NCBI RefSeq assembly: GCF_001429605.1
Contig: NZ_LMSS01000004.1
Span: 248,001-312,000 of the forward strand
Direction of reading: 5' to 3'
DNA length: 64,000 bases
Origin: Phycicoccus sp. Soil802
Lineage (GTDB): Bacteria; Actinomycetota; Actinomycetes; Actinomycetales; Dermatophilaceae
Shown here: positions 1 through 64,000 of the stretch, in pieces
Position numbering within the stretch: the stretch's first letter is position 1
How the letters are laid out: each line of letters starts with the position of its first letter
Position numbers and translations under genes: made by a program
The notes under the pieces: generated by a model
Database searches by the model: none
What the model was told of the DNA's origin: nothing
Seen by the model: the letters and a program-made list of their open reading frames with translations, nothing else

Positions 1-1
1 G

Positions 2-196
2 GCGGTGGTCGAACGCGTCGTCCGCCTGGGCTTCGAGGTGCGGATCGACCTGCGCGCCGACTCGGGCACCCGGTTCGCCGCCCAGGTCACCCGCGCGGAG
101 GCCGACGCCCTCGGGCTCGTGGAGGGTGAGACGGTGTACGCGCGGGCCACGACCGGACCCGACGCGGCCGAGATCCACCCCGCCCTCGCCATCTGA
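2..196 (+). CDS. C-terminal end of a sulfate-type ABC transporter ATPase (partial)
   Basis: The gene enters from the left edge, so only about 64 C-terminal residues are visible. They contain ERVVRLGFEVRIDL followed by a beta-strand pattern ending in VEGETVYARAT. This is characteristic of the TOBE-like C-terminal domain of CysA-type (sulfate/thiosulfate) and related molybdate/spermidine ABC ATPases, which binds or senses substrate or regulator outside the nucleotide-binding domain. The Walker motifs are off the window. An Rrf2-family regulator starts about 95 bases downstream; Rrf2 proteins often control sulfur and Fe-S genes, which fits sulfate uptake. That substrate is inferred from sequence style and context only. 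Confidence 0.6.
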   Translation, partial: AVVERVVRLGFEVRIDLRADSGTRFAAQVTRAEADALGLVEGETVYARATTGPDAAEIHPALAI

Positions 197-279
197 GTCG
201 CGGCCCACCCGGGGCCGCTGGAGCGGCGCCCGCCCACAGCCATGGGTATGCCGCGTGCCCCGGCTCCGCGGCGGTGCGA

Positions 280-285
280 CAGAAT
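280..285 (+). promoter_or_regulatory. -10-like element of a leaderless promoter for the Rrf2 gene
   Basis: CAGAAT lies exactly 6 nt before the GTG at 292. The same CAGAAT hexamer lies in the putative rpsP and rplS promoters. The spacing puts the transcription start at or next to the start codon and supports 292 rather than the GTG at 274. Confidence 0.5.
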
Positions 286-291
286 GCGCTC

Positions 292-756
292 GTGGACATC
301 TCGGCACGCACGGAGTACGCGGTCCGGGCCATGCTCATCCTCGCGGAGGCGGCGACGACATCGGCGGGCCCGGTGAGTGTCGAGACGCTCTCCTTCCGCC
401 AGACCCTCCCGCGCAAGTTCCTCGAGGCGATCGTGGCCGACCTGCGCACCGCCGAGCTGGTCAAGAGCACCCGCGGCGCCCGGGGTGGCTACTCGCTGGC
501 CCGCGAGCCCCGAGACATCTCGCTGGGCGAGGTGTTCCGGGCCGTGGACGGGCCGCTCGCGGAGGTGCGGGGCCTGCGGCCGCACGAGACGGCATACGAG
601 GGCGTGGCCACGCACCTGCCCACCGTGTGGGTGGCGCTGCGCGCCAGCCTCCGCTCGGTGCTCGACGAGACCAGCCTCGCGGACGTGCTGTCGGGGGAGC
701 TGCCCGACCGGGTGGTGACGCTGGCTGCGGACCCGGACGCGTGGCGCAGCCGATGA
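292..756 (+). CDS. Rrf2-family transcriptional regulator
   Basis: A 154-residue protein beginning DISARTEYAVRAML, the typical N-terminus of Rrf2 winged-helix repressors. The recognition region reads LPRKFLEAIVADLRTAELVKSTRG and then GGYSLAREP, the usual Rrf2 wing. The three cysteines that bind an Fe-S cluster in IscR/NsrR are absent from the central region, so it is more like CymR/Rrf2 members that sense by protein contact or small ligands. The start at 292 is chosen because the conserved N-terminus begins there and a CAGAAT -10 lies 6 nt upstream. It follows a sulfate-type ABC ATPase and overlaps the next gene by 4 nt (ATGA). A role in sulfur regulation is inferred from context. Confidence 0.8.
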   Translation: MDISARTEYAVRAMLILAEAATTSAGPVSVETLSFRQTLPRKFLEAIVADLRTAELVKSTRGARGGYSLAREPRDISLGEVFRAVDGPLAEVRGLRPHETAYEGVATHLPTVWVALRASLRSVLDETSLADVLSGELPDRVVTLAADPDAWRSR

Positions 757-2288
757 GCGAAGGCGCCCCGATCGACGAGACCCCGGCCGAGGTGGGCCCG
801 GGCATCGACCCCGAGGACCTCGCCATCGCCCTGCGCGTCCTCGAACAGCTCGCCGAGATCGACGGCGACCACCCCGACATCCAGACGGTCAAGCGGGCGA
901 CGGGGCGGATGTACAAGCGGGTCCGCAAGGCTCGCCGCCGCGAGGCCAAGCAGCCCCAGGTCGACCACGACGAGGCGATCCTCGCGCAGACCGCCACCGG
1001 CTCACCGATGCGGATCGACGACGAGACCAAGGGCATCCCGCTCGTCTCGACGACCCGGGGAGCCCACGCGGGGGAGCTGATCAAGCCGCGGGGCTGCTAC
1101 ATCTGCAAGAGCGAGTACACCCTGGTCGACGCGTTCTACCACTGGCTCTGCCCCGACTGCGCGGCCCTGAGCCACACGAAGCGTGAGCAACGGACTGACC
1201 TCACCGGCAAGCGGGCCCTGCTCACGGGTGGCCGCGCCAAGATCGGGATGTACATCGCGCTGCTCCTCCTGCGCGACGGCGCGCACGTCACCATCACCAC
1301 GCGCTTCCCGCATGACGCAGCGAGACGCTTTGCGGCACAAGAGGATTCGGCTGACTGGATCCACCGGCTCAAGGTCGTCGGCATCGACCTGCGCGACCCC
1401 ACCCAGGTCGTCGCGCTGGCCGACGAGGTCGCCGCCGCAGGTCCGCTCGACATCCTGGTCAACAACGCGGCCCAGACCGTGCGCCGCTCGCCGGGCGCCT
1501 ACTCCCACCTGGTCGAGGGTGAGTCGGTGCCGCTCGAGGGCGACGTCGTCTACCCCGAGCTCGTCACCTTCGACCGGATCAGCGAGGCCCACCCGGCCAA
1601 CCTCCTCGGCACGTTGCAGGAGCAGAAGGTCGCGCACCACGAGGGTGAGTCCGAGCAGGAGGCGGCGCGCGCGCTCGCGCAGCGCTCGGCCGCGTCGATG
1701 ACGTCGCTCGCACTGACGGCGGGCCAGGCGAGCCTCGAGGCGCACCTGGCCGGCACGGCGGTGGACGCCGGCGGACTGCTGCCGGACACCCAGCTCAACA
1801 ACTCGTGGACGCAGAAGGTCGAGGAGGTCGACCCGCTCGAGCTGCTCGAGGTGCAGCTCTGCAACTCGACCGCGCCGTTCATCCTCGTGTCGCGGCTGCG
1901 ACCGTCGATGCGCGCCGCCGTCGCGGCCGGCGCCCGACGCGCGTACGTCGTCAACGTCTCGGCGATGGAGGGCCAGTTCTCCAGGCGCTACAAGGGAGCC
2001 GGGCACCCGCACACGAACATGGCCAAGGCGGCGCTCAACATGCTGACCCGCACGAGCGCCGGCGAGATGTTCGAGACGGACAAGATCCTAATGACCGCGG
2101 TCGACACCGGCTGGATCACCGACGAGCGGCCGCACCACGAGAAGCTGCGGATCGCCGCCGAGGGCTGGCACGCGCCCCTCGACCTCGTGGACGGCGCGGC
2201 CCGCGTCTACGACCCCATCGTGCGGGGCGAGGCCGGCGAGGACGTCTACGGCTGCTTCGTCAAGGACTTCGAACCCAGCCCCTGGTGA
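753..2288 (+). CDS. SDR-fold oxidoreductase with N-terminal zinc-ribbon-like extension
   Basis: A 511-residue protein, about twice the length of a classical SDR. Residues 1-100 are acidic and helical and include a basic KRVRKARRREAK stretch. Cys115-x2-Cys118 and Cys133-x2-Cys136 form a probable zinc knuckle. The SDR Rossmann domain starts near residue 155 with LTGGRAKIG (cofactor loop) and contains LVNNAAQTV. Ser403 sits at the position of the catalytic serine, but the canonical YxxxK reads HTNMAK: Lys425 is present while Thr421 replaces tyrosine. An insertion of about 90 residues rich in Glu/Ala lies between NNAA and the active site. It overlaps the Rrf2 gene by 4 nt, suggesting co-transcription. 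The enzymatic activity is unknown; SDR homology is clear and the substrate is not. Confidence 0.75.
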   Translation: MSEGAPIDETPAEVGPGIDPEDLAIALRVLEQLAEIDGDHPDIQTVKRATGRMYKRVRKARRREAKQPQVDHDEAILAQTATGSPMRIDDETKGIPLVSTTRGAHAGELIKPRGCYICKSEYTLVDAFYHWLCPDCAALSHTKREQRTDLTGKRALLTGGRAKIGMYIALLLLRDGAHVTITTRFPHDAARRFAAQEDSADWIHRLKVVGIDLRDPTQVVALADEVAAAGPLDILVNNAAQTVRRSPGAYSHLVEGESVPLEGDVVYPELVTFDRISEAHPANLLGTLQEQKVAHHEGESEQEAARALAQRSAASMTSLALTAGQASLEAHLAGTAVDAGGLLPDTQLNNSWTQKVEEVDPLELLEVQLCNSTAPFILVSRLRPSMRAAVAAGARRAYVVNVSAMEGQFSRRYKGAGHPHTNMAKAALNMLTRTSAGEMFETDKILMTAVDTGWITDERPHHEKLRIAAEGWHAPLDLVDGAARVYDPIVRGEAGEDVYGCFVKDFEPSPW

Positions 2289-2298
2289 GGCCGGCGCC

Positions 2299-3327
2299 GT
2301 GGACGAGCTGACCGCATACCTGCTCGACGCCTTTGGGCTCGGTGGCGGCGGGGCTGCGGCCCGACTCACCTTCGTGGCCCGCGGTGCGGAGGGCCGGGTG
2401 AGCCTCCTGGAGTGCCACGGACTCCGGTATGCCGTGAAGCAACCCTTCGCGGCATACGCCGGCTTCCCGGACCTGGCGGCGGGTGAGGAGGTGGTCCGCC
2501 GCGAGGCCGGTCACCTCGCGCACTTCGCGCAGGCCGGCATACCCGTCCCCGTCCCCGTCGCCGACCGGGAGGGGCGCTTCCTCGTGCCCGTGCCCGCGGA
2601 GCTGGGTGGGGGTCTCGTTCGGCTGAGCACCTGGGTGGACGGCACCGCACCGCGGGCCGACTTCGTGCCCGGCCTGCACGCGACCGAGCTCGGCACGCTG
2701 CTCGGGCGGCTGCACGCTGCGGCGCGCGCGACCGACGACCCGATCGGCTGGTGGTACCGGACCGTCCCCGAGGCGCAGGTCTGGGCCGACCTGGTGGAGC
2801 GGGGGACCGACCAGCCGTGGCACGACGCCCTGGTGAGGCGGGTGGCGGACCTCGACGGGCTCTGCGACCTCGTGCGGGCGGTGCCGGCCCCGACCGGGCC
2901 GTTCGTGGTCGGCCACCGCGACCTGCACCCCGACAACCTCCTGGTGACCACCGACGGCCAGCTCGTCCCGGTGGACTGGGAGGACGTGGGCCCGGTGCTC
3001 CCCGACCGTGAGCTGGCCAAGGTGCTGGTCCAGTGGCACGTCGACGGGGAGGAGGTCGACGCGTCGGCCGTGCGCCGGACCGTCACCGCCTACCGCGCAG
3101 CGGGCGGCACCGGTGCCGTGCACGGGCTGGACTCGTTCACCATGCTGCTCAGTGGCGAGCTCAACTTCCTCGCCCGGCAGGCGGCCGAGTCCCTGGATCC
3201 CGCCACGGAGGACGCGCACCGCCGGCACGCGGTGGCGGAGGTGCAGGAGTGCCTGCTGTGGCTGCCGTCGCCGAGCACACTCCAGCACGTGCTCGACGTC
3301 GTGCTCGACCTGATGGCCGCCGGCTGA
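2299..3327 (+). CDS. Aminoglycoside phosphotransferase (APH)-fold kinase-like protein
   Basis: A 342-residue protein of the APH/choline kinase superfamily. The catalytic loop is [13 protein letters not shown] (Asp and Asn for phosphotransfer and metal) and the DFG-equivalent is VDWEDVGP. An N-lobe lysine occurs in YAVKQPF. These proteins phosphorylate small hydroxylated metabolites, and resistance is only one of many roles. Starts at GTG 2299, 10 nt after the SDR stop, so probably in the same transcript. Substrate not predictable; a second, only distantly similar APH-fold gene lies at 37404. Confidence 0.75.
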
Positions 3328-3357
3328 CCCTGCATGGTCGGGGCATCCCCACAGATC

Positions 3358-3368
3358 TGGCAGAATGG
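3358..3368 (+). promoter_or_regulatory. Putative rpsP promoter, extended -10
   Basis: TGGCAGAATGG, an extended -10 (TGG plus CAGAAT). The identical 11-mer lies upstream of rplS at 9382-9392. No convincing -35 is visible. It would give an rpsP leader of about 135 nt, long enough for autoregulation, though I cannot see a specific structure. Confidence 0.45.
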
Positions 3369-3509
3369 TCGGCTGTACCCGTCCAGGCACGGGCCCGGTC
3401 ACAGGACTGCGGCCTCCTGGCTGGAACGCCTACACCGAGTTCCGGTACCCCGCGTGAATCCTGCGCGGTCTTGCCGTGCTCACAACCAGAAACAGGAGAC
3501 ACCACCACT

Positions 3510-4082
3510 GTGGCCGTCAAGATTCGTCTGAAGCGCATGGGCAAGATCCGTGCACCGTTCTACCGCGTCGTCGTCATGGACTCGCGCGCCAAGCGCGATG
3601 GCCGGGCCATCGAGGAGATTGGCAAGTACCACCCCACCGAGGAGCCCTCGGTCATCGACATCAACTCGGACCGCGCGCAGTACTGGCTGGGCCAGGGCGC
3701 GCAGCCGACCGAGGCCGTCGCGGCACTGCTCAAGGTGACCGGCGACTGGCAGAAGTACAAGGGTGAGCCCGGCGCCGAGGGCACGCTCAAGGTCAAGGCT
3801 GCCAAGCCGTCCAAGAAGGAGCTGTACGACGCGGCCATCGCCGCGGCGGGCAAGTCCGAGGCCGGCACCGACGGGGCGACCACCCCGAAGAAGCGCGCTG
3901 CCAAGAAGGCCGACGAGGCCCCCAAGGCTGAGGAGCCCAAGGCTGACGAGGCCCCCAAGGCCGACGAGCCCAAGGCCGAGGCCACCCAGGCTGTCACCGA
4001 TGCTCCCGTGGCCGACGAGGCCAAGGCTGAGACCGAGGAGGCCCCCGCGGCCGCCGAGGCCGACGCCGCGGACAAGGCCTGA
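3510..4082 (+). CDS. rpsP: 30S ribosomal protein S16
   Basis: Residues 1-85 are a full S16 ([18 protein letters not shown] at the N-terminus), a core assembly protein of the 30S subunit body. The protein continues for about 100 more residues of low-complexity Ala/Lys/Glu/Asp sequence with repeated EAPKADEPK-type units; typical bacterial S16 is 80-90 residues. The start is GTG 3510, where the conserved N-terminus begins, with AGGAG about 11 nt upstream. First gene of the rpsP-khpA-rimM-trmD operon, with khpA 2 nt after the stop. The tail is probably disordered and solvent-exposed; rpsB in this window has a comparable tail. Confidence 0.97.
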
Positions 4083-4084
4083 CC

Positions 4085-4327
4085 GTGCTGGAAGAGGCGC
4101 TCGAGCACCTCGTGAAGGGCATCGTCGACCACAAGGACGAGGTTGCCGTGCGACGCAAGGAGCTCCGCCGTGGTGAGGTGCTCGAGGTGCGGGTGCACCC
4201 CGAGGACCTCGGTCGCGTGATCGGTCGCTCCGGTCGCACCGCGAGCGCCCTGCGCACCGTCATGGGTGCGCTGGCCGGCGGCCAGAACGTCCGGGTCGAC
4301 ATCGTCGACACCGACAAGGTCCGCTGA
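4085..4327 (+). CDS. khpA: KH-domain RNA-binding protein KhpA
   Basis: An 80-residue single KH domain with the GxxG loop as GRSG in RVIGRSGRTASALR. KhpA (YlqC/KhpA family) binds RNA and in Firmicutes pairs with KhpB/EloR to influence cell elongation; in actinobacteria it is regularly found between rpsP and rimM, as here. GTG start 2 nt after the rpsP stop, consistent with translational coupling. A strong hairpin follows at 4364-4398. Confidence 0.93.
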   Translation: MLEEALEHLVKGIVDHKDEVAVRRKELRRGEVLEVRVHPEDLGRVIGRSGRTASALRTVMGALAGGQNVRVDIVDTDKVR

Positions 4328-4363
4328 GCGCTCACCCGCGCTGACACGCACACCGAGCACATC

Positions 4364-4398
4364 GAGAAGGGCCACCGGGTTTCCCGGTGGCCCTTCTC
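4364..4398 (+). terminator. Perfect 16-bp hairpin between khpA and rimM
   Basis: GAGAAGGGCCACCGGG (4364-4379), loop TTT, then its exact complement (4383-4398). No T-tract follows. In high-GC actinobacteria such hairpins often terminate or attenuate, or mark an RNA processing point, so rimM-trmD may be expressed at a lower level than rpsP-khpA. Confidence 0.6.
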
Positions 4399-4434
4399 TC
4401 CCACCGTGGAGCCAACCCCTGAGAGGATCACTCC

Positions 4435-4983
4435 ATGCCTGCCGACTCCAGACTGCTCGTCGCCCGCATCGGCAAGCCACACGGCCTGCGCGGTGAGGTG
4501 ACGGTGCAGACCCACACCGACGACCCCGAGGCACGCTTCGCGCCGGGTGTCGCCTACGCCACGGAGGCCGCACCCGGGTCGGGCGTCCCGCGCTCCCTCA
4601 CCCTGCGCACCGCGCGGCTGCACCAGAAGGTCTGGCTGCTCGGCTTCGAGGAGATCCCCGACCGCACCGGCGCCGAGTCGCTGCGGGGCACCCGCCTGTT
4701 CATCGACGCCGAGGCCGCGGCCGAGGCTGCGGCCGACGAGGACGACGCGTGGTACGAGGACGAGCTCGTCGGGCTCACCGCCGTCGACCCCGCGGGGACC
4801 ACCCTCGGTGAGGTCACCGGCCTGCGCACCGGCGCGGCGCAGGACCAGCTGGTGCTGCGGCTGACCGGCGGCGCCGAGGCACTCGTCCCGTTCGTCGAGG
4901 CCATCGTCCCCGAGGTCGACGTCGACGGCGGCCGGGTCGTCGTCGACGCACCGCCCGGGCTCCTCGAGCTCAACGCCGACTGA
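4435..4983 (+). CDS. rimM: Ribosome maturation factor RimM
   Basis: A 182-residue RimM. The N-terminal RimM barrel begins [18 protein letters not shown], and the PRC-barrel half includes WYEDELVGL and [14 protein letters not shown]. RimM binds S19 and assists 30S head maturation, including 16S 3' domain processing. The ATG start has GAGAGG 8 nt upstream. It lies 13 nt before trmD, the usual partner, but is separated from khpA by about 107 nt holding a strong hairpin. Confidence 0.96.
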
Positions 4984-4996
4984 CGGCGGACCCCCC

Positions 4997-6196
4997 GTGA
5001 TCCTCGACGTCGTCTCGATCTTCCCCGAGTACCTCGCGCCGCTCGACCTCTCGCTGATCGGCAAGGCCCGCCGCGACGGGCTGCTCGACCTGCGCGTCCA
5101 CGACCTGCGCGACTTCACCCACGACCGGCACCACTCGGTCGACGACACCCCCTACGGCGGTGGTGCCGGCATGGTGATGAAGCCGCAGCCGTGGGCCGAG
5201 GCGCTCACGCACGTGGTCGCCTCGGGTGCCGACGGGGCCCGCCCGCGGCTCATCGTCCCGGGTCCGGGAGGTAGGCCGTTCACGCAGGCCCTGGCGCGCG
5301 AGCTCGCCGAGGAGCCGTGGCTGGCCTTCGCCTGCGGACGCTACGAGGGGATCGACGAGCGGGTCTACGAGTACGCCGCGGACGAGCTCGGGCTCGAGGT
5401 GTCGGTGGTCTCGCTCGGCGACTACGTGCTGAACGGGGGCGAGGTGGCGGTGCTGGCGATGGTCGAGGCGGTGGCCCGCCTGCTGCCCGGCGTCATCGGG
5501 AACGCGGAGTCCCTCGTCGAGGAGTCCCACGAGGACGGCCTGCTCGAGTACCCCGTCTACACCAAGCCCGCCGCCTGGGAGTCGAGTGGCGGCGTGACCC
5601 GGGCGGTCCCGCCGGTGCTGCTCTCGGGGGACCACGGGGCGATCGCCGCGTGGCGCCACCAGCAGCGGCTCGAGCGCACGGCAGCTCGCAGGCCGGACCT
5701 GCTGCACTCCTCGGCGGCGCTCACGACCGAGGGCCTCACGATCACCGTCGCCCAGCCGTCCGATGCCGCAGAGCTGACCACCCTGCAACGGGCCTGCTGG
5801 GTGAGCGAGGCCAGGGCCAACGCCACCCACGACATCCCGCCCCTGATCGAGTCCGTCGACGACGTCGCACGGGGACTGCGGGAGTGGCAGACCTGGGTGG
5901 TGCGCGTCGGCGGCCGGCTGGTGGCCTCGGTGCGGGCGCGGTCACACCCCGACGACGCGGCCACCTGGCAGATCGGCCGGCTGATGGTCGCTCCCGACCT
6001 CCAGGGCCGTGGCCTGGGGCGCGCGCTGCTGGAGCACGCGGAGGCGCAGGCGCCGTCGGGCACGGCGGCATACTGGCTGAACACCGGGACCGGCAGCGAG
6101 CGCAACCTGCGCACCTACCGCAAGGCCGGCTACCGGGTGCAGCCCGGAGCGGGCGCCTTCCCCGGCACCGTGGACCTGCTCAAGCGGCGTCGCTGA
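4997..6196 (+). CDS. trmD: tRNA (guanine37-N1)-methyltransferase TrmD fused to a GNAT acetyltransferase
   Basis: One uninterrupted 399-codon frame. Residues 1 to about 236 are a complete TrmD, which methylates G37 of tRNAs to prevent +1 frameshifting. Visible trefoil-knot SAM-site elements are [22 protein letters not shown] and [12 protein letters not shown], and the usual C-terminal [10 protein letters not shown] is present. From about residue 245 a full GNAT fold follows, with the acetyl-CoA loop in [16 protein letters not shown] near residue 335 and [19 protein letters not shown] at the end. TrmD alone is normally 230-260 residues. Starts at GTG 4997, 13 nt after rimM. The acetyl acceptor is unknown. 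Its end overlaps the convergent ceramidase-like gene by 17 nt. Confidence 0.95.
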
Positions 6197-6980
6197 CGCG
6201 CTCGCTGGCGTAGAGCCGGTAGAGGCAGTAGGCGGCCACGGCGCACAGCAGGTGCCAGGCGGCGTGGCCCTGCAGGAGCGAGCCGGGGTGGCACAGTGAC
6301 GACCCGTCCTTGGCGAGGTTCCAGATCGCGAACGCCAGGGCGAGGGCTCCGGCCGACGCAAGCCCCCAGCCGGCCTGGCGTCGCGCGGCGCCACGCCGCC
6401 ACAGCACGGCCTCACCGGTGAGGGCCACGAGCAGGAAGAGCCCGAACGCGAGGTTGGCGGCGATGTCGACCACCGGGACGTGCCCCGGGATGCGTTCGAC
6501 GAGCTCGCAGACCAGCACGACACCGACGAACGACGCCGCGAAGAAGCCGATGCCGCGGCCCAGCACCCGGGTGACCGCGTAGGACGAGGCGAAGGCAGCA
6601 ATGAGGTACATGCTGAGCAGGTCGAGGTGCCCACCGAGGTCGCTCTGGGTGGCGTGCATCGCCGCGCTCGCCGGCCCGAGCAGCACCACGACCACGCCCA
6701 GGGCCGCCGCGAGCCGCGGGTTGGCCGCGATCGTCGTGCGAGGTGCTCCCGCCCTCCACCCGATGGCCAGCCCGGCGAGGATGAACCCGGCGTTGCTGAA
6801 CGTGTTGGCGGGCTGGCGGACGACGGCGTCGCGCGCCGCCTCGCAGAACCGGTCGCCGCGACCGACGTCGGGGCCCAGCCAGCCGTGCAGCACCGCGAGC
6901 CAGAGCAGGCCCACCGAGACGACCGCGACGGCGCCCGCCAGCGCCAGCGGTCGCAGGTCGCGCTGCGCGTGGGTCGCCAT
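6180..6980 (-). CDS. Ceramidase-like (CREST superfamily) multi-pass membrane protein
   Basis: A 266-residue membrane protein with about seven hydrophobic segments. It shows the pattern of bacterial ceramidase-domain proteins: FCEAA, then [33 protein letters not shown] with His/Asp candidates for metal, and a late [12 protein letters not shown] members are predicted metal-dependent hydrolases of lipid amides. The start at 6980 (MATHAQRD) is preferred over a GTG/ATG further upstream because CATACT lies exactly 7 nt before it. The 3' end overlaps trmD convergently. Substrate unknown. Confidence 0.7.
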
Positions 6981-6987
6981 GGTGGCG

Positions 6988-6993
6988 AGTATG
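6988..6993 (-). promoter_or_regulatory. -10-like element of a leaderless promoter for the ceramidase-like gene
   Basis: CATACT on the minus strand, 7 nt before the ATG at 6980. It overlaps a copy of the dispersed octamer CGGCATAC. Confidence 0.45.
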
Positions 6994-7025
6994 CCGCCGC
7001 AGGTCACCCCGGGCGGGTCGGTGCC

Positions 7026-7784
7026 TCAGTCGACGAGGCTGGTGGCCAGGTCGTCGGGGAGCAGCCGGCGTCCGGCGAGCAGGTGCTCGGCCACGAGGAC
7101 GGTGACGGTCTGCGCGGCCATGATCCCGAAGAGCACCAGCACCTGGGCCGTCGCGGCCTGCGCCGGGGTGCCGCCGCCGAGCATGACCCCGATGAACGCG
7201 CCGGGCAGGGTGACCACCCCGGTCGTCTTCACCTGGTCGAGCCCGGGGAGCAGGGCTTCGGGGGCGCGGCGGTGGACGATCTCGCGGATGGCCTGGCGGG
7301 GGAGCAGGCCCACCGAGAGGCTGGCTTCGTACTGGCTGTGCTCCTCGCGCAGCGCGGCGAAGGCGCGACGGCCGACGAGGGTGTGTGCGGTCATCGCGTT
7401 GCCGACGATGATGCCGGCCACCGGGATGACCGCGATCCCGGTCGCGGGGATCGTGCCGGTGGCCAGCACGATCGCCAGCACGGGGAGCACGCCCGAAGCC
7501 ATCGCCAGCGCGGCCCAGGACCAGGCCCTCGGCGCCTCGACCCGGCTGGACGTGGTGAGCACCCCCATCGCGAACATCACGCAGACCAGCGCCACCGACC
7601 ACGGCAGGCTGTCGACCACGGCGGCGATGAGCACCGCGGCGAGCCCGAGCTGGGCGATCGCCCGCACCGCGGCGACGAGGACCGGGCGCTCGAGGCCGTA
7701 GCCGGCGAAACGGTGCGCGGCCAGCGCGACCGCCAGCAGCAGGGCCAGTGCGAGGCCGACAGGCCAGCCGGGGTCGATGCTCAC
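7026..7784 (-). CDS. fetB: FetB/YbbM-type ABC transporter permease (UPF0014)
   Basis: A 252-residue membrane protein of the UPF0014/FetB family, with signatures GIAVIPVAGIIVGNAMT, ARRAFAALREEHSQYEASL-like cytoplasmic loop and KTTGVVTLPGAFIGVMLGG. FetB is the membrane half of the FetAB exporter, implicated in iron export and oxidative stress in E. coli. The expected ATPase FetA is not adjacent: the downstream gene on this strand is ceramidase-like and upstream is a divergent lacI. The partner is presumably elsewhere. GTG start at 7784, with TACCGT 6 nt upstream. Confidence 0.8.
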   Translation of the reverse strand: MSIDPGWPVGLALALLLAVALAAHRFAGYGLERPVLVAAVRAIAQLGLAAVLIAAVVDSLPWSVALVCVMFAMGVLTTSSRVEAPRAWSWAALAMASGVLPVLAIVLATGTIPATGIAVIPVAGIIVGNAMTAHTLVGRRAFAALREEHSQYEASLSVGLLPRQAIREIVHRRAPEALLPGLDQVKTTGVVTLPGAFIGVMLGGGTPAQAATAQVLVLFGIMAAQTVTVLVAEHLLAGRRLLPDDLATSLVD

Positions 7785-7790
7785 AGCGTC

Positions 7791-7796
7791 ACGGTA
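7791..7796 (-). promoter_or_regulatory. -10-like element of a leaderless promoter for fetB
   Basis: TACCGT on the minus strand, 6 nt before the GTG at 7784. It overlaps an octamer copy (CGGCATAC). Confidence 0.4.
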
Positions 7797-7876
7797 TGCC
7801 GCGGCGCCGCGGCGAGGGCGCAGGCGGGTGCAGCGGGCCCGCGAAAAAAGCTCGCGAGAGCGGGAATGTTTTCTGT

Positions 7877-7908
7877 ATCGTTCTACTTGAACGATTTAGT
7901 ACAACGAT
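7877..7908 (+). promoter_or_regulatory. Putative LacI-family operator upstream of lacI-type gene
   Basis: A perfect inverted repeat ATCGTTC (7877-7883), spacer TACTT, GAACGAT (7889-7895). A third half-site AACGAT follows at 7903-7908, 13 nt after the second. It lies 40-70 nt before the regulator's GTG in an AT-rich pocket, so autoregulation is likely. It is preceded by AATGTTTTCTGTATC, which recurs with one change at 42579. Confidence 0.55.
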
Positions 7909-7947
7909 CCAGAAGCCAGTTCAGAGCGTCGAAGGAGGCCGGGAGCC

Positions 7948-9018
7948 GTGGGAAACGTCACCCTCAGGTCCGTCGCCGAGGCCGCCGGTGTCTCCGTGTC
8001 CACCGTCTCGAACGCCTACAACAAGCCCGACCAGCTCTCCGCCGAGGTGCGCCAGCGCGTGCTCGAGACCGCCAAGACGCTCGGGTATGCCGGCCCCAAC
8101 CCGGCCGCGCGCAGCCTGCGGTCCCAGCGGGCACGGGCGATCGGGCTGGTCTTCACCGAGCGGCTCAGCTACGCGTTCTCGGACCCCTACTCGGTCGGCA
8201 TGCTGGCCGGGCTCGCCGAGGTCGCCGAGGAGTTCCAGACAGGGTTGCTGCTCATCCCGCTGCGCCCGTTCGACCCCGAGCGTCCCGAGGAGGTCGAGGC
8301 CAGCGCCGAGGCCATGCGAGCCGCCGTCGTCGACGGGCTGCTCGCTTACTGCCTCGACATCGACCACCCGGCCCGCGAGATCGCGGTCGACCGTGGCCTG
8401 CGGATGGTGGCCACGGACGACAAGGACCCCCGGATGGACGGGCTCGTCCTCATCGACGAGCGCGGCGCCGCCCGGCAGGTCGGCGAGCACATCCGCAGGC
8501 TCGGCCACCGCAGCGTCGGCATCGTCGTCGACAGCAAGGTCGACTCGTCCGCCGTGGTCGAGGTCGACGACGTGCAGCACCGGTCCATGTCGTTCTCCTG
8601 GGACCGCTACGACGGCTTCCGCGAGGGACTCGGCCCCGACGTCAGCGTGCAGACGGTCGCACCCCCCGGCCACAACTCGGTCGAGGCCGGTCGCTCCGCC
8701 GGGGCTCACCTGCTCGACCGACAGGACCGACCCACCGCGATCATCACGGTCAGCGACGTGCTGGCCCTCGGGGTCCTCGACGCCATGCGCCAGCGCGGCC
8801 TGACGCCGGGGCGCGACGTGTCGCTCTCCGGCTTCGACGACATCCCGGCAGCGGCCGATGCCGGCCTGACGACCGTGCGCCAACCGATCGCCGAGCGCGG
8901 GCGGATCGCCGGCCGGATGCTCCTCGACCCCGACTACACCGAGCGCCGCATCGTGCTCCCCACCGAGCTCGTCGTGCGGTCCAGCACCGGACCCGCCACG
9001 ACGTCACCGACGCGCTGA
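7948..9018 (+). CDS. LacI/GalR-family transcriptional regulator
   Basis: A 356-residue regulator. Residues 1-60 are the LacI helix-turn-helix plus hinge (VTLRSVAEAAGVSVSTVSNAYN, then NPAARSLRSQRARAIG). The remainder is a periplasmic-binding-protein-like sensor domain with ITVSDVLALGVLDAMR and LSGFDDIPAA. Most family members bind sugars or nucleosides. No sugar operon adjoins; downstream is only a 74-residue ORF, so the regulon is probably distant plus itself. GTG start fits the conserved N-terminus. Confidence 0.9.
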   Translation: MGNVTLRSVAEAAGVSVSTVSNAYNKPDQLSAEVRQRVLETAKTLGYAGPNPAARSLRSQRARAIGLVFTERLSYAFSDPYSVGMLAGLAEVAEEFQTGLLLIPLRPFDPERPEEVEASAEAMRAAVVDGLLAYCLDIDHPAREIAVDRGLRMVATDDKDPRMDGLVLIDERGAARQVGEHIRRLGHRSVGIVVDSKVDSSAVVEVDDVQHRSMSFSWDRYDGFREGLGPDVSVQTVAPPGHNSVEAGRSAGAHLLDRQDRPTAIITVSDVLALGVLDAMRQRGLTPGRDVSLSGFDDIPAAADAGLTTVRQPIAERGRIAGRMLLDPDYTERRIVLPTELVVRSSTGPATTSPTR

Positions 9019-9032
9019 CAGATCCGTCAGCG
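9013..9032 (+). terminator. Short hairpin at the end of the lacI-type gene
   Basis: CGCTGAC, loop of 6, GTCAGCG. The regulator's TGA lies inside the left arm. Only 7 bp and no T-tract, so this is a weak terminator candidate. Confidence 0.3.
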
Positions 9033-9067
9033 TCCACAGCGCCACCGCACCCTGAAGGGAGAAGGAC

Positions 9068-9292
9068 ATGAGCGACTACATCGCCCTCACCATCAACAGC
9101 AACGCAGGCGCCGCCCTGGCCCGGTCGGCCCGCCCGGACGCCCCCGTCGTCGACGACGGCTTCAGCGCCAGTCCGGCTCGCCGGCCCGTGCGTCGTTCGT
9201 TGGCGAGCACGCTGCGCACCGCCGCAGCGGGTCAGCGCCGCCTGGCCGACCGGCTCGACCCGGCCTGCCGTCCGGCGCACGCCGGCGCCTGA
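9068..9292 (+). CDS. Small conserved-looking hypothetical protein, 74 residues
   Basis: MSDYIALTINSNAGAALARS followed by a Pro/Arg-rich stretch and a basic helix (STLRTAAAGQRRLADRL). I do not recognise a family. It is called a gene because a good Shine-Dalgarno (AAGGGAGAAGG) sits just before the ATG and codon usage is normal. It lies 50 nt after lacI in the same direction, so the two may be co-transcribed. No membrane segment or signal peptide is visible. Confidence 0.55.
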   Translation: MSDYIALTINSNAGAALARSARPDAPVVDDGFSASPARRPVRRSLASTLRTAAAGQRRLADRLDPACRPAHAGA

Positions 9293-9347
9293 CGCCCGAG
9301 GCGGGTGTGCCGGGTGGCCCGGCCACACGGCATACCCGGTCGTCCAA

Positions 9348-9374
9348 GGGTCGCGACGATTTCTGTCGCGACCC
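9348..9374 (+). terminator. Perfect 10-bp hairpin upstream of rplS
   Basis: GGGTCGCGAC (9348-9357), loop of 7, GTCGCGACCC (9365-9374). It could terminate the upstream transcription unit. It ends only 8 nt before the rplS extended -10 and covers the expected -35 region, so an operator is an alternative. Confidence 0.45.
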
Positions 9375-9381
9375 CTGTGCG

Positions 9382-9392
9382 TGGCAGAATGG
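9382..9392 (+). promoter_or_regulatory. Putative rplS promoter, extended -10
   Basis: TGGCAGAATGG, identical to the 11-mer upstream of rpsP. It gives a leader of about 155 nt before rplS. Confidence 0.45.
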
Positions 9393-9551
9393 CTCCTCGC
9401 GCCCGCGTGAACCAGCGGCCCCTGCCACAGGGGGAGTGTCCGGACAGCATCTCCGGCCACGTGGTCGGTCCACGCACACGGCGCACCATCATCAGCAGCA
9501 CCACCCAACACCCTGGGCGACCTGTGGCGCCGAGAAGAAAGCGAATCTGCC

Positions 9552-9911
9552 ATGCAGCGTTTCGACGAGATCGACAAGGCGTCCCTCCGCGACGACATCC
9601 CGGCCTTCCGCGCCGGTGACACCGTCAACGTCCACGTCAAGGTCATCGAGGGCACGCGCTCGCGTGTCCAGGTCTTCAAGGGCGTCGTGATCCGTCGCCA
9701 CGGCGGTGGCCTGGGCGAGACCTTCACGGTCCGCAAGGTCTCCTTCGGCGTCGGCGTCGAGCGCACCTTCCCCCTGCACACCCCGGTGATCGACCACATC
9801 GAGGTCGTCACCCGCGGTGACGTCCGTCGCGCGAAGCTCTACTACCTGCGCGACCTGCGCGGCAAGGCCGCCAAGATCAAGGAGAAGCGCGAGACGACCC
9901 CCGCCAAGTAA
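9552..9911 (+). CDS. rplS: 50S ribosomal protein L19
   Basis: A 119-residue L19 of normal length. [20 protein letters not shown], then [21 protein letters not shown] and [18 protein letters not shown] are the family signatures. L19 sits at the 30S-50S interface. In many bacteria it follows trmD directly; here 3.4 kb and four genes intervene, and rplS has its own putative promoter matching that of rpsP. Signal peptidase genes follow, as in other actinobacteria. Confidence 0.97.
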
Positions 9912-9968
9912 GGCGGAATCATCTCCCCCTCAGCGCGTCCCGGCGCTCGTCGCCACAGCCCTGAGGGT

Positions 9969-9974
9969 TAGGCT
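9969..9974 (+). promoter_or_regulatory. -10-like element before lepB
   Basis: TAGGCT, 8 nt before the ATG at 9983. The spacer also contains CGGAG. Same hexamer as at 32533 and 58540. Confidence 0.35.
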
Positions 9975-9982
9975 CCGGAGCG

Positions 9983-10723
9983 ATGAACCCCGGACCGGAA
10001 GCACCCCAGCAGGACCCGGCCGCCGCACCAGTCGAGACTGACGCGGCGGCCGAGTCCGAACGCCCCCGAGGCGGCCCGTCGTGGCTGCTGCTCGGCGGCG
10101 TCGCCCTGCTGGTGATGCTGCTGGTCCGGGGTTTCCTCGTGCAGTCGTTCTACGTGCCGTCGGGCTCCATGGAGCCGACCATCGAGCCGGGCGACCGGAT
10201 CTTGGTCAACAAGCTGGCCGACGGCGACTCGGTCCGCCGCGGCGACGTCGTCGTCTTCGACGGCACCACGACCTTCGCCGCGGCCGACCTCACCCCGCAC
10301 CAGGACAACGGCGCGATCGGCAGGGTCCTGGGCGACGCGGCGTCGTTGGTGGGCGTCCACCTCGGCGAGCAGGACTTCGTCAAGCGGGTCATCGGCCTGC
10401 CGGGCGACCACGTGGTCTGCTGTGACCGAGGCAGCCTGACGGTCAACGGCAAGGTCATCGACGAGACCTACGTCATGCCCGGCGACAAGCCGAGCGAGCT
10501 GGAGTTCGACGTCACCGTCCCCGCCGGCCGGCTCTGGGTGATGGGCGACCACCGCAGCGACAGCGCCGACTCGCGCTCGCACCTGGGTGACCCGGGTGGC
10601 GGCACGGTGCGGCTGTCCGACGTCATCGGCCGGGCCAGCGCCACCTACTGGCCCCTCTCGCGGCTCGGCCGCTTCGAGCGCCCGGACGCACTGGCCGACC
10701 TGCCCCGCGTGGGTGAGCCGTGA
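9983..10723 (+). CDS. lepB: Signal peptidase I (first of two)
   Basis: A 246-residue type I signal peptidase. A cytoplasmic N-terminus rich in Pro/Glu is followed by a single membrane anchor (WLLLGGVALLVMLLVRGF). The catalytic serine is Ser62 in PSGSMEPT and the general base is Lys134 in KRVIGLPGDHV. VMGDHRSDSADSR is box E. It cleaves Sec and Tat signal peptides at the outer membrane face. The second paralogue begins in its stop codon (GTGA overlap), so the two are translationally coupled. A conserved Cys-Cys pair (HVVCCD) is shared by both copies. Confidence 0.95.
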   Translation: MNPGPEAPQQDPAAAPVETDAAAESERPRGGPSWLLLGGVALLVMLLVRGFLVQSFYVPSGSMEPTIEPGDRILVNKLADGDSVRRGDVVVFDGTTTFAAADLTPHQDNGAIGRVLGDAASLVGVHLGEQDFVKRVIGLPGDHVVCCDRGSLTVNGKVIDETYVMPGDKPSELEFDVTVPAGRLWVMGDHRSDSADSRSHLGDPGGGTVRLSDVIGRASATYWPLSRLGRFERPDALADLPRVGEP

Positions 10724-11793
10724 GCGGCACCCCGCGCGAGGGTGACAGCGGCTGGCTGAGGTACGAGGCCGACCAGCCCGACCCGACCCCCGCCGAGGCC
10801 GACTCGCACGACTCGGCCTGGCTGCGCAACGACCTGCCCGACCCCGGCGTCGCGCCGACGGTCGCGGCCCAGGCCGAGGACTCCACCCCGGCGCACCGGT
10901 CCTCGGCGACGCAGCCGCTGCCCAAGGAGGGCGAGCAGGGGGTGGCCGGCGACCAGCGCTCGGAGCGCCGAGGCGGCGACCACGAGGAGTCGGTCGGAGG
11001 GCTCGCGGTGCTCGGCGCGGCCATCAAGGAGTTCGCCATCGTCGTGGGGATGGCCCTCGTGCTCTCCTTCATCGTCAAGACCTGGCTGCTCCAGGCGTTC
11101 TACATCCCGTCGGGGTCGATGGAGGACACGCTCGTCCTCAACGACCGCGTCATCGTCAGCAAGCTGACGCCCGGCCCGGTCGACCTCAAGCGCGGCGACA
11201 TCATCGTGTTCGCCGACCCGGGCCAGTGGCTCGACGAGGCCCCGAAGGCCCAGCAGGGCCCGGTCGCGACCGTGGTCACCGAGACGCTCACGTTCGTGGG
11301 CCTGCTGCCCGACAACGCCGAGAACCACCTCATCAAGCGGGTCATCGGGCTGCCCGGTGACCACGTCGTCTGCTGCGACGAGGGCGGCCGGATCACCATC
11401 AACGGCACGGCGATCAAGGAGCCCTACCTCAAGCCGGGCGACGCCGCGAGCGAGCAGGACTTCGACATCACCGTGCCGAGCGGACGGGTGTGGGTCATGG
11501 GTGACCACCGCTCGAACTCGGCCGACTCGCGCGTCCACGACGGGCCGGAGAACAACGGCAGCCAGGGTTCCGTCGACGAGCGGCTCATCGTCGGCCGTGC
11601 CGTGGCCCTCGTCTGGCCGCTCGACCACCTGACCTGGCTGTCCAACCCCACCACGACCTTCGCGAAGGTCCCGGCTCCCTCGCCCGCCACCGCCACCACC
11701 GACTCCCAGGGCACCGGCACCACTGGCGACGAGGGTGACGGTCCCGGCGGCGGCGAGGTGGGCGGCACCGACACACCGACCGGGTCGGGCTGA
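10720..11793 (+). CDS. lepB: Signal peptidase I (second, with long cytoplasmic and C-terminal extensions)
   Basis: A 357-residue paralogue. An acidic N-terminal extension of about 100 residues precedes the membrane helix (FAIVVGMALVLSFIVKTW). The catalytic serine is Ser133 in PSGSMEDT, the lysine is Lys206 in KRVIGLPGDHVVCCD, and box E is VMGDHRSNSADSR. After the catalytic domain comes a Pro/Thr/Ser/Gly-rich tail of about 40 residues that should lie outside the membrane. Tandem signal peptidases between rplS and rnhB are known in Streptomyces. The two copies probably differ in substrate preference or expression. Confidence 0.93.
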   Translation: MSGTPREGDSGWLRYEADQPDPTPAEADSHDSAWLRNDLPDPGVAPTVAAQAEDSTPAHRSSATQPLPKEGEQGVAGDQRSERRGGDHEESVGGLAVLGAAIKEFAIVVGMALVLSFIVKTWLLQAFYIPSGSMEDTLVLNDRVIVSKLTPGPVDLKRGDIIVFADPGQWLDEAPKAQQGPVATVVTETLTFVGLLPDNAENHLIKRVIGLPGDHVVCCDEGGRITINGTAIKEPYLKPGDAASEQDFDITVPSGRVWVMGDHRSNSADSRVHDGPENNGSQGSVDERLIVGRAVALVWPLDHLTWLSNPTTTFAKVPAPSPATATTDSQGTGTTGDEGDGPGGGEVGGTDTPTGSG

Positions 11794-11796
11794 GCG

Positions 11797-12528
11797 ATGG
11801 CCCAGCCCGTGCGCAGTCGCAAGCCGAACCTCAGGGTGGAGCGCCAGCTCCAGCGTGACGGTCACCGCGTCCTCGCCGGCATGGACGAGGTGGGTCGCGG
11901 TGCGCTCGCCGGACCGGTGACGGTCGGCGTGGTGCTCATCGACGAGACGTGCCGCAGCGCGCCCACCGGGGTCAAGGACTCCAAGCTGCTGACCCCGGCC
12001 GCGCGGGTGGCCATGGTCCCGCGGATCCGGCGCTGGGCCCTGGCCTACGCGGTCGGGCACGCCTCGCCCCGGGAGATCGACGAGATCGGCATCATCGCCG
12101 CCCTGCGGCTGGCCGGCTGCCGGGCCCTGGCCGCGGTCGACGTGGTCCCCGACCTGGTCATCCTCGACGGCAACCACGACTGGCTCACCGCTCCCGACGA
12201 GGTGGGGCTGTTCGCCTTCACGTCCCACGACGCTCCCGTCACCCCGCCGGTCACGACCATGATCAAGGCCGACCTCAAGTGCTCGTCCGTCGCCGCCGCG
12301 TCGGTGCTCGCGAAGGTGGAGCGGGACGGGATGATGGTCGACGTGGCGCCGGAGCACCCGGCCTACGGGTGGGAGGAGAACAAGGGGTATGCCGCGCCGG
12401 AGCACCTCGCGGCACTCGAGGCGTTCGGGGCGACGGACCTGCACCGACGGTCGTGGCGGCTGCCGGGAGTGACGATGGATGATGAGAGCGTTCGGCAGGG
12501 TGAGCAACCGGAGATGAGCACGCGATGA
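11797..12528 (+). CDS. rnhB: Ribonuclease HII
   Basis: A 243-residue RNase HII that removes ribonucleotides from DNA:RNA hybrids. The [14 protein letters not shown] motif supplies the first catalytic Asp-Glu, ILDGNHDW the next Asp, and [16 protein letters not shown] the C-terminal active-site block. ATG starts 3 nt after the lepB2 stop, and the end overlaps the DUF2469 gene by 4 nt (ATGA). The C-terminal about 25 residues after the LPGVTMDD region are variable. Confidence 0.95.
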
Positions 12529-12842
12529 GTTCTGAGGACCTCGAGAAGTACGAGTCGGAGATGGAGCTCCAGCTCTACCGCGAGTACCGCGACGTGGTGG
12601 GCCTGTTCTCGCACGTGGTCGAGACCGAACGCCGGTTCTACCTGTGCAACTCCGTCGACGTGAAGGTGCGCTCCGACGGCGGTGAGGTCTACTTCGACGT
12701 CACCATGCAGGACGCCTGGGTCTGGGACATCTACCGACCTGCGCGGTTCGCCAAGCAGGTCCGCGTCGTGACGTTCAAGGACGTCAACGTCGAGGAGCTC
12801 GCGAAGGCCGACCTCGAGCTGCCCAAGGGGCAAGGCTTCTAG
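12525..12842 (+). CDS. DUF2469 family protein
   Basis: A 105-residue actinobacterial protein ([20 protein letters not shown] at the start, then [19 protein letters not shown]). DUF2469 is almost always found directly after rnhB in Actinobacteria, as here with a 4-nt overlap. Its function is unknown. It is acidic with no membrane segment. The tight coupling suggests a role near nucleic-acid maintenance, which is inference only. Confidence 0.9.
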
Positions 12843-13005
12843 CTGTGCTGTCGAGGCACGGTGGTGCGGTTCTGGCGCTGCCAGCTGCCGGATCCGCGGC
12901 CGTATCCGGGTCGGCTGTCCCCGGTAGGGCGGCTTTGCCGAGCCTGTCCACAGGGGCGGTCCCGGCCCATGTCGGTCTCCGCCCACGCGGGCTTGGGTTG
13001 GGCGC

Positions 13006-13377
13006 ATGGCAGACAGGGCGGATCCGCGCAGGGCGTTGGGGGAGTATGGCGAGCGGCTGGCCGAGCGGTACCTGACCGACCGCGGGCTGGCCGTCGTCGA
13101 CCGCAACTGGCGCTGCGCTCGCGGCGAGCTCGACCTCGTGGCCAGGGACGGCGACTGCCTCGTCTTCTGCGAGGTCAAGACCCGCCGCACCGAGCGCTTC
13201 GGTTCGCCGGTGGAGGCAGTCACCGCGCGCAAGGTGGCGCGGCTGCGCCGGCTCGCGGCGGCCTGGCTGCAGGAGAACGGGGAACATCCCGCGCACATCA
13301 GGATCGACGTGATCGGCATCCTGCGACCGGCCGAGGGACGCGCTGTGGTCCGACACCTGCAGGGGGTGGAGGGATGA
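13006..13377 (+). CDS. yraN: YraN family (UPF0102) endonuclease-like protein
   Basis: A 123-residue UPF0102 protein with a restriction-endonuclease-like core: GEYGERLAERYL, then WRCARGELDLVARDGDCLVFCEVKTR (Glu, Asp and ExK equivalent). It normally lies next to comM and dprA, as here, pointing to DNA processing. ATG 13006; TGGGTT lies 6 nt upstream, consistent with a leaderless start. The 163 nt between it and the DUF2469 gene hold no further gene. The stop overlaps comM by 4 nt. Confidence 0.9.
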   Translation: MADRADPRRALGEYGERLAERYLTDRGLAVVDRNWRCARGELDLVARDGDCLVFCEVKTRRTERFGSPVEAVTARKVARLRRLAAAWLQENGEHPAHIRIDVIGILRPAEGRAVVRHLQGVEG

Positions 13378-14909
13378 CGTTCGGCCGCACCCGATCGGTC
13401 ACGCTGGAGGGGCTGGCCGGGTCCGTCGTGGAGGTCGAGGCGCACCTGTCCGGGGGCCTGCCCGCCTTCATGCTGGGCGGGCTGCCCGACGCCGCGTGCG
13501 CGCAGTCGCCCAACCGGGTCAAGGCGGCGGCGGCCAGCATCGGGCACTCCCTGGCGCAGAGCCGGATCACGGTCAACCTGTCGCCCGCGTCGATCCCCAA
13601 GAACGGCAGTGGATTCGACCTTCCCATCGCCATCGCCGTGGCGACGGCCCTCGGCCTGGTCCCGCCCGAGCGGGTGGGTGACGTGGTGCACCTGGGGGAG
13701 CTCGGGCTCGACGGGTCGATCCGCTCGGTGCGCGGTGTCCTCCCGGCGGTCCTGTGCGCCGCCCGGGCCGGGTGCCGAGACGTGGCGGTCCCGGTCGACA
13801 ACGCTGCCGAGGCGCGCATCGTGCCCGACATCCGGGTGCATCCCGTGGCCCACCTGGCTGATCTGATCGCGGCGCATGCAGCCGGGGTCGAGACCTTGGG
13901 GGTCAGCGCCCCGGAGCGGGCACCACGACTGTCGGTTGCGAAGGTCACGCCCGACCTCGCCGACGTCGTCGGCCAGGAGGAAGCCCGGACGGCGCTCGAG
14001 CTGGCGGCTGCCGGTGGACACCACCTGTTCCTGCTCGGACCACCCGGCTCCGGCAAGACGATGCTGGCCGAGCGACTGGTGTCGATCCTCCCGCGCCTGA
14101 GTCGAGAGCAGTCGATCGACGTCCTCGCCGTGAAGTCACTCCTCGGGGTGACTGCTGCCGAGCTGTCCCTCGAAGGGCTGCCGCCCTTCGTGGCACCACA
14201 CCACAGCGCCACGCAGGCGGCCATCATCGGGGGCGGGAGCTCGGCCGTGCGTCCCGGCGCGATCACGCTGGCGCACCACGGCGTGCTCTTCCTCGACGAG
14301 GTGCCTGAGTTCAAGGCGGCGGCCCTGCAGTCGCTGCGGCAGCCGCTGGAGTCCGGTCGGGTGGTCGTCTCCCGGGCCAAGGCGAGTGTGCAGTTCCCGG
14401 CCCGGTTCCAGCTGGTGATGGCCGCGAACCCGTGCCCCTGCGGTCTCGGCTTCGGCAAGGGGGTCGGCTGCTCGTGCACTCCCTTGGCCAAGCGCGGCTA
14501 CCTCGGTCGGATCTCGGGGCCGCTGCTCGACCGGGTCGACCTCCAGGTGCAGGTGCCCGCCATCACGCGTTCCTCGCTCGCGGGCCACGCGGGAGAGAGC
14601 AGCGCGACCGTCGCCGAGCGGGTCCTTGCCGCGCGGAAGGCCCAGGCCGAGCGATGGGACGGCACGCCGTGGAGACTGAACAGCGAGGTGCCCGGTTCGA
14701 AGCTGCGGCGCGGCCGGTGGCGTCTGTCTCCCTCGGTCACCACCGACATCGACCGGTCCCTCGACCGGGGCCAGCTGACGTTGCGTGGGTATGACCGGGT
14801 GATGCGGGTGGCGTGGACCGTCGCTGACCTCGGCGGTCGCCTGACCCCCACCCGCGACGACGTGGGCACTGCCCTGACCCTGCGCAACCAGGGCCCGGTG
14901 GCGGCATGA
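13374..14909 (+). CDS. comM: YifB/ComM family Mg-chelatase-like AAA+ ATPase
   Basis: A 511-residue protein. The N-terminal ChlI-like domain (residues 1-180) starts TRSVTLEGLAGSVVEVEAHL. The AAA+ domain has Walker A GPPGSGKTMLAERL and Walker B VLFLDEVPEF, plus a Cys-rich NPCPCGLGFG segment, and is followed by a C-terminal lid. In naturally transformable bacteria ComM is a hexameric helicase that drives branch migration of incoming DNA. The start is ATG 13374 inside the yraN stop; longer readings of the frame run into unrelated sequence. Part of the yraN-comM-dprA set. Confidence 0.93.
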   Translation: MTFGRTRSVTLEGLAGSVVEVEAHLSGGLPAFMLGGLPDAACAQSPNRVKAAAASIGHSLAQSRITVNLSPASIPKNGSGFDLPIAIAVATALGLVPPERVGDVVHLGELGLDGSIRSVRGVLPAVLCAARAGCRDVAVPVDNAAEARIVPDIRVHPVAHLADLIAAHAAGVETLGVSAPERAPRLSVAKVTPDLADVVGQEEARTALELAAAGGHHLFLLGPPGSGKTMLAERLVSILPRLSREQSIDVLAVKSLLGVTAAELSLEGLPPFVAPHHSATQAAIIGGGSSAVRPGAITLAHHGVLFLDEVPEFKAAALQSLRQPLESGRVVVSRAKASVQFPARFQLVMAANPCPCGLGFGKGVGCSCTPLAKRGYLGRISGPLLDRVDLQVQVPAITRSSLAGHAGESSATVAERVLAARKAQAERWDGTPWRLNSEVPGSKLRRGRWRLSPSVTTDIDRSLDRGQLTLRGYDRVMRVAWTVADLGGRLTPTRDDVGTALTLRNQGPVAA

Positions 14910-16009
14910 TGTCGGGGATCGCGCCGGTGCGCGGTGACCGTGCCGCGCGGGTGGCCTGGGCCAGACTCGTCGAGCCGGGCGACGAAACCGTCGCGGCCCA
15001 GATCGCCGCAGTGGGAGCGGAGGAGGCACTGCACGCAGTGGCTGCCGACACCACCCTGGGTGCCCGGATGGCCGAGCGCGCGGGGGAGCTCGATGTCGAC
15101 CGTGACCTGGCCATCGCCCGGCGCTTGGGCGCCCGGCTCGTGGTGCCGGGCGACGAGGAGTGGCCGCTGGGCCTGCTTGACCTGGCGGCTCCACCGATCT
15201 GCCTCTGGGTGCTCGGCCGCGCCAGCCTGGGTGAGGTGGCGGCCCGGAGCGTCGCCGTGGTGGGGGCTCGCGCGGCCACCGGCTACGGCGTCCACGTGGC
15301 GAAGGAGCTCGGCGCCGGGTTGGCGGAGCGGGACTTCGCCGTGGTGTCGGGCGCCGCCTACGGCATCGACGGTGCGGCGCACGAGGGCGCGCTGGCGGTC
15401 GACGGGGTGACCATCGCCGTGCTCGCCTGTGGTGTCGACCGGCCCTACCCAGCGGGGCATGCCGGGCTGCTGCAGCGGGTGCAGGAGGACGGCCTGGTGG
15501 TCAGCGAGGTGCCGCCCGGCTCGGCCCCGACCAAGTGGCGGTTCCTGAGCCGTAACCGGGTGATCGCGACGTTGACCCAGGGCACCGTGGTGGTCGAGGC
15601 GGGCCTGCGCAGCGGTTCGCGCAACACCGCCCGGCACGCGGACGAGCACCTCAGGGTCGTGTGTGCCGTGCCGGGCCCGGTGTCGTCGGCGGTGTCGGCG
15701 GGATGCCACGAGCTGGTCCGTGCCGGCGCGACCCTGGTCACCGATGCCGGGGAGGTCGCGGAGGCCGTCGGGCCGATCGGTGAGCTGGCCCCGCGCAAGG
15801 AGGGGGAGGCGCAGCCCGGCGACGACCTCGAGCCGAACCACCGGGTCGTCCTCGCGGCGCTGCCGGCTCGCAAGCCCGCGACGACCGAGGAGCTGGCCCG
15901 CCTGAGTGGGCTCAGCAGCACCGAGGTCCGGGGTGCCCTCGGTGCCCTGGACCTTGCCGGCCTCGCCCAGCGGCAAGGGGACGGCTGGCGCAGACCGCTA
16001 GGACGGTGA
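14906..16009 (+). CDS. dprA: DNA-processing protein DprA
   Basis: A 367-residue DprA/Smf. The Rossmann-like core shows VAVVGARAATGYG, VVSGAAYGIDGAAHEGAL, CGVDRPYPAGH and FLSRNRVIATL, then VVEAGLRSGSRNTA. A C-terminal winged helix (TTEELARLSGLSSTEVRGAL) is also present. DprA binds incoming single-stranded DNA and loads RecA. ATG start overlaps comM by 4 nt. With comM and yraN it provides the recombination end of transformation; the uptake machinery (ComEA/ComEC) is not in this window. Confidence 0.94.
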   Translation: MMSGIAPVRGDRAARVAWARLVEPGDETVAAQIAAVGAEEALHAVAADTTLGARMAERAGELDVDRDLAIARRLGARLVVPGDEEWPLGLLDLAAPPICLWVLGRASLGEVAARSVAVVGARAATGYGVHVAKELGAGLAERDFAVVSGAAYGIDGAAHEGALAVDGVTIAVLACGVDRPYPAGHAGLLQRVQEDGLVVSEVPPGSAPTKWRFLSRNRVIATLTQGTVVVEAGLRSGSRNTARHADEHLRVVCAVPGPVSSAVSAGCHELVRAGATLVTDAGEVAEAVGPIGELAPRKEGEAQPGDDLEPNHRVVLAALPARKPATTEELARLSGLSSTEVRGALGALDLAGLAQRQGDGWRRPLGR

Positions 16010-16069
16010 ACCTGCGGAGGCTCGGCGCGCCCGTGCGTCCAAGACCTCTGCGCGGGAGCGGACGGCTGG

Positions 16070-16075
16070 CACAAT
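16070..16075 (+). promoter_or_regulatory. -10-like element of a leaderless promoter for the GT29-like gene
   Basis: CACAAT, 6 nt before the GTG at 16082, within TGGCACAATGACG. Confidence 0.5.
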
Positions 16076-16081
16076 GACGCC

Positions 16082-16762
16082 GTGCTCGCAGCCGAGGTCG
16101 CCTCCTCCCAACAGGCCCAGTGGGACCTGGTGCGCGACTACCTCGCCTCGTACGCCGAGAACCGGCCGGTCCGGAAGGTGACCGTGGTCGGCAACGCGCC
16201 GCTGGGCCCCAACCCCGAGCGGGTGGCGCAGATCGACAGCAGCGACTTGGTCTTCCGGATGAACTCGATGGCCCTGGACGACCCGGGCACCCCGCCGTGT
16301 GTCGGCACCAAGTGCCACGTCCTGGTGGTGTCGCGGTACGCGCCGGTGACGCCGTGGATGTTCCAGGACTACCGGCAGCGCGCCTACCTGATCCCGCAGG
16401 CCGGCTACGGGCTGCGCTACATCCTCCATCCGCAGCCGACCTTCTGGCCCTCGGACCTCGGCACCATGCCGGTCCCCAACGCCCCGGTCATCACCCGGCT
16501 GCTCGACCAGCTCGACCCCGACCACGTGCCCAACCAGCTGATCCCCACTTCCGGGACCATCTCGTGCTTCCTGGCGCACGAGATGTTTCCCGAGGCCGAG
16601 ATGTTCGCGACCGGCTTCTCGTTCCTCGACGGGGTGCAGCGGGACTCGTGGCGCTACCAGAGCGGCGGAGGCAGCCCCGTCATCCCCGCCCACCAGCTGG
16701 GCCTGGAGGCACGACTGCTCCGCTCATGGATCGACGACGGCACCATGCGGATGCTGCCGTGA
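16082..16762 (+). CDS. GT29 (sialyltransferase)-like glycosyltransferase
   Basis: A 226-residue protein with both hallmark motifs of family GT29. An L-like motif reads KVTVVGNAPLG, then IDSSDLVFRMN and VGTKCHVLVV. An S-like motif reads IPTSGTISCFLAHEMFP ending in FATGFSFLDG. GT29 enzymes transfer sialic acid or related nonulosonic sugars from CMP donors. There is no signal peptide or membrane anchor, so it would act in the cytoplasm, perhaps on a surface glycan precursor. No CMP-sialate synthesis genes are in the window. A coiled-coil gene follows after 11 nt. Confident about the family resemblance, not about the substrate. Confidence 0.65.
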   Translation: MLAAEVASSQQAQWDLVRDYLASYAENRPVRKVTVVGNAPLGPNPERVAQIDSSDLVFRMNSMALDDPGTPPCVGTKCHVLVVSRYAPVTPWMFQDYRQRAYLIPQAGYGLRYILHPQPTFWPSDLGTMPVPNAPVITRLLDQLDPDHVPNQLIPTSGTISCFLAHEMFPEAEMFATGFSFLDGVQRDSWRYQSGGGSPVIPAHQLGLEARLLRSWIDDGTMRMLP

Positions 16763-16773
16763 AAGAGGAGAAC

Positions 16774-17280
16774 ATGTCCGGAACAGATGCGCGGCCCGAC
16801 GGCGCAGGAACCCCGACGCCCGGCGCCTACCGACGAGCCCGGCGTGCCTTCGGGCGGTGGCGCCGCAGCGTCGCGGACCCCAACAACCTCGCCGCGAAGG
16901 TGGACAAGCAGCGGGCCCAGCTCGACCGGCAGGCCACCCAGATCGCCGAGCTCAAGTCGTCGGTCGCGGCCCTGGGCAAGCGCCTGCACCCCGTCGAGCA
17001 CGCGTCGGCCCACCGCGAGGTGGAGCACGGTGGGCTGGCCATCCAGATCGGCATCGTCGAAGAGCGCCTCGGCAAGATCGAGGAGGGCCTGCGCAGTGCC
17101 GAGTTCGTGGGCGACGACGCCGAGCGGGCCGAGGCACGCAGCCTGGTCGAGGCGGTGCGGCGCGAGCACGAACAGGTCCGCGTCCGCATGCAGGTGATCG
17201 CCCAGTACGAGGAGCGGCTCCGGCGTCTGGAGGACGCCGTCGTCAAGACGTACGACGGAGACGTGCGCCACCCCTTCTGA
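16774..17280 (+). CDS. Coiled-coil hypothetical protein
   Basis: A 168-residue soluble protein. After a basic N-terminus (AYRRARRAFGRWRRSVADPNN) most of the chain is heptad-rich helix (KVDKQRAQLDRQATQIAELK, later EQVRVRMQVIAQYEERLRRL). A strong AAAGAGGAG ribosome binding site precedes the ATG. It starts 11 nt after the GT29-like gene, so the two likely form an operon. Such coiled coils often accompany glycosyltransferases in surface-glycan loci; a partner role is inferred. Confidence 0.7.
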   Translation: MSGTDARPDGAGTPTPGAYRRARRAFGRWRRSVADPNNLAAKVDKQRAQLDRQATQIAELKSSVAALGKRLHPVEHASAHREVEHGGLAIQIGIVEERLGKIEEGLRSAEFVGDDAERAEARSLVEAVRREHEQVRVRMQVIAQYEERLRRLEDAVVKTYDGDVRHPF

Positions 17281-17343
17281 TGCGACCCGTGGCGTGCGGG
17301 GTGGCGGCTTGTGTGCCGCTCGTGCGTTTGCGACGGTGACGGC

Positions 17344-18258
17344 GTGAGTGAGTCCCTGCTGCAGACGTTGGCGGCCTTCGAGCGCCACCTGCGCAGCGAG
17401 CGCGGCCGCTCGGAGCACACGACTCGGGCCTACCTCGGCGACCTCCGCGGACTCCTGCGCTTCCTCCAGGACGAGTGCGGCATGACCGACCTGGCCGACG
17501 TGGGGCTGCGCGAGCTGAGGGCGTGGCTCGCGGCGCAGGCTGAGTCGGGGGCGGCTCGGTCGACCATCGCCCGGCGTTCCGCTGCCGCCCGCACCTTCCT
17601 CGGGTGGGCGACCAGGACCGGGCGGATCGCCCAGGACCCGTCACTGCGTCTGGCTGCTCCCAAGCGCGCGGGTCACCTCCCGGAGGTGCTGCGCCAGGGC
17701 GACGCCACGGCGCTGATGGACCTCGCGGCGGTGGCCAGCGACGACCAGGACCCGATGCACCTGCGCGACCGCGCCGCCGTCGAGCTGTTGTACGCCAGTG
17801 GGATCCGGGTCGGTGAGCTGACCGCCCTCGACGTCGACGGCCTCGACCTCGCGGGAGGCGTGGTGCGGGTGATGGGCAAGGGCGGCAAGGAACGCACGGT
17901 GCCCTTCGGTGCGCCGGCCCGCGAGGCCGTCGAGGCCTGGCTGGCCCTGGGTCGCCCCCAGGTGGTCGTCGCGGGCAGCGGCCCGGCCCTGCTGCTGGGC
18001 CGACGTGGACGACGAGCCGACCCCCGGCAGATCCGGGCCGCTGTCCACGAGCTGCTCTCACACCTGCCTGACGCCCCGGACCTCGGGCCGCACGGCCTGC
18101 GGCACAGTGCTGCCACCCACCTCCTCGAGGGCGGGGCGGACCTGCGCCTGGTGCAGGAGCTCCTGGGCCATGCCTCACTCGCGACGACGCAGATCTACAC
18201 GCACGTCTCCGTGGACCGGCTCAAGGCCTCCTACCGACAGGCCCACCCGCGTGCGTGA
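17344..18258 (+). CDS. xerC: Tyrosine recombinase XerC
   Basis: A 304-residue phage-integrase-family recombinase that resolves chromosome dimers at dif with XerD. The N-terminal SAM-like domain ([20 protein letters not shown]) is followed by the catalytic domain: Arg in [23 protein letters not shown] (HxxR), [14 protein letters not shown] with the nucleophilic Tyr in IYTH. The GTG at 17344 (SESLLQTL) is chosen over one 33 nt upstream because family N-termini begin there and GACGGT lies 6 nt before it. In many actinobacteria it lies near dprA and the rpsB region, as here. It is not a sign of a mobile element. Confidence 0.92.
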
Positions 18259-18332
18259 GCACCGCGGTGACGCCGGGTTCGGGATCGTCGTCGGGCGTGC
18301 CGTGCCGGCGGGGGCCGCCCGAAGGGGGGAAG

Positions 18333-19217
18333 ATGGGCGCCGAAGACGTTCATCCGACCCCCGGGGTCCGCGACCCGAGAGGAGCTGTGCAGCGCGTGCG
18401 TGAGGATCTGCCGGCAACCCGCAGGGCCCGCCGGCACCGACGTCGGCCCAGCCGTCAGGTGCGCCTGCGCCGCACCATCACGGGAGCCGTCATCCTGGTC
18501 CTCGTCGCCGTCGTCACCGTGCGGCTCACGAGCGGGGACGACACGACGCTGATCGAGGCCGCGGGCTCGTCCGGGAAGGCAACGACCTCGGCATCGAGCA
18601 CGACCCAGAACCCCGACAACGAGGACGGCTCGCCCAGCACCGAGACCGCGAAGGCCGGCACCACCAAGGTCCCGCAGAACGGCAACGGCAAGATCACCGT
18701 GGTCGCCGTGCCGCAGGCCGCTGTCGCGGACACCGGCCGCACCGTCAAGTACACGGTCGAGATCGAGGGCGGCCTCGGTGTCGACCCGGCCGAGGTCGGC
18801 GCCACCGTCGAGTCCGTCCTGCTGGATCCCCGGGGCTGGCAGAAGGTCGACGGCGTCCGCTTCGTCAACGTGACCCCCGCCCAGGCGGCCAACGGCGCCC
18901 ACGTCGACGTGCGGGTCACGCTCGCGAGCCCCGGCCTGACCGACAAGCTCTGCGCGCCGATGCGGACGCTCTCCCAGGTCTCCTGCTGGAACGGCGAACG
19001 CTCGGTGCTCAACTACCGCCGCTGGGCCCTGGGCGACGACAGCTACGGCTCCGACGTCGCGCGCTACCGGATCTACCAGGTGAACCACGAGGTCGGTCAC
19101 GGCCTCGGCCAACAGCACCGCACCTGCCCCGGCACGGGCAAGCGCGCCCCCGTGATGGTGCAGCAGACCCTCGACCTCGGTGGCTGCAAGGCGTGGCCCT
19201 ACCCGTCGGGGGCCTGA
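18333..19217 (+). CDS. DUF3152 domain protein, membrane-anchored metzincin-like
   Basis: About 294 residues. A basic N-terminus (RARRHRRRPSRQVRLRR), one membrane or signal-anchor helix (GAVILVLVAVVTVRL), a Ser/Thr-rich linker, then the DUF3152 domain. The domain carries HEVGHGLGQQH, a zinc-protease-like HExxHxxxxxH motif, and paired cysteines (KLCAPM, SCWNG, RTCPG, GGCKAW) for an extracytoplasmic fold. Start is uncertain: ATG 18333 has GAAGGGGGG close upstream, while GTG 18255, 18387 and 18396 are alternatives in frame. The end overlaps the convergent M23 gene by 19 nt. Peptidase activity is suggested by the motif only. Confidence 0.75.
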   Translation: MGAEDVHPTPGVRDPRGAVQRVREDLPATRRARRHRRRPSRQVRLRRTITGAVILVLVAVVTVRLTSGDDTTLIEAAGSSGKATTSASSTTQNPDNEDGSPSTETAKAGTTKVPQNGNGKITVVAVPQAAVADTGRTVKYTVEIEGGLGVDPAEVGATVESVLLDPRGWQKVDGVRFVNVTPAQAANGAHVDVRVTLASPGLTDKLCAPMRTLSQVSCWNGERSVLNYRRWALGDDSYGSDVARYRIYQVNHEVGHGLGQQHRTCPGTGKRAPVMVQQTLDLGGCKAWPYPSGA

Positions 19218-19861
19218 GCCAGCGGAAGCAGTCGCACCCGACGCCCGCCCGTGAGGAACACCAGCGGGTCGAGGTAGGCCCGGCCGCGGACGGCGCCGAG
19301 GTGCAGACAGGCCGGCCGGCAGTGGGAGCCGATGGCCTCCAGCTCGCCCAGGGGTGACCCTCGCGCAACCACCTCACCGACGGTGACCGACGCGTCGACC
19401 GGCTCGTAGGTCGAACGCACGCCGGACGGATGCAGGACCGTCACCGTCCCGCGACCGGCGATCCGGCCCACGTGGGCGACGGCGCCCGCCTCGACCGCCA
19501 GCACCTCCTGTCCCGTCGACCCGGCCAGGTCGATGCCACGGTGGCCGGCGCCGTACGCCGACACCGGCGGCACGAACGGCCGCACGACGGTCGGCCTCGG
19601 CGCCAGCGGCCACCCCCATCGGCCCCGGAGCGACGGGGGAGAGCGCGGCACCGCCACGGCGGCGGACCCGGTCTGCGCTTGGTGCGTTTCGGCCGGGACC
19701 CGGTGTGCTCCGGCCGAGGGGGAGCCCGGAGCGACGGACGCTCCCGCCGGCTGGCCGGCGCCGGGCTGTGCGGGCCACCTCAGTCCGGGCGGCGCAGGGA
19801 GCGACAGCCCGATCGAGGCCGCCACGACAGTCGAGACCGGGAGGAGCAGTGCGCTGCGCAT
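19199..19861 (-). CDS. M23 family metallopeptidase, secreted
   Basis: A 220-residue protein with a signal peptide (LLLPVSTVVAASIGLSL), a Pro/Ala-rich linker and a C-terminal LytM/M23 domain: GHRGIDLAGSTGQEVLAVEAG and HLGAVRG. Compared with active M23 enzymes (HxxxD...HxH) it has the first His-Asp and a final H-x-G rather than H-x-H, so one zinc ligand may be missing. It could be a degenerate, regulatory cell-wall binding member. CAGGGT lies 6 nt before the ATG. Confidence 0.85.
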   Translation of the reverse strand: MRSALLLPVSTVVAASIGLSLPAPPGLRWPAQPGAGQPAGASVAPGSPSAGAHRVPAETHQAQTGSAAVAVPRSPPSLRGRWGWPLAPRPTVVRPFVPPVSAYGAGHRGIDLAGSTGQEVLAVEAGAVAHVGRIAGRGTVTVLHPSGVRSTYEPVDASVTVGEVVARGSPLGELEAIGSHCRPACLHLGAVRGRAYLDPLVFLTGGRRVRLLPLAQAPDG

Positions 19862-19867
19862 CCCGCC

Positions 19868-19873
19868 ACCCTG
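19868..19873 (-). promoter_or_regulatory. -10-like element before the M23 gene
   Basis: CAGGGT on the minus strand, 6 nt before the ATG at 19861. Confidence 0.35.
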
Positions 19874-19988
19874 CTGGGTCCGCCCTCGTCCCGCGACGGA
19901 GCGCTCGCCGCCCTGTGGACGGCCATGACCTCCCTGGTCGCCTGTGGACGCAACGGGGTCCGACGCGGGCGGATCCCGGCTCCTCGAG

Positions 19989-21146
19989 TCAGAGTCGGCT
20001 GAGCCGGCTCACGGCCTCGTGCAGCACCTCGTCGCGCTTGCAGAACGCGAACCGCACCAAGGTCCGGGCGGCGTCCGCGTCGTCGTGGAACACCGACACC
20101 GGCACCCCGACGACCCCGGCTCGCGCGGGCAGCTCTCGGCAGAAGGCCAGGGCGTCGACGGCCCCGAGCGGTGCGGCGTCGGCGACGACGAAGTACGTGC
20201 CGGCCGGAACCGACACCTCGAGCCCGGCTGACCGCAGGCCCGCCACGAGCAGGTCGCGCTTGGCCTCCAACGAGCTGGACAGGCCGGCATACACCTCGTC
20301 GTCGAGACCGAGGGCGACGGCGACGGCGGGCTGGAACGGGCCGGAGCCGACGAAGGTGAGGAACTGCTTCACGGCCCGCACCGCCGCGACGGCGGCCGCC
20401 GGGCCGCTCACCCAGCCGACCTTCCAGCCGGTCGCGGAGAACGTCTTCCCCGCGGACGAGATCGTCAGCGTGCGTTCCCACATCCCCGACAGGGTGGCGA
20501 CGGGGACGTGCGTCGCGCCACCGAAGATCAGGTGTTCGTAGACCTCGTCGGTGACGACCCAGGCGTCGAACTCCCTTGCGAGGGAACAGATCAGGTCGAT
20601 CTCCGAGCGGCTGAACACCTTGCCCGTGGGGTTGTGCGGGGTGTTGAGCAGGACCATCCGCGTGTGTGGGGAGAACGCCGCGCGCAGCGACTCCTCGTCG
20701 ACCGCGAAGTCCGGGAAGCGCAGCACCGAGGTGCTCCGCACTGCGCCCGCGAGGGCGATCGACGCGGCATACGAGTCGTAATAGGGCTCGAAGGTAACCA
20801 CCTCGTCGCCGGGCTCGCACAGCGCGAGGATGGTGGCCGCGATGGCCTCGGTGGCGCCGACCGTGACCAGCACCTCCGAGCGCGGGTCGACGTCCAGCCC
20901 GTAGAACCGGGACTGGTGCGCGGCCACGGCAGCGAGCAGCTCCGGCACCCCGGGGCCGGGTGGGTACTGGTTGCGTCCGCCGTCGATCGCGGCCTTGGCG
21001 GCCTCGAGCATCTCGCGGGGGCCGTCGGTGTCGGGAAAGCCCTGCCCCAGGTTCACGGCGTCGTGCTCGGTGGCCAGCGCCGTCATCTCGGCGAAGATCG
21101 TGGTGCCGAACGGGGCCAGTGCGGGTTTGCCGGGTGGTCGAGCCAT
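19989..21146 (-). CDS. PLP-dependent class I/II aminotransferase (DapC/YbdL-like)
   Basis: A 385-residue fold-type I aminotransferase. NLGQGFPDTDGP and YPPGPGVPELLAAVA are at the N-terminus, NTPHNPTGKVF binds PLP phosphate and substrate, VTDEVYEHLIF precedes it, and the Schiff-base lysine is in SSAGKTFSATGWKVGW. Closest named families are N-succinyldiaminopimelate aminotransferase (actinobacterial DapC), methionine/kynurenine aminotransferase YbdL/KAT and cysteine-S-conjugate beta-lyases; sequence alone does not separate them. ATG at 21146 has TACGCT 7 nt upstream. Confidence 0.88.
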   Translation of the reverse strand: MARPPGKPALAPFGTTIFAEMTALATEHDAVNLGQGFPDTDGPREMLEAAKAAIDGGRNQYPPGPGVPELLAAVAAHQSRFYGLDVDPRSEVLVTVGATEAIAATILALCEPGDEVVTFEPYYDSYAASIALAGAVRSTSVLRFPDFAVDEESLRAAFSPHTRMVLLNTPHNPTGKVFSRSEIDLICSLAREFDAWVVTDEVYEHLIFGGATHVPVATLSGMWERTLTISSAGKTFSATGWKVGWVSGPAAAVAAVRAVKQFLTFVGSGPFQPAVAVALGLDDEVYAGLSSSLEAKRDLLVAGLRSAGLEVSVPAGTYFVVADAAPLGAVDALAFCRELPARAGVVGVPVSVFHDDADAARTLVRFAFCKRDEVLHEAVSRLSRL

Positions 21147-21153
21147 GCGCCCG

Positions 21154-21159
21154 AGCGTA
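21154..21159 (-). promoter_or_regulatory. -10-like element of a leaderless promoter for the aminotransferase gene
   Basis: TACGCT on the minus strand, 7 nt before the ATG at 21146. It overlaps an octamer copy (21157-21164). Confidence 0.4.
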
Positions 21160-21186
21160 TGCCGCGCGGCCGGGTCCGCGGCGGAC

Positions 21187-22434
21187 CTAGCCGCGCTCGT
21201 CCGAGTGGGCCTCGTCGGCGTGCGCGATGTGCCCGAGCTGGCGCCAGATCAGGACCAGGGTGATGCCGGACCCCACGAACGCGAACCAGAAGGGAGCGGC
21301 GAGGCCCCACTGCTCCGCGACGACCCCACCCAGCCCCTGGCCGACGACGAGCCCGAGGAACAGGCCGACGACGTAGACGCTCCCGACCCGTCCCTGGAAC
21401 TCCTGCGGCACCGCGCGTTGGCGGACGGCTTGGGAGACGGTGCCCCAGACGAAGGCGTAGCCCCCGAAGACGACCATGATGGCGATCGCCAGCCAGCCCA
21501 CCGTGGTCAGTGCGAGGGCGAGGTGGGTGAGCACCTCGAGCAGCAGGCAGCCCCGCATCAGGGTGGCGAGGGGGATCTTGCGCTCCAGCCAGCCGTAGGC
21601 GCTGGTGCTGACCAGCCCACCCGCAGCGGCGGCGGTGGTGAGCAGGCCGAACCCGACCTCGCCCAGGTGCAGCCGGTCGAGGGAGTAGAGGACGAGGACC
21701 GACCAGGCGGCCCCCCAGGTGATGTTGAACGCGAAGATCACCAGCGCCAGCGTGCGGACCGGGGCGTGGCCGCGGATCCAGCGCAGTCCGTCGGCGATGT
21801 CGCGGCGGACGTGCGTCTCGGGGACACCGCGGACCCCGCCGCGGGGCGTGGCGATGCGGGCCACCAGGACGACACCGAGGGCCACGCACGCCACCTGCAC
21901 GACGAACGGCCAGACCATCCCCGCCGCGAAGAGGAAGGCCCCCAGCGGGGGACCGACGAGCTGGTTGGCCGTGAGGAAGCCGGCCTGGAGGCGGGCGTTC
22001 CCGATGCCGAGGTCGGCCCTGTCCACGAGCATCGGCAGCAGCGTCCCGGTGGTCGTGTCGGCGAACACCTCGGCAACGCCGTAGACGAACATCGTCGCCA
22101 GCACCAGCCCGATCGAGATCTGCCCGGTCACGATGGTCACGCACAGGACGGCGACGACGGCCGCCCGCAGGAGGTCGGCCACGATGACGACCCGGCGCCG
22201 GTCGAGCCGGTCGGCCACCGCCCCGGCCCACAGCCCGAAGAGCAGCCAGGGGAGCCGTTGGAGCACGGCGGCCAGGGCCACCAGCACGGCGTTGCGCGTC
22301 TGCGAGGCCACCAGGAGGGGACCGGCCGCCAGGGCGATCCCGTCACCGATGTTGCTGACCCACGACGACGCGAGCAGCCACCGGAAGCTGCGCCCCAGCC
22401 GTGGCGGCGCGACGACGTCCAGAACCCTGCTCAC
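21187..22434 (-). CDS. Major facilitator superfamily exporter (MFS_3/EntS-like)
   Basis: A 415-residue protein with about twelve membrane segments. The loop [21 protein letters not shown] between helices 2 and 3 matches the MFS signature, and the overall pattern resembles the enterobactin-exporter/MFS_3 group. It is probably a drug or metabolite proton antiporter; no substrate can be named. GTG at 22434. TAGGCT is found 9 nt upstream, slightly farther than in neighbouring leaderless candidates. It reads away from the divergent rpsB. Confidence 0.85.
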
Positions 22435-22487
22435 AAACGGGCGAGCCTACCCGGGTCCGCGATTTCTCGATCACCACCGTGAGCACG

Positions 22488-22493
22488 TACGAT
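22488..22493 (+). promoter_or_regulatory. Putative -10 of the rpsB promoter
   Basis: TACGAT in the 257-nt region between the MFS gene and rpsB. It would give a leader of nearly 200 nt, within which an octamer copy (22600-22607) and a GC-rich stem lie. No clear -35. Confidence 0.3.
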
Positions 22494-22691
22494 GGTCGGC
22501 GGTCCACGTGTGCTCGCACGCGCAGACCTATTTCGCGCGTCTTCCACCCGCTGACTCGGCTCGCCGACGAAACGGGGGCGCACCACAGCAGTCCGGAGAG
22601 TATGCCGGTGGGGTGCGTTGCAGGCGCCAGGCAGGTGGTCGCACCTACGCGGCACACCGACGCAACTGACAACGACACAAGGAGACACGGC

Positions 22692-23699
22692 ATGGCCGTC
22701 GTTACCATGCGCCAGCTCCTCGAGAGCGGCGTCCACTTCGGGCACCAGACCCGTCGCTGGAACCCCAAGATGAAGCGCTTCATCATGACCGAGCGCAATG
22801 GCATCTACATCATCGACCTGCAGCAGTCGCTGACCTACATCAACAACGCCTTCGAGTTCGTCAAGGAGACGGTCGCCCACGGTGGGTCGATCCTCTTCGT
22901 CGGCACGAAGAAGCAGGCCCAGGAGCCCATCGCCGAGCAGGCGACGCGCGTCGGGATGCCCTACGTCAACCACCGCTGGCTCGGTGGCATGCTCACCAAC
23001 TTCAACACGATCTCCAAGCGGCTCACGCGCCTCAAGGAGCTCGAGGAGCTCGACTACGACAACGTCGCGGGCTCGGGCTACACCAAGAAGGAACTCCTGA
23101 TCTTCAAGCGGGAGAAGGACAAGCTCGAGAAGACCCTCGGCGGCATCCGCAACATGGCCAAGGTCCCCTCGGCCGTGTGGATCGTCGACACCAAGAAGGA
23201 GCACCTCGCCGTCGACGAGGCGCGCAAGCTCGGCCTGCCGGTCATCGCGATCCTCGACACCAACTGCGACCCCGACGAGGTCGACTACAAGATCCCGGGC
23301 AACGACGACGCGATCCGCTCCGTCACCCTGCTCACCCGCGTGATCGCCGACGCCGTCGCCGAGGGCCTCATCGCCCGCAGCTCCGGCAAGTCCGGCGAGC
23401 CGGCCGAGGGTGTCGTCGCAGGCGACGAGCCCCTGGCCGAGTGGGAGCGCGAGCTGCTCGGTGGCGACGCTGCCCAGGCCGCGGAGTCCGCAGCACCGGA
23501 GGCCGGCGAGACCGCCGCTGCCGACGCGACCGAGGCCGCCCCGGCCGAGGCCGCTGCGGTCGAGGCTCCCGTCGAGGCTGCTCCGGTCGAGGCCGCAGAG
23601 GCCCCCGCCGCGGAGGCCACCCCGGCCCCTGCCGTCGAGGAGACCGCTGTTCCCGAGGCTGCTGCCGAGACGCCGGCCGACGCCGACGCCAAGGCCTGA
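22692..23699 (+). CDS. rpsB: 30S ribosomal protein S2
   Basis: Residues 1-235 are a standard S2 ([45 protein letters not shown]-like [20 protein letters not shown]). Another roughly 100 residues of Ala/Glu/Pro/Val repeat (units such as [15 protein letters not shown]) follow. S2 joins last at the back of the 30S subunit. The start is ATG 22692 after GGAGACACGGC. It forms an operon with tsf, with a hairpin between them. Actinobacterial S2 tails are common but this one is long; S16 in this window has a similar addition. Confidence 0.97.
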
Positions 23700-23727
23700 G
23701 CCGCACCTGCCCTCCAGTCGGACGGCT

Positions 23728-23755
23728 CCGGCCAGACGCGACCACGTCTGGCCGG
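23728..23755 (+). terminator. 11-bp hairpin between rpsB and tsf
   Basis: CCGGCCAGACG (23728-23738), loop CGACCA, CGTCTGGCCGG. An attenuator between rpsB and tsf is known in E. coli; this may likewise set the S2:EF-Ts ratio. No T-tract. Confidence 0.5.
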
Positions 23756-23798
23756 GGCCGGTCCGGCCCAACCGTGAGAGAAGAGCTGAGAATCACCC

Positions 23799-24629
23799 AT
23801 GGCGAACTACACCGCCGCTGACATCAAGGCCCTGCGCGAGTCCACCGGCGCGGGCATGCTCGACGTCAAGAAGGCGCTCGACGAGGCCGACGGCGACCGT
23901 GCCAAGGCCACCGAGATCCTTCGTGTGAAGGGCCTCAAGGGCGTCACCAAGCGCGAGGGCCGCACCACGTCCAACGGACTGGTCACCGCCCAGGCCGGTG
24001 ACGGCGTGGGCACCCTCGTCGAGGTCCTGTGCGAGACCGACTTCGTCGCCAAGGGCGAGAAGTTCATCGCCCTGGCCGCCCAGGTCCTGGCCCAGGCCGT
24101 GGCCTCGGGTGCGGCCGACGCCGACGCGCTGCTCAAGAGCTCGCTCGAGGACGGCTCCACCGTCCAGGAGCTGCTCGACGGCGCCAACGCGACCATCGGC
24201 GAGAAGATCGAGGTCAAGCACGTGGCCCGTGTCGAGGCCCCGGTCGTCGTGTCCTACCTGCACAAGACCAGCCCCGACCTGCCTGCGCAGATCGGCGTGC
24301 TCGTCGGCGCAGAGGGCAGCGACGAGCAGGTCGCGAAGGACGTCGCGATGCACATCGCCGCGTTCAGCCCGACCGTGCTGACCCGTGACGAGGTCGACGC
24401 CGAGACGGTCGAGAACGAGCGTCGCGTCGCCGAGGCCACCGCGAAGGAGGAGGGCAAGCCCGAGGCCGCCCTCCCCAAGATCGTCGAGGGTCGCGTCAAC
24501 GGGTTCTTCAAGGAGAACGTCCTGCTCGAGCAGGCCTTCGCCAAGGACGCCAAGAAGACGGTCGAGAAGGTCCTGGCCGAGGCCGGCACGAAGGTCACCT
24601 CCTTCGTCCGCTTCCGGGTAGGCGGCTGA
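23799..24629 (+). CDS. tsf: Elongation factor Ts
   Basis: A 276-residue EF-Ts, the nucleotide exchange factor for EF-Tu. The N-terminal UBA-like module reads ALRESTGAGMLDVKKALDEADGD; the core shows VLCETDFVAKGEKF and HIAAFSPTVLTRDEVD. Length is typical. ATG 23799 follows GAGAAGAGCTGAGAATCACCC. A very strong terminator lies 16 nt past the stop, so pyrH, usually the next gene, is here a separate unit. Confidence 0.97.
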   Translation: MANYTAADIKALRESTGAGMLDVKKALDEADGDRAKATEILRVKGLKGVTKREGRTTSNGLVTAQAGDGVGTLVEVLCETDFVAKGEKFIALAAQVLAQAVASGAADADALLKSSLEDGSTVQELLDGANATIGEKIEVKHVARVEAPVVVSYLHKTSPDLPAQIGVLVGAEGSDEQVAKDVAMHIAAFSPTVLTRDEVDAETVENERRVAEATAKEEGKPEAALPKIVEGRVNGFFKENVLLEQAFAKDAKKTVEKVLAEAGTKVTSFVRFRVGG

Positions 24630-24644
24630 CCGCGCTCCACGCAC

Positions 24645-24690
24645 CACACGACGAGGCCCCTCACCGGTTGGTGAGGGGCCTCGTCGTGTG
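24645..24690. terminator. 21-bp perfect hairpin between tsf and the convergent DUF1801 gene
   Basis: Arms 24645-24665 and 24670-24690 are exact complements around a GGTT tetraloop. It stands between convergent genes and is the longest perfect stem I found in the window; it likely serves both directions. An octamer copy begins 5 nt after it. Confidence 0.75.
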
Positions 24691-24719
24691 TGGGGTATGC
24701 CGCGGGCCTGCCCTCGCGG

Positions 24720-25193
24720 CTAGCTCGCCGCCTTCTTGACCAAGGTGGCGATCTGCTTCTCGAGGGCGGGAGTCAGCTTCCTGAGTGCATAGCCGATCGG
24801 CCACATGTCGCCGTCGTCCAGCTTCGCGCTGTCGTTGAACTCGAACGTCGCGTACCGCGCCTTGAACTTGCTGGCGGGCTTGAAGAACGCCACCGCTTTG
24901 CCGTCGCGCTTGTACGCGGGCATGCCGTACCACGTCGAGGGCTCGAGCTGCGGAGCCGCCTTGGTGATGATCTCGTGCAGGCGCTCGGCCAGCTCGCGGT
25001 CCTCCGGGGGCATCTCGGCGATCTTGTCGAGGAGGTCCTGCTCGCCACTGGCGCTCTTGGCCTCCTTGGCCCGCTCCTTCATCGCGGCGCGCTCGTCGGC
25101 GGTGAACCCGCTCTTGCTCCCCGCGGTCCTGGTGGTGGTGGCCTTCGTGGCTGTCGCAGTCTTTCTGGTGTTACTGGTCGCCGTGGTCGGCAT
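24720..25193 (-). CDS. DUF1801 domain protein
   Basis: 157 residues: a Thr/Lys-rich disordered N-terminus (about 30 residues) and a C-terminal DUF1801 (YdhG/iron-chaperone-like) domain with PSTWYGMPAYKRDGKAVAFF and YATFEFN. Family members bind small ligands or iron-related partners, and the role is not defined. ATG 25193 is chosen because GGGAGGG sits just upstream; a longer frame to 25277 has no such support. Confidence 0.75.
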   Translation of the reverse strand: MPTTATSNTRKTATATKATTTRTAGSKSGFTADERAAMKERAKEAKSASGEQDLLDKIAEMPPEDRELAERLHEIITKAAPQLEPSTWYGMPAYKRDGKAVAFFKPASKFKARYATFEFNDSAKLDDGDMWPIGYALRKLTPALEKQIATLVKKAAS

Positions 25194-25285
25194 GATGGGT
25201 CCCTCCCGGGTCGTCGTGGTCTGTCCTGACCATTCTGGGAGTCCGGGGACCTCCGGCGCTTCTCGAAAACTGATCACTTGTACCG

Positions 25286-25291
25286 CATACT
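25286..25291 (+). promoter_or_regulatory. -10-like element of a leaderless promoter for a small ORF
   Basis: CATACT, 6 nt before the ATG at 25298, in an AT-rich pocket. The same hexamer precedes the ceramidase-like gene. Confidence 0.5.
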
Positions 25292-25297
25292 CGCTTC

Positions 25298-25486
25298 ATG
25301 GGGAGACGAGCGAAGCAGACGCCACCGGCACCCGAGCAGACCAGGGTGCAGCCCGACTTCACCCACCTGCCCGAGCGGATCGCACCCGAGGACATGACCA
25401 CGACGCACGACGTGGACCCGGGTCCCGACCCCCGCGGGGGGCGCGACACCGACACCGAGTTCATGCTCCGCAACGCGGGTTTCTGA
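25298..25486 (+). CDS. Small hypothetical protein, 62 residues
   Basis: MGRRAKQTPPAPEQTRVQPD, then a polar acidic chain ending EFMLRNAGF. No known family recognised. Support comes from a CATACT promoter element 6 nt upstream, normal codon bias, and a bidirectional terminator that begins at its last codons. It is likely soluble and disordered. It converges on the M13 peptidase gene. Confidence 0.6.
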   Translation: MGRRAKQTPPAPEQTRVQPDFTHLPERIAPEDMTTTHDVDPGPDPRGGRDTDTEFMLRNAGF

Positions 25487-25522
25487 CCCTCCGCGGGCGC
25501 GCCGGGGCGCGTCGGGTCAGAA
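25481..25522. terminator. Bidirectional hairpin shared by two convergent genes
   Basis: TTCTGACCC (25481-25489) and GGGTCAGAA (25514-25522), with a GC-rich inner part. The arms contain the stop codons of both the small ORF (25486) and the M13 gene (25517). Confidence 0.6.
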
Positions 25523-27478
25523 GATGCGCACCCGTTCCTGGGGGGCGAGCCACATGCCGTCACCCTCGGTGACCCCGAAGGCGTCGTGGAACTCGTCGCA
25601 GTTGCGCACCGCGTTGGCCCGGACCTCGGTGGGGGAGTGCGGGTCGATCGCGAGCAGCCGCTTGGCCTCCTCGGTCCTTGCCTTGCCGGACCAGACCTGG
25701 GCCCACCCGAGGAAGAACCGCTGGGGTCCGGTGTAGCCGTCGAGGTCGGGCACGTCCTGGCCCTCGGTGGCGATCCGGTAGGCGGAGTAGCCGATGGCCA
25801 GGCCACCGAGGTCGCCGATGTTCTCGCCGACGGTGAGCGCGCCGTTGACCTTCTCGTCGGGGGCCGCGATGGGCGAGAGCGTGCTGAACTGGGCGATGAG
25901 GGCCTGGGTGCGCTCGTCGAACCGGGCTCGGTCCTCCTCGGTCCACCAGTCGCGCAGCGCGCCGGTGGAGTCGTAGCGCGACCCCTGGTCGTCGAAGCCG
26001 TGGCCGATCTCGTGACCGATGACCGCGCCGATGCCGCCGTAGTTCACTGCGTCGTCGGCGTCCAGGTCGAAGAACGGCGGCTGCAGGATCCCCGCGGGAA
26101 AGACGATCTCGTTCATCAGCGGGTGGTAGTAGGCGTTGACCGTCTGCGGCAGCATCAGCCACTCGTCGCGGTCGATCGGACCGCCGAGCTTGGCGAGCTG
26201 GCGGCGCAGCTCGAACTCGTTGGCGCGACGGACGTTGCCCACGAGGTCGTCGTCGATGGTCAGCGAGGAGTAGTCGCGCCAACGGTCGGGGTAGCCGACC
26301 TTCGGGGTGAACGAGGCCAGCTTGGCCAGGGCCTGCTCCCGGGTCTGCGGGCCCATCCAGTCGAGGCCCTCGAAGGAGCGCCGGAACGCCTCGACGAGGT
26401 TCGCGACCAGGTCGAGCATCCGCTGCTTGGCCTCCGGCGGGAAGTACTCGGCGGCGTAGAGCTGGCCGACCGCCTCGCCGATCGAGCCCTCGACGAGCGA
26501 GACCCCGCGCTTCCAGCGCTCGCGGTTCTCGGGGAGGCCCGAGATGACCCGGCCGGTGAAGTCGAACTCGGCGTCCACGAGCTCCTTGGACAGCAGCGGA
26601 GCGGCGGAGCGGACGACGTGGAAGGCGAGCCAGTGCTTGAGGTCGTCGAGGCTCGTGTCGTCGAGGAGGGTCGACAGCCCCTCGAGGTAGGAGGGCTGGC
26701 CCACGACGACCTGCGCGAAGGCGTCACGGGCGCCGAGGGAGTCGACGAAGGTGTCCCACCCGAGGGTCGGAGCCAGACCCTGCAGCGCGGCATACCCGAA
26801 GGGGTTGTAGCTCTTGACCGCGTCGCGGGTCGCGACGTTGTCCCAGTGGTGGCCGGCCAGCCGGGTCTCGAGGGCGACCACTCGCGCCGCGGGTGAGCCC
26901 TCGTCCGTGGACCCGCCGCCGATGCCCGCGAAGTCGAGCATGCGGGCCACGTGCGGGAGGTATGCGGCGAGGATGGCCGCGTGCCGCTCCTCGCGGTAGT
27001 AGGACTCGTCGGGAAGGCCGAGCCCACCCTGGCCGAGGTAGAGGACGTACTCCTCGGGGTTCTTGGCATCCGGCGCGACCCCGAAGTCGAAGAGGCCGGG
27101 GCCCCCCTCGCGCTGGAGACGCCCGAGGACCCGGGACAGGTCGTCGAGGCTGCCGATCTGCTCGACTGCGGCGAGGTCGTCCGCGATCGGCGCGAGGCCC
27201 AGCTCGTCGGCCCTGGCCTCGTCCATGAACGACCGGTAGAGGTCGCCCACCTTGCGGGTCGGCGAGCCGGGGGGTGCGTCCGTCTCGGCCGCAGCACGCT
27301 CGATGATGGTGCGGACCCGCTCGTCGGACTGCTCCCGCAGCATGTCGAAGGTGCCGTAGCGACCCCGGTCGGACGGGATCTCGGTGTCGCGGACCCAGGT
27401 GCCGTTGGCGTGCCCGAACAGGTCGTCCTGGGGGCGGACGGAGTCGTCACGGTGACCGGGGAGGATGCCTGACCTCAT
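25517..27478 (-). CDS. M13 family zinc endopeptidase (neprilysin/PepO-like)
   Basis: A 653-residue M13 metallopeptidase. The zinc site is [14 protein letters not shown] (HExxH), preceded by [18 protein letters not shown]; the third ligand and partner lie in [14 protein letters not shown], and a C-terminal block ends [12 protein letters not shown]. No signal peptide, as for many actinobacterial PepO proteins, which act in the cytoplasm or are released otherwise. ATG 27478 is chosen because GAAGGAAG lies just upstream; the frame continues upstream without support. It sits between rpsB-tsf and pyrH on the opposite strand. Confidence 0.92.
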
Positions 27479-27623
27479 GCGCGTGTCTTCCTTCACTGCG
27501 TCGATGACCTTGCGATGGGGACACCCTGCCACGCAGCACGGACAGGCGTGCAACCGGCGGCGTGTGTCCCGCGGGAGTGTGGAAGGATTCGGTGACCGCC
27601 CCACACCTCCAGGAGGATCTGTC

Positions 27624-28376
27624 GTGACTTCTGCCCCCGAGCAGACCGCCCCAGCCGGATCCACCACCCCCCGCCGGCGGGTGCTGCTCAAGCTCTCCGG
27701 CGAGGTCTTCGGCGGTGGTCGGGTCGGACTGGCTCCCGAGGTCGTGCGGGGGATCGCCCAGCAGATCGCGCAGTCTGTCAACGAGGGCATCCAGGTGGCC
27801 GTCGTGATCGGTGGCGGCAACTTCTTCCGGGGCGCCGAGCTGCAGCAGCAGGGCATGGACCGCACCCGCGCCGACTACATGGGCATGCTGGGCACGGTGA
27901 TGAACTGCCTCGCGCTCCAGGACTTCCTCGAGAAGGAGGGCATCGAGACCCGGGTCCAGACCGCGATCACGATGGGTCAGGTCGCCGAGCCGTACATCCC
28001 GCGCCGCGCGATCCGCCACCTCGAGAAGGGCCGCGTGGTCATCTTCGGCGCCGGCGCCGGGATGCCGTTCTTCTCGACCGACACGGTGTCGGCGCAGCGC
28101 GCGCTGGAGATCAAGTGCGACGCGGTGCTGATGAGCAAGAACGGTGTCGACGGGGTCTACGACTCCGACCCGCGCACCAACCCCGACGCCAAGAAGCTCG
28201 ACGAGATCAGCTACGCCGAGGCCCTCCAGCAGGGTCTGCGCGTCGTCGACGCCGCGGCCTTCAGCCTCTGCATGGAGAACAAGCTGCCCATGGTCGTCTT
28301 CGGCATGGAGGGCGAGGGCAACGTCGTCCGGGCGCTGCGCGGTGAGAGGATCGGGACGCTGGTCACCCCCGGCTGA
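27624..28376 (+). CDS. pyrH: UMP kinase
   Basis: A 250-residue hexameric UMP kinase (amino-acid-kinase fold) making [52 protein letters not shown] and [14 protein letters not shown] are diagnostic. GTG 27624 follows AGGAGGA by 6 nt; the frame extends upstream as non-conserved sequence. First gene of pyrH-frr-cdsA, normally contiguous with tsf. Confidence 0.96.
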
Positions 28377-28462
28377 GTCGGCGGCACGCCGACCCACCCA
28401 CCAGACTGACCACACCACGACCGGCGCAGCCCCTCCGGGGAGCGCCCGAGAAGGAGCGGGAC

Positions 28463-29020
28463 ATGATTGAAGAGACTCTCCTCGAGGCCGAAGAGAAGAT
28501 GGAGAAGGCCGTCGAGGTCGCCAAGGAGGACTTCGCGGGCATCCGCACGGGTCGCGCGACGCCGGGCATGTTCAACAAGCTCATGGTCGACTACTACGGC
28601 GCCCCGACGCCGCTGCAGCAGCTGGCGTCGTTCCAGACCCCTGAGGCCCGCACCATCCTGATCACGCCGTTCGACAAGTCGGCGATGGCGGAGATCGAGA
28701 AGACCCTGCGCGACTCCGACCTGGGCGTGAACCCCAGCAACGACGGCAACATGATCCGCTGCGTCCTGCCCCAGCTCACCGAGGAGCGGCGCAAGGACTA
28801 CATCAAGCTCGCCCGGCACAAGGGCGAGGACGCCAAGGTGTCGATCCGCAACATCCGCCGCAAGGCCAAGGACGAGCTCGACAAGCTCGTCAAGGACGGC
28901 GAGGTCGGCGAGGACGACGGCACCCGCGGCGAGAAGGAGCTGGACGCGACGACGAAGAAGTACGTCGACAGCGTCGACGAGCTGTTGAAGGGCAAGGAGG
29001 CCGAGCTGCTCGAGGTCTGA
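28463..29020 (+). CDS. frr: Ribosome recycling factor
   Basis: A 185-residue RRF of exact family length: [51 protein letters not shown] and [11 protein letters not shown]. With EF-G it splits post-termination ribosomes. ATG follows AGAAGGAGCGGGAC. Lies 86 nt after pyrH. Confidence 0.97.
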
Positions 29021-29043
29021 GCCGCTCGCCCCACCACGAAGGA

Positions 29044-29982
29044 ATGAACACGCCATACTCCCGTAGCTCACGGCGCGAGGCCGCCCACCCGGTCCCCGAT
29101 GCCGGGGGCTCCGGCACGCCCGCCGGGCCGCCCACGCGTCGTGGTGCCGCAACGGCCCCGGCCCAGCGGCCGTCGAAGGCGGGCCGCAACCTGCCCGCCG
29201 CCATCGGGGTGGGTGTGGGCCTGGGCGTCCTCATCATCGGCTCGCTGATCCTGCGCAAGGAGCTGATGCTCGGCATCGTCATCGTGGCCATCGTCGTCGG
29301 CGTCTGGGAGCTGCGGCGTGCGCTCGCCCAGGTCTCGATCCACGTCCCGCTGGTGCCGAGCCTGGTCGGCAGCGTGAGCATGCTGGTGTCCGCCTACGTG
29401 GGTGGGGGAGAGGCCCTGATCATCACGGTCGGGCTGACCTGCGTCGGCATCCTGCTGTGGCGGATCGCCGACGGGGTGCTCGACGCGGTGCGCGACATCG
29501 CGGGTGGCTTCTTCGTCGCGGTCTACCCGTCGTTCCTGGCCGGGTTCGCCGCCCTCATGCTGGCTGCCGACGACGGGGCCCGACGGATCGTGGTGTTCAT
29601 CCTGGTCACGGTGCTCAGCGACGTGGGTGGCTACGCGTTCGGCGTGCTGCTGGGCCGGCACCCGATGGCTCCCTCGGTGAGCCCCAAGAAGTCCTGGGAG
29701 GGTTTCGCCGGGTCGGTGCTCACCTGTGTCGTGGGCGGCGCGATCGCGGTCGTGCTGCTCCTCGACGGGCCCTGGTGGGGCGGTGCCGTGCTCGGGGCCT
29801 GCGCGGCGATCGCTGCCACGGTCGGCGACCTCACCGAGTCGACCGTCAAGCGCGATCTCGGCATCAAGGACATGAGCACGATCCTCCCCGGCCACGGCGG
29901 GGTGATGGACCGGCTCGACTCCCTGGTCGTCGTGGCTCCCGTCGCCTGGGCCCTGCTGGCCTGGGTCGTCCCCCCGGGCTGA
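29044..29982 (+). CDS. cdsA: Phosphatidate cytidylyltransferase
   Basis: 312 residues. A disordered Pro/Ala-rich N-terminus of about 55 residues precedes eight or so membrane helices. The C-terminal CDS signature is STVKRDLGIKDMSTILPGHG followed by GVMDRLDS. Makes CDP-diacylglycerol for phospholipid synthesis. The ATG at 29044 directly abuts GAAGGA, too close for normal ribosome binding, so the true start could be a downstream GTG within the variable N-terminus. Lies 23 nt after frr. Confidence 0.93.
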   Translation: MNTPYSRSSRREAAHPVPDAGGSGTPAGPPTRRGAATAPAQRPSKAGRNLPAAIGVGVGLGVLIIGSLILRKELMLGIVIVAIVVGVWELRRALAQVSIHVPLVPSLVGSVSMLVSAYVGGGEALIITVGLTCVGILLWRIADGVLDAVRDIAGGFFVAVYPSFLAGFAALMLAADDGARRIVVFILVTVLSDVGGYAFGVLLGRHPMAPSVSPKKSWEGFAGSVLTCVVGGAIAVVLLLDGPWWGGAVLGACAAIAATVGDLTESTVKRDLGIKDMSTILPGHGGVMDRLDSLVVVAPVAWALLAWVVPPG

Positions 29983-30042
29983 GGTCACCGCACGTCGAGC
30001 GGGTGTGAGGTCACGGCCGACACCTGAGAGACTGGGTGCACC

Positions 30043-31302
30043 ATGACCACCGACCTCCCTGCGCCCACCAGCGAGCGTCCCCAGCCGGGACAGCTGACCT
30101 TCTCCGCCCCGCGTCGGGGCAAGCCGCCGCGCCACCTCGCCGATCTCTCTCCGGCGGAGCGCAAGGAGGCGGTCGAGGCGTTGGGGCACAAGGGGTTCCG
30201 GGCCAAGCAGCTGTCGACCCACTACTTCGAGCGGCTGGTCGAGTCGCCGGAGGAGATGACCGACCTGCCCAAGGCGATCCGCGACGACCTCGTCGCCGAC
30301 CTGCTCCCGACGCTGCTCACCCCGCTCGTGCAGCGCACCGCGGACGACGGCATGACGATCAAGTCGGCCTGGAAGCTGCACGACGGAGCCATCGTCGAGT
30401 CGGTCCTGATGCGCTACCCCAAGCGGGTCACGATCTGCATCTCCAGCCAGGCGGGCTGCGGCATGAACTGCCCGTTCTGCGCCACGGGTCAGGCCGGACT
30501 GACCCGCAACATGAGTGCCGCCGAGATCGTCGAGCAGGTCGTCAGCGGAGCCAGGCTCCTGCGCAGCGGTGACCTCGCGATCGGCGGCGCGGCTCGCGGC
30601 GCGGCCACCGGCCCGGCGGCACAGGACGACCACGTGGCCGAGCTCGGCGAGGAGGACGACACCGAGGGCGGCAGCGAGGGTGACACCGGGCCGACCGGTC
30701 CCACCCGCATCTCGAACGTCGTCTTCATGGGCATGGGCGAGGCGCTGGCCAACTACAAGGCGGCGATCGGTGCCATCCGCCGGCTGACCGATCCCGCGCC
30801 CGACGGGCTCGGCATGTCCGCGCGTGGCATCACCATGTCGACCGTGGGGCTCGTCCCGGCGATCGACAAGCTGGCGGCAGAGGGCATCCCGGTCACGCTG
30901 GCGCTGTCGCTGCACGCCCCCGACGACGAGCTGCGCAACGAGCTCGTCCCGATCAACACCCGCTGGAGCGTCGACGAGGCCCTCGACGCCGCCCACCGCT
31001 ACTACGAGGTCACGGGTCGCCGGGTGAGCATCGAGTACGCGCTCATCAGGGACATCAACGACCACGCCTGGCGCGCTGACCTGCTCGGGAAGAAGCTCAA
31101 CGCGCGCGGCCGTGGCTGGGTGCACGTCAACCCGATCCCGCTCAACCCCACCCCCGGGTCGAAGTGGACCGCGTCCCGGCCGGGCGTCGAGCAGCAGTTC
31201 GTCGAGCGCCTGCGCGCCCACGGCATCCCCACGACGATCCGGGACACGCGGGGCCAGGACATCGATGGGGCCTGCGGCCAACTCGCTGCCTCCACAGCGT
31301 GA
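30043..31302 (+). CDS. rlmN: Dual-specificity 23S rRNA/tRNA (adenine-C2)-methyltransferase RlmN, with acidic insertion
   Basis: A 419-residue radical-SAM enzyme; family members are usually 350-380. The cluster cysteines are Cys139, Cys143 and Cys146 in GCGMNCPFC. An insertion of roughly 45 residues, Ala/Gly-rich and then acidic ([15 protein letters not shown]), occupies about residues 176-219, just before [15 protein letters not shown]. That last motif is usually GMGEPLAN, so Pro is replaced by Ala. The C-terminal redox Cys is in [11 protein letters not shown]. It methylates A2503 of 23S rRNA and A37 of some tRNAs. It lies 60 nt after cdsA. Confidence 0.94.
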
Positions 31303-31309
31303 TGCTGCC

Positions 31310-31315
31310 TAGACT
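31310..31315 (+). promoter_or_regulatory. -10-like element before the PHM-like gene
   Basis: TAGACT, 6 nt before the GTG at 31322. Confidence 0.5.
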
Positions 31316-31321
31316 CGACAG

Positions 31322-32515
31322 GTGAGCTCACGCCGACTGGCGATGGTGGTCTCTGCCACGGCTGTCACGGCCGTCGCGGTGACCTTTGCCGTGGTGCTCA
31401 CGGGCGCGTTCGCCGGTCGGGAAGGCAAGGCGGTCCCCGCTGCGCTCACCACGTCGCCGCACGGCCACAGCGTCGCCGTGACGGCGCCACCCGAGGCCCC
31501 GCTGCGCGCGGGGGAGCGCTTCGTCACGCTCCGGATGCCCACGGCATACACCCCGAAGGCACCGGCGGGGCCGGGCACCGACGACTACCGCTGCTTCCTG
31601 CTCGACCCCCGCCTCACCGCCAAGTCGGTGGTGACGGGCATCAACGTCCTGCCGGGCAACCCCGACGTCGTGCACCACGTCATCCTGTTCCGGGTGCCGG
31701 CCGAGAAGGTGGCGCGGGCCGAGGAGATGGACCGCCTCCAGGTCGGCCAGGGCTGGACCTGCTTCGGTGGCACCGGTGTGGAGAGCCAGGGCGCTGGACT
31801 GAACAGCGCCCCGTGGCTGGGTGCGTGGGCCCCCGGCGGTGGCGAGCGGGTGCTCGCCCCCGACCTCGGTATGCCGGTCGAGGCCGGTTCGCGGATCATC
31901 ATGCAGGTCCACTACAACCTGCTCGCCGGCCGGACCCCTGACCAGAGCGCCGCCAAGCTGCGGGTCGCGGCCGACGACGGGAAGCGCAAGACGCTCCAGA
32001 CGGTGCTGCTGCCGGCGCCGGTCGAGGTGCCCTGCCGACCCACGCACCCCGGCCCGCTCTGCGACCGGAAGGCCGCGATGGCCGACGTGCAGCAGCGCTT
32101 CGGGATCGCCGCAGGGCGCACCGGCGATGCGCTGCACCTGCTCTGCCCCGGCAACAAGGCCGGCCCGACCCAGACCTGCACGCGCCCCGTGACCCAGGCG
32201 TCGACGATCCGTGCCGTGGCCGGTCACATGCACCTGCTTGGCACGAAGATCTCGGTCACGGTCAACCAGGGCAAGGCCGACGAGCGCACCATCCTCGACA
32301 TCCCGATCTGGGACTTCGACGACCAGGGCAGCCGGCCAGTGCAGCCCGCGGTGAAGGTGGGACCGGGCGACACCCTCACCGTCTCCTGCACGCATGACCA
32401 GCGGATGCGCGACCTGCTGCCGTCGTTCGAGGGGATCCCGGAGCGCTACGTCGTGTGGGGCGAGGGCACGACCGACGAGATGTGCCTCGGCATCGTCATG
32501 GTCACCCGGCCCTAG
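31322..32515 (+). CDS. Copper type II monooxygenase-like secreted protein (PHM/DBH superfamily)
   Basis: A 397-residue protein with an N-terminal signal or anchor helix (residues 8-32, ATAVTAVAVTFAVVLTGAF). The remainder resembles the catalytic core of peptidylglycine alpha-hydroxylating and dopamine-beta monooxygenases. CuA-type histidines occur in DVVHHVILFRV and MQVHYN, the CuB HxH in AGHMHLLG and the CuB methionine in DEMCLG. Several Cys pairs fit an extracytoplasmic fold. All key copper ligands appear present. The bacterial function is unknown. GTG start is set by the TAGACT element. Confidence 0.75.
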   Translation: MSSRRLAMVVSATAVTAVAVTFAVVLTGAFAGREGKAVPAALTTSPHGHSVAVTAPPEAPLRAGERFVTLRMPTAYTPKAPAGPGTDDYRCFLLDPRLTAKSVVTGINVLPGNPDVVHHVILFRVPAEKVARAEEMDRLQVGQGWTCFGGTGVESQGAGLNSAPWLGAWAPGGGERVLAPDLGMPVEAGSRIIMQVHYNLLAGRTPDQSAAKLRVAADDGKRKTLQTVLLPAPVEVPCRPTHPGPLCDRKAAMADVQQRFGIAAGRTGDALHLLCPGNKAGPTQTCTRPVTQASTIRAVAGHMHLLGTKISVTVNQGKADERTILDIPIWDFDDQGSRPVQPAVKVGPGDTLTVSCTHDQRMRDLLPSFEGIPERYVVWGEGTTDEMCLGIVMVTRP

Positions 32516-32532
32516 CACCACTGCTGCGCACC

Positions 32533-32538
32533 TAGGCT
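32533..32538 (+). promoter_or_regulatory. -10-like element before purU
   Basis: TAGGCT, 7 nt before the GTG at 32546. Confidence 0.5.
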
Positions 32539-32545
32539 GACCCGC

Positions 32546-33430
32546 GTGAGAGCCAACCCCGTCGGAGCCGTCGAGCCGGGACGCGAGTTCGTCCTGACCG
32601 TCTCGTGTGCCGATCGCCGGGGCATCGTGCACGCGGTGTCGGGGGTGATGCTCGAGCTGTCGATGACGATCCTCGACAGCCAGCAGTTCGCCGACACGAC
32701 GGCGGGGGAGTTCCACCTGCGGATGCACCTGGCGCGCGAGGGTTCGGCGCTCGCGGTCGAGGACCTCGACGCCGCGATGCACGAGGTCGCCACGGAGTTC
32801 GCCATGACGTATGCCGTGCACGACCTGTCCCAGCGGCGGCGGGCGCTCGTCCTGGTGAGCCAGCAAGGGCACTGCCTCAACGACCTGTTGTTCCGGGTCG
32901 AGAGCGGGTCGCTGCCGCTCGACGTGCCCGCCATCGTCTCGAACCACGAGGACTTCCGCGGCCTCGCCGAGTGGCACGGGATACCGTTCCACCACGTGCC
33001 GGTCACGCCCGAGACCAAACCGGCGGCCGAGTCGGAGCTGCGCCGGCTGGTCGAGCTCTACTCCGCCGACACCATCGCCCTGGCGCGCTACATGCAGATC
33101 CTGTCGAGTGGGCTGTGCGCCGACTTCCCGGGGCGGATCATCAACATCCACCACTCGCTGCTCCCGAGCTTCAAGGGCGCCAAGCCCTACAGCCAGGCCC
33201 ACGACCGCGGGGTCAAGGTGATCGGCGCGACGGCCCACTACGTGACGGCCGACCTCGACGAGGGGCCGATCATCGAGCAGGACTTCCGCCGCGTCGACCA
33301 CCGGATGAGCCCGACCGAGCTCGCCTCCGTGGGGCAGGAGCTGGAGGCGATGGCGTTCGCGAGGGCGCTGCGCTGGCATGCCGAGCACCGCGTGGTGTTG
33401 CGAGGCCGCCGGACCATCGTCTTCGACTGA
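32546..33430 (+). CDS. purU: Formyltetrahydrofolate deformylase
   Basis: A 294-residue PurU: an N-terminal ACT domain (residues about 10-85, VSCADRRGIVHAVSGVM) and a formyltransferase-like catalytic domain with NHEDFRGLAEWHGIPFHHVPV, IINIHHSLLPSFKGAKPY and GATAHYVTADLDEGPII. It hydrolyses 10-formyl-THF to formate and THF, balancing one-carbon pools. GTG start is consistent with the TAGGCT element. An 18-nt palindrome follows the stop. Confidence 0.95.
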   Translation: MRANPVGAVEPGREFVLTVSCADRRGIVHAVSGVMLELSMTILDSQQFADTTAGEFHLRMHLAREGSALAVEDLDAAMHEVATEFAMTYAVHDLSQRRRALVLVSQQGHCLNDLLFRVESGSLPLDVPAIVSNHEDFRGLAEWHGIPFHHVPVTPETKPAAESELRRLVELYSADTIALARYMQILSSGLCADFPGRIINIHHSLLPSFKGAKPYSQAHDRGVKVIGATAHYVTADLDEGPIIEQDFRRVDHRMSPTELASVGQELEAMAFARALRWHAEHRVVLRGRRTIVFD

Positions 33431-33456
33431 TCTCTCCGACTGCGCTCAGCTGTCGG

Positions 33457-33474
33457 CGAGGGCGTACGCCCTCG
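33457..33474. terminator. 18-nt perfect palindrome after purU
   Basis: CGAGGGCGTACGCCCTCG. It lies in the 130 nt between convergent purU and the sigma-operon gene. The rest of that gap is GC-rich without a gene. It could act as a terminator or a protein-binding palindrome. Confidence 0.35.
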
Positions 33475-33560
33475 GGCCAACCATCCGCACTCCGCTTCGC
33501 TCCGCGCTCCCGCCAGGCCCTCCACGGCCCTTCGGGCGCGCCCCCTCACCTCCGCGCTGT

Positions 33561-34628
33561 TCAGGCGGGTGGGACGAGGGCTTCCAGGGCTGCGGTGGTC
33601 TGCGCCGACGGGATGAAGCCGGTGCGGGCTGCCCCGGTGACCCAGAGCTCATCGAGGCACCCGGTGGCGAGCATGCGCTCGTCGCCAGCGCTGGTCACAC
33701 CCACGACCGTGTAGGTCCACGGACCCTCGGAACTGCAGGCGCCGTTCCCCGTGAAGAAGCCGCCCCAGTCCGAGGTGAGGTCCGAGTTGAGCGCGGCGAG
33801 CGTGTCGCTGGGCAGGGCGATGGAGCGGTAGCTGCGTGTCGTCATGGGTTGGATCGGGCGCATCGGGTCCCCGGCGACGAAGTTCGGCTTCAGGCAGAAC
33901 GTCGCAGCGACCAGTGGGGAGTGCAGCAAGTGGGTGCGGGAGGACGTGTGGGTCCGCAGCCAGGTCTCGTCCGTGCGGCAGTCGAGAGCGGCGCTCGGTG
34001 TCGAGGCAGGGAGCGCGTCGACCTCCTCCCCGGCGAGGAGGTCGAGGAACGAGGCCAGCGCATAGGCGCCACCGCACGTCATCTCGGTGCTGCGGTAGGC
34101 CTCGACGCGACCCGACTCGTCCTCGAGCGCGAGGGTGAAGGCGGGGCCGGGGCGGATCTGGCCGCAGGCCTGGCCGTTGGTGCCGGACACCGCGAGGCCG
34201 CGCAGGCGTGAACCGGTGACCTCGGTCGCGGGCAGCTGCCAGCCGTCGTCGGTGCCGACGACAGACGACGTGGTGGCCGTCGAGGCTGGCTGCCGGGGCG
34301 ACGGGTCGGGACACACCCAGGCGGCGACTGCGTCGGCCGTGTCAAGGAGATCGCTCCCCGGCAGGTTGGTGATGGTCGCGGGCCGCGTGCAGTCGGCCGG
34401 GGTCAGGAACGGCCCGGCTGGCACCACCCGTGCCGGCGGGTCGAACGAGGCCACGAGCACGGTGGCGAGGACGAGGGTGGCCGCGGCCGCGGTGGCGATC
34501 CCGAGCTGGCGGACCCGTCGAGCGCGGGTTGCGTAGCGGCGTGCGCCGTCGGCCAGTCCTTCGGTGGTCGGGTCCTCCGGCGCGAGGTCGTGGAGCGCCT
34601 GGCGGAGCCGGGTGTCGAGGTCGCTCAT
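33561..34628 (-). CDS. Membrane-anchored partner of a SigE-family sigma factor (putative anti-sigma or hypothetical)
   Basis: A 355-residue protein. A cytoplasmic N-terminus of about 40 residues (LDTRLRQALHDLAPEDPTTE) is followed by one membrane helix (LGIATAAAATLVLATVLVASF) and an extracytoplasmic domain of about 290 residues with several Cys (VCPDPS, ACGQIR, MTCGGAY, FCLKPN, ACSSEG). It overlaps the sigma factor gene by 4 nt (ATGA). The topology and coupling fit a regulator of the sigma factor, but no zinc anti-sigma HxxxCxxC motif is visible, so the role is inference. Confidence 0.6.
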   Translation of the reverse strand: MSDLDTRLRQALHDLAPEDPTTEGLADGARRYATRARRVRQLGIATAAAATLVLATVLVASFDPPARVVPAGPFLTPADCTRPATITNLPGSDLLDTADAVAAWVCPDPSPRQPASTATTSSVVGTDDGWQLPATEVTGSRLRGLAVSGTNGQACGQIRPGPAFTLALEDESGRVEAYRSTEMTCGGAYALASFLDLLAGEEVDALPASTPSAALDCRTDETWLRTHTSSRTHLLHSPLVAATFCLKPNFVAGDPMRPIQPMTTRSYRSIALPSDTLAALNSDLTSDWGGFFTGNGACSSEGPWTYTVVGVTSAGDERMLATGCLDELWVTGAARTGFIPSAQTTAALEALVPPA

Positions 34629-35146
34629 CGGAGTTCTCCCTCGGTGACGGCGAGTGCGGGGCACTGGCGCAGGGTCGCCAGCGCCCTGGCGGCCTGGCTC
34701 TTGACGGTTCCCACGGTGCAGCCGAGCAGCTCGGCGGTCTGGGCCTCGGTGAGGTCCTCGAAGTAGCGGAGCACGACGACCGCGCGTTGCCCCTTGGGCA
34801 AGGCAGCCAGGGCGGTAAGGAGGTCTCGCCGCTGGTCCAGGTCGCGGTCGGTGGTCGGCTGCTCGGGCAGTGCGGCTGTGGGGTACTCGCCGTTCCAGCG
34901 CCGGCGCCACCAGGCGATGTAGGTGGTGAGCATGACCTTGCGGACGTAGGCCTCGCGGGGCCCGGCGGCGACGGAGTCCCAGCGGGGCCAGGTCTTGCCG
35001 AGCGCGGTCTGGACGAGGTCCTCGGCCCGCTGGCGGTCGCCGGTGAGGAGGAACGCGGTGCGCAGCAGGCTCGGGCCGCGTGCGGCGACGAACGAGTCGA
35101 ACTCGCTCGTGTCGGCAACCGTGGCTGCGCGGGGTACTTCGCCCAT
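34625..35146 (-). CDS. SigE-family ECF RNA polymerase sigma factor
   Basis: A 173-residue two-domain sigma factor. Region 2 (FDSFVAARGPSLLRTAFLLTGD, AEDLVQTALGKTWPRW) and region 4 (LPKGQRAVVVLRYFEDLTEAQTAELLGCTVGTVKSQAARAL) match the actinobacterial SigE-family ECF group. ATG 35146 is preferred over a longer frame to 35227 because GAGGAGG lies just upstream. It is translationally coupled to a membrane protein gene. The signal and regulon are unknown. Confidence 0.9.
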   Translation of the reverse strand: MGEVPRAATVADTSEFDSFVAARGPSLLRTAFLLTGDRQRAEDLVQTALGKTWPRWDSVAAGPREAYVRKVMLTTYIAWWRRRWNGEYPTAALPEQPTTDRDLDQRRDLLTALAALPKGQRAVVVLRYFEDLTEAQTAELLGCTVGTVKSQAARALATLRQCPALAVTEGELR

Positions 35147-35266
35147 GCCGTCCTCCTCTCGCTCACACAGGAAGAGCGGCGAGACCACCTCCAAGGTTGT
35201 CACCGGCGGCCTGAAATCCGGCACCACGGGGTCAAGGCAGGTGAACGACGCCGAGATGGCGAGGGG

Positions 35267-35656
35267 TCAGCGGGGCTGGATGAGGTCCCAGGCGTTGCCG
35301 TACAGGTCCTCGAAGACCGCCACGCTGCCGTAGGTCTCGTGCCGGGGCTCCTCACGGAAGCGCACTCCGGCGGCGAGCATCCGGGCATGGTCGGCCGCGA
35401 AGTCGTCGGTCGCGAGGAAGTGCATCACCCGGCCACCGCCGGGGTCGCCGACCCGGGCCACCTGCTCCGGAGTGCTCGCCCGCGCCAGAAGCACCTGCGT
35501 GCCGTCGGACCCCGCTGGGCGGATGACGACCCATCGGGTGCCGTCGCCACGGTCGGTGTCCTCCACCAGCTCGAAGCCCGCCCGGTCGCGGTACCAGTCG
35601 AGCGCCTCGTCGTAGTCGCGGACGAGCAGGGTCACGAGGCTCAGGCGCTGGGGCAT
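35267..35656 (-). CDS. VOC/glyoxalase-fold protein
   Basis: A 129-residue single-module VOC protein: LVTLLVRDYDEALDWYRDRAGFEL, DPGGGRVMHFLATDDF and SVAVFEDLYGNAWDLIQ. Family members are metal enzymes such as glyoxalase or bleomycin and fosfomycin resistance proteins; substrate not assignable. It directly abuts the DUF1990 gene with no gap, in a three-gene minus-strand operon with LOG and DUF1990. Confidence 0.8.
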   Translation of the reverse strand: MPQRLSLVTLLVRDYDEALDWYRDRAGFELVEDTDRGDGTRWVVIRPAGSDGTQVLLARASTPEQVARVGDPGGGRVMHFLATDDFAADHARMLAAGVRFREEPRHETYGSVAVFEDLYGNAWDLIQPR

Positions 35657-36175
35657 TCAGCCATCCTCGCGCACGGCTCGCTGGAGGGCGCGCAGGTACC
35701 CGACGGCGACGACCCGCTGCAGCCGCCACGTCAGCGGTCCGCCCAGTCGGGTGAGCCAGCGGTCGGCGCGCGCGTAGGCCCGGATCACCGCCCACACCTC
35801 GCCGCCGCGCCGTTCGACCAGGAAGCCCTCCTCGCCGCTCTCGACGTGCCCCTCGAGCGTGCCGTAGCCGAAGCCGGTGCGGTCGGCGGTCTCCAGCGTC
35901 CACACGATGCGACAGGGCACGCCGAGAAAGACCAGCCGGCTCAGCACGTCGACGCCCACCGCCGCGCGCGGAGCCGTCGCCCGCGGCCGGAGTCCGACAC
36001 CGCGTTGCGGCGCATAGGCCATCAGCGCCTCGCTCGCTGCTCGGTATGCCGCGTCGCCGGCTCCCAGCCGCCGCTCGACCTCGAGGTGGTGGAAGCCGGG
36101 AGGAAGAGGTCCGTCGAGGGTCAGCCCGCGCGGCTCGTAGGTCAGCTCCAGGTCGGCCAGGTCCGCCAGCCTCAC
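35657..36175 (-). CDS. DUF1990 family protein
   Basis: A 172-residue DUF1990 protein (PPGFHHLEVERRLGAGDAAY; VGLRPRAT; CRIVWTLETADRTGFGYGTLEGHVESGEE). The fold resembles a lipid or polyketide-binding barrel in related proteins; function unknown. GTG start overlaps the LOG gene stop by 4 nt. Confidence 0.82.
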   Translation of the reverse strand: MRLADLADLELTYEPRGLTLDGPLPPGFHHLEVERRLGAGDAAYRAASEALMAYAPQRGVGLRPRATAPRAAVGVDVLSRLVFLGVPCRIVWTLETADRTGFGYGTLEGHVESGEEGFLVERRGGEVWAVIRAYARADRWLTRLGGPLTWRLQRVVAVGYLRALQRAVREDG

Positions 36176-37341
36176 GACGAGTCACCCAGCGTGCCCGGGT
36201 CGGGAGCTGGGTGAGGAGCGTCGTCGATCGCTCGGTCGAGGATGATCGCTGCCGCCTCCTCGGGGGTGTCGACCAGGTGCACCACGGCCTCCATGCCTCG
36301 CTCCTGACCGAGGGCTCGCACCGCGGCCCAGACCGGCACGGTCTCCGACCAGTACTCCTGGCCGACCAGCACCAGTGGGGCGAGGGTCGACTCGGCGGGG
36401 GCGTAGAACAGCGGCGTGACGGCCTGGAAGATCTCCTGCACCGTGCCCGCGGCACCCTCCAGGACGACCAGCCCGGCGGCCGCGCGGGCCAGCAGCCCGT
36501 CCTCGCGGATCGCGTTGGAGAAGTACTTCCCGATCCCGTCGCAGAAGATGTTGGGCGGCTCGTGCCCGTAGAACCAGGTCGGGATGCCGAGGCTGCGCCC
36601 CTCGTCGGAGGCGGGGAGGGCGGAGCGCACCTCGAAGGCCAGGCTGACCCAGTCGGCGACGGACGGGCGGAACGTCGGCACGGCGGCCAGTCGGTCGAGG
36701 GCCGTGCCGAGCGACTGTTCGTCAGCGGCCAGCGCGCCGAGGTTGGCGGCCTCCATGGCGCCGGGCCCGCCACCGGTGGCGACGACCAGTCCCGCCGCGG
36801 CAAGCGACCGACCGAGCCGCGCCGCCGCGGCATACGCCCTCGTGCCCCGCGCCAGCGCGTGCCCACCCATCACCCCGGCGACCGGGCGACCTGCCGTGAA
36901 CTCGTCGAGGGCGTCGCTGATCGAGTCGTCGTGGATGGCGCGAAGGAGCGTGACGAACGCGTCGTGGTGCACGGCGCCGTCGCGCATCCACTGGTAGGCA
37001 AGGAAATCCGGGGTGGACTCGTAGCCGCCGGCGTCGAGGCCGGCGTAGAGCTCGGCGGCGGTGTAGAGCGTTGCCCGGTAGGGGTCGACCGGCGCATGCG
37101 GGTCGGTGGGGAAGACCAGCGCGCGGTGCGCACCGAAGTGCGCGCTGAGCGTGGTGGACAGGTGACCGCCCAGCACCACGAGCCCCTCCACGTCCGTGCG
37201 GGCGAGCAGGCGGTCCTCGTATGCCGTGAGGTCGAGGTCCTGGAACCGCAGCCCGGTCAGGGGGCGGCCGGAGTCGAGCACCGCGTCGAGGTCGGCGAGG
37301 TCCTCGACCTCAGGGTCTGGGGTGCCGCCGTCGCCCTGCAT
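36172..37341 (-). CDS. LOG-family Rossmann protein (divergent)
   Basis: A 389-residue protein with a LOG/TIGR00730-like domain in its second half: VATGGGPGAMEAANLGAL matches the phosphate-binding GGGxGxM motif. The family's catalytic PGGxGTxxE is here LEGAAGTVQEIFQ, so Pro-Gly-Gly is lost. About 150 extra N-terminal residues (VEGLVVLGGHLST, FPTDPHAPVDPYR) have no known role. LOG enzymes release cytokinin bases from nucleotides or hydrolyse other nucleotide 5'-monophosphates. TAGAGT sits 7 nt before the ATG, and the gene is divergent from an APH gene. Confidence 0.75.
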   Translation of the reverse strand: MQGDGGTPDPEVEDLADLDAVLDSGRPLTGLRFQDLDLTAYEDRLLARTDVEGLVVLGGHLSTTLSAHFGAHRALVFPTDPHAPVDPYRATLYTAAELYAGLDAGGYESTPDFLAYQWMRDGAVHHDAFVTLLRAIHDDSISDALDEFTAGRPVAGVMGGHALARGTRAYAAAARLGRSLAAAGLVVATGGGPGAMEAANLGALAADEQSLGTALDRLAAVPTFRPSVADWVSLAFEVRSALPASDEGRSLGIPTWFYGHEPPNIFCDGIGKYFSNAIREDGLLARAAAGLVVLEGAAGTVQEIFQAVTPLFYAPAESTLAPLVLVGQEYWSETVPVWAAVRALGQERGMEAVVHLVDTPEEAAAIILDRAIDDAPHPAPDPGTLGDSS

Positions 37342-37348
37342 GGTGCCG

Positions 37349-37354
37349 ACTCTA
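37349..37354 (-). promoter_or_regulatory. -10-like element before the LOG gene
   Basis: TAGAGT on the minus strand, 7 nt before the ATG at 37341. The divergent APH gene uses the same hexamer 38 nt away. Confidence 0.5.
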
Positions 37355-37391
37355 GACAGGTCGGCCGTGCGCCTGGCGGGGTCGGGCCTCC

Positions 37392-37397
37392 TAGAGT
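37392..37397 (+). promoter_or_regulatory. -10-like element before the second APH gene
   Basis: TAGAGT, 6 nt before the ATG at 37404. Confidence 0.5.
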
Positions 37398-37403
37398 CGG
37401 GCC

Positions 37404-38402
37404 ATGGCAGACCTGTTCTCGCAGACGGTGGCGACCGACGCCTGGCGTGCCGAGGCGACGCGCTGGATCAGCGACGAGCTCTCCGGCGTCGGACGCCGGG
37501 TGACCGGCGACATCGTCCAGCGGCGGATCAGGCCGTGGTCGACCCAGCTCGTCGTGCCGAGCGACCAGGGCACCGTGTGGTTCAAGGCCAACTGCCCGTC
37601 ATCGGCCTACGAACCCGCCGTGCACCGGGCGCTCGCGGACCTCGAGCCGGCCGAGGTGGAGGCGCCGTTGGCGGTCGAGGCGGCCCGTGGCTGGATGATG
37701 ACCGCCGACCGCGGCACGACGCTCGGCGACAGCCACGATGCGAGCCTCTCGGAGTGGCAGGCAGTGGTGGCGCTCGCCGCCCGGGTGCAGCGCCAGGTCG
37801 CCGACCACGGGGATGTGCTGGTCGGCGCGGGGCTGCCCGACTGCTCCCCGGCCACTGTGCCGGCGCGCTACTCCTGGCTCGTCGACCAGCTCGCCGCGCT
37901 CCCGACTGACCACCCGTCGCACCTGCCCGCCGATGAGGCTGACACGCTCAGGGCGAAGACAGCGGTGGTCCAGGAGGCGGTGGCGGCACTGCTCGCGGCG
38001 CCGCTCCCGGCCAGCCTGCAACACGGGGACCTGCACCCGGGCAACGTCTTCGTCGTCGATGGGAGCCTGCGCTTCTTCGACTTCGGCGATGCCCAGTGGG
38101 CCCACGTGCTGGAGGTCCTCGCCGTGCCCTACGGCTACTCCACGCGCGTCACCCACCACCCGTGGCCGGACCTGTTGGACGCCTACGCGCAGGTGTGGGC
38201 GGACCTGCTCGACCGCGACGCGCTCGAGGCCCTGATGGTGCCGGCGATGGTCACCCACGCGGTGAACCGCTCGTTCACCTGGCTCGGCGCCATCGAGGGT
38301 GCCCAGCCGGAGGAGCTCGCCGAGTGGGGCGACTCGGCGCTCTACTACCTGCGGCTCACCCACGAGCCGTTTCCGCCCGAAGACCCCGAGAACGGGCCGT
38401 GA
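37404..38402 (+). CDS. APH-fold phosphotransferase family protein
   Basis: A 332-residue APH-fold kinase. Catalytic loop ASLQHGDLHPGNVFV, metal site LRFFDFGDAQWAHV, and an N-lobe VWFKANCP lysine. Substrate unknown. ATG start supported by TAGAGT 6 nt upstream. A small membrane protein gene follows 19 nt later with its own promoter-like element. Confidence 0.78.
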   Translation: MADLFSQTVATDAWRAEATRWISDELSGVGRRVTGDIVQRRIRPWSTQLVVPSDQGTVWFKANCPSSAYEPAVHRALADLEPAEVEAPLAVEAARGWMMTADRGTTLGDSHDASLSEWQAVVALAARVQRQVADHGDVLVGAGLPDCSPATVPARYSWLVDQLAALPTDHPSHLPADEADTLRAKTAVVQEAVAALLAAPLPASLQHGDLHPGNVFVVDGSLRFFDFGDAQWAHVLEVLAVPYGYSTRVTHHPWPDLLDAYAQVWADLLDRDALEALMVPAMVTHAVNRSFTWLGAIEGAQPEELAEWGDSALYYLRLTHEPFPPEDPENGP

Positions 38403-38409
38403 CGAGCCC

Positions 38410-38415
38410 TACCCT
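38410..38415 (+). promoter_or_regulatory. -10-like element before a small membrane protein gene
   Basis: TACCCT, 6 nt before the ATG at 38422. Confidence 0.4.
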
Positions 38416-38421
38416 GAGACC

Positions 38422-38703
38422 ATGACGAAGGTCCTCGGGTGGGTGGTGCTGCTGGCAGCAGGTGTCATCAGCCTTCCCCTCGCTGCCACCTTCCTCGACG
38501 ACCAGGGCAACGAGAACTGGATCCTGCCCGTCGACGTGGCTGTGGTGGCGCTGCTCGGTGCACTCCTCGGCGCGAGGCTGCCCGGCTTCGTGGGCGGAGC
38601 AACGCGAAGGCGGGTCCTCGTCGGGGCGGCGTACGGCGTCGCCGCGGCCGCCGTGGGCGTGCTGCTCTTCTTCCTCCTGCTCAGCGGTTTCGAGGGTGCC
38701 TGA
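38422..38703 (+). CDS. Small membrane protein, 93 residues
   Basis: Three hydrophobic segments: VLGWVVLLAAGVISLPLAA, ILPVDVAVVALLGALLGARL, and AYGVAAAAVGVLLFFLLLS. No family recognised. The frame continues upstream, but ATG 38422 marks the hydrophobic start and follows a TACCCT element by 6 nt. It ends 2 nt before the convergent PPOX gene. Confidence 0.65.
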   Translation: MTKVLGWVVLLAAGVISLPLAATFLDDQGNENWILPVDVAVVALLGALLGARLPGFVGGATRRRVLVGAAYGVAAAAVGVLLFFLLLSGFEGA

Positions 38704-38705
38704 CC

Positions 38706-39113
38706 CTAGAGGTTGCCGAGCACCCGGTCGACGGCGATCTCGATGACCACGCGCTCAGGGTTCTCGCGCGGCACGCGGTAGCGCGCGGCATACCGGAGCT
38801 CGGCGTCGGCCACCGACTCCCGGTCGGTGAGCACCCTGGCCGGGCCCTCGAACGACAGCCAGTGCCGCCCGTCGACCTGGCACACGACGGCGCGCCCGCC
38901 ACGGGCGGCGTTGCGCGCCTTGCGGCTCGGACCGCTGGTGATCACGCGGACGACCAGCGCCTCGCGGTCCCACGTGAAGCCCACGGGCACCACGTGGGGC
39001 GACCCGTCCGGGCGCAACGTGGTCAGCGTGGCCAGGTGCCGTGCCGTCACGAAGTCGAGGGCGGCGGGGGACAGGTCTGCGGGCGCGGTCGACACGGACC
39101 GAGTCTCCCGCAT
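38706..39113 (-). CDS. PPOX-class flavin/F420-dependent oxidoreductase-like protein
   Basis: A 135-residue split-barrel protein: [23 protein letters not shown] and [33 protein letters not shown] match the TIGR03618-type pyridoxamine-phosphate-oxidase-like group, which in actinobacteria use F420 or FMN. Two starts are possible: ATG 39113, or GTG 39095, which has GGGAG at good spacing and gives the usual N-terminus. Substrate unknown. Confidence 0.75.
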
Positions 39114-39124
39114 CCCTTCGTGTC

Positions 39125-40573
39125 TCAGTGCCCGGTCACGGCGCCGAGCAGTGCCGCGAGCCGCGCAGGGTGGCCGGTGCGGGCTTCCTCACGGTCGGCG
39201 GCGTGCGCCAGCCGCAGCCCCGCGTTGATCCCGGCCCAGCGGGCGGGCTCGGGCTCCCACTTGCGGCTGCGGTGGCCCACCCACGGCAGCTGGGTCAGTG
39301 CCGTCGAGCGGCCGGTGACCAGGTCGGCCAACGTCCGTCCCGCGAGGTTGGTGGCCGCGACGCCGTCGCCGACGTAGCCGCCGGCCCACCCGAGCCCGGT
39401 GCTGGGGTCGTGGCCGACCGAAGGGTGCCAGTCGCGCGCGATGCCGAGCGGGCCGCCCCAGGCGTGCGTGAACTCCACGTCGCCGAGCTGGGGGAGGAGG
39501 TCGGTGAGGGTCGCGCGGAGATCGGCGAAAACCGTTGCCTCGTGGTCGAACTCAGGCTTGATCCGCGATCCGAAGTGGTACGGCGCCCCCCGACCGCCGA
39601 AGGCGAGTCGGTCGTCGACGGTCCGCTGGCCGTAGATGATGACGTGCCGGTGGTCGCTGAAGACCTCACGCTCCGCGAGCCCGATCCTCGACCACTGCTC
39701 CTCGCTCAGGGGCTCCGTGGCCACCATCAGCGAGTAGACCGGGGCGACGGTGCGGCGCTCGCCGGGCAGCAGGGGGGTCCACGCCTCGGTGGCCCGGATG
39801 ACGTGGGGCGCCGAGACCTGCTCGCCGCCCTCGAGCACGACGTGTCCGGGCCCGATCGCCTGCACCCGCACACCCTCGTGCACCTGGGCGCCCTGCGACC
39901 GGACCGTGGCTGCGAGACCGTCGACCAGACGCCGGGGGTGGACGCGAGCGCAGTGCGGGGTGAACGTGGCCCCCACGACCCGGCTCGCGGCCAGGCGTTC
40001 GGAGGCTTCGGACGCGTCGAGCCAGCGGGTGCCGAGGCCCCACTCCCGAGCCTCGTCGACCTCGGCCCGGGCCCTGGCTGCCTGTGCGGGTGAGCGCGCG
40101 AGGGCGATCGCCCCGCCCTTGCGGAATCCGCAGTCGATCGCCGCGGATTCCGTTGCCCTGCCCACCTCGTCGACGGTGTTCTGGAGCTCGGCAACCATCG
40201 CCCGAGCCGCCTGCGCGCCGCCGCGGCGGGCCAGCGTCCGAGGACCGACCGGCCAGAGGGCCGACACCCAGCCACCGTTGCGTCCGCTCGCACCGAAGCC
40301 GACGTGCTCCGCCTCGAGCACCACGACGTCGAGCGCAGGGTCGGCCAGGAGGAGGTAGTGCGCGGTCCACAACCCGGTGAAGCCACCACCGACGATGACC
40401 ACGTCCGCCCGCGCAGGTATCTCACCCAATTGGAACGTCGTCTGCGGGCGGCGCCCACCCCCGGGCGGGACGGCCGCAGGTTTCGTTCCATCTGGGTGGG
40501 AAACCTGCGGTGCGGAGAGCCCGTCTGCCTGCGACGCGGCATACGGGCTCTCCCACCAGAGCGGGTGGCTCAC
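39125..40573 (-). CDS. FAD-dependent amine oxidase (PuuB-like DAO family) with an unusual N-terminal segment
   Basis: A 482-residue D-amino-acid-oxidase-fold flavoprotein. PLWWESPY, the FAD motif [26 protein letters not shown], and the C-terminal [21 protein letters not shown] match gamma-glutamylputrescine oxidase and related amine oxidases. Between PLWWESPY and the FAD motif lie about 35 residues encoded by unusual codons within nested inverted repeats at 40423-40553; homologues I know place the FAD motif nearer the start. It is the third gene of the Lrp-aminotransferase-oxidase operon, 16 nt after the aminotransferase. It probably oxidises putrescine or a derivative to an aminoaldehyde. 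Confidence 0.85.
40423..40510. repeat. Nested inverted repeats inside the oxidase coding start
   Basis: Arm 40423-40447 and arm 40474-40498 pair with 19 of 25 matches, following CACCCANNTGGAACG then CTGCGG. A second, exclusive pairing joins CCGCAGGTTT (40474-40483) and AAACCTGCGG (40501-40510). The segment uses rare A/T-ending codons (GAT, GGA, AAA, CCT, CAA, TTG, ATA), unlike its surroundings. Confidence 0.6.
40514..40553. repeat. 11-bp inverted repeat near the oxidase start codon
   Basis: GGAGAGCCCGT (40514-40524) and ACGGGCTCTCC (40543-40553), loop of 18 nt that holds an octamer copy. It begins 20 nt after the GTG in the mRNA sense. Confidence 0.5.
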
Positions 40574-40589
40574 GAGGTGCTGGTCTGGC

Positions 40590-42026
40590 TCAGAGGTGCT
40601 TCTCGGCGCCGGTCAGGACCGACCGCAGCCGCGACTCGATGTCGTCGAACTCCGGCTGGCCGATGATCAGCGGCGGCGCGAGCTGGATCACCGGGTCGCC
40701 ACGGTCGTCGGCGCGGCAGTAGAGGCCGGCGTCGAAGAGCGCCTTGGACAGGTACCCACGCAGCAGCCGCTCGGACTCCGCGTCGTTGAAGGTCTCGCGG
40801 GTCTCCTTGTCCTTGACCAGCTCGATGCCGTAGAAGTAGCCCGCCCCGCGCACGTCGCCGACGATCGGCAGGTCGAGCAGCTTCTCGAGCGTCGCCCGGA
40901 ACTTGGGGGCGTTGTCCTTGACGTGCTGGTTGAGCCCCTCACGCTCGAAGATGTCGAGGTTGGCCATGGCGACGGCCGCGCTGACGGGGTGTCCACCGAA
41001 GGTGTAGCCGTGCGGGAAGTACGTGGTCCCCTTCTTGAAGGGTTCGAACAGCCGGTCGCTCGCGATCATCGCGCCGATGGGGGAGTAGCCGGAGGTCATG
41101 CCCTTGGCGCAGGTGATGATGTCGGGGACGTAGCCGAAGTCGTCGCACGCGAACATCGAGCCGATCCGGCCGAACGAGCAGATCACCTCGTCGGACACCA
41201 GGAGCACGTCGTACTCGTCGCAGATCTCGCGGACCCGCTCGAAGTAGCCGGGCGGGGGCGGGAAGCAGCCGCCAGAGTTCTGCACGGGCTCGAGGAAGAC
41301 TGCGGCGACCGTGTCGGGGCCCTCGAACTCGATGGCCTCGGCGATCCGGTCGGCGGCCCACCGGCCGAAGGCCTTCTCGTCGTCGCGCAGGTGCTCCGGC
41401 GCGCGGTAGAGGTTGGTGTTGGGGACCTTGAACGCGCCCGGCACGAGCGGCTCGAACATCTCCTTGGCCGCAGGGATCCCGGTGATCGACAGCGCACCCT
41501 GGGGGGTGCCGTGGTAGGCCACCGCCCGGCTGATCACCTTGTGCTTGGTGGGCTTGCCGGTCAGCTTGAAGTACTGCTTGGCGAGCTTCCAGGCCGTCTC
41601 GACGGCTTCACCGCCGCCGGTCGTGAAGAACACGCGGTTGAGGTCGCCCGGGGCGCCGTTGGCCAGCCGCTCGGCCAGCTCGATCGCGCGGGGGTGCGCG
41701 TAGGACCAGAGGGGGAAGAAGGCGAGCTCCTTGGCCTGCTTCGCCGCGGCCTCCGCCAGCTCTTCCCGCCCGTGGCCGACCTGCACGACGAACAGCCCGG
41801 CGAGGCCGTCGATGTACTCGTTGCCGCGGTCGTCCCAGATCTTGTGGCCCTCACCGCGCGTGATGATCGGCACGCTGTGCCCGAGACCGCCGTCGGGGCG
41901 GTCCTCGAAGACCGAGTGGCGGGTGAAGTGCATCCACAGGTGGTCGCGTGCGGCCTCGCTGTGCAACGTGCCGAGTGGCGTGTGCGAGTCGCTGGACGGT
42001 TCGAAGATGGACAGGTCAGTGGTCAT
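40590..42026 (-). CDS. Class III PLP aminotransferase (putrescine/GABA/omega-amino acid type)
   Basis: A 478-residue class III aminotransferase. It shows HFTRHSVFEDRPDGG and YIDGLAGLFVVQVGHGREEL at the N-terminus, FTTGGGEAVETAWKLA for the PLP phosphate, LVSDEVICSFGR for the Asp, and the Schiff-base lysine in ITCAKGMTSGYSPIG. This matches the SpuC-like polyamine:pyruvate and omega-amino-acid aminotransferases. In this cluster it could convert putrescine to 4-aminobutanal, GABA to succinic semialdehyde, or both. The start overlaps the Lrp stop by 4 nt. Confidence 0.9.
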   Translation of the reverse strand: MTTDLSIFEPSSDSHTPLGTLHSEAARDHLWMHFTRHSVFEDRPDGGLGHSVPIITRGEGHKIWDDRGNEYIDGLAGLFVVQVGHGREELAEAAAKQAKELAFFPLWSYAHPRAIELAERLANGAPGDLNRVFFTTGGGEAVETAWKLAKQYFKLTGKPTKHKVISRAVAYHGTPQGALSITGIPAAKEMFEPLVPGAFKVPNTNLYRAPEHLRDDEKAFGRWAADRIAEAIEFEGPDTVAAVFLEPVQNSGGCFPPPPGYFERVREICDEYDVLLVSDEVICSFGRIGSMFACDDFGYVPDIITCAKGMTSGYSPIGAMIASDRLFEPFKKGTTYFPHGYTFGGHPVSAAVAMANLDIFEREGLNQHVKDNAPKFRATLEKLLDLPIVGDVRGAGYFYGIELVKDKETRETFNDAESERLLRGYLSKALFDAGLYCRADDRGDPVIQLAPPLIIGQPEFDDIESRLRSVLTGAEKHL

Positions 42027-42508
42027 CGAGTACCCCAGTTGTAGTGCTGCTTGTTGAGTTTCAGGTAGACGAACGTCTCGGTGGTCTGCACCCCGGGAAG
42101 GGTGCGGATGCGACGGGTGAGCAGGTCGAGCAGCTCGGCGTCGTCCTCGCAGACGACCTCGGCCAGCAGGTCGAAGGACCCCGCCGTCGTGACGACGTAG
42201 GACACCTCCGACATCGCCGTGAGGGCGTCACCCACCGGCAGGAGGTCGCCGTCGACGCGGATGCCGATCATGGCCTGCCGGCGGAACCCCACCTGCAACG
42301 GGTCGGTGACTGCGACGATCTGCATGACCTCCTGGTCGAGGAGGCGCTGGACGCGCTGGCGCACCGCCGCCTCGGACAGTCCCACCCGCTTGGCGATGGT
42401 GGCGTAGGACTGCCGACCGTCCTCCTGCAGCAGCTCGATGATGGCCTTCGACACGTCGTCGAGGCGCACATCGGCGCTGGTGCTGGGGAGTCGGGTCACG
42501 CTGGTCAT
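42023..42508 (-). CDS. Lrp/AsnC-family transcriptional regulator
   Basis: A 161-residue Lrp-type regulator. N-terminal helix-turn-helix ([41 protein letters not shown]) and C-terminal RAM ligand domain ([31 protein letters not shown]). ATG 42508 (TSVTRLPS) is chosen because the upstream frame crosses the intergenic operator. First gene of the minus-strand operon and divergent from the aldehyde dehydrogenase, so it most likely regulates both halves of the polyamine cluster in response to a polyamine or amino acid. Confidence 0.92.
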
Positions 42509-42563
42509 GGTGGTCCCCAGATGCGGATAAAGCAAGTCCCCACACGACGGAATCAGTCGCACC

Positions 42564-42622
42564 CGATGGCTTTCGACAATGTTTTCCGTATCTTGACAGG
42601 CCGAACCTATTGAAATCCATCG
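42564..42622. promoter_or_regulatory. Candidate Lrp operator in the divergent promoter region
   Basis: Dyad arms CGATGGCTTTC (42564-42574) and GAAATCCATCG (42612-42622) match at 10 of 11 positions and are 48 bp apart. Between them is an AT-rich stretch with AATGTTTTCCGTATC (42579-42593). It is the most AT-rich part of the 173-nt gap between the two divergent operons. Confidence 0.45.
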
Positions 42623-42637
42623 TCAGGCGGCTACAGT
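42610..42637 (+). promoter_or_regulatory. Putative sigma70-type promoter for the aldehyde dehydrogenase operon
   Basis: TTGAAA (42610-42615), 16-nt spacer, TACAGT (42632-42637). The -35 overlaps the right arm of the dyad, so Lrp binding there could block or activate it. Confidence 0.45.
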
Positions 42638-42681
42638 GCCAGACACCGGAATCAGCACCCGATCCGCATTGGAGCACATCA

Positions 42682-44139
42682 GTGACTGCCACGTCCGCGG
42701 CCCCCCGCGTCCTGCGCAACTTCATCAACGGCGAGTACGTCGAGGCGCAGACCGATGCGACCACCGACCTCGTCAGCCCCGTCACCGCCCAGGTCGTCGC
42801 GAAGGCCCCGGTCTCCACGGCTGCCGACGTCGACGCCGCCTACTCCTCGGCCAGCAAGGCGTTCGCCGAGTGGGGCCAGACCACCCCGAGCGAGCGCCAG
42901 CAGGCGCTGCTCAAGTTCGCCGACGCGATCGAGAAGCGGGCCGACGAGTTCGTCAAGCTCGAGTCCGAGAACACCGGCAAGCCCTGGGCCCTCACCGCCT
43001 CCGAAGAGCTGCCGCCGATGGTGGACCAGATCCGGTTCTTCGCCGGCGCGGCCCGCGTGCTCGAGGGTCGGGCGGCGGGGGAGTACATGAAGGGCCACAC
43101 CAGCTGGATCCGGCGTGAGCCGATCGGCGTCGTGGGTCAGGTGACCCCGTGGAACTACCCGATGATGATGGCGGTCTGGAAGATCGGACCCGCCCTCGCG
43201 GCAGGCAACACCATCGTCCTCAAGCCGTCGGACACCACGCCCGAGACCACCCTCCTGCTGGCGGAGATCGCCTCGGAGTTCATGCCGCCCGGCACGTTCA
43301 ACGTCGTCACCGGTGACCGTGAGACCGGCCGGGCGGTCGTCGAGCACAAGACGCCGGCGCTGGTCGCCATCACCGGTTCCGTGCGGGCCGGCATGCAGGT
43401 CGCCGAGAGCGCCAGCCGCGACCTCAAGCGGGTCCACCTCGAGCTCGGCGGCAAGGCACCGGTCATCGTGTTCGACGACGCCGACATCGAGGCCGCCGTC
43501 GAAGGCATCGCCGTCGCCGGGTACTTCAACGCCGGCCAGGACTGCACCGCCGCGACGCGCGTGCTGGCGGCCCCCCACATCCACGACGACTTCGTCGCCG
43601 CCCTCGGCGAGTACGCCAAGAACTCGGCGAAGGTCGGCCTGCCGGACGACGAGGACGCCTTGCTCGGGCCGGTCAACAACCGCAACCAGCTCGAGCGGGT
43701 GCAGGGCTTCCTGTCCCGCCTGCCTGACCACGCCTCGATCGCGGCCGGTGGCCACCGGCTCGACGCCCTGGGTGACGGGTTCTTCCTCGAGCCCACCGTG
43801 CTGTCCGGCCTCAAGCAGGATGACGAGGCGATCCAGGACGAGATCTTCGGGCCAGTCATCACCGTGCAGCGGTTCACCGACGAGGCCGAGGCGATCGCGT
43901 GGGCCAACGGGGTCGACTACGGGCTGGCCTCCAGCGTGTGGACCAAGGACTTCGGCCGCGCCATGCGGGTCTCCAAGGCCCTCGACTTCGGCTGCGTCTG
44001 GATCAACACGCACATCCCGATCGTCGCCGAGATGCCCCACGGCGGCTTCAAGAAGTCCGGTTACGGCAAGGACCTGTCGATGTACGGCTTCGAGGACTAC
44101 ACCCGCATCAAGCACGTCATGGCCAACATCGACAGCTAG
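42682..44139 (+). CDS. Gamma-aminobutyraldehyde dehydrogenase-like aldehyde dehydrogenase
   Basis: A 485-residue NAD-dependent ALDH. Cofactor site [23 protein letters not shown], catalytic Glu in [13 protein letters not shown] and catalytic Cys in [12 protein letters not shown]-terminal [13 protein letters not shown]. The NAGQDC and [12 protein letters not shown] motifs are typical of the PatD/aminobutyraldehyde dehydrogenase group. It would oxidise 4-aminobutanal (in equilibrium with 1-pyrroline) to GABA. GTG 42682 has GGAG 7 nt upstream. First gene of the plus-strand polyamine operon. Confidence 0.9.
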
Positions 44140-44253
44140 GCCCGCCCACCCAGGCCACCGACACCGTCGCCGGCGGCCACTGACCCAGGAACCCGGAACA
44201 CCCCTGACCCGGACTTCTCCGAGAACGCCACCCTCACCCGCAGGAGCACCCCC

Positions 44254-45477
44254 ATGAACGACAAGATCCCGACCCCCATGCAGGCCGCCTTCCTGCGCGG
44301 CGCCCTCAGCCGCCGGACCCTCATGACCGGCGCTGCCGGGCTGGGCGTGACGGCGCTGGCTGCCTGCGGATCGAAGGGCCGTAGCCCTTCGAACAGCGCG
44401 AGCGGCTCGGCCACGCCGACGGCCAAGGCCGCGCAGGACATGTCCGACACCGACAAGCTCATCAACTGGTCCAACTGGCAGCAGTACATCGACGTCTCGG
44501 ACGACGAGAAGAGCCGCCCGACCCTCGACGCCTTCACCAAGGCGACCGGCATCAAGGTCAACTACACCGAGGACTACAACGACAACGACGAGTTCTACGC
44601 GAAGGTCCGTCCGCTGCTCGCCGGTGGACAGGACACCGGCCGCGACGTCTGGTGCTCCACCGACTGGATGGTGGCGCGGCTCATCCGCCAGGGCTACGTG
44701 CAGCCGCTGGACAAGGCCAACATCCCCAACGCCAAGAACCTCGAGGCTGCCTTCCAGGACGTGTCGTTCGACCCGGGCCGGAAGTACTCCCTGCCGTGGC
44801 AGGCGGGCTTCGCCTGTATCGGCTTCAACACCAAGGCGACGGGTGGCAAGAAGGTCACCACGATGACCCAGCTGCTCACCGACCCGGCGCTCAAGGGCAA
44901 GGTGACGCTGCTTTCCGAGATGCGCGACACGGTCGGTCTGGTGCTGCTCGACCAGGGCAAGGACCCGTCGAACTTCACCAAGGCGGACTTCGAGGCCGCC
45001 ATCGCGATGATCCAGAAGGCCAAGGACGCCGGCCAGATCCAGAAGTTCACCGGCAACGACTACACCGACGGCCTGAGCGCCGGCGACATCGCCGCCTGCG
45101 TCGCCTGGTCGGGCGACGTGGCATCGCTCAGCCTCGACGCCCCGGAGCTGGAGCTCACCCTCCCGGAAGCCGGTTACACGCTGTGGTCGGACAACTTCGT
45201 GATCCCCGCCATGGCCAAGCACAAGAAGAACGCCGAGAAGCTCATCAACTACTACTACGACCCCAAGGTGATGGCCGAGGTCGAGGCCTGGGTCAACTAC
45301 ATCTCCCCGGTCGCCGGCACCAAGGAGGCCGTCGCGGCCATCGACAAGGACCTCGGCTCCAACCAGCTCATCTTCCCCTCCACCGAGACCCTGTCGAAGG
45401 CGAAGAAGTTCCGGGACCTCAGCGCCCAGGAGGAGTCCGAGTTCACCCGCATGTTCACCAACCTGGCGACGGGCTGA
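44254..45477 (+). CDS. potD: Polyamine ABC transporter substrate-binding lipoprotein (PotD-like)
   Basis: A 407-residue lipoprotein. A twin-arginine-like SRRTLMTG segment is followed by a lipobox LAAC (Cys near residue 38). The mature domain is of the spermidine/putrescine type: KLINWSNWQQYID, LPWQAGFACIGFNTKA, DGLSAGDIAACVAWSGD, LWSDNFVIPAMAKHKKNAEKL. It captures polyamine outside the membrane. AGGAG lies 8 nt before the ATG. potA starts in its stop codon. Confidence 0.93.
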   Translation: MNDKIPTPMQAAFLRGALSRRTLMTGAAGLGVTALAACGSKGRSPSNSASGSATPTAKAAQDMSDTDKLINWSNWQQYIDVSDDEKSRPTLDAFTKATGIKVNYTEDYNDNDEFYAKVRPLLAGGQDTGRDVWCSTDWMVARLIRQGYVQPLDKANIPNAKNLEAAFQDVSFDPGRKYSLPWQAGFACIGFNTKATGGKKVTTMTQLLTDPALKGKVTLLSEMRDTVGLVLLDQGKDPSNFTKADFEAAIAMIQKAKDAGQIQKFTGNDYTDGLSAGDIAACVAWSGDVASLSLDAPELELTLPEAGYTLWSDNFVIPAMAKHKKNAEKLINYYYDPKVMAEVEAWVNYISPVAGTKEAVAAIDKDLGSNQLIFPSTETLSKAKKFRDLSAQEESEFTRMFTNLATG

Positions 45478-46586
45478 TGGCCACGCAGACCACGGGAGAC
45501 CTGAAGCTGTCGGGTCTGACCAAGGAGTTCGACACCTTCACCGCGGTGCACCCGATGGACCTCGTCATCCCGCAGGGCTCGTTCTTCGCCCTGCTCGGGC
45601 CGTCCGGCTGCGGCAAGACGACGACGCTGCGGATGGTGGCCGGCCTCGAGCAGCCGACGGCAGGCCGGATCCACATCGGGGACACCGAGATCACCGACAC
45701 CAAGGCGCACCAGCGCAACGTCAACACGGTGTTCCAGTCGTACGCCCTCTTCCCGCACATGAGCGTGCTGGAGAACGTCGAGTTCGGGCTCCGTCGGCGC
45801 GGCGACAAGAACGCCGTCGCCAAGGCCAAGGAGGCGCTGGAGCTGGTCCAGCTCGGCGAGGTCGCGAGGAAGAAGCCGGCCCAGCTGTCCGGCGGGATGC
45901 AGCAGCGGGTGGCCCTGGCGCGGGCAGTGGTCAACCGCCCGGACGTGCTCCTGCTCGACGAGCCGCTCGGCGCCCTCGACCTCAAGCTGCGACGGCAGAT
46001 GCAGATCGAGCTCAAGCGCATCCAGCAGGAGGTCGGGCTGACCTTCATCCACGTGACGCACGACCAGGAGGAGGCCATGACCATGGCCGACACCATCGCC
46101 GTGATGAACGCCGGGCGGATCGAGCAGCTGGGTGACCCGGCCACCCTGTACGAGCGGCCGGCCTCCACCTTCGTCGCCAACTTCCTCGGTCAGTCGAACC
46201 TGCTCAAGGCGACGGTGACCGGTCCCGCCCAGAACGGCGAGGTGCCGGTCACGGCATACGACACGGCGCTCACGGTCGCGGCCGACCACGTGCCGGACGG
46301 CGTCAAGGAGGTCTGGCTGGGCGTGCGGCCCGAGAAGCTGCGCATGGGCGAGCACGGTGGGCCGAACCGGCTGCACGGCACGGTGACCGACGTGTCCTTC
46401 ACGGGCGTGGCCACGCAGTACCTGGTCCGTATGCCGTGGGGCCGCGAGCTCACCGTCGTCCAGCAGAACGACGGGTCCAACCGCGCGCGCCCCGGCGAGG
46501 ACGTCACCGTGTCCTGGGCCGCCGAGCACGGGTTCGCACTCGACGCCTCCCAGGCGGCGGACGCGGGCGTCGAGGAGGAGGGGTAG
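45477..46586 (+). CDS. potA: Polyamine ABC transporter ATPase (PotA-like)
   Basis: A 369-residue ATPase. Walker A LLGPSGCGKTTTLRM, Q-loop VFQSYALFPHMSVLENV, signature LSGGMQQRVALARA, Walker B LLLDEPLGALD, H-loop HVTHDQEEAM. A C-terminal TOBE-type domain is present (VRPEKLRMG; VTDVSFTGVATQYLV). It powers import with PotBC. ATG 45477 overlaps the potD stop by 1 nt. Two copies of the genomic octamer lie in its 3' third (46253, 46429). Confidence 0.95.
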   Translation: MATQTTGDLKLSGLTKEFDTFTAVHPMDLVIPQGSFFALLGPSGCGKTTTLRMVAGLEQPTAGRIHIGDTEITDTKAHQRNVNTVFQSYALFPHMSVLENVEFGLRRRGDKNAVAKAKEALELVQLGEVARKKPAQLSGGMQQRVALARAVVNRPDVLLLDEPLGALDLKLRRQMQIELKRIQQEVGLTFIHVTHDQEEAMTMADTIAVMNAGRIEQLGDPATLYERPASTFVANFLGQSNLLKATVTGPAQNGEVPVTAYDTALTVAADHVPDGVKEVWLGVRPEKLRMGEHGGPNRLHGTVTDVSFTGVATQYLVRMPWGRELTVVQQNDGSNRARPGEDVTVSWAAEHGFALDASQAADAGVEEEG

Positions 46587-47503
46587 TGGCCGAGGGGGCC
46601 GCGGTCGTCGGCACCGGCGCACCGGTCCGCAAGCCGGTCCGCCGCGGCCGCTGGGTGCCCTACGCCCTGCTCGCCCCCGGCCTGTTGTGGCTGGTCGTGT
46701 TCTTCGTGGTCCCGATGATCACCCTGGGCTCGCAGTCGCTCCAGGAAGGCAACATCGACGAGGGCTACGTCTTCACAGGCAACGTGTCCATCTACGCGGA
46801 CGCCGTCCAGCGGTACTGGCCACACCTGCTCCGCTCGGTCGGCTACGCGGGGACGGCCACGGTGCTGGCGCTGCTCCTCGGATACCCGCTGGCGTACTTC
46901 ATGGCGCAGAAGGCCGGACGCTGGAAGAACATCCTGCTCATCCTCGTCATCGCCCCCTTCTTCACGAGCTTCCTCATCCGCACGCTGGCCTGGCGCAACA
47001 TCCTGTCCGACGACGGGCCGGTGGTGGCCTTCGCCCAGTCGATCGGGTTCACGAGCCTGCTGCAGGCGATCGGCCTGACCTCCAACGACACGTTGCTCGC
47101 GTCGAAGTTCGCGGTCATCTGCGGTCTGACGTACAACTTCCTGCCGTTCATGATCCTCCCGCTCTATGCCTCGTTGGAGCGCCTCGATCCCCGCCTGGTG
47201 GAGGCGGCTGGCGACCTGTACGCCTCACCGCGAGAGGCGTTCCGCAGGGTCACCTGGCCGCTGTCCCTGCCGGGAGTGGTCGCTGGCACGCTGCTCACCT
47301 TCATCCCTGCTGCGGGCGACTTCATCAACTCGAGGCTGCTCGGGAACACCGAGACCGTGATGATCGGCCAAGTCATCGACAGCCAGTTCCTGCGGGTGCT
47401 CGACTACCCGCTCGCGGCGGCGCTGTCGTTCATCCTGCTGACCATGATCGTCGTCCTCGTCACGTTCTACGTGCGCAAGGCCGGCACCGAGGAGCTGGTC
47501 TGA
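46586..47503 (+). CDS. potB: Polyamine ABC transporter permease (PotB-like)
   Basis: A 305-residue permease with six membrane segments and the EAA loop EAAGDLYASPREAFRRVTWPLSLPGVVAG. A basic N-terminus RKPVRRGRWVPYA precedes helix 1. Pairs with PotC. GTG start overlaps the potA stop by 1 nt. Confidence 0.93.
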   Translation: MAEGAAVVGTGAPVRKPVRRGRWVPYALLAPGLLWLVVFFVVPMITLGSQSLQEGNIDEGYVFTGNVSIYADAVQRYWPHLLRSVGYAGTATVLALLLGYPLAYFMAQKAGRWKNILLILVIAPFFTSFLIRTLAWRNILSDDGPVVAFAQSIGFTSLLQAIGLTSNDTLLASKFAVICGLTYNFLPFMILPLYASLERLDPRLVEAAGDLYASPREAFRRVTWPLSLPGVVAGTLLTFIPAAGDFINSRLLGNTETVMIGQVIDSQFLRVLDYPLAAALSFILLTMIVVLVTFYVRKAGTEELV

Positions 47504-48304
47504 GTGGCCGTGCTGTCCTGGATCCGCCGGCACCTGCTGGCCTTCGCCGCCCTGGCCGTCCTGACGCTGCTGCTCGTGCCCAACGTCGTGGTGGCCGTGT
47601 TCTCGTTCAACGACCCGGTCGGCAAGTTCAACTACAACTGGGCCCGGTTTTCCACCGACGCGTGGACGCACCCCTGCGGCTCGCCCGGCATCTGCGAGTC
47701 GCTCGGGCTGAGCCTGCGGATCGGGGTGACCGCCTCGCTGATCGCCACCGTGCTCGGCACGATGGTGGCCCTCGCGCTGGGTCGCTACCAGTTCCGGGGG
47801 CGTGCGGCGACCAACCTCCTGATCTTCGTGCCCATGGCCACCCCCGAGGTGGTGATGGGGTCCAGCCTGCTCACGCTCTTCCTCATGCTGGGCATCCCGG
47901 CCGGGGCGCTGGCGATCCTCATCGCCCACATCATGTTCTGCGTCTCGTTCGTCGTGGTGGCGGTCAAGGCCCGGGTGGCAACGCTCGACCCACGCCTTGA
48001 GGAGGCGGCCGCTGACCTGGGGGCGACCCCAGCCCAGACGTTCCTGCGGGTGACGTTGCCGCTCGCGGCTCCGGGCATCGCGGCCGGGGCGCTGCTGGCC
48101 TTCTCCCTGAGCTTCGACGACTACATCATCACCAACTTCAACGCCTCACCCAGCTCGATCACCTTCCCCATGTTCGTGTGGGGTGCGGCCCAACGCGGGG
48201 TCCCGGTGCAGGTCAACGTCATCGGCACGGTCGTGTTCCTCGCGGCCCTGCTGTTCGTGATCGCCGGCCAGGTCCTCAGCAACCGACGACAGAGAGCAGT
48301 CTGA
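47504..48304 (+). CDS. potC: Polyamine ABC transporter permease (PotC-like)
   Basis: A 266-residue permease with about six membrane segments; EAA loop EEAAADLGATPAQTFLRVTLPLAAPGIAAG and the PotC-typical SFSLSFDDYIITNF (here LAFSLSFDDYIITNF). GTG start directly after the potB stop. Completes the PotABCD importer. Confidence 0.93.
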   Translation: MAVLSWIRRHLLAFAALAVLTLLLVPNVVVAVFSFNDPVGKFNYNWARFSTDAWTHPCGSPGICESLGLSLRIGVTASLIATVLGTMVALALGRYQFRGRAATNLLIFVPMATPEVVMGSSLLTLFLMLGIPAGALAILIAHIMFCVSFVVVAVKARVATLDPRLEEAAADLGATPAQTFLRVTLPLAAPGIAAGALLAFSLSFDDYIITNFNASPSSITFPMFVWGAAQRGVPVQVNVIGTVVFLAALLFVIAGQVLSNRRQRAV

Positions 48305-48308
48305 CTCC

Positions 48309-49583
48309 GTGCGCATCCTCATGATCGGCGCCGGTGGCGTCGGCGACGCTGCCGCGCGCATCGCCGTCGAGCGGGACTTCTTCGTCCAGCTCGTGGTGGC
48401 CGACTACGACCTGTCGCGGGCCGAGGCGACCGTGGCGGCGGCGGCCGCTCGTCGCCCCGGCGAGTCCCGGCTCGTGGCGGCGCAGGTCGACGCCTCCGAC
48501 GAGGTGGCGGTGGCCGCCCTGGCCGGGCAGCACGGTGCGACCCACGTGTTCAACGCCGTCGACCCGCGGTTCGTCATGCCGATCTTCCGAGGCGCCCTCG
48601 CGGCGGGGGCGAGCTATCTCGACATGGCGATGAGCCTCTCGCGGCGCCACCCCGACGAGCCCTACGCGAAGGTGGGGGTCAAGCTCGGCGACGAGCAGTT
48701 CGCGATGGCCGACCAGTGGGAGGAGTCCGGCCAGCTGGCCCTGCTGGGCATGGGGGTCGAGCCCGGGCTCTCCGACGTGTTCGCCCGCTATGCCTCCGAC
48801 CACCTGTTCTCGAGCATCGACGAGCTCGGCACCCGGGACGGTGCCAACCTCGCCGTCTACGACGAGGACGGCAACGAGACCTTCGCCCCGGGCTTCTCGA
48901 TGTGGACGATCATCGAGGAGTGCCTCAACCCGCCGGTGGTGTGGGAGAAGGCGCGCGCCAGCGCTGGGGGAGGGGTCGAGTCGGGCTTCTTCACCCTGCC
49001 CGCGTTCAGCGAGCCGGAGGTGTTCGACTTCCCGGAGGGCATCGGCCCGGTGGAGTGCGTGCACGTCGAGCACGAGGAGGTGCTGCTCATGCCCCGCTGG
49101 CTGGATGCCGAGCGGGTCACCTTCAAGTACGGCCTCGGCGACGAGCTGATCACCATCCTGCGCACCCTCCACACGCTGGGGCTCGACGGCACGGACCCGG
49201 TGCGGGTCAAGGGCGTCGAGGTGTCACCCCGCGACGTGGTCGCGGCGGTCCTTCCCGACCCGGCCACCATCGGGCCGCGGATGAAGGGCAAGACCTGTGC
49301 CGGCGTCTTCGTCACGGGCACGGGGAAGGACGGGAAACCTCGCCGCACCTACCTCTTCCACGTGTCCGACAACGAGGAGACCATGGCGGAGTACGGCGCG
49401 CAGTGCGTCGTCTGGCAGACCGCCGTCAACCCCGTCGTCGCTCTCGAGCTCGTGGCGACCGGGGTCTGGAGCGGTCGTGGTGTGCTGGGTCCGGAGGCGT
49501 TCGACGCGAAGCCGTTCCTCGACCTCCTCGCCGCCCCCAAGCCGGTCGGCTACGGTTCCCCCTGGGGCCTGGAAGACCGCTGA
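48309..49583 (+). CDS. Saccharopine dehydrogenase-family protein
   Basis: A 424-residue protein. N-terminal Rossmann motif RILMIGAGGVGDAAARIA and a C-terminal saccharopine-dehydrogenase-like domain (GMGVEPGLSDVFARYASDHLF; VWQTAVNPVVALELVATGVW). Relatives include lysine-pathway saccharopine dehydrogenase, carboxynorspermidine/carboxyspermidine dehydrogenase and homospermidine synthase. Position 5 nt after potC in a polyamine operon makes a polyamine-linked NAD(P) reaction likely, perhaps a carboxy-polyamine or a homospermidine-like product. That is inference. GTG start. Confidence 0.82.
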   Translation: MRILMIGAGGVGDAAARIAVERDFFVQLVVADYDLSRAEATVAAAAARRPGESRLVAAQVDASDEVAVAALAGQHGATHVFNAVDPRFVMPIFRGALAAGASYLDMAMSLSRRHPDEPYAKVGVKLGDEQFAMADQWEESGQLALLGMGVEPGLSDVFARYASDHLFSSIDELGTRDGANLAVYDEDGNETFAPGFSMWTIIEECLNPPVVWEKARASAGGGVESGFFTLPAFSEPEVFDFPEGIGPVECVHVEHEEVLLMPRWLDAERVTFKYGLGDELITILRTLHTLGLDGTDPVRVKGVEVSPRDVVAAVLPDPATIGPRMKGKTCAGVFVTGTGKDGKPRRTYLFHVSDNEETMAEYGAQCVVWQTAVNPVVALELVATGVWSGRGVLGPEAFDAKPFLDLLAAPKPVGYGSPWGLEDR

Positions 49584-49605
49584 TTCCCATGGCCCGCAAC
49601 GGGAC

Positions 49606-49611
49606 TAGGTT
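49606..49611 (+). promoter_or_regulatory. -10-like element before the agmatinase gene
   Basis: TAGGTT, 6 nt before the ATG at 49618. It suggests speB-gabD can be transcribed independently of potDABC. Confidence 0.45.
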
Positions 49612-49617
49612 GGCTCC

Positions 49618-50733
49618 ATGACGAGATACGGCCAGCAGTACGGCCCGGACTTCACCTTCCTCGGCGTGGACCGCTGCGACCTCGACGACGAGGCCACGTA
49701 TGCCGGGGCCGACGTCGTGATCCTCGGTGCGCCGTTCGACGGCGGCACTTCCCACCGGCCGGGCACGCGCTTCGGTCCGCAGGCGATCCGGATGACCGAC
49801 TACCTGCCCCACGACGGTTCGCGTCCGTCGCTGGCGCTGCGCACCGACGGCCTGGTCGACCTCAGGGTGGTCGACGCGGGCGACGTCGAGATGTACTCCG
49901 GCGACATCGAGCGGTCCCTGCCGAAGCTCGAAGCCGCCGTCGAGCGCGTGACCCGCGCGGGCGCCATACCGGTGGTCCTCGGAGGTGACCACTCGATCGC
50001 GTTCCCGGACGCCAAGGGAGTCGCCAACGTGCTCGGCCACGGCCGTGTGTCGATGATCCACTTCGACGCCCACGCCGACACCGGCGACATCGAGTTCGGG
50101 TCGCTGTGGGGGCACGGCCAGCCGATGCGCCGGCTCATCGAGTCCGGAGCGCTGCGGGGCGACCGGTTCCTCCAGATCGGGCTGCGCGGCTACTGGCCGC
50201 CGCCCGAGACCCTCGACTGGATGGCCGGGCAGCAGATGCGGTCGTTCGAGATGACCGAGATCGTGCACCGTGGGCTGGACGAGGTGCTCACCGAGGCCTT
50301 CACCATCGCCACCGACGAGTGCGAGGGGGTCTTCCTCTCGGTGGACATCGACGTCTGCGACCCCGGCCACGCGCCCGGCACGGGCACTCCCGAGCCGGGT
50401 GGGCTGTCGGCCCGACAGCTCCTCGACGCCGTGCGGCGGATCTGCCTGGAGCTGCCGGTGGTCGGCGTCGACGTCGTCGAGGTCAGCCCGCCCTACGACC
50501 ATGCAGACATCACCGCAGCCCTCGCGAACCGCGTCGTCCTCGAGGCGCTGTCGGCGATCGCACGCAAGCGTCAGGACGAGCGCGACGGCACCCGGTGGGA
50601 CCCCTCGCAGCCGCTGCTGTCGGGGCGCAACGCCGCCATCCCGCAGGGTCACATCCCGCACCAGCACACCCACCAGACCCACGACCAGTCACCCGAACAG
50701 GCGCGCGACCACACACCGGAGGAACAGGGCTGA
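49618..50733 (+). CDS. speB: Agmatinase / guanidinobutyrase (ureohydrolase) with His-rich tail
   Basis: A 371-residue ureohydrolase. Manganese ligands are in VVLGGDHSIAF, IHFDAHADTG and SVDIDVCDPGHAPGTGTPEPGG, all conserved. It hydrolyses agmatine to putrescine and urea, or guanidinobutyrate to GABA and urea; both products feed this cluster. Typical length is 300-330. The extra C-terminus is rich in His, Gln and Thr (HIPHQHTHQTHDQSPEQ), a possible metal-binding tail. Co-transcribed with gabD, whose ATG overlaps its stop by 1 nt. Confidence 0.92.
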   Translation: MTRYGQQYGPDFTFLGVDRCDLDDEATYAGADVVILGAPFDGGTSHRPGTRFGPQAIRMTDYLPHDGSRPSLALRTDGLVDLRVVDAGDVEMYSGDIERSLPKLEAAVERVTRAGAIPVVLGGDHSIAFPDAKGVANVLGHGRVSMIHFDAHADTGDIEFGSLWGHGQPMRRLIESGALRGDRFLQIGLRGYWPPPETLDWMAGQQMRSFEMTEIVHRGLDEVLTEAFTIATDECEGVFLSVDIDVCDPGHAPGTGTPEPGGLSARQLLDAVRRICLELPVVGVDVVEVSPPYDHADITAALANRVVLEALSAIARKRQDERDGTRWDPSQPLLSGRNAAIPQGHIPHQHTHQTHDQSPEQARDHTPEEQG

Positions 50734-52193
50734 TGGCCACCACGCAGAAGTCCCTCATCGACTCGGTCCCCAAGGGGCTGTTCATCGGCGGCGTGTGGCG
50801 TGACGCCACCGGGGGTGCCACCCTCGCGGTCGAGGACCCCTCGAGCGGGAGCACCCTGACCCACGTCGCCGACGCGACCGTGGCGGACGGCAAAGCCGCC
50901 CTGGACGCGGCCGTGGGGGCGCAGGCGGAGTGGGCGGCGACCCCGCCGCGCGACCGCGGTGAGATCTTGCGCGCGGCCTTCGAGCTGATCACCGAGCGGG
51001 CTGAGGACTTCGCCACGCTGATGACACTGGAGATGGGCAAGACCCTGGCCGAGTCGCGCGGCGAGGTGACCTATGGCGCCGAGTTCTTCCGCTGGTTCTC
51101 CGAGGAGGCCGTCCGGATCCACGGCCGGTGGTCCACCGCACCCAACGGCGCGACGCGGTTGCTCACGATGAAGAAGCCGGTCGGGCCCACGCTGATGATC
51201 ACCCCGTGGAACTTCCCACTGGCCATGGGCACCCGCAAGATCGGCCCGGCCATCGCGGCCGGATGCACCATGGTCGTCAAGCCGGCCAGCCAGACCCCGC
51301 TGACCATGCTCGCGCTCGCCGAGCTGCTGCGGGAATGCGGCCTGCCCGCCGGCGTGCTGAACGTCATCACGACGAGGCACACCGGTGACGTGATGGAGCC
51401 CCTCATCCGCGACCCGCGGTTGCGCAAGCTCACCTTCACCGGGTCCACGGGAATCGGTCGCAAGCTCGTGGAGCAGTCGGCCGAGCAGCTCCTCCGGGTC
51501 TCGATGGAGCTCGGCGGCAACGCGCCGTTCATCGTGTTCGAGGACGCCGACCTCGACCGCGCTGTCGACGGGGCCATGCTCGCCAAGATGCGCAACATCG
51601 GAGAGGCCTGCACGGCGGCCAACCGGTTCTTCGTGCACGAGAGCGTCGCCGAGGAGTTCGCCCAGAAGTTCGCCGCCCGGATGTCCGGCCTCACCATCGG
51701 CAAGGGCACCAGGAAGGGGGTCGACGTCGGCCCGCTCATCGACGCCAAGGCGCGCGACGGGGTGACCGAGCTCGTCGAGGACGCCAAGGCCAAGGGCGGC
51801 ACCGTCGTCACCGGCGGCGGCCAGGTCAAGGGCCGCGGCTACTTCTTCGAGCCCACCGTGATCACTGGGGTGCCGATGAACGCGCGAATGATGAGCGAGG
51901 AGATCTTCGGGCCGGTGGCACCGATCACGACGTTCGGCACGGAGGCCGAGGCCATCGCCAAGGCCAACAGCACCGAGTTCGGGCTGGCGTCGTACGTCTT
52001 CACCAACGACCTCAGCCGGGTGATCCGGGTCAGCGAGGCGCTCGAGTACGGGATGATCGGGATCAACCAGGGCATCATCTCCAACCCGGCCGCTCCCTTC
52101 GGCGGGGTGAAGGCCTCCGGCTTCGGCCGTGAAGGCGGCTTCGAGGGGATCGACGAGTACCTCGAGACGACCTATGTCGGAATTGCCCCGTAA
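50733..52193 (+). CDS. gabD: NAD(P)-dependent succinate-semialdehyde dehydrogenase
   Basis: A 486-residue ALDH. MITPWNFPLAMGTRKIGPAIAAGC, SMELGGNAPFIVFEDADLD with the catalytic Glu, NIGEACTAANRFFV with the catalytic Cys, and PFGGVKASGFGREGG are SSADH-like. It oxidises succinic semialdehyde to succinate, the last step from putrescine/GABA into the TCA cycle. Weak short hairpins (CCCCC-act-GGGGG at 52240-52252) follow the stop. Confidence 0.9.
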   Translation: MATTQKSLIDSVPKGLFIGGVWRDATGGATLAVEDPSSGSTLTHVADATVADGKAALDAAVGAQAEWAATPPRDRGEILRAAFELITERAEDFATLMTLEMGKTLAESRGEVTYGAEFFRWFSEEAVRIHGRWSTAPNGATRLLTMKKPVGPTLMITPWNFPLAMGTRKIGPAIAAGCTMVVKPASQTPLTMLALAELLRECGLPAGVLNVITTRHTGDVMEPLIRDPRLRKLTFTGSTGIGRKLVEQSAEQLLRVSMELGGNAPFIVFEDADLDRAVDGAMLAKMRNIGEACTAANRFFVHESVAEEFAQKFAARMSGLTIGKGTRKGVDVGPLIDAKARDGVTELVEDAKAKGGTVVTGGGQVKGRGYFFEPTVITGVPMNARMMSEEIFGPVAPITTFGTEAEAIAKANSTEFGLASYVFTNDLSRVIRVSEALEYGMIGINQGIISNPAAPFGGVKASGFGREGGFEGIDEYLETTYVGIAP

Positions 52194-52263
52194 CGGCGGA
52201 ACAAAGGGTCATCCTTTTGGATGCGAACCGCGTCAAACTCCCCCACTGGGGGTCGTGGGGTTG

Positions 52264-52269
52264 TTGAAT
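52264..52269 (+). promoter_or_regulatory. -10-like element before the DnaB-like gene
   Basis: TTGAAT, 7 nt before the ATG at 52277. Confidence 0.4.
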
Positions 52270-52276
52270 CGGTCAC

Positions 52277-53368
52277 ATGACCACGGACCCGGCCCCCGTC
52301 CTGTCGGTCGCGGACAGCATGCCGTCTGACCCCGCGTCCGAATCCGAGGACTTCGCCTCACACTCCCGCAACGTCGGGCGCCTGCGCTCCCTGAGCGACG
52401 TGCTCGTCGAGACCGACGAGAAGCTCCGCCTGGGGGAGACGGCCGGGGCCAGGGTCTGGCCCACCGGTTTCGAGGCACTCGACCTCGCCCTGACCGGTGG
52501 CTTCCGCTCGGGTGAGCTCGTGCTGATCGGCGGGCCGCAGGGCCTCGGCAAGACCGCCATGGCCCTGCAGATGCTGCGCAACGCCGTGGCCGCCAACCGC
52601 AGCGCCGTGCTGTTCACCTACGAGCACGACGCCCACAGCATCCTCGAGCGGCTCATCGCCATCGAGGCCGGCGCCATCAAGGGCATCGAGGGCGTCGGGC
52701 TCACCAAGATCCGGGCAGGCTTCGAGGCCCGGCACAGTCGCGCCCGCTCGATGCGCGAACGCTTCGCCGACACCGTGGGCGGGGCCGAGGCCGTCGAGGC
52801 GCTCGAGGGCTACGCGCAGCGGCTGCACGTCCACACGTCCAGCGGCATGCACACCACCATCGACGCCATCCGTGCGGCCGTCGCCGAGGTGGTCGAGTCC
52901 GACGGGCGGCCACCGCTGGTGCTCGTGGACTACCTCCAGAAGGTCCCCGTGCCGGGCGTGGTCAACGAGGAGGACCGCATCTCGGTGGTCGTCGAGCGCC
53001 TCAAGGACATGTCGCTCGAGCTCGGCGTGCCGGTGGTCGCCATCGTCGCCGCCGACAAGTCCAGCCTGGTCGCCGGCCGCCGCATGCGGGTCAACGACCT
53101 GCGCGGGTCGTCCGCCCTCGCCTACGAGGCCGACGTCGTGCTGATCCTCAACGACAAGTACGACATCGTCGCCAAGCACCACCTCGTCTACCACCTCGGC
53201 AACGCCGAACGGTTCCGCCACTGGGTCGTCATGTCGATCGAGAAGAACCGCAACGGCGCCGACCACCTCGAGCTGGAGTTCCAGAAGCGGTTCGAGCAGG
53301 GCCGGTTCGAGCCCGAGGGGCGCGTCGTCGAGGAGCAGCTCATCGAGGAGCGCGTCTTCCAGCAGTAG
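52277..53368 (+). CDS. Stand-alone DnaB-helicase-like RecA-fold ATPase
   Basis: 363 residues. Walker A LIGGPQGLGKTAMALQML, DnaB-like motif H1a region AVLFTYEHDAHSILERLIAIEAG, Walker B PPLVLVDYLQKVPVPG, and an H4-like block DLRGSSALAYEADVVLILND. The N-terminal DnaB primase-binding domain is missing, replaced by about 60 polar residues, and the C-terminus is acidic. The real replicative helicase is normally over 400 residues, so this is a paralogue of unknown role, perhaps RadA/KaiC-like. Monocistronic with its own promoter element. Confidence 0.75.
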   Translation: MTTDPAPVLSVADSMPSDPASESEDFASHSRNVGRLRSLSDVLVETDEKLRLGETAGARVWPTGFEALDLALTGGFRSGELVLIGGPQGLGKTAMALQMLRNAVAANRSAVLFTYEHDAHSILERLIAIEAGAIKGIEGVGLTKIRAGFEARHSRARSMRERFADTVGGAEAVEALEGYAQRLHVHTSSGMHTTIDAIRAAVAEVVESDGRPPLVLVDYLQKVPVPGVVNEEDRISVVVERLKDMSLELGVPVVAIVAADKSSLVAGRRMRVNDLRGSSALAYEADVVLILNDKYDIVAKHHLVYHLGNAERFRHWVVMSIEKNRNGADHLELEFQKRFEQGRFEPEGRVVEEQLIEERVFQQ

Positions 53369-53417
53369 CCCTACGGCTGTAGGACCTCTGCCGGGTGCGG
53401 GGCGGCGAACGCCCCCC

Positions 53418-53423
53418 TAGGGT
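53418..53423 (+). promoter_or_regulatory. -10-like element before the signal-peptide stub and barstar
   Basis: TAGGGT, 7 nt before the ATG at 53431. Confidence 0.45.
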
Positions 53424-53430
53424 CGAACCC

Positions 53431-53529
53431 ATGCCCGCCGACCAGCGCCGGACCGCCAGGCTCGCGGTGGCCCTGCTCGCCGTCGCCGTGCTCGCGCCCG
53501 GCGAGGACGGCCGGGGAGGCGGCCCGTGA
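53431..53529 (+). pseudogene. 32-codon signal-peptide-like stub, possible remnant of a secreted RNase
   Basis: ATG at 53431 encodes a basic start, a hydrophobic core (LAVALLAVAVLA) and a short Gly-rich end, then TGA. It has a promoter element at leaderless spacing, and its stop overlaps the barstar GTG by 4 nt. Barnase-barstar loci normally encode a secreted RNase in this position, so it may be a barnase gene whose body was lost. It could also be a genuine leader peptide for barstar. No catalytic residues remain. Confidence 0.45.
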
Positions 53530-53882
53530 TCCGTGTTCTGGGGCCCGAGGTGTCCATCGCCGACGTCGTGCGTGAGGCCCAGCGCCACGGGGGAGAGGTG
53601 TCGGTCGTGCCGGCCGGGTCGACCAAGGCGGAGAGCATCGACCTGTTCGCCGAGGTGCTGGACTTCCCCGACTGGTTCGGTCGCAACCTCGACGCGCTCG
53701 CCGACTGCCTGCACGACTACGCCGAGGAGCCGCACGAGGACGGCCTGACCCGGCACCTCGTCTGGGACGGCGTGGCGCAGCTGCGACGCGAGCACCCCGA
53801 CGGCTACGAGGACATCACCAGCGTCCTGGAGGAGGTCACTGCCGACCACGACACGTTCGTCGTGACCGTGCTCGACCGCTGA
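53526..53882 (+). CDS. Barstar-family ribonuclease inhibitor
   Basis: A 118-residue barstar-like protein: TKAESIDLFAEVLDFPDWFGRNLDALADCLHD carries the family's DALWDCLT-like helix. Barstars bind and block barnase-type RNases in the cytoplasm. No barnase gene is adjacent; only a signal-peptide-like stub precedes it with a GTGA overlap. It may protect against RNases from elsewhere in the genome or from neighbouring cells. Confidence 0.85.
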   Translation: MIRVLGPEVSIADVVREAQRHGGEVSVVPAGSTKAESIDLFAEVLDFPDWFGRNLDALADCLHDYAEEPHEDGLTRHLVWDGVAQLRREHPDGYEDITSVLEEVTADHDTFVVTVLDR

Positions 53883-53891
53883 CCCTCCCGC

Positions 53892-53897
53892 TAGCGT
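53892..53897 (+). promoter_or_regulatory. -10-like element before the Pr6Pr gene
   Basis: TAGCGT, 6 nt before the GTG at 53904. Confidence 0.4.
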
Positions 53898-53903
53898 GAC
53901 CCC

Positions 53904-54557
53904 GTGAAGCCCACCACCGCCCGAGCGATCCATGGCGTCGTCGCGGTGGTCGCGGCCGTCGCCGTCGTGTGGCAGCTCGCCCTGATCGTCAACGGGGAAG
54001 CCGTCCTGAACGAGTCGTCGCGACCCGACCTCGGTGTGCGGCTCGCTCGCTTCGTGTCCTACTTCACGGTCCTGTCCAACCTGCTCGTGCTCGGCTGCTC
54101 CGTGGTGCTGGCGAGGAACCCGCTGCACGACGGGCTCCGGTGGCGCCTGGTGCGGATGGCCACGATGGTCGGCATCACCGTGACGGGCGTCGTGCACTGG
54201 TTCCTCCTACGGCCGCTGCTCGACCTCTCCGGCAGCAGCTACGCGGTCGACAAGCTCCTGCACGTCGTCGTGCCGGTGCTGGCGCTGGTCGCCTGGGTGG
54301 TGGCTGGTCCGCGCGGGCAGGCGGCTCGGCCCCAGGTGCTGGGTGCCCTGTTGTGGCCACTGCTGTGGAGCGCCCTCACCCTGCTCCGGGGGGCGGTCAC
54401 GGGGTGGTGGCCCTACCCGTTCATCGACGTCGACGAGCTCGGCTGGGCGCGGGTCCTGGCGAACCTCGTCGGCGTCGCGGTCCTCTTCGCGCTCTGTGGG
54501 TTCGCCTTCGTGGCGGCCGACCGGGCGCTGGCGCGGCGGTCACCACGCGCTGCATGA
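53904..54557 (+). CDS. Pr6Pr-type membrane protein
   Basis: A 217-residue protein with six predicted membrane helices. [48 protein letters not shown] and [14 protein letters not shown] match the actinobacterial Pr6Pr/FAR-17a-like family. Relatives include eukaryotic AIG1/ADTRP fatty-acid ester hydrolases; the conserved His in HVVVP and the earlier Thr in FTVLSN would fit, but activity here is unproven. GTG start supported by TAGCGT. Confidence 0.72.
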
Positions 54558-54559
54558 GG

Positions 54560-54565
54560 GACAAT
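54560..54565 (+). promoter_or_regulatory. -10-like element of a leaderless promoter for dxr
   Basis: GACAAT, 6 nt before the GTG at 54572. It starts just after the preceding stop, so dxr is likely its own transcript. Confidence 0.55.
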
Positions 54566-54571
54566 GGGGCA

Positions 54572-55825
54572 GTGACTTCCCCGCGCACCGTTGCCGTCCT
54601 CGGCTCGACCGGCTCCATCGGCACCCAGGCCCTGGACGTCATCGCGCGCAACCCCGACCGCTTCCGGGTGGTCGCCCTCTCGGCCGGCTCCAACCTCGAG
54701 CTCGTCGCCGAGCAGGCCGTCACCTTCGACGTCGACCTGGTCGCGGTCGCGCGTGGCACCCACGAGCAGGTGGCCGAGGCGATCGGTGCGTATGCCGCGC
54801 GGGCCGGCCGCGCGGCATACCGGCCGCAGGTCGTGGTCGGGGACGACGCCGCTGTCGCGGCGGCGGGCTGTGGCGCCGACGTCGTGCTCAACGGCATCAC
54901 CGGAGCGATCGGCCTCCGGCCGACCCTGGCGGCGCTCGCGGAGGGCTCCACGCTCGCGCTGGCCAACAAGGAGTCGCTCATCGTCGGCGGACCGCTGGTC
55001 AAGGCGGCGGCCAGTCCCGACCAGATCGTGCCGGTCGACTCGGAGCACTCCGCCATCGCGCAGTCGCTGCGCGGCGGACGCGCGCAGGAGGTGCGCAGGC
55101 TCGTCGTGACCGCGAGTGGTGGGCCGTTCCGCGGGCGCAGCCGCGAGTCGCTGCGCGACGTCACACCGGCCGATGCGCTGGCGCACCCGAACTTCTCGAT
55201 GGGGCGGGTCATCACGACCAACTCCGCGACGCTGGTCAACAAGGGGCTCGAGGTGATCGAGGCGCACCTGCTCTTCGACATCCCGTTCGACCGGATCGAC
55301 GTCGTCGTGCATCCGCAGCAGATGATCCACTCGATGGTCGAGTTCGTCGACGGCTCGACCATCGCGCAGGCCGGTCCGCCGCGGATGCTGGTGCCGATCG
55401 CCCTCGGCCTGTCGTGGCCGGAGCGGCTCGCGGACGTCGACGTGCCCGTCGACTGGACCCGGGCCCAGTCGTGGGACTTCGAGCCGCTCGACGACGAGGC
55501 CTTCCCGGCGGTGCGGCTGGCCCGCCAGGTGGGGGAGGCCGGCGGCACCTACCCGGCGGTCTACAACGCGGCGAACGAGGTCGCGGTGGACGCCTTCCAC
55601 GAGGGTGCCCTCGGGTTCGTCGAGATCGTCGACACGGTCGCCCGAGTGGTCGAGGAACACGCATCCGGCAGCGCGGCAGGGATCGAATCAGGGACACTGT
55701 CCGTTGAGGACGTGATGCGCGCTGATCGCTGGGCGCGCGACGAGGCACGGAAGGTGCTGGCTTTGCAGACTGGACGGATGGCCGCGACACCGCTGGCGGA
55801 CACCGAGGGGGCGATGCACCGATGA
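54572..55825 (+). CDS. dxr: 1-deoxy-D-xylulose 5-phosphate reductoisomerase
   Basis: A 417-residue DXR, the second step of the MEP isoprenoid pathway. NADPH motif [29 protein letters not shown], metal and substrate site [50 protein letters not shown] 54572 is set by the conserved N-terminus and by GACAAT 6 nt upstream. Overlaps rseP by 4 nt. Two octamer copies lie 24 nt apart at 54790 and 54814. Confidence 0.96.
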
Positions 55826-57177
55826 CCGTCCTCCTCTACGTGCTCGGGGTGCTCTTCGTGGCACTCGGGGTGGGCCTGTCGATCGGCCTGCACGAGATCG
55901 GCCACCTGGTCCCCGCCAAGAAGTTCGGCGTCAAGGTGACCCAGTACATGGTCGGCTTCGGACCGACCCTCTGGTCCACGCGGCGCGGTGAGACCGAGTA
56001 CGGCATCAAGGCCATCCCGCTCGGCGGCTACATCCGGATGATCGGGATGTTCCCGCCCCGGCCGGGCGACGCGGAGGGCACGATCCGGGTCTCGAGCACC
56101 GGGCGGCTCAGCCAGCTCGCCGACGAGGCGCGTCAGCTGAGCCTCGAGGAGATCGAGCCGGGCGACGAGGACCGGGTGTTCTACAAGCTCTCGGTGCCCA
56201 AGAAGGTCGTCATCATGATGGGTGGGCCCGTCATGAACCTCGTCATCGCGGTCGTCCTGCTCACCGGCCTGGTGACCCTCTACGGGCAGCAGGAGGTCAA
56301 GGACGGAGCCGTCGTCGCGTCAGTGAGCGAGTGCGTCGTCCCGGCCAGCCAGGCTGCCGCCAAGACCACCTGCGCCCCCAGCGACCCCAAGACCCCGGCC
56401 TTCCTCGCCGGCATCCAGCCCGGCGACAAGATCGTCTCGGTCGCCGGCCAGCCGATCAAGCGCACCGTCGACGTGGGCAAGCTGATCCGGCCTCGCGTCG
56501 GGGAGCAGATCCCGATCGTCGTGGTGCGCGACGGCGCTGAGCAGACCCTCCAGGTCACGCCGATCCGCAATACCGTCCAGCAGGTCGGCCCCGACGGCAC
56601 GCCCCTGGTCAACGCCGATGGCGAGCCCGTCGTGATGGACGCTGGTTTCGTCGGTGTCTCGTCGGCACCGGTCACGGCCCTGGAACGTCAGTCCGTCGCC
56701 GTCGTGCCGGGCATCCTGGGTGAGCAGGTGCAGCACATCGCGGGAGTCCTGCTGCACATCCCGCAGCGGATGACCGATGTCGCCCAGGCAGCCTTCGGCT
56801 CGGAGGCACGCGATCCCAACGGGCCGGTCTCGGTCGTCGGCGTCGGACGGATGGCTGGCGAGATCTCGTCGGGGTCGATCGACGGTTTGGACACGGCCGC
56901 GAAGTTCGCGACCCTGGTCAGCCTGTTGGCCGGACTGAACGTTGCGCTGTTCGTCTTCAACCTGATCCCGTTGTTGCCGCTCGACGGCGGTCACGTCGCC
57001 GGCGCGCTGTGGGAAGGGCTCAAGCGCAACGCCGCCCGCCTGCTCAAGCGCCCCGACCCCGGTCACGTCGACGTCGCCAAGGCCCTGCCAGTGGCGTATG
57101 CCGTGTCCTCGGTGCTCATCGTCATGTCCCTGCTGCTGATGTACGCAGACGTCGTCAAGCCCGTCAAGCTCGGCTGA
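55822..57177 (+). CDS. rseP: Site-2 protease RseP/RIP family
   Basis: A 451-residue intramembrane zinc protease. HEIGH at residues 24-28 in helix 1, a central PDZ domain ([22 protein letters not shown]), and the second catalytic block [18 protein letters not shown] near the C-terminus. It cleaves membrane anti-sigma factors and signal-peptide remnants. In actinobacteria it regularly sits between dxr and ispG, as here. An extra Cys-containing loop ([16 protein letters not shown]) precedes the PDZ core. Confidence 0.95.
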
Positions 57178-57217
57178 CCCGGCTCCGGCCGGCGTCCGCG
57201 CCACCATCCCACTGGGA

Positions 57218-57223
57218 GATACT
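57218..57223 (+). promoter_or_regulatory. -10-like element before ispG
   Basis: GATACT, 6 nt before the ATG at 57230. Confidence 0.5.
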
Positions 57224-57229
57224 GCAACC

Positions 57230-58390
57230 ATGACTGTTGGACTCGGTATGCCGGCCCTGCCCCCGCCCGTCCTCGCGCCCCGCCGCAAGACGCGCAAGAT
57301 CAAGGTCGGCAAGGTCGAGGTCGGCGGTGACGCCCCCATCTCCGTGCAGTCGATGTGCACGACCCCGACCACGGACATCAATGCGACGCTCCAGCAGATC
57401 GCCGAGCTGACCGCCTCGGGCTGCGACATCGTGCGCGTCGCGTGCCCGAGCCAGGACGACGCCGACGCGCTGCCCGCGATCGCGCGCAAGTCGCAGATCC
57501 CCGTGATCGCCGACATCCACTTCCAGCCGAAGTACGTCTTCGCCGCGATCGACGCCGGCTGCGCCGCGGTGCGGGTCAACCCCGGCAACATCCGCAAGTT
57601 CGACGACCAGGTCAAGCAGATCGCCGCTGCGGCCAAGGACGCCGGCGTCTCGATCCGGATCGGCGTGAACGCCGGCTCGCTCGACCCCCGACTGCTCGAG
57701 AAGTACGGCAAGGCCACCGCCGAGGCGCTCGTCGAGTCCGCGGTCTGGGAGGCCTCCCTCTTCGAGGAGCACGACTTCCACGACTTCAAGATCTCGGTCA
57801 AGCACAACGACCCGGTCGTCATGGTCAAGGCCTACGAGATGCTGTCCGAGCGCGGCGACTGGCCCCTGCACCTCGGCGTCACCGAGGCCGGACCGGCCTT
57901 CCAGGGCACGATCAAGTCGGCGACGGCCTTCGGCGCGCTGCTGTCCAAGGGCATCGGTGACACGATCCGGGTGTCCCTGTCGGCTCCGCCGGTCGAAGAG
58001 GTCAAGGTCGGCAACCAGATCCTCCAGTCGTTGAACCTCAAGCCGCGCAAGCTCGAGATCGTCTCGTGCCCCTCGTGCGGCCGCGCCCAGGTCGACGTCT
58101 ACAAGCTCGCCGACGAGGTCACCGCCGGGCTCGAGGGCATGACCGTGCCGCTCCGGGTGGCCGTGATGGGCTGCGTCGTCAACGGACCGGGGGAGGCCCG
58201 CGAGGCCGACCTCGGCGTGGCCTCCGGCAACGGCAAGGGCCAGATCTTCGTCAAGGGTGAGGTCGTCAAGACCGTCCCCGAGAGCCAGATCGTCGAGACC
58301 CTCATCGAAGAGGCGATGCGCATCGCCGAGGAGATGGGCGAGCCGATCGACGAGGCGAGTGCCGGGGCACCGTCGGTCACCGTCGGCTGA
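57230..58390 (+). CDS. ispG: 4-hydroxy-3-methylbut-2-enyl diphosphate synthase (flavodoxin)
   Basis: A 386-residue IspG/GcpE, the [4Fe-4S] enzyme making HMBPP from MEcPP. TIM-barrel start [20 protein letters not shown]; cluster ligands Cys in [11 protein letters not shown] and [10 protein letters not shown]. Same pathway as dxr. ATG with GATACT 6 nt upstream. An octamer copy lies in its sixth to eighth codons. A large inverted repeat follows the stop. Confidence 0.96.
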
Positions 58391-58400
58391 CACCCACGCC

Positions 58401-58473
58401 CCGCAAGACGGCAGTCGCGTCCGCTTGCGCCTAGCTCCAGGCGGGCGCAAGCGGACGCAACTGCCGTTTGCGG
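58401..58473. repeat. Long imperfect hairpin after ispG (30-bp arms)
   Basis: Left arm 58401-58431 and right arm 58444-58473 pair over 30 bp with one bulged G (58407) and one C-A mismatch (58416), loop of 12 nt. It may be the ispG terminator or a palindromic repetitive element; no T-tract. Confidence 0.65.
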
Positions 58474-58539
58474 TGATGGCTCGGGCCACGCGGCGAGCGG
58501 ATCTGGGGACAATGGTGCGCAGATGGCGGTCGCACGACC

Positions 58540-58545
58540 TAGGCT
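58540..58545 (+). promoter_or_regulatory. -10-like element before the GNAT gene
   Basis: TAGGCT, 6 nt before the GTG at 58552. Confidence 0.5.
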
Positions 58546-58551
58546 GACGGG

Positions 58552-59397
58552 GTGCTGCGCACCCGTAATCCGGTCCACGCGCTGTCGCCCTCGGACCGCG
58601 ACGCCGCGTTGGAGGTGTGCGCGCAAAACCTCCCCGCGAACGTCTTCGTCGCCGCGCGGCTCCTGGAGGGCGTCCTCAGCACCCAGCCCGGCACGGTCCT
58701 CGGTCACAAGGTCGGCGGCACCCTCCAGTCCCTCTGCTGGTCGAGCGCCAACCTCGTCCCGGTCGAGGCCGACGACGAGACGATCAGCTTCTTCGCCGAC
58801 CGGGTGCGTCGGTGGCGTCGCCACTGCGCCTCGGTGCTCGGGCCCTCCGACCAGGTGCTCGAGCTGTGGCGCCACCTCGAGCCGGCCTGGGGCCCCGCCC
58901 GGGCCGTGCGCGCGCGGCAGCCCCTCATGAGCACCATGGACCGGCCGTCAGCGCTCGGCCTCGAGCTCGACCCCAGGGTCCGCCCGGCCACCGAGTCCGA
59001 GGTCGATCTCGTCATGCCGGCGGCCGCGCACATGTTCGAGGGTGAGATCGGCTACCCGCCCTACACCGGCTCCGGCGCGGCCTACCGTTCCGCACTCCTG
59101 TCGCTCATCGACCGCGGCCACACGTTCGTCGCGATCGAGGACGGCGCCGTGATCTTCAAGGCCGACGTGGGGTCGGTCGCCCTGGGCTGCGCCCAGCTGC
59201 AGGGAGTCTGGCTCGCGCCGCACCTGCGCGGCCACGGGCTCGCAGTGCCGCTCATGGCGTCAGTGGTGGAGCAGGTCATGGAGACCCGTGCGCGCTGGGT
59301 CACGTTGTACGTCAACGACTTCAACGAGAGCGCCCGGGCGACGTACGCCAGGGTCGGGTTCGAGGACGTCGGTACGTTCTCGACCGTGCTGCTCTGA
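58552..59397 (+). CDS. DUF4081 + GNAT acetyltransferase
   Basis: 281 residues. The N-terminal half resembles DUF4081 (a degenerate GNAT module; DRDAALEVCAQNLPANVFVAARL). The C-terminal half is a GNAT with AQLQGVWLAPHLRGHGLAVPLM as acetyl-CoA loop and LYVNDFNESARATYARVGFEDVG. This double-GNAT protein commonly follows ispG in actinobacteria. Substrate unknown. Confidence 0.85.
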   Translation: MLRTRNPVHALSPSDRDAALEVCAQNLPANVFVAARLLEGVLSTQPGTVLGHKVGGTLQSLCWSSANLVPVEADDETISFFADRVRRWRRHCASVLGPSDQVLELWRHLEPAWGPARAVRARQPLMSTMDRPSALGLELDPRVRPATESEVDLVMPAAAHMFEGEIGYPPYTGSGAAYRSALLSLIDRGHTFVAIEDGAVIFKADVGSVALGCAQLQGVWLAPHLRGHGLAVPLMASVVEQVMETRARWVTLYVNDFNESARATYARVGFEDVGTFSTVLL

Positions 59398-59421
59398 CTG
59401 CCCCGTGAGGAGAGCCCGCTG

Positions 59422-59661
59422 ATGGACCCGGCGCTGGAGTCCGAGCCCCGGCCGGACACCCCTGCGGCAGGCAACGCCCTCGTGTGGATGACGTTGTCCC
59501 TGTTCGCGTTCGGCGTGTTCCTCGTCGCCGTCCCCGGGCGTGACCCGGCCGGCCGCACGTGGCTGTGGGTCGGGGTGGTGCTGCTCGTGGTGGGCGGGGT
59601 CGCGTCCGCGTTCGCGGTCCGGGCCAGGTGGGCCTACCTCCGGGAGCACCGCGCCGACTGA
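59422..59661 (+). CDS. Small membrane protein, 79 residues
   Basis: Two hydrophobic helices (WMTLSLFAFGVFLVAV and WLWVGVVLLVVGGVASAF) flanked by polar ends, a hairpin with both termini probably inside. GAGGAG lies about 12 nt before the ATG. No family recognised. Located 25 nt after the GNAT gene. Confidence 0.6.
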   Translation: MDPALESEPRPDTPAAGNALVWMTLSLFAFGVFLVAVPGRDPAGRTWLWVGVVLLVVGGVASAFAVRARWAYLREHRAD

Positions 59662-59698
59662 CGGAGCCCTGGGCCGACCCACGCTCCGCACCGACTGA

Positions 59699-59704
59699 CA
59701 GGAT
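59699..59704 (+). promoter_or_regulatory. -10-like element before the DoxX-like gene
   Basis: CAGGAT, 6 nt before the ATG at 59711. Confidence 0.4.
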
Positions 59705-59710
59705 GGCGAC

Positions 59711-60112
59711 ATGCCCCGCACCGTCGCGCCCCTGACCAAGGACATCATCGGCCTCGCCGGGCTGTTCCTCACCTCCGGGACGACCCACCTGGTCAAGCCC
59801 GAGGTCTTCGAGCCCCTCGTACCGAGCTCGCTGCCGCGACGTCGTGAGCTGATCTACGCGTCCGGAGTCGCCGAGCTCGTCTGCGCGGCGGGGCTCCTGC
59901 ACCCCCGCACCCGTCGGTATGCCGGGTGGGCCAGTGCCGCCCTCCTCGTCGCCATCCTGCCGGGCAACGTCCAGATGAGCGCGAACTACGGCAAGCGGGC
60001 GCAGCGCAAGGGCACGCCGTCGGCGCAGGCCGCCTTCGCCGGCACCGTGGCGCGGCTCCCGCTCCAGGTGCCCCTGATCCGCGCCGCGCTCAGGGCCGCC
60101 GGACGCAGCTAG
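59711..60112 (+). CDS. DoxX-family membrane protein
   Basis: A 133-residue four-helix membrane protein: LAGLFLTSGTTHLVKPEVFEPLVP, LIYASGVAELVCAAGLL, ALLVAILPGNVQMS, and a final LPLQVPLIRAAL. This matches the short DoxX-like (MauE/DoxX) group, sometimes linked to thiol-redox homeostasis. Convergent to a PPOX gene; an 8-bp stem (60121-60128 with 60156-60163) lies between them. Confidence 0.75.
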   Translation: MPRTVAPLTKDIIGLAGLFLTSGTTHLVKPEVFEPLVPSSLPRRRELIYASGVAELVCAAGLLHPRTRRYAGWASAALLVAILPGNVQMSANYGKRAQRKGTPSAQAAFAGTVARLPLQVPLIRAALRAAGRS

Positions 60113-60120
60113 CCGCACCC

Positions 60121-60163
60121 AGCCGGCCACACGCACCAACGGGTGCCGCCGGCAGGGCCGGCT
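60121..60163. terminator. Weak stem-loop between convergent genes
   Basis: AGCCGGCC (60121-60128) and GGCCGGCT (60156-60163), with a 27-nt GC-rich loop. A possible shared terminator. Confidence 0.3.
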
Positions 60164-60186
60164 GGCGCGACGCTGCTGGCAGGGGC

Positions 60187-60807
60187 TCAGTACAACCCGG
60201 TCGAGTACTGCTCGCCGTAGTAGCGCTCGAGCTCCTCGATGGAGTCCTCGGGCCGCTCGAGGGCCTTGGCGATCTCGGGGCGGGACCCCACCGCCATCGG
60301 GTCCCAGGTCTCCGGGTGCCACAGCTTGCTGCGCATGAACGCCTTGGCGCAGTGCCCGAACACCTCGTCGATCTCGACCACCAGCGCCAGCACCGGCCGG
60401 TGTCCCTTGACGACCATCTCGTCGAACCACGGTGCGTCCGACACCAGGTGGGCGCGGCCGTTGACCCGCAGGGTGTCGCCGCGCCCGGGGATGACGAACA
60501 GCAGCCCGACGTGCGGGTTCGCGAGGATGTTCCGGTAGCCATCGGCCCGCTTGTTGCCGAGCCGCTCGGGGATCGCGATGGTGGTGTCGTCCAGCACCCG
60601 CACGAAGCCGGCCGGGTCACCCTTCGGGGAGACGTCGCACCGGCCCTGTGCATCCGAGGTCGCGACCAGGCAGAACGGCGACGCGGCCAGCCAGTCCCGG
60701 TCGAGCTCGTGCAGCGCGGGACGGGCCTTGTCGCGGACGCGGGGGAGCGGCTCCCCGAGCAGTTCCACCAGCTGGTCGACGGTCTCGATCCGGGTCGGCT
60801 GCACCAT
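60187..60807 (-). CDS. MSMEG_1061-family FMN-dependent PPOX-type flavoprotein
   Basis: A 206-residue split-barrel flavoprotein: [49 protein letters not shown] and [17 protein letters not shown] are typical of this actinobacterial group. Probably an FMN-dependent reductase; substrate unknown. ATG 60807 is chosen over a frame running to 60972 because the conserved domain begins there and CAGAGT lies 7 nt upstream. Confidence 0.82.
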
Positions 60808-60814
60808 GTCGCCC

Positions 60815-60820
60815 ACTCTG
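60815..60820 (-). promoter_or_regulatory. -10-like element before the PPOX-type flavoprotein gene
   Basis: CAGAGT on the minus strand within TGGCAGAGTGG, 7 nt before the ATG at 60807; close to the TGGCAGAATGG of rpsP and rplS. Confidence 0.45.
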
Positions 60821-60986
60821 CCACGCCCCACGCGGAGTCTTTGCAGGATCTGCCACGCCCGGACGGGGTGGATCCCCCAAAGACTCGCCCGGTGGCGGCC
60901 ACGGAGGCGGGGCGGGAAACCGTGGTGAGCACGCGGCATACCGACGGATATCCTCTGGGGGTTGTCCGCCAACCGAGGAGTGCCAC

Positions 60987-62771
60987 GTGGCCCTGCGCAT
61001 GTCGACCCTGTTCCTGCGAACCCTTCGCGAGGACCCGGCCGATGCCGAGGTGCCGAGCCACCGGTTGCTCGTCCGCGCCGGCTACATCCGGCGGGTCAGC
61101 CCGGGCATCTACACCTGGCTGCCGCTGGGTCTGCGGGTGCTGCGCAAGGTCGAGACGATCGTGCGCGAGGAGATGGACGAGATCGGCGCCCAGGAGCTGC
61201 TCTTCCCGGCCCTGCTGCCCAAGGAGCCCTTCGAGGCGAGCGGTCGCTGGACCGAGTACGGCAACAACATCTTCCGCCTCAAGGACCGCAAGGGCGCCGA
61301 CTACCTGCTCGGGCCGACGCACGAGGAGATGTTCACCCTCGCGGTCAAGGACATGTTCTCGTCCTACAAGGACCTGCCCCTCGCGATCTACCAGATCCAG
61401 ACGAAGTACCGCGACGAGGCGCGTCCGCGGGCCGGCGTGCTGCGCGGTCGTGAGTTCGTCATGAAGGACTCCTACTCCTTCGACCTCGACGAGGCCGGCC
61501 TGGACAAGGCCTACCAGCTGCACCGCGACGCCTACATCCGGATCTTCGACCGGCTCGGCTTCCACTACGTCATCGTCCAGGCGATGGCCGGCGCGATGGG
61601 CGGCAGCAAGTCCGAGGAGTTCCTCGCCACCGCGGAGAACGGCGAGGACACCTACGTGCACTGCCCCAACTGCGGCTACGCGGCGAACGTCGAGGCCGTG
61701 CGCGTCCCCGTCCCCGACGCCCTTCCGTATGCCGATGTGCCGGCTGCCCACGCGGAGTCCACTCCGGACACCCCCACCATCGACACCCTGGTGGCCCACC
61801 TCAACGCGCACTTCCCGCGCGAGGACCGGCCCTGGGCGGCCGGCGACACGCTCAAGAACGTGCTCGTCGTCCTGGTCCACCCCGACGGCACGCGCGAGCC
61901 GCTGGCGGTCGGCGTGCCCGGCGACCGCGAGATCGACGAGAAGCGCCTCGGCGCCCAGGTCGAGCCCGCCGCAGTGGAGGCCTTCGAGGAGAAGGACTTC
62001 GCGGCCAACCCCGCGCTGGTCAAGGGCTACATCGGACCGGAGGCGCTCGGCTCGGAGTCCGCGTCGAAGGTCCGCTACCTCCTCGACCCCCGGGTCGTCG
62101 AGGGCACCCGCTGGGTGACCGGCGCGAACGAGGCCGGCAAGCACGTGATCGACCTGGTCGCGGGTCGAGACTTCACTGCTGACGGCACCATCGAAGCGGC
62201 CGACGTGCGCCCCGGCGACGCCTGCCCGAGCTGCGGGCACGGGCTCGAGTCGGCCCGCGGGATCGAGATGGGACACATCTTCCAGCTCGGCACCAAGTAC
62301 GCGGAGGCGCTCGACCTCAAGGTGCTCGACCAGAACGGCAAGCTCCAGACCGTGATCATGGGCTCCTACGGTGTCGGGGTCTCCCGGGCCGTCGCCTGTG
62401 TCGCCGAGGGCAACCACGACGAGCTCGGCCTGCGCTGGCCGCGTGAGATCAGCCCGGTCGACGTGCACGTGGTCGCCACCGGCAAGGACGTCACCCGCGA
62501 CCCCGAGGTGTTCACCAAGTCCGAGGAGATCACCCGTGCCCTCGAGGCAGCCGGGTTGTCCGTCCTCTACGACGACCGCCAGAAGGTCAGCCCCGGTGTG
62601 AAGTTCAAGGACTCCGAGCTGATCGGCGTGCCGACCATCGTCGTGGTGGGCAAGTCGCTCGAGCACGGGATCGTCGAGATCAAGGACCGCGCCACCGGCG
62701 AGCGCCGCGAGGTCTCGGCTGACGACGTCGTCACCGAGGTCATCCGCGAGGTCCGCGGCAGCGCGTCCTGA
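60987..62771 (+). CDS. proS: Prolyl-tRNA synthetase (bacterial type, with editing insertion)
   Basis: A 594-residue ProRS. Class II motifs are in [43 protein letters not shown] and [14 protein letters not shown]. After [10 protein letters not shown] and a CPNCGY zinc-like pair comes the INS editing domain (about residues 250-390) that clears Ala-tRNA, followed by the anticodon-binding domain. GTG 60987 has GAGGAG 6 nt upstream; ATG 60999 is an alternative. Overlaps the HAD gene by 1 nt. Confidence 0.96.
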
Positions 62772-63538
62772 TGGGCGGCACCTCAACCGCGCCCCTCCGG
62801 GCGGTCATCTTCGACTGGGGCGGCACGCTCACCCCGTGGCACGACGTCGACCTCCCGCAGCAGTGGCGGGTCTTCGCCCGTGAGGTGCACGGCCTCCCGG
62901 TCGAGGACCCGGCGATGTTGCCCGAGGACCTGGCCGAGGCCGACTCGCTGGCGGTGCGGATCCACGCCGCGGAGGAGCGGGCCTGGTCGCGCGGCCGCGA
63001 GACCCACGAGAGCGCGTCGATCGAGGCGATCCTCGCGGACGCCGGGGTCGACGCAGAGCACGACCGGCACCTGCTGGCGCTCGCGGCATACCGGAGGTTC
63101 TGGGAGCCGCACACCCACACCGACCCGCAGGTGCGCCCGCTCTGGGAGGGGCTGCACGACCGCGACCTGAAGGTCGGCGTGCTGTCCAACACGATCTGGA
63201 GCCGCGACTACCACCGCGAGGTGTTCCAGCGCGACGGCGTGCTCGACCTCGTCGACGGCGACGTCTACTCCTCCGAGATCCACGTCGTGAAGCCCCACCC
63301 GGAGGCGTTCCTCGCGGCCTGCGCTGCGGTCGGCGTCGAGCCGGCCGAGGCGGCCTACGTCGGCGACCGGCTGTACGAGGACGTGCACGGCCCCCAGCAG
63401 GTCGGCATGCGCGCGATCTGGGTGCCGCACAGCGATCTCCCGGCCTCGCAGGTGGTGCCGGTGGACGTCACCCCCGACGCGCAGGCCCACGAGCTGCTCG
63501 ACATCCTCGGGATCGTCGACGGCTGGTTGGGCCGGTAG
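62771..63538 (+). CDS. HAD-superfamily protein lacking the second nucleophile-motif aspartate
   Basis: A 255-residue HAD fold: motif I FDWGGTLTPW, motif II LSNTIW, motif III Lys in VVKPHPEAF, motif IV YVGDRLYEDVHG. Motif I in phosphatases is DxDGT; here the second Asp is Gly (DWGGT), which removes the general acid/base, so phosphatase activity may be weak or different. ATG overlaps the proS stop by 1 nt, suggesting co-expression. Confidence 0.82.
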   Translation: MGGTSTAPLRAVIFDWGGTLTPWHDVDLPQQWRVFAREVHGLPVEDPAMLPEDLAEADSLAVRIHAAEERAWSRGRETHESASIEAILADAGVDAEHDRHLLALAAYRRFWEPHTHTDPQVRPLWEGLHDRDLKVGVLSNTIWSRDYHREVFQRDGVLDLVDGDVYSSEIHVVKPHPEAFLAACAAVGVEPAEAAYVGDRLYEDVHGPQQVGMRAIWVPHSDLPASQVVPVDVTPDAQAHELLDILGIVDGWLGR

Positions 63539-64000
63539 GTGCCCGACCTCGACCTCACCACGCTCCTCCTCATGGCCCTCGCGGGTTTCGGGGCGGGGTG
63601 GGTCGACGCGGTCGTCGGTGGCGGGGGACTGGTGCAGCTGCCGGCGCTCCTGCTGGGCTTCCCGGGCGCGACGCCGGCCCAGCTGTTGGCCACCAACAAG
63701 ATCGCCAGCATCTTCGGCACGACGACCAGCTCGATCACCTACTGGCGCAGGGTCCGGCCCGACCTGCGGACCGCCCTGCCGATGGCGGCAGTGGCCTACC
63801 TCGGCGCGGTCGGCGGGGCGCTGCTCGGCCTGCACATCCCGAAGAGCGCCTTCAACCCGGTGATCCTCGTGATGCTCGTCGTGGTCGGCGCCTACACCGT
63901 GGCGAAGCCGTCGCTCGGCCACGAGACCGCCCTGCGGTTCGACGGCCACCGGCACACCGTGGTGGCGATGCTGACCGGCTTCGTCATCGGCGTCTACGAC
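63539..64000 (+). CDS. TSUP/TauE-SafE family membrane permease (partial)
   Basis: The first 154 codons are visible; the gene runs off the right edge. GTG directly follows the HAD stop. GFGAGWVDAVVGGGGLVQLPALLL, LATNKIASIFGTTTSSITYWRRVRPD and the following helices match TSUP permeases, which export sulfite, sulfoacetate or similar organosulfur anions. Substrate unknown. Confidence 0.88.
   Translation, partial: MPDLDLTTLLLMALAGFGAGWVDAVVGGGGLVQLPALLLGFPGATPAQLLATNKIASIFGTTTSSITYWRRVRPDLRTALPMAAVAYLGAVGGALLGLHIPKSAFNPVILVMLVVVGAYTVAKPSLGHETALRFDGHRHTVVAMLTGFVIGVYD

Follow-up and report, generated by a model that had tools for sequence, protein, structure and literature searches.

Among the closest described counterparts of the protein reported here are the eukaryotic sialyltransferases of glycosyltransferase family GT29 (Pfam PF00777), among them ST6GalNAc2, ST3Gal1, ST6Gal1 and ST8Sia3. 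In the cited passages on human ST3Gal1 (PMC6884586), N147 and N170 bind the CMP phosphate, W297 stacks on the cytosine, H299 is the catalytic acid (the H299A variant is inactive) and H316 of the HxxxxE motif is the base; the histidine of motif VS is likewise named as the catalytic base of GT29 in the passages used from PMC10225777 and PMC6884586. An initial annotation of the present locus had noted that GT29 was long regarded as mainly eukaryotic, a view already revised in 2018, when GT29-like sequences were described from Alpha-, Gamma- and Epsilonproteobacteria and from one archaeon, the authors being unable to predict a function in the sections cited (PMC5811610). According to the same sections, these proteobacterial sequences are, like the family described below, bacterial proteins with all four sialylmotifs and with neither a membrane anchor nor disulfide cysteines; going by that description, they are set apart from the present carriers, which belong to the order and class of Microbacterium and in which the transferase gene has a partner and is linked in the genome to the synthesis of its donor.

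KpsS1 of Acinetobacter baumannii (GT118) is described in the excerpt cited as a retaining pseudaminyltransferase related to the KpsC/WbbB Kdo transferases (PMC12887879); it has the donor that is predicted here, CMP-pseudaminic acid (CMP-Pse), but retains the configuration, whereas a GT29 enzyme should invert it. The plant protein RCKT1, as set out in the text cited (PMC11288761), is also a GT29 member, and its proposed donor is likewise a CMP-linked keto sugar that is not Neu5Ac, but it is membrane-anchored, with pectin as acceptor and Kdo as donor, unlike the protein studied here. A search of the open PMC literature (subscription papers lie outside that scope) gave, among the matches listed and in the text available of them, no link between GT29 and Pse transfer.

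Locus and distribution of the gene pair

The window, i.e. the 64,000-nucleotide stretch of the Phycicoccus sp. Soil802 genome that was analysed, carries a GT29-like gene and a coiled-coil gene as an adjacent pair (Table 1). The gap of 11 nt between the two reading frames and the coiled-coil gene itself agree with the initial annotation. At 226 residues, the transferase is shorter than the solved eukaryotic GT29 domains listed (265-318 residues). No membrane-span-like segment was seen in the 11 coils and three transferases scored (highest 19-residue Kyte-Doolittle mean 1.01), which bears out the earlier description of the transferase as a soluble protein.

Table 1. Coordinates of the gene pair, its motifs and the flanking genes in the window
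Feature	Position	Strand	Basis or remarks
GT29-like predicted CMP-nonulosonate transferase gene	16082..16762	+	226 aa, GTG start; ORF, fold, relatives
Sialylmotif L-like segment	16178..16336	+	Residues 33-85; N38, D52, D55, R59, G75 in 13/13 rows
Sialylmotif S-like segment	16541..16633	+	Residues 154-184; T156, G158, G178 in 13/13 rows
Motif III-like segment W-R-Y-Q	16649..16660	+	Residues 190-193; Tyr where 10/13 rows have His
Motif VS, HxxxxE (H204, E209)	16691..16708	+	12/12 rows long enough to include the motif
Coiled-coil partner gene	16774..17280	+	168 aa; predicted helices 16-34, 36-107, 115-163
Coil conserved C-terminal segment (R138...YEERLRRLE153)	17185..17232	+	R138, E146, R148, E153 in 12/12 rows
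dprA, left flank, housekeeping gene	14906..16009	+	Neighbour of the transferase gene
xerC-like recombinase, right flank, housekeeping gene	17347..18258	+	Neighbour of the coil gene

The GC content of the pair (0.695 for the transferase gene and 0.722 for the coil gene, versus 0.754 and 0.741 in the two flanking genes) and its GC3 (0.95 and 0.91, versus 0.89 and 0.89) mark nothing clearly foreign about it. At positions 16070-16084 of the window, CACAAT lies 6 bases 5' of the GTG start, and the congeneric genome G003 has an identical stretch of 15 bases ahead of its own copy of the gene; this could be a leaderless promoter arrangement.

Carriers are referred to below by species name or by genome label, the present genome being G000. 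A relative with 91% protein identity was found in one (G003) of ten other genomes of the genus, so that the transferase occurs in 2 of 11 genus genomes, with xerC located 3' of the pair in both. The 11 carriers outside the genus (M. commune, M. ulmi, G769, G639, G935, G982, G868, G922, G787, G864 and G530) share 33-45% protein identity with the window transferase. The search of the order yielded a relative at 38% identity, and the profile search of the class added three genomes, the gene being found by profile in 4 of 394 class genomes; searches by name led to M. ulmi and M. commune. In the family of M. commune (G367), 7 of 249 genomes carry the gene, G367 included, and the order of G639 yielded only G639 itself. 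No relative was found in the viral contigs, plasmids or phages searched, nor in genome contigs searched with the single protein. A match in G140 (E 0.002), in whose stretch no nonulosonate gene was seen by eye, was not counted. In a tree of the transferases, built without G530 (whose gene is cut by a contig end), G639, G787, G922 and G864 stood apart from the remaining carriers, giving two clades with support of 99/97.

Family membership, fold and active site

Scored alone against PF00777, the window protein reached 16.9 bits (E 0.0045), below the 23-bit cut-off. Ten of its relatives were scanned singly, and five of these exceeded the cut-off (27.7-33.3 bits, best E 4.2e-8), four being matched over motif L and one over motifs S to VS; three further relatives matched below the cut-off and two had no PF00777 match at E 0.1. 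Comparison with the GT29 profile therefore upholds the assignment at the level of the family but not by the window protein's own score. When PDB sequences were searched with a profile of the family, sialyltransferases stood at the top, non-significantly, with no chain found at E 0.01 and ST8Sia3 best at E 0.063. Another PF00777 match in the same genome (G000:C5:77691, 12.2 bits) was weak and was taken as chance.

AlphaFold, run on 7 sequences, gave a model of the transferase with a pLDDT of 76 and a pTM of 0.81. All 26 Foldseek matches of this model at E <= 0.001 were mammalian GT29 enzymes (best 6apj_D, E 1.5e-7). Among the matches listed by VIA-align, GT29 chains occupied ranks 1-14, with Z 10.9-13.8 over 175-201 residues, followed by the GT42 enzyme Cst-I at Z 10.2 and by the unrelated HPPK at 9.8. 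The GT42 enzymes Cst-I and CstII are, again among the matches listed, the next structural neighbours (Z 8.6-10.2, a range that also includes HPPK and, at 8.9, SteA); their structural match is weaker than that of GT29, and by sequence it is PF00777 that is found. The window protein is accordingly modelled with the GT-A variant 2 sialyltransferase fold, and the prediction places no other fold ahead of the mammalian sialyltransferases. A chance match of motifs was rejected, since fold, Pfam and conservation concur. The reading as GT29 holds: the window protein is filed in the family via its relatives and its fold, despite its own score below the cut-off, and it is the relatives that settle membership.

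The two sialylmotifs reported in the initial annotation were recovered, the L-like VVGN...FRMN...VGTK at residues 35-77 and the S-like PTSG...FATGF at residues 155-179, with N38, D52, R59, T156 and G158 present in all 13 aligned rows. Beyond these, a motif III-like W190-R-Y192 and an exact motif VS, H204-x4-E209, were identified. The family thus shares with eukaryotic GT29 the fold, VVGN and RxN of motif L, TxG of motif S, W-x-(H/Y) at motif III and the HxxxxE of motif VS. It differs in having no membrane anchor found and no invariant cysteine, in its bacterial nonulosonate link and in its coil partner; the cysteines of the eukaryotic L-S disulfide are absent, none being invariant in the 13-row alignment.

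The hST3Gal1 residues were matched by motif alignment, not by an inspected superposition. On this basis, N38 corresponds to N147 and is present in 13/13 rows, and N61 corresponds to N170, the position being Asn in 9/13 rows and Thr in G639, G922, G787 and G864. The counterparts of H316 and E321 are kept in all 12 rows that extend to motif VS. The position of H299 is His in 10/13 rows but Tyr in the window protein, G003 and G530, and going by sequence this tyrosine is the main doubt on the activity of the window protein.

That doubt bears on an alternative in which the window pair would be a degenerate or regulatory offshoot that has kept the fold and lost transfer, acting for example as a CMP-sugar sensor via the coil. 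Besides the tyrosine, shared with G003, the position of the pair next to xerC and away from the pse cluster in both genus carriers, and its occurrence in only 2 of 11 genus genomes, would fit such an offshoot. It is nevertheless rather unlikely, as the protein is 91% identical between the two species and motif VS, N38, N61 and the coil are all retained; furthermore, GC3 is of the coding type, and the tyrosine recurs in the distant relative G530, where a His follows one residue later.

Donor sugar and nonulosonate pathways

It had been proposed initially that no nonulosonic acid synthesis gene lies near the pair and that the donor may be unusual. The probes used indeed picked up none across the 64 kb of the window, but a pse cluster is present on contig C5 of the genome, unlinked from the pair (separate contigs), and an absent donor pathway was rejected because of it. 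In this cluster PseI (449 bits, cut-off 340) and PseB (489 bits, cut-off 408) pass their cut-offs. PseC, at 399 bits, is just under its cut-off of 423.5, a PseG-like/PseH-like fusion scores below the cut-offs, and the call for the cytidylyltransferase (PF02348) is unspecific, with KdsB models outscoring PseF. The same Pse set is carried by G003. Given the presence of PseI and PseB in its own genome, the likely donor is CMP-Pse, which is ordinary for bacteria and unusual for GT29, so that the donor is unusual in the latter sense only.

Other genes of this region were noted in their own right. A 354-aa protein on contig C5 at about 181 kb (L030:16278-17339, minus strand) matched neither a Pfam nor an NCBIfam model at E 0.001 and is a possible further transferase. 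Beside pseI, at L030:4195-8953 (minus strand), two large proteins that are predicted to be secreted and have FG-GAP-like repeats were recognised by eye, one of them with an amidase-like part.

Two genomes of the genus, G006 and G005, served as contrast genomes for the neighbourhood probes, the NeuA, NeuC and Pse query names being assigned by eye. G006 combines a Pse cluster (PseI at 456 bits) with the lack of such a transferase, so its role can be filled by a different one. At L034:8257-12058, G005 has a NeuB gene whose neighbours look by eye like NeuA and NeuC, in place of a Pse set; the genus thus mixes nonulosonate pathways.

In 9 of the 11 carriers outside the genus, pathway genes were found directly beside the pair within the stretch fetched (up to ~10 kb on each side). 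The adjoining gene is pseI in M. commune, where the pair sits within the cluster, and in G769; it is pseF-like in M. ulmi and is pseB in both G935 and G982. In G922, G787 and G864 the neighbour is a cytidylyltransferase gene, and in G639 it is a fragment of one where the contig ends; the stretch around the pair of G868 contained no nonulosonate gene. A binomial estimate for adjacency in 5 of 6 genera gave 7.9e-11, a value that assumes one random 20-kb target in 3 Mb and ignores the clustering of surface-glycan genes. NeuB-family synthases were found in 11 of 12 carrier genomes, compared with 120 of the 394 genomes drawn from the class; in G639 no nonulosonate synthase was found, its NeuB-family match (29 bits) being a DAHP synthase that was not counted. 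For the pooled carriers, Fisher's test (11/12 versus 117/390) gave p 2.2e-5, which is optimistic as the carriers are related and were taken from other draws, and within the class draw alone the association is weak (3/4 versus 117/390, p = 0.09). Adjacency is stronger evidence for the nonulosonate link than co-occurrence. As the transferase is rare (4/394) and NeuB common, most nonulosonate users do without it.

These neighbourhoods also weigh on a GT29-type transferase with another CMP- or nucleotide sugar as donor, for which adjacency in the relatives would reflect shared polysaccharide clusters. Direct pathway neighbours in nine of the 11 carriers outside the genus, and a NeuB-family synthase in 11 of the 12 carrier genomes, make this reading unlikely, even though the pair is not beside nonulosonate genes in its own genome or G868, G639 offers only the adjoining cytidylyltransferase fragment with a NeuB-family synthase not found, and CMP-Kdo is the donor proposed for the plant GT29 RCKT1 in the text cited (PMC11288761).

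Among the nonulosonates, the choice of sugar may differ between members. Five carriers (G000, M. commune, M. ulmi, G769 and G935) have a synthase that exceeds the cut-off of the PseI model, and the synthase fragment of G530 reached 330 bits with this model against 198. For the synthases of G982 (both), G868, G922, G787 and G864, the N-acetylneuraminate synthase model outscored PseI, below both cut-offs; several queries in this comparison are domain fragments. In G864, the cytidylyltransferase (L060:8462-9637, minus strand; best model PseF, 120 bits, cut-off 206) is fused to a KdsC/Kdn-9-phosphatase-like HAD domain, which suggests a 9-phosphate nonulosonate route. A clean split of the tree by donor was rejected, as G982 and G868, in the PseI-type clade, have NeuB-type synthases; neither clade nor residue 61 is thus a shown donor determinant. 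The best reading is that the transferase family as a whole goes with nonulosonates and that Pse applies here, but not in every carrier.

In three genomes of one genus, a "putative glycosyltransferase" divergently flanks the block of transferase, coil, cytidylyltransferase and NeuB genes (L058:10520-11701, L059:8411-9592 and L060:10772-11959). It belongs to DUF6716 (Pfam) in G922 and was homologous by tblastn in the other two.

Partner protein, acceptor and proposed function

The pairing with a coiled-coil protein, noted initially for this locus, extends to the relatives, a helical protein lying directly 3' of the transferase in all 12 carriers with a readable next gene. It was found by tblastn in nine (G000, G003, M. 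commune, M. ulmi, G769, G639, G935, G982 and G868) and recognised by position and C-terminal segment in G922, G787 and G864; G530, in which the contig ends inside the transferase gene, was outside the count. The spacing of the two genes ranges from a 4-nt overlap (five genomes) to 61 nt. Lengths and N-terminal parts of the coils vary, with 23-32% identity to the window coil outside the genus, and the invariant residues fall in the YEERLRRLE region. The coil was modelled as three helices with a pLDDT of 82 and a pTM of 0.43; no convincing Pfam family was found for it, generic coiled-coil models scoring below cut-off. The constancy of the neighbour and of its C-terminal segment suggests that the coil is a physical partner of the transferase.

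Genes for glycan export and polymers are found no more than 22 kb from pseI in this genome, namely those for a flippase-type protein (PF01943), an ABC-2 exporter and a GT2-glycerophosphotransferase protein. Flagellin (PF00669) is present in 4 of 12 carriers and was unmatched in the other eight, this genome included (two of the assemblies are 82 and 85% complete), so it is not a general acceptor. A flagellin nonulosonate transferase, comparable to the Maf proteins of Gram-negatives, is very improbable on these grounds, although Pse is a classical flagellin sugar and four carriers do have flagellin. In Streptomyces coelicolor, according to the passage cited (PMC7831098), the cell wall has teichulosonic acid, a polymer of Kdn, as its major polymer. 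With this precedent, the missing flagellin match and the export and polymer genes near pseI, a wall glycopolymer is the likeliest acceptor, as we infer it.

Taken together, the pair is proposed to consist of a soluble cytoplasmic GT29-fold CMP-nonulosonate transferase, here most likely using CMP-Pse, and a coil partner, acting on an envelope glycopolymer; a probability of about 0.72 is given to this reading. Fold, motifs, conserved pair and genomic link to nonulosonate pathways are computed features of the locus. A pseudaminyltransferase function is predicted, with the genomic context as support; activity, Pse as the donor in this strain, stereochemistry, acceptor and physical complex belong to the following model. 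The pse cluster elsewhere in the genome would make CMP-Pse, which the L and S motifs would hold by its CMP as in the GT29 scheme, with W190 and Y192 of motif III placed at the cytosine and phosphate. H204 of motif VS would then deprotonate the acceptor hydroxyl, leading to one-step transfer, probably with inversion. The C-terminal YEERLRRLE segment of the coil probably docks the transferase, and the variable rods may carry it to the site on the membrane at which the envelope glycopolymer is assembled; this polymer could be teichulosonic-acid-like or another wall polymer.

What is new here is the lineage, which is not named in the sections cited of the 2018 account (PMC5811610), together with the predicted donor and the partner; fold and motifs are those of known GT29. 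With such an enzyme, the question of what bacterial GT29 proteins do, which the 2018 account did not answer, would become directly testable, and the locus bears on the origin of the animal sialyltransferase fold. The constant coiled-coil partner is a feature of interest in glycopolymer assembly.

To our knowledge, few pseudaminic acid transferases have been characterised. Being small and soluble, a GT29 enzyme of this kind, for which the donor pathway is native and the partner defined, could find practical use as an inverting tool. It is proposed more tentatively that the actinobacterial GT29 family as a whole forms an obligate two-protein complex with a rod-like coil, the CMP-nonulosonate varying by member (Pse, or a Neu/Kdn/Leg-type sugar). 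If true, this would provide an inverting GT29-type pseudaminyltransferase and would hint that the fold of animal sialylation served several bacterial nonulosonates.
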